Part shown: piece by piece, positions 1 through 6,019 of the stretch
Layout: every line of letters starts with the position of its first letter
Position numbering within the stretch: position 1 is the stretch's first letter
Assembly (NCBI GenBank): GCA_018648945.1
Contig: JABGQJ010000489.1
Coordinates: 1-6,019 of the forward strand
From: Victivallales bacterium
GTDB lineage: Bacteria; Verrucomicrobiota; Lentisphaeria; Oligosphaerales; Lenti-02
Reading direction: 5' to 3'
DNA length: 6,019 nucleotides
Notes under the pieces: model-generated
Told to the model about the DNA's origin: nothing
The model's input: only the letters and a program-made list of their open reading frames with translations
The model's database searches: none
Made by a program: the position numbers and the translations under genes

Positions 1-1
1 G

Positions 2-402
2 TACTGCCTGCGCTGGCGTATCGAGGACTGGCATCGCGTACTCAAGTCCGGCTGCCGCGTCGAGGACATGAAGTACAAGACAGCCGACCGCATCAGACGG
101 GCAATGGCCATCAACATGGTCGTAGCCTGGCGCATCATGCTCATGACGCTGCTCGGCAGAGAGGCCCCCGAACTGCCTGCCGACGTACTGTTCTCCCACA
201 CCGAGATCCTGGTGCTCAGCCGCTACGCCAAAAAAAAGGCCTGACCCCGCTGACCACCGTCGGCAACGCTGTGCGCATGCTCGCGCGAATGGGGGGGTAT
301 CTTGGCAGAACCGGAGATCCGCCGCCCGGACACGAGCTCATCTGGCGGGGACACGCGACACTGATGGTGCTATGCGAAGGGTTCCTGCTGAACGATGTGT
401 GA
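2..402 (+). CDS. Transposase C-terminus, IS4 superfamily IS50/Tn5-like, interrupted by a -1 frameshift
   Basis: DDE transposase that would cut and join the ends of this IS. Frame 2 opens with YCLRWRIEDWHRVLK, an exact Y-(2)-R-(3)-E-(6)-K signature of IS4-type transposases; the catalytic glutamate codon is at 23-25. The frame stops at 242-244 right after YAKKKA. Resuming in frame 1 from 238 gives GLTPLTTVGNAVRMLARMGG and continues through GHELIWRGH and LMVLCEGFLLNDV to a stop at 400-402. This is the familiar tail of the family: Tn5 transposase has ARLGGF and LWEGW at the matching places. One -1 shift at the A8 tract (230-237) therefore restores a normal C-terminus of about 133 residues. Either the shift is programmed (ribosomal frameshifting or transcriptional slippage) or one A was lost from an A9 tract and the copy is dead. 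The N-terminal part is outside the window. Confidence 0.85.
   Translation, partial: LPALAYRGLASRTQVRLPRRGHEVQDSRPHQTGNGHQHGRSLAHHAHDAARQRGPRTACRRTVLPHRDPGAQPLRQKKGLTPLTTVGNAVRMLARMGGYLGRTGDPPPGHELIWRGHATLMVLCEGFLLNDV
232..238 (+). promoter_or_regulatory. Candidate -1 slippery heptamer A AAA AAG in the transposase
   Basis: In the zero frame the codons are AAA (230-232), AAA (233-235), AAG (236-238). Positions 232-238 thus form A_AAA_AAG in the correct phase, the heptamer known to be efficient for -1 frameshifting in bacteria. After the slip the next codon is GGC at 238-240 and the family-typical tail follows. The zero-frame stop is only one codon further on (242-244). No convincing Shine-Dalgarno-like stimulator or strong downstream hairpin was seen, and an A8 run could equally allow transcriptional slippage. 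Confidence 0.55.
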
Positions 403-416
403 AGTTCTTAGGAGTA

Positions 417-435
417 ACTTGTGGGTAATGGGCAG
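417..435 (-). repeat. Terminal inverted repeat (right end) of the IS50-like element
   Basis: Read on the minus strand the sequence is CTGCCCATTACCCACAAGT. It shares CTG at the tip, the central TTA and the CACAAGT block with the IS50 outer end, 14 of 19 positions in all. The comparison is from memory. The partner repeat lies left of the window, so the pair cannot be checked here. Confidence 0.7.
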
Positions 436-484
436 GGCTAGCCTCTTCTACAGGCAACGCAGGAAAGCTACTCGGACTCGGGCG

Positions 485-616
485 GGGACGGAAGCGGCCC
501 GAGTGGCAAGGCCATTGGACTTCCCTCACGAGGCGGGAGCCTCTATCGCAGCTCCGGAGCATCGGCTGGGTCATGTGGCGATTCGCCGAGCGGCAGTGCC
601 AGGGCGAGTGGCTCCA
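485..616 (-). pseudogene. Orphan SUMF1-domain tail, a 132-bp copy of the end of the gene at 4368-5141
   Basis: On the minus strand this reads W-SHSP-WHCRSANR, then twelve diverged residues, then GSRLVREV. It lines up without any gap with W-EFSS-WHCRSASR...GFRLVRAV of the compact SUMF1 gene. Homology begins abruptly at the TGG codon (614-616) and runs past the position of the stop codon into two hairpin sequences, ending near 485. No SUMF1 gene body lies upstream: 617-826 is intergenic and the next gene ends at 827. The TAG stop of the other copy is TGG here (512-514), so the frame reads on toward the IS. The two copies are about 73% identical overall (96 of 132), but the differences cluster in 542-577 and 602-613. 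It could be a relic of a deleted variable gene or a transposed variable-repeat cassette. It is not a template repeat for the other copy, because several differing positions carry no adenine here. Confidence 0.7.
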
Positions 617-826
617 GCCGCCGCCGTCGTCGCGAACCGGGATGGTGAATGTCCCTATCTGCATGCGCCCATCTCGCCAACGCGGACCCGGCAAGGGGGC
701 AAGCCCCCTTGCATCCCCCGGCGCGCCGCTGCGTGGAGCGCCCCGGCTCCGGCGGCTCCGCCCGCCTTCGCCCGTTTCACTCCAATCCGCTGCGCGTCGC
801 TCAGGAAACCGGACATGGATACCTCC
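617..826. other. Gene-free GC-rich spacer with a cluster of inverted repeats
   Basis: No reading frame here has family character. The stretch holds a perfect 10-bp inverted repeat (691-712), the palindrome CGGCGCGCCG (719-728) and a GGCGG-CT-CCGCC hairpin (751-762). It separates the stop of the large gene from the orphan tail and probably contains the end of its transcript. Confidence 0.5.
691..712. terminator. Strong GC-rich hairpin downstream of the large SUMF1 gene
   Basis: GCAAGGGGGC-AA-GCCCCCTTGC is a perfect inverted repeat: a 10-bp stem with a 2-base centre, or a 9-bp stem with a 4-base loop. On the minus strand it lies about 115 bases beyond the stop of the 1089-residue gene and could end its transcript. 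There is no T-run after it on either strand, so it is not a classical intrinsic terminator. It may instead be part of an interspersed palindromic repeat. Confidence 0.4.
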
Positions 827-3800
827 CTACTGAACTGGGGCAGCGGAGCAGACCCGGAAGCCGTACCAGGAGGCGCGCCAGGCCGGGGGGACCCAGACGC
901 GGCGGCCGACGCGGCAGTAGTCGGCGCGGTAGCCCCAACCACCGCCGTGTACCGCGCGGGACGAGCCAACAGAAACTGGGTGCCAGTCCCAGCACCAATC
1001 CCACACATTGCCTGTCATGTCGTGCAGGCCGTAGCCGTTGGCGGCGAACGATCCCGCCGGACTCGTGAATGTGGCGTGCGAGCTGACGAAGTAGTCCGGA
1101 TGGTAGCCCCGCGTTGGGCTGACGTCGTAGGGAAACACTGAATAGCTCACGTAGTTCGCCTGGCTATGCGTGATCGTGTCGCCCCAGGGGAAGCGCTTGC
1201 CTGAGAGACCGCCGCGCGCCGCGTACTCCCACTCCGTATCCGTGGGCAGCCGGTAGCCGGAGGCCGAGGCGGCGTAGGCCACGCTGTCGCTCTCCCCGGT
1301 CTTGTAAACGCTGCCCGACACCGTGTAGCAGGGCGCGCGGCCCTCCATCTGGCTGCGCGCGTTGCACCATTTCACGACGTCGTACCAGCTCACCGAATGC
1401 ACCGGGTGATCCTGGCCCTGGCCAGCACCCGCCGGCAGGTCGGTGTAGCCGTTGGCCAGGCCCCAGGCGCGCACCGCATCCCACTTCGCCTTGGTCACCT
1501 CCGTCCGCCCCATGTAGAACGCCGAGACAGTCAGGGAATACGCGCCGAAGTCCGGGTCCGTCCCGCTGTTCGTCCCGCCGGGGATCAGCGCGAATTCGGC
1601 GGCGGGGGGCGGGGGTTGCGCTCTGTACAAGGCGGTGACGGTCAAGTCACCCGTCACGATTTCGTACTCCGCGTCCCAACCAGTGAACTCCCAACCGACG
1701 GCAATGTCAAACTCCGGCTCGACCGCTGCGTCACCGTGCGTCACCTCTTGCACCAGCGCTCCTCCGCCGGTCCAGGTACCGTGAGCGCCGAGCGCGAAGA
1801 TCACCGTGTGGGGGTCTTGGACCACAAAGGTAGTCGAGGCATAGCGCTTGCCCAACGGGGCGAGTGGGGCGAGGGAGCCCGAGCCGCAGACTGAAGCCCA
1901 CAGGCGGTACTCGCCGGGTTCTGCCGCGGTGACGGTCGCCGAGAGTCGATCTGCCGCCGGCACGATGGTCGGTAGGACACCGCGTCGCGCCGAGGCCGCT
2001 TCCACCCACCACTCGATGCCCGCCGCCGCCACAGGGTTCCTCTCGCCATCGGTGACAGCCAGCGTGAAAGCTGTCGGCTGATCGGTGCCCACCGTGCCCG
2101 GGGGGCTCGCGAACTGGACTTTCGGCAGGCTGAAGATGGGAACGTCGAGCATGGTCCACGTCGGACTGGTCCAGGTCTTCCCCCAATCGAAGATGTCAAA
2201 GCCCGCCTCGACATGGGAGTTGACCAGGAAGTCGACGTCGAACTTCGTCAGTTCGGCCGGCAGCGGGAGGAAGCGCATGTGGGAGTCCAACTGGAGGGTC
2301 GGCTCGACGTAGAGACTGGCGGCGAGGCTGGAGTAGAACTTGGTCCGAAGCACCGGGTAGATCTTCACCGTCGCCAGCAGCATCCCCTCCGCCTGGACAT
2401 CGAAGGTCACGCTCTGGGTGAAACCGTCGCTGGTGATCGTGCTCCACGCGCCGTCGTCGTACTCGACCCCGATCTGGACCATCTTCGCGGCGCTGTAGAC
2501 CGCCTCCATGTTCAACGCGCCCGCAGCCGTCACCTCCATCTCCGCGTAGAAATCCAGTCCCACTTCCTGCCATACGTATAGGGGAGTGACCCAGTAGTGG
2601 AAGGTGTGACTGACGCCGAACAGCTTCTTCTTCGGGTTGAAGCTCAGCTCTCCCGCCAGCTCGTACTTGGCCCAGGCGTCCAGGCTGAACTCACCCGTCG
2701 CCACGATCCGGCAATACTTCAGGGAAAGCCACTCAAAGCGTGCCTCGGTGTCGATGGTCGGCTTGAAACCGATGCCGTACCCCACGTTCAGCCCGCTGCC
2801 CAGATCCGCCTCCCCTTCGTAGCGCCCCTCGATTACCCCCACCTCGTCACGCGATGCCCCCTGCCCGTCGCCGCACTGCCGGGTCAGTTGGAAGGCACCG
2901 GCCGGATCACGATAGACCAGTGCGCCGTCGCGCGTCGCGCCGGTTGGCACCAGCCCATTCATGTCATCGACCACCAGCGAGCTGCACACGACGCCAGTGT
3001 CGACCGCTTCGGCCAGACAGGCGTCCACCGTGGTCAGCTCCACCCCGTCGCGGGTGGGATCGACGGCCACGATGCGCTTCAGCCCCTGGCCGTTCGGGTT
3101 GTCGAACACGATGAGGTCGTCGACAGCCAGGTCGCCCGCGCTGGCCACGGTCACGACCGCCCCGTCCGGCGACACGCCAGCGACTTCGATGCCCTCCGCC
3201 GCGATGTCGCGCGGCGTCTTGGCCATAACGTTGGCAACCTCCATGACCGGAACCGCGAGCACGGTGCGGTTGAAGTAATTGCGGTTGCCCGCCCCGTCCT
3301 CGGCCACGACGACGATCCCGTAGGTGGCGCCCGGCGTCAGGCCGGACAGCTCGGCCTGGGTGGCACCGACGACGGTCTGGACCAGATTGGCGTCGTCGAC
3401 CAATCCGGTGCGGCGGGCCGTGGCGGCATAGACCCGATAGAGCATCTGCTCCGGCACCGTGCGATCGTCGGTGGCGTCGGGCCAGTGCGCGCGGGCCTCG
3501 CCGACTTCGGGCGAGTAGGCCATGACCGCGCCCGCGAACACGGGGTTGGGCGAAACGCGCACGATACCGGCCTCGGGACTCCGCACCCAGGCACCCGCGC
3601 CGCAGGGAAGAGAGTCCGTTTCATAGTAGCGGTTGTCCCGCCAGGCCCAGACCGGCCCGGTCTGGCCGCGCGCCCCGGATTCGAGCTTGAGCGGGGCTGG
3701 GAGCGCCGCATAGGGTTCGTAGCTGATCGGGCCGAGCAGATTCCAGCCCGTGCTTAGGGGAACCGTCTCGCCCCGGACGTTCGAACCGGTCACGGTCAGC

Positions 3801-4096
3801 GGCGGCAGACGATCCTCGGCGCGGTCGGGCAGCGCGGGCGCGTAGACCCAGTAGCCCCGGCCCGGCTGGATCTCCTCCGCCTCCACGTAGTAACCCAGAT
3901 CGGGGGCGTACTCCCAGACAGTGCCCTCGATCGTCCCCTGGAACACGACATCCGGACGCGAATCGTCCGGCGCGATGGGCACCGACACGAGATTCCAGCC
4001 GGGAACCAACTCCAGCGCAAACTCCACGGCTGTCGCCTGCCGGGCAAGAAATGCCGCAAACAGCACGGCCATTCGTAGCATGTGTCTTGTCCTCAT
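827..4096 (-). CDS. Secreted multidomain protein with C-terminal SUMF1 (FGE-like, C-type-lectin fold) domain
   Basis: 1089 residues. An N-terminal signal peptide (about 1-23: positive start, hydrophobic core, ATA before VEF) points to export. Two related modules follow (about 31-88 and 116-174) with PGWNLVSVP / TGWNLLGP and VWEYAP...GRGYWVYAP / VWAWRD...GAWVRSP. Next come a fibronectin-III-like stretch (about 190-285, LSGLTPGATYGIVVVAEDGA), a long beta-rich region I do not recognise (about 290-655), an Ig-like stretch (660-758), an InlB-type repeat (763-826: HGTWTGGGALVQEVTHG, GWEFTGWD, GDLTVTALY) and a SUMF1 domain (834-1085). The SUMF1 part has IPGG, GRTEVTKAKWDAV, HSVSWYDVVKWCN, YRLPTDTEWEYAARGG, NGYGLHDMTGNVWDW, GGGW and YGFRV. 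It lacks the C-x4-C pair of catalytic formylglycine-generating enzymes, so a binding role is likelier than sulfatase activation. The start at 4096 is supported by the signal peptide and by GGAG 8 bases upstream. It is probably a surface or adhesin-like protein, which is inference. Confidence 0.9.
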   Translation of the reverse strand: MRTRHMLRMAVLFAAFLARQATAVEFALELVPGWNLVSVPIAPDDSRPDVVFQGTIEGTVWEYAPDLGYYVEAEEIQPGRGYWVYAPALPDRAEDRLPPLTVTGSNVRGETVPLSTGWNLLGPISYEPYAALPAPLKLESGARGQTGPVWAWRDNRYYETDSLPCGAGAWVRSPEAGIVRVSPNPVFAGAVMAYSPEVGEARAHWPDATDDRTVPEQMLYRVYAATARRTGLVDDANLVQTVVGATQAELSGLTPGATYGIVVVAEDGAGNRNYFNRTVLAVPVMEVANVMAKTPRDIAAEGIEVAGVSPDGAVVTVASAGDLAVDDLIVFDNPNGQGLKRIVAVDPTRDGVELTTVDACLAEAVDTGVVCSSLVVDDMNGLVPTGATRDGALVYRDPAGAFQLTRQCGDGQGASRDEVGVIEGRYEGEADLGSGLNVGYGIGFKPTIDTEARFEWLSLKYCRIVATGEFSLDAWAKYELAGELSFNPKKKLFGVSHTFHYWVTPLYVWQEVGLDFYAEMEVTAAGALNMEAVYSAAKMVQIGVEYDDGAWSTITSDGFTQSVTFDVQAEGMLLATVKIYPVLRTKFYSSLAASLYVEPTLQLDSHMRFLPLPAELTKFDVDFLVNSHVEAGFDIFDWGKTWTSPTWTMLDVPIFSLPKVQFASPPGTVGTDQPTAFTLAVTDGERNPVAAAGIEWWVEAASARRGVLPTIVPAADRLSATVTAAEPGEYRLWASVCGSGSLAPLAPLGKRYASTTFVVQDPHTVIFALGAHGTWTGGGALVQEVTHGDAAVEPEFDIAVGWEFTGWDAEYEIVTGDLTVTALYRAQPPPPAAEFALIPGGTNSGTDPDFGAYSLTVSAFYMGRTEVTKAKWDAVRAWGLANGYTDLPAGAGQGQDHPVHSVSWYDVVKWCNARSQMEGRAPCYTVSGSVYKTGESDSVAYAASASGYRLPTDTEWEYAARGGLSGKRFPWGDTITHSQANYVSYSVFPYDVSPTRGYHPDYFVSSHATFTSPAGSFAANGYGLHDMTGNVWDWCWDWHPVSVGSSRAVHGGGWGYRADYCRVGRRVWVPPAWRASWYGFRVCSAAPVQ

Positions 4097-4104
4097 TCGC
4101 CTTG

Positions 4105-4108
4105 CTCC
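4105..4108 (-). promoter_or_regulatory. Ribosome binding site of the large secreted protein
   Basis: On the minus strand GGAG sits 8 bases before the ATG at 4096-4094. It supports this start over the in-frame ATG codons at residues 6 and 9, which would shorten the positively charged start of the signal peptide. Confidence 0.6.
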
Positions 4109-4147
4109 GCCTTGCGGGTAACGCGATCCAAGGAAGTCCTGCGCAGA

Positions 4148-4176
4148 ATATTACACCTCATAGGTGTGGAGGTCAA
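4148..4176 (-). promoter_or_regulatory. Sigma70-type promoter of the large secreted protein
   Basis: On the minus strand TTGACC (4176-4171) is followed after exactly 17 bases by TAATAT (4153-4148). Both boxes are close to the TTGACA/TATAAT consensus. A transcript would start near 4141, giving a leader of roughly 45 bases before the ATG at 4096. It stands out as AT-rich against the GC-rich surroundings. Confidence 0.65.
4153..4167. promoter_or_regulatory. Candidate operator palindrome inside the promoter spacer
   Basis: ACACCT-CAT-AGGTGT is a perfect 6-bp inverted repeat around a 3-base centre. It fills most of the 17-base spacer and touches the -10 box. A dimeric repressor or activator bound here would control promoter access directly. 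No regulator gene is visible in the window, so the factor is unknown. Confidence 0.5.
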
Positions 4177-4340
4177 GGGTGCGAGACGGGCGTGTGTTGT
4201 CCTTACTGTAAAATACGGCGCGGTTTCGTCTGTAGTTGCTCAGCCGTCAAAACCGCCACAGTACCTTTTCGGCCTTCGCACATCTTCGCATATGCCCCCT
4301 CATGCATGTCCTCTGCATGGTGGCCATCGGGCCGCAACGA

Positions 4341-4356
4341 GGGACGGAAACGTCCC
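4341..4356. other. Hairpin with GAAA loop downstream of the SUMF1 gene
   Basis: GGGACG-GAAA-CGTCCC on the plus strand is a perfect 6-bp GC-rich stem with a GAAA tetraloop, 12 bases past the stop codon (the coding strand shows a TTTC loop). Hairpin or cruciform structures with GRNA loops just after the variable repeat are known from DGRs such as Bordetella phage BPP-1, where they aid retrohoming. The orphan copy has the same structure at 485-500 with one mismatched pair and a GAAG loop. A terminator role is possible, but no T-run follows. Confidence 0.6.
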
Positions 4357-4374
4357 GAATAGCAACGCTATTCG
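4356..4374. other. 8-bp hairpin overlapping the stop codon of the SUMF1 gene
   Basis: CGAATAGC-AAC-GCTATTCG is a perfect 8-bp stem with a 3-base loop. It contains the TAG stop (4370-4368) and abuts the GAAA-loop hairpin, sharing one base. In the orphan (500-518) six of the eight pairs are kept, plus one possible G-T wobble. Confidence 0.55.
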
Positions 4375-5141
4375 ACCGCCCTCACGAGGCGGAAGCCCAA
4401 GCCGGAGTACCGGAACGACGGCGGCACCCTGCTGCGACTCGCCGAACGGCAGTGCCAGGACGAGAACTCCCAGCAGCTGCCGCGTTCCACGCGGTAGGAC
4501 CCGTCGGCAGCGCCCTTCGGGTCCGTCTGTTTGTCCATGCTGTAGTCGGCATACCAATCGCTGCACCATTCCCACACGTTGCCGTGCATGTCGTAGAGAC
4601 CCCACGGGTTCGGCTTTTTCGTCCCGACCTCGTGGGTCGTAGAGCCCGAGTTGTCGCGGTACCAGGCGTACTTCCCCAGCTTGCCGGCTCCATCCCCGAA
4701 CGAGTAGGCTGTCTTCGTGCCGGCCCGGCAGGCATACTCCCATTCGGCCTCGGTGGGCAGCCGGAACGTGCCGATGCCCATGCCATTCAGCTTCCTGACG
4801 AACTCCTGGCAATCCTCCCAGGAAACCTGTTCGACGGGGTTGGCGGGCTTCCCGTTGAATCTCGACGGGTTGGTGCCCATCACCGCCTCCCACTGGGCCT
4901 GGGTCACTTCGAAGACGCCCATGTGGAAAGGCCTGCTGATCGCTACCTCGTGCACCGGTCCTTCGTTGTCCTCGCGGTCCTTCTCAGCCATGGACGACCC
5001 ACTGACGAACGTTCCGGCGGGAATCTGCTTCATCCGGAGCGGGATCTTCTCGGGACCTGGAATGGTCAGAACCAACTCCTTGCCTGCCGACACACGGACC
5101 CTCCCACGAGCCCACGTTACCAGCCGAACAATCCAGTTCAT
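4368..5141 (-). CDS. Compact SUMF1 (FGE-like) domain protein, candidate DGR variable protein
   Basis: A single SUMF1 domain of 257 residues. In order from the chosen ATG it has IPAGTF (about 40-45), GPVHEV (61-66), FEVTQAQWEAVMG (77-89), PVEQVSWEDC (102-111), FRLPTEAEWEYACRAG (126-141), NPWGLYDMHGNVWEW (178-192), RGSCW (220-224), CRSASR (231-236) and GFRLV (249-253). The fold is related to C-type lectins. The C-x4-C pair of true formylglycine-generating enzymes is absent (the cysteines here are C-x7-C), so catalysis is unlikely and a ligand-binding role is probable. No signal peptide is evident. The frame also allows a TTG start at 5171, adding ten residues with no family character; neither start has a strong ribosome binding site. 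The last 34 codons are the diversified segment described separately. The large SUMF1 gene follows 272 bases downstream on the same strand with its own promoter. Confidence 0.88.
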   Translation of the reverse strand: MNWIVRLVTWARGRVRVSAGKELVLTIPGPEKIPLRMKQIPAGTFVSGSSMAEKDREDNEGPVHEVAISRPFHMGVFEVTQAQWEAVMGTNPSRFNGKPANPVEQVSWEDCQEFVRKLNGMGIGTFRLPTEAEWEYACRAGTKTAYSFGDGAGKLGKYAWYRDNSGSTTHEVGTKKPNPWGLYDMHGNVWEWCSDWYADYSMDKQTDPKGAADGSYRVERGSCWEFSSWHCRSASRSRVPPSFRYSGLGFRLVRAVE

Positions 5142-5873
5142 CGCCTGCCGCCATTTGCCTGCCGGTTCCAACGCAACTCGCCGGACAACGGCCCGAATCC
5201 ATCCTGAGGATTACACTGCCGCAGCTTAGTGTCCTCTCTTCCGGTATCAAGTTGGTCCCGGTCGGGGAAGCCCCAAGCACGATCCGCATGTGGTACCTAG
5301 GGCGTATCACATCCGACCTACCCCCGCCATCGGGTCCTTCCGGGGGTCGCCTTGACAGTGGTCTGTCCGACACAAGCGAGAATAGGGGACAGTGTATCTT
5401 CTGATTGTCAAGTCTTTTCCCGGATTCTTGGCACAACAAGGTCCCACGTCTCCCCGCCTGGTGCGTTTTTCGCGGGGGTTGTCGGTTCTCTGAGGCGCTC
5501 GGGTCCGAAAGGTGTCGGGATCGGCTGGTCCGTGGCGAAGAGCGGCTGTGCCCGGCCCCCGCTTTGCGGGGCGACTTGAGGGGGGAACCGGTGCTCCCTT
5601 ATGGTTTACGTGCGCTCGGCCCAAAACAACGTCGCGGATCGGTTCCGGAACGGGGAGGAGGCGGCTCCATCCCGGGGCTGGCGCTAGGCATCTCGTGCAC
5701 TTCGTGGTTCCTCCGCCGGGCTTTGGCTTACTGTCCCGTGCAGTGCGTGGTGGGTGGTCGATCCCGCTTGGCGGGCCCTGCCCCGGCCTGCTTGGTTATT
5801 TGCGTGCCGTTTCGCTTGCCGACGGTGTTTCGCGATGCCCAACCGATCACCTTGCCTTTCGGGATGGAGCCGC
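5142..5873. other. Gene-free stretch between the SUMF1 gene and the right-edge gene
   Basis: Several open frames exist on both strands, but none has recognisable motifs, and the overlapping frames look like chance openings in GC-rich DNA. What can be seen is a nested inverted repeat (5351-5412), a CCCCGC-TTT-GCGGGG hairpin (5557-5571), a CCCGC-TTG-GCGGG hairpin (5763-5775) and a 16-base inverted pair (5659-5674 and 5860-5875). No sequence resembling the SUMF1 tail, and so no template repeat, was found on either strand. The promoter of the compact SUMF1 gene should lie here but no good one is visible. Confidence 0.5.
5351..5412. repeat. Nested inverted repeat between TTGACA-like ends
   Basis: CTTGACA (5351-5357) pairs with TGTCAAG (5406-5412), and inside it CTGTCC (5363-5368) pairs with GGACAG (5387-5392). 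The arms are spaced unequally (5 and 13 bases). Each outer arm carries a TTGACA box facing inward, but neither has a -10 box at 16-18 bases. The best minus-strand partner is CCTATT at 19 bases. It could be a palindromic interspersed repeat or a regulatory site for the compact SUMF1 gene. Confidence 0.35.
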
Positions 5874-5875
5874 CT
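5659..5875. repeat. 217-bp segment bounded by a perfect 16-base inverted repeat
   Basis: AGGCGGCTCCATCCCG (5659-5674) is the exact reverse complement of 5860-5875. The right arm starts within the stop codon of the right-edge gene. Similarity stops at the ends of the 16 bases. No coding frame fits inside. It may be a small non-autonomous element or a paired repeat, and no target duplication is apparent. Confidence 0.35.
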
Positions 5876-6017
5876 ATTTGTCTTGGTTGTTCAGGAACTT
5901 CTCGATCTGGTCGGTCTCCCGCAGCCAGAGCTTGAGCTGGTTCGCTTCGTCGGGGATGCCTTCCAGGTCGTAGCGTCTCCATTTGGCGACGAGCATCCTG
6001 CCGACGGCCCGCCGGTA
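5874..6017 (-). CDS. C-terminal 47 residues of an unrecognised protein, truncated by the window edge
   Basis: Minus-strand frame open from the window edge to a TAG at 5876-5874. It reads YRRAVGRMLVAKWRRYDLEG, then IPDEANQLKLWLRETDQIEK and FLNNQDK. The piece is strongly charged and should be helical, with a possible amphipathic helix over the second half. I do not recognise a family. It does not look like the end of the DGR reverse transcriptases or Avd accessory proteins I can recall, though 47 residues are too few to exclude an accessory role. It points the same way as the SUMF1 genes, about 730 bases upstream of the compact one. Codon use (GC-rich third positions, even charge pattern) supports a real gene. 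Confidence 0.5.
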   Translation of the reverse strand, partial: YRRAVGRMLVAKWRRYDLEGIPDEANQLKLWLRETDQIEKFLNNQDK

Positions 6018-6019
6018 GG

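Follow-up and report, generated by a model that had tools for sequence, protein, structure and literature searches.

We propose that the SUMF1-type gene at positions 4368-5171 of the window (the whole 6,019-nucleotide stretch of DNA analysed here) is a target of a diversity-generating retroelement (DGR) whose reverse transcriptase (RT) and template lie elsewhere in the genome, and that the second copy of its tail, at 485-626, is an old, decaying variable repeat (VR) cut from the gene. We favour this reading slightly, with a probability of roughly 0.55. Taken as a whole, the window probably holds a DGR target, remote or former, and alongside it a decayed piece of a VR; most likely it adds another target to a class of system already known. 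The gene has the anatomy and the fold of a DGR target, and its relatives carry real DGRs with matching templates; that a DGR of this sort is present in the genome to which the window belongs, and has acted on 4368-5171, is our inference. The features concerned are as follows.

4368-5171, minus strand: SUMF1/FGE-type (C-type-lectin-like) protein of 267 aa, proposed DGR target (PF03781, E 3.2e-49; best match TvpA)
4372-4515, minus strand: VR-like segment, in register with the 144-nt VR and template repeat (TR) of the relative G123, surest in 4380-4472 (ungapped alignment to the G123 template)
4375-4397, minus strand: IMH-like 3' end of the variable segment, GGCTTCCGCCTCGTGAGGGCGGT (G123 VR form, not TR form, at 3/3 differing bases)
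4357-4373, minus strand: hairpin 1, 7-bp stem and GTT loop, containing the TAG stop (stem scan; fold of 4335-4375)
4341-4356, minus strand: hairpin 2, 6-bp stem, GGGACG-TTTC-CGTCCC (sequence; the computed fold pairs 5 of the 6)
485-626, minus strand: solo second copy of the tail and 3' flank, geneless, with its stop lost and hairpins degraded (repeat, alignment, Pfam, tblastn, fold z -0.20)
827-4096, minus strand: 1089-aa protein with a C-terminal SUMF1 domain (residues 836-1082; PF03781, E 1.1e-38)
2-241 (also given as 2-244), plus strand: 3' part of an ORF for a transposase-like protein (weak DDE_Tnp_1 and Tn5-dimerisation matches)

The 4368-5171 protein belongs to the SUMF1/FGE family (168.3 bits on PF03781 vs a gathering cut-off of 23.3). 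No RT was found in the window among the listed ORFs of at least 80 aa, judged by reading, and its repeats include no template with A at the variable columns; both absences count against the DGR-target reading.

Two copies of one tail

The original prediction held that two SUMF1 tails in the window differ in the way DGR variable repeats do, and all its counts were reproduced: 36 mismatches occur over 132 ungapped columns, 24 of them in the 48 columns of codons 2-5 and 14-25 and 12 in the 84 elsewhere, with block changes at codon positions 1/2/3 of 9/11/4. The full repeat measures 142 nt (485-626 and 4341-4482; 73% identical, ungapped), identity drops to background on either side of it, and the similarity is well beyond chance.

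The interpretation placed on these counts fared less well. GFRLV, said to be part of an invariant framework, reads GSRLV in the 485 copy (TTC/TCC). Nor is the 485-616 piece a gene end: tblastn there gives SUMF1 residues 231-267 only and no SUMF1 domain upstream of 485-626, the 118-aa ORF at the piece has no Pfam match at E 0.1, and TGG stands in place of the TAG stop of the gene copy. The third-base argument stands as a count of four third-position changes and is weak as evidence, since four or fewer of 24 has p = 0.059 under equal rates; moreover, third bases differ at several variable codons (GAG/AGC, GTG/ACC, GGC/GAT, TTG/AGA). The block changes show no excess of A either: 13/24 involve A, and 13/24 are transitions.

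The claim that both are live repeats of one template finds no support: the 485 copy is geneless, and the window copies differ at 13/67 of the columns that are non-A in the G123 template. In the relative G361, three VRs of one template differ mutually at 0-2/68 such columns, and two further copies differ from those three and from one another at 6-8/68. So many non-A differences indicate that no single template recently gave rise to both window copies and, together with the third-base disagreements, that the pair is old.

The 485-626 copy is probably a truncated, decayed VR fragment. It was ruled out as a template, being not A-rich, having a VR-side 3' end and showing A in only 13/24 block differences. 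It could in principle be a silent cassette, comprising the tail with its 3' end and hairpins and maintained away from any gene, that donates sequence to SUMF1 tails by gene conversion, which we regard as very improbable; if true, the same tail would be diversified in one lineage by retroelement and cassette exchange alike. The transposase-like ORF, whose DDE_Tnp_1 match (E 1.2e-4) falls slightly below the cut-off, ends ~240 bases from the solo copy, and an insertion or deletion there might have severed it from its gene.

The coding-strand flank of 4368-5171 reads GAATAGC-GTT-GCTATTC and then GGGACG-TTTC-CGTCCC, tandem hairpins with the TAG within the first stem, so that an inverted repeat lies directly past the VR (4341-4373), with loops unlike GRNA. 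As single-stranded DNA, 4335-4375 folds at -10.8 kcal/mol vs a shuffle mean of -3.55 (z -4.87), and matching 51-nt stretches score z -4.79 for the gene copy and -0.20 for the one at 485. The BPP-1 target is described with the same arrangement, a VR at the gene's 3' end followed by inverted repeats with the TAG stop inside a hairpin (PMC3240598). Stems of BPP-1 type are given there as rich in GC and 7-10 bp long, their sense-strand loops being 4 nt of the form GRNA, whereas hairpin 1 of the window is AT-rich with a 3-nt loop and hairpin 2 has 6 bp and TTTC (GAAA on the other strand only). In a stem scan, a perfect stem of at least 7 bp was found for 6/24 related VRs and 3/24 templates, and a hairpin past the VR is thus weakly diagnostic; those 24 VR/TR pairs (434/457 mismatches at A) passed an 80% filter and some come from one genome, so that the proportion at A is partly so by construction. 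The hairpins were also considered as a terminator and rejected, with no terminator-like site in 4200-4500, and Rfam gave no match at its gathering threshold.

Both window copies have the VR form at the three bases that separate the G123 VR and TR ends. The same bases encode the common SUMF1 ending GFRLVRAV, and plain coding homology could therefore explain this match of the IMH-like end.

Templates in related genomes

A search of 387 genomes from a single phylum and 197 from a single class gave as nearest matches G434 (62% over residues 28-267), G123 (64-65% over part), G324 (58%) and G361 (57%). DGR-type RTs occur in both G123 and G361, each of which also has SUMF1 VR/TR pairs with A-specific differences. 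No RT match was found in G324 or in G434, a draft genome that holds the closest gene by body. Among ten near genomes, six had an RT match at 1e-10, and four of these six (G123, G361, G325, G238) had DGR-type motifs; G324 and G384 had none.

The G123 DGR comprises an RT (C1:714399-715307), a template (C1:714129-714272) and a target VR (C1:715969-716112), and template and VR differ at 22/144 columns, 21 of them at template A. A template of the predicted form, with A-rich variable codons and the end CTGGGCTTCCGCCTCGTGAGC, thus does exist beside a DGR-type RT in a relative. In G266, an A-rich template-like repeat with the end CTGGGCTTCCGCCTCGTGAGC adjoins an RT sharing 87% identity with the G123 RT across residues 106-327. 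Against the G123 template, the window tail (93 nt, TGG to GTG AGG) has 31 mismatches, which fall at 19/26 A columns and 12/67 others (Fisher test, p about 1e-6), and the template-like repeat of G266 gives the same split. In blastn, the G123 VR (E 8.6e-11) and TR (E 1.3e-8) were far better matches to the window repeat than the G434 tail (E 0.003). The best DNA match of the tail is thus to a real DGR, which argues against ordinary paralogues, and these results are among those on which the DGR-target reading rests.

The SUMF1 tails of genomes without an RT match also show an A-column excess against the G123 template (p 0.0005 to 0.4); the Fisher value is therefore in part a family-wide and base-composition effect and was weighted less. 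The G123 template shares 55/67 framework columns with the window tail and the G434 tail shares 54/67. Given this and the skew in genomes without an RT match, framework likeness and block-wise divergence denote kinship with DGR tails, not a live DGR.

The G123 system resembles the window in those framework columns, in the VR-side 3' end and in having a SUMF1 target. It differs in that RT, template and an HRDC-domain gene are adjacent there, the HRDC gene next to the RT, with none of the three in the window, and in that its target is just 45% identical to the window protein. An HRDC gene by the RT is also described for the Treponema denticola DGR (PMC4891356). Paralogues in G123 with 64-65% identity to the window protein have no A-specific match to the G123 template, which, like the 45% target, weighs against the DGR-target reading. 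In G123 at L207 (C1:5636000-5650000), tandem SUMF1 proteins occur, some with two or three SUMF1 domains per chain, and this run has no A-specific match to the template.

The absence of an RT match in G434, whose tail is so alike, bears on another explanation, in which both copies come from DGR targets, the retroelement has gone from the lineage and both now drift as ordinary sequence. The 13/67 non-A differences and the lost stop and degraded hairpins of the solo copy fit this account, and orphan targets are reported in T. denticola isolates without an RT (PMC4891356). On the other side, the hairpins next to the VR of the gene itself are intact (z -4.87), and its reading frame is unbroken for 267 codons. 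We hold this account to be unlikely, though by no means negligible.

A viral contig (L081, 57% identical) carries a complete DGR with a SUMF1 target (VR 2253-2350, TR 2566-2663, RT 3222-4316) in which 18/18 VR/TR mismatches are at template A, adding support to the DGR-target reading, and in the highest-ranking genome locus (L001, 54%) the mismatches of a VR/TR pair are at A in 15/15 cases. Clear SUMF1 VR/TR pairs lay inside the fetched stretch in 5/159 loci (L001, L071, L079, L081, L082), a low share that counts against the window reading; further SUMF1 pairs occur at RT loci elsewhere in the genomes of those loci. A DGR RT (E 1e-35 or better) was present in 15/40 genomes vs 13/197 in the class of G123, a higher rate that is suggestive only: the 40 genomes were taken from 80 SUMF1 loci, of which L056, L071 and L079 were chosen partly for an RT already seen, and the 197-genome count used another RT as query.

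Exact patterns for the window VR end or a like template found no match in genome contigs or viral contigs, and in plasmid records gave short partial matches only, mostly in genes annotated as SUMF1-type (8 records). The window repeat likewise had no DNA match in 3 genomes of the family of G434. In G361, a template-type repeat, WNNNARNCRSANRNRNTPSNRNNNVGFRLLS, was seen at L220 (C281:18538-18655), and the 2.3 kb covered there contain no SUMF1 gene; since the locus is close to the end of its contig, an RT belonging to it may lie outside the available sequence.

The other SUMF1 gene of the window may tell a similar story. The tail of the 827-4096 protein (827-1000, minus strand) resembles a second template type, that of G361 at L196, with 27/43 mismatches at template A and GFRVCSA near the end of both; the caveats on the 4368-5171 match apply equally here. 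If both tail readings hold, the 6-kb stretch contains targets or former targets of two template types.

Residue choice and ordinary divergence

The argument from block-wise divergence proved not to be specific to DGRs, as tails from genomes without an RT match show such divergence as well. The two-copy pattern alone is no proof of a DGR. Templates are A-rich, and it is the same residues of the pocket that vary everywhere. The control comprised in-register tails from 40 loci, with 10 RT-minus tails from 8 loci; its RT-plus set contains some templates, and L019 was labelled RT-minus although its genome has a DGR-like locus. At template Asn columns, K, E, Q and M made up 9.2% of 120 residues in the RT-minus set vs 7.8% of 192 in the RT-plus set.

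These data could mean that the window copies are ordinary paralogues, with the ligand-site residues of SUMF1-like proteins changing rapidly under selection and a retroelement never having acted on the gene. Such an account fits the variation of the same columns in genomes without an RT match, the nearly equal K/E/Q/M shares, the lack of A excess in the block differences and a third-position deficit that reaches only p = 0.059. It sits poorly with the flank: of the 132 nt, 27 follow the stop codon (4368-4370), and this non-coding part is identical between the copies at 22/27 positions. It is also at odds with the residues themselves. In 17 near proteins, the window's included, 167/170 residues at ten AAC-type columns are reachable from AAC by A change, and one AGG column holds R, W or G in 14/17, AGG being able to give no other residues; these columns fit AAC and AGG template codons, with only 3/170 residues unreachable. 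The 17 derive from the 19 proteins of <345 aa among the first 40 hits, those in register being kept and P0014 and P0015 dropped. An earlier hand-picked set (13 proteins, 11 for the AAC columns) gave 107/110 reachable. In addition, K, E, Q, M and W account for 6.5% of residues at 11 variable tail columns vs 27.1% at 26 variable body columns of a 14-sequence alignment. The conserved flank, the residue choice and the tail/body contrast all speak for the DGR-target reading, and we consider ordinary paralogues rather improbable.

The residue pattern extends to the family. Among all 120 listed hits, 65 were in register, with 634/650 residues reachable from AAC and R, W or G in 41/65, and the whole group looks DGR-shaped, which fits the reading of the window gene as a target and does not single it out.

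Fold, proposed course and meaning

The original prediction of the C-type-lectin-type fold known from DGR targets is supported, with TvpA, itself a DGR target, closest by profile, sequence and fold. TvpA of T. denticola (PDB 2y3c) is the nearest solved structure to the 4368-5171 protein, which has this fold with a C-terminal variable part; a first structure model of the protein, with pLDDT 66.3, was set aside. An RT and a template are known for the TvpA DGR and not for the window gene. In the HMMER alignment to human FGE, whose active-site cysteines are 336 and 341 (numbers from PDB titles), the two CHRSYC cysteines face C and S, an adjacent gap making this placement uncertain. The N-terminus of the protein (MNWIVRLVTWARGRVRVSAGKE; 5101-5171, minus strand) resembles the signal peptide of relatives (e.g., MNGIVRLVIWALAGVCVAMPGAEPVAVSKE), with its hydrophobic core spoiled.

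Published descriptions provide precedents. A SUMF1-type DGR target is reported from Leptolyngbya (PMC6642488), FGE-type folds are reported for DGR targets (PMC6328139), remote and orphan targets have been described (PMC4891356), and A bias is described as near-universal, as is the C-type-lectin fold of targets (PMC8144416). A limited literature search by title found no published work on the DGRs of this lineage.

Under the preferred reading, copying of an A-rich template, expected as a repeat of ~140 nt with an end like GGCTTCCGCCTCGTGAG and AAC codons at the variable columns, would introduce errors at A. The mutated product would then take the place of the gene's last 100-140 nt, as far as the IMH-like end (4375-4397), with the hairpins (4341-4373) following, and the replacement would alter the ligand site of the C-type-lectin-like protein. 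The 485-626 copy would be an old VR with its 3' flank, severed from its gene and decaying.

In weighing this reading, we set the G123 RT, template and VR, the mismatches at template A, the blastn ranking, the residue choice, the viral system, the TvpA structure, the tail/body contrast and the conserved flank against the lack of an RT and template in the window, the skew in RT-minus tails, G434, the third-base disagreements, the G123 paralogues and 45% target, and the scarcity of pairs among the loci. Of the original DGR reading, what has held up is that the tail is of a kind that DGRs diversify, given the templates of G123 and G266 and the TvpA-like fold; that both copies are live VRs has not.

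SUMF1-type DGR targets are already known, and the window adds a likely remote one. A caution follows for similar cases: block-wise divergence of two tails is no proof of a DGR by itself, because the same columns vary in genomes without an RT match. Perhaps two template types appear to have diversified the SUMF1 tails of this lineage. Should a DGR be confirmed, the 4368-5171 gene would offer a site at which targeted hypermutation could be followed in an uncultured population.
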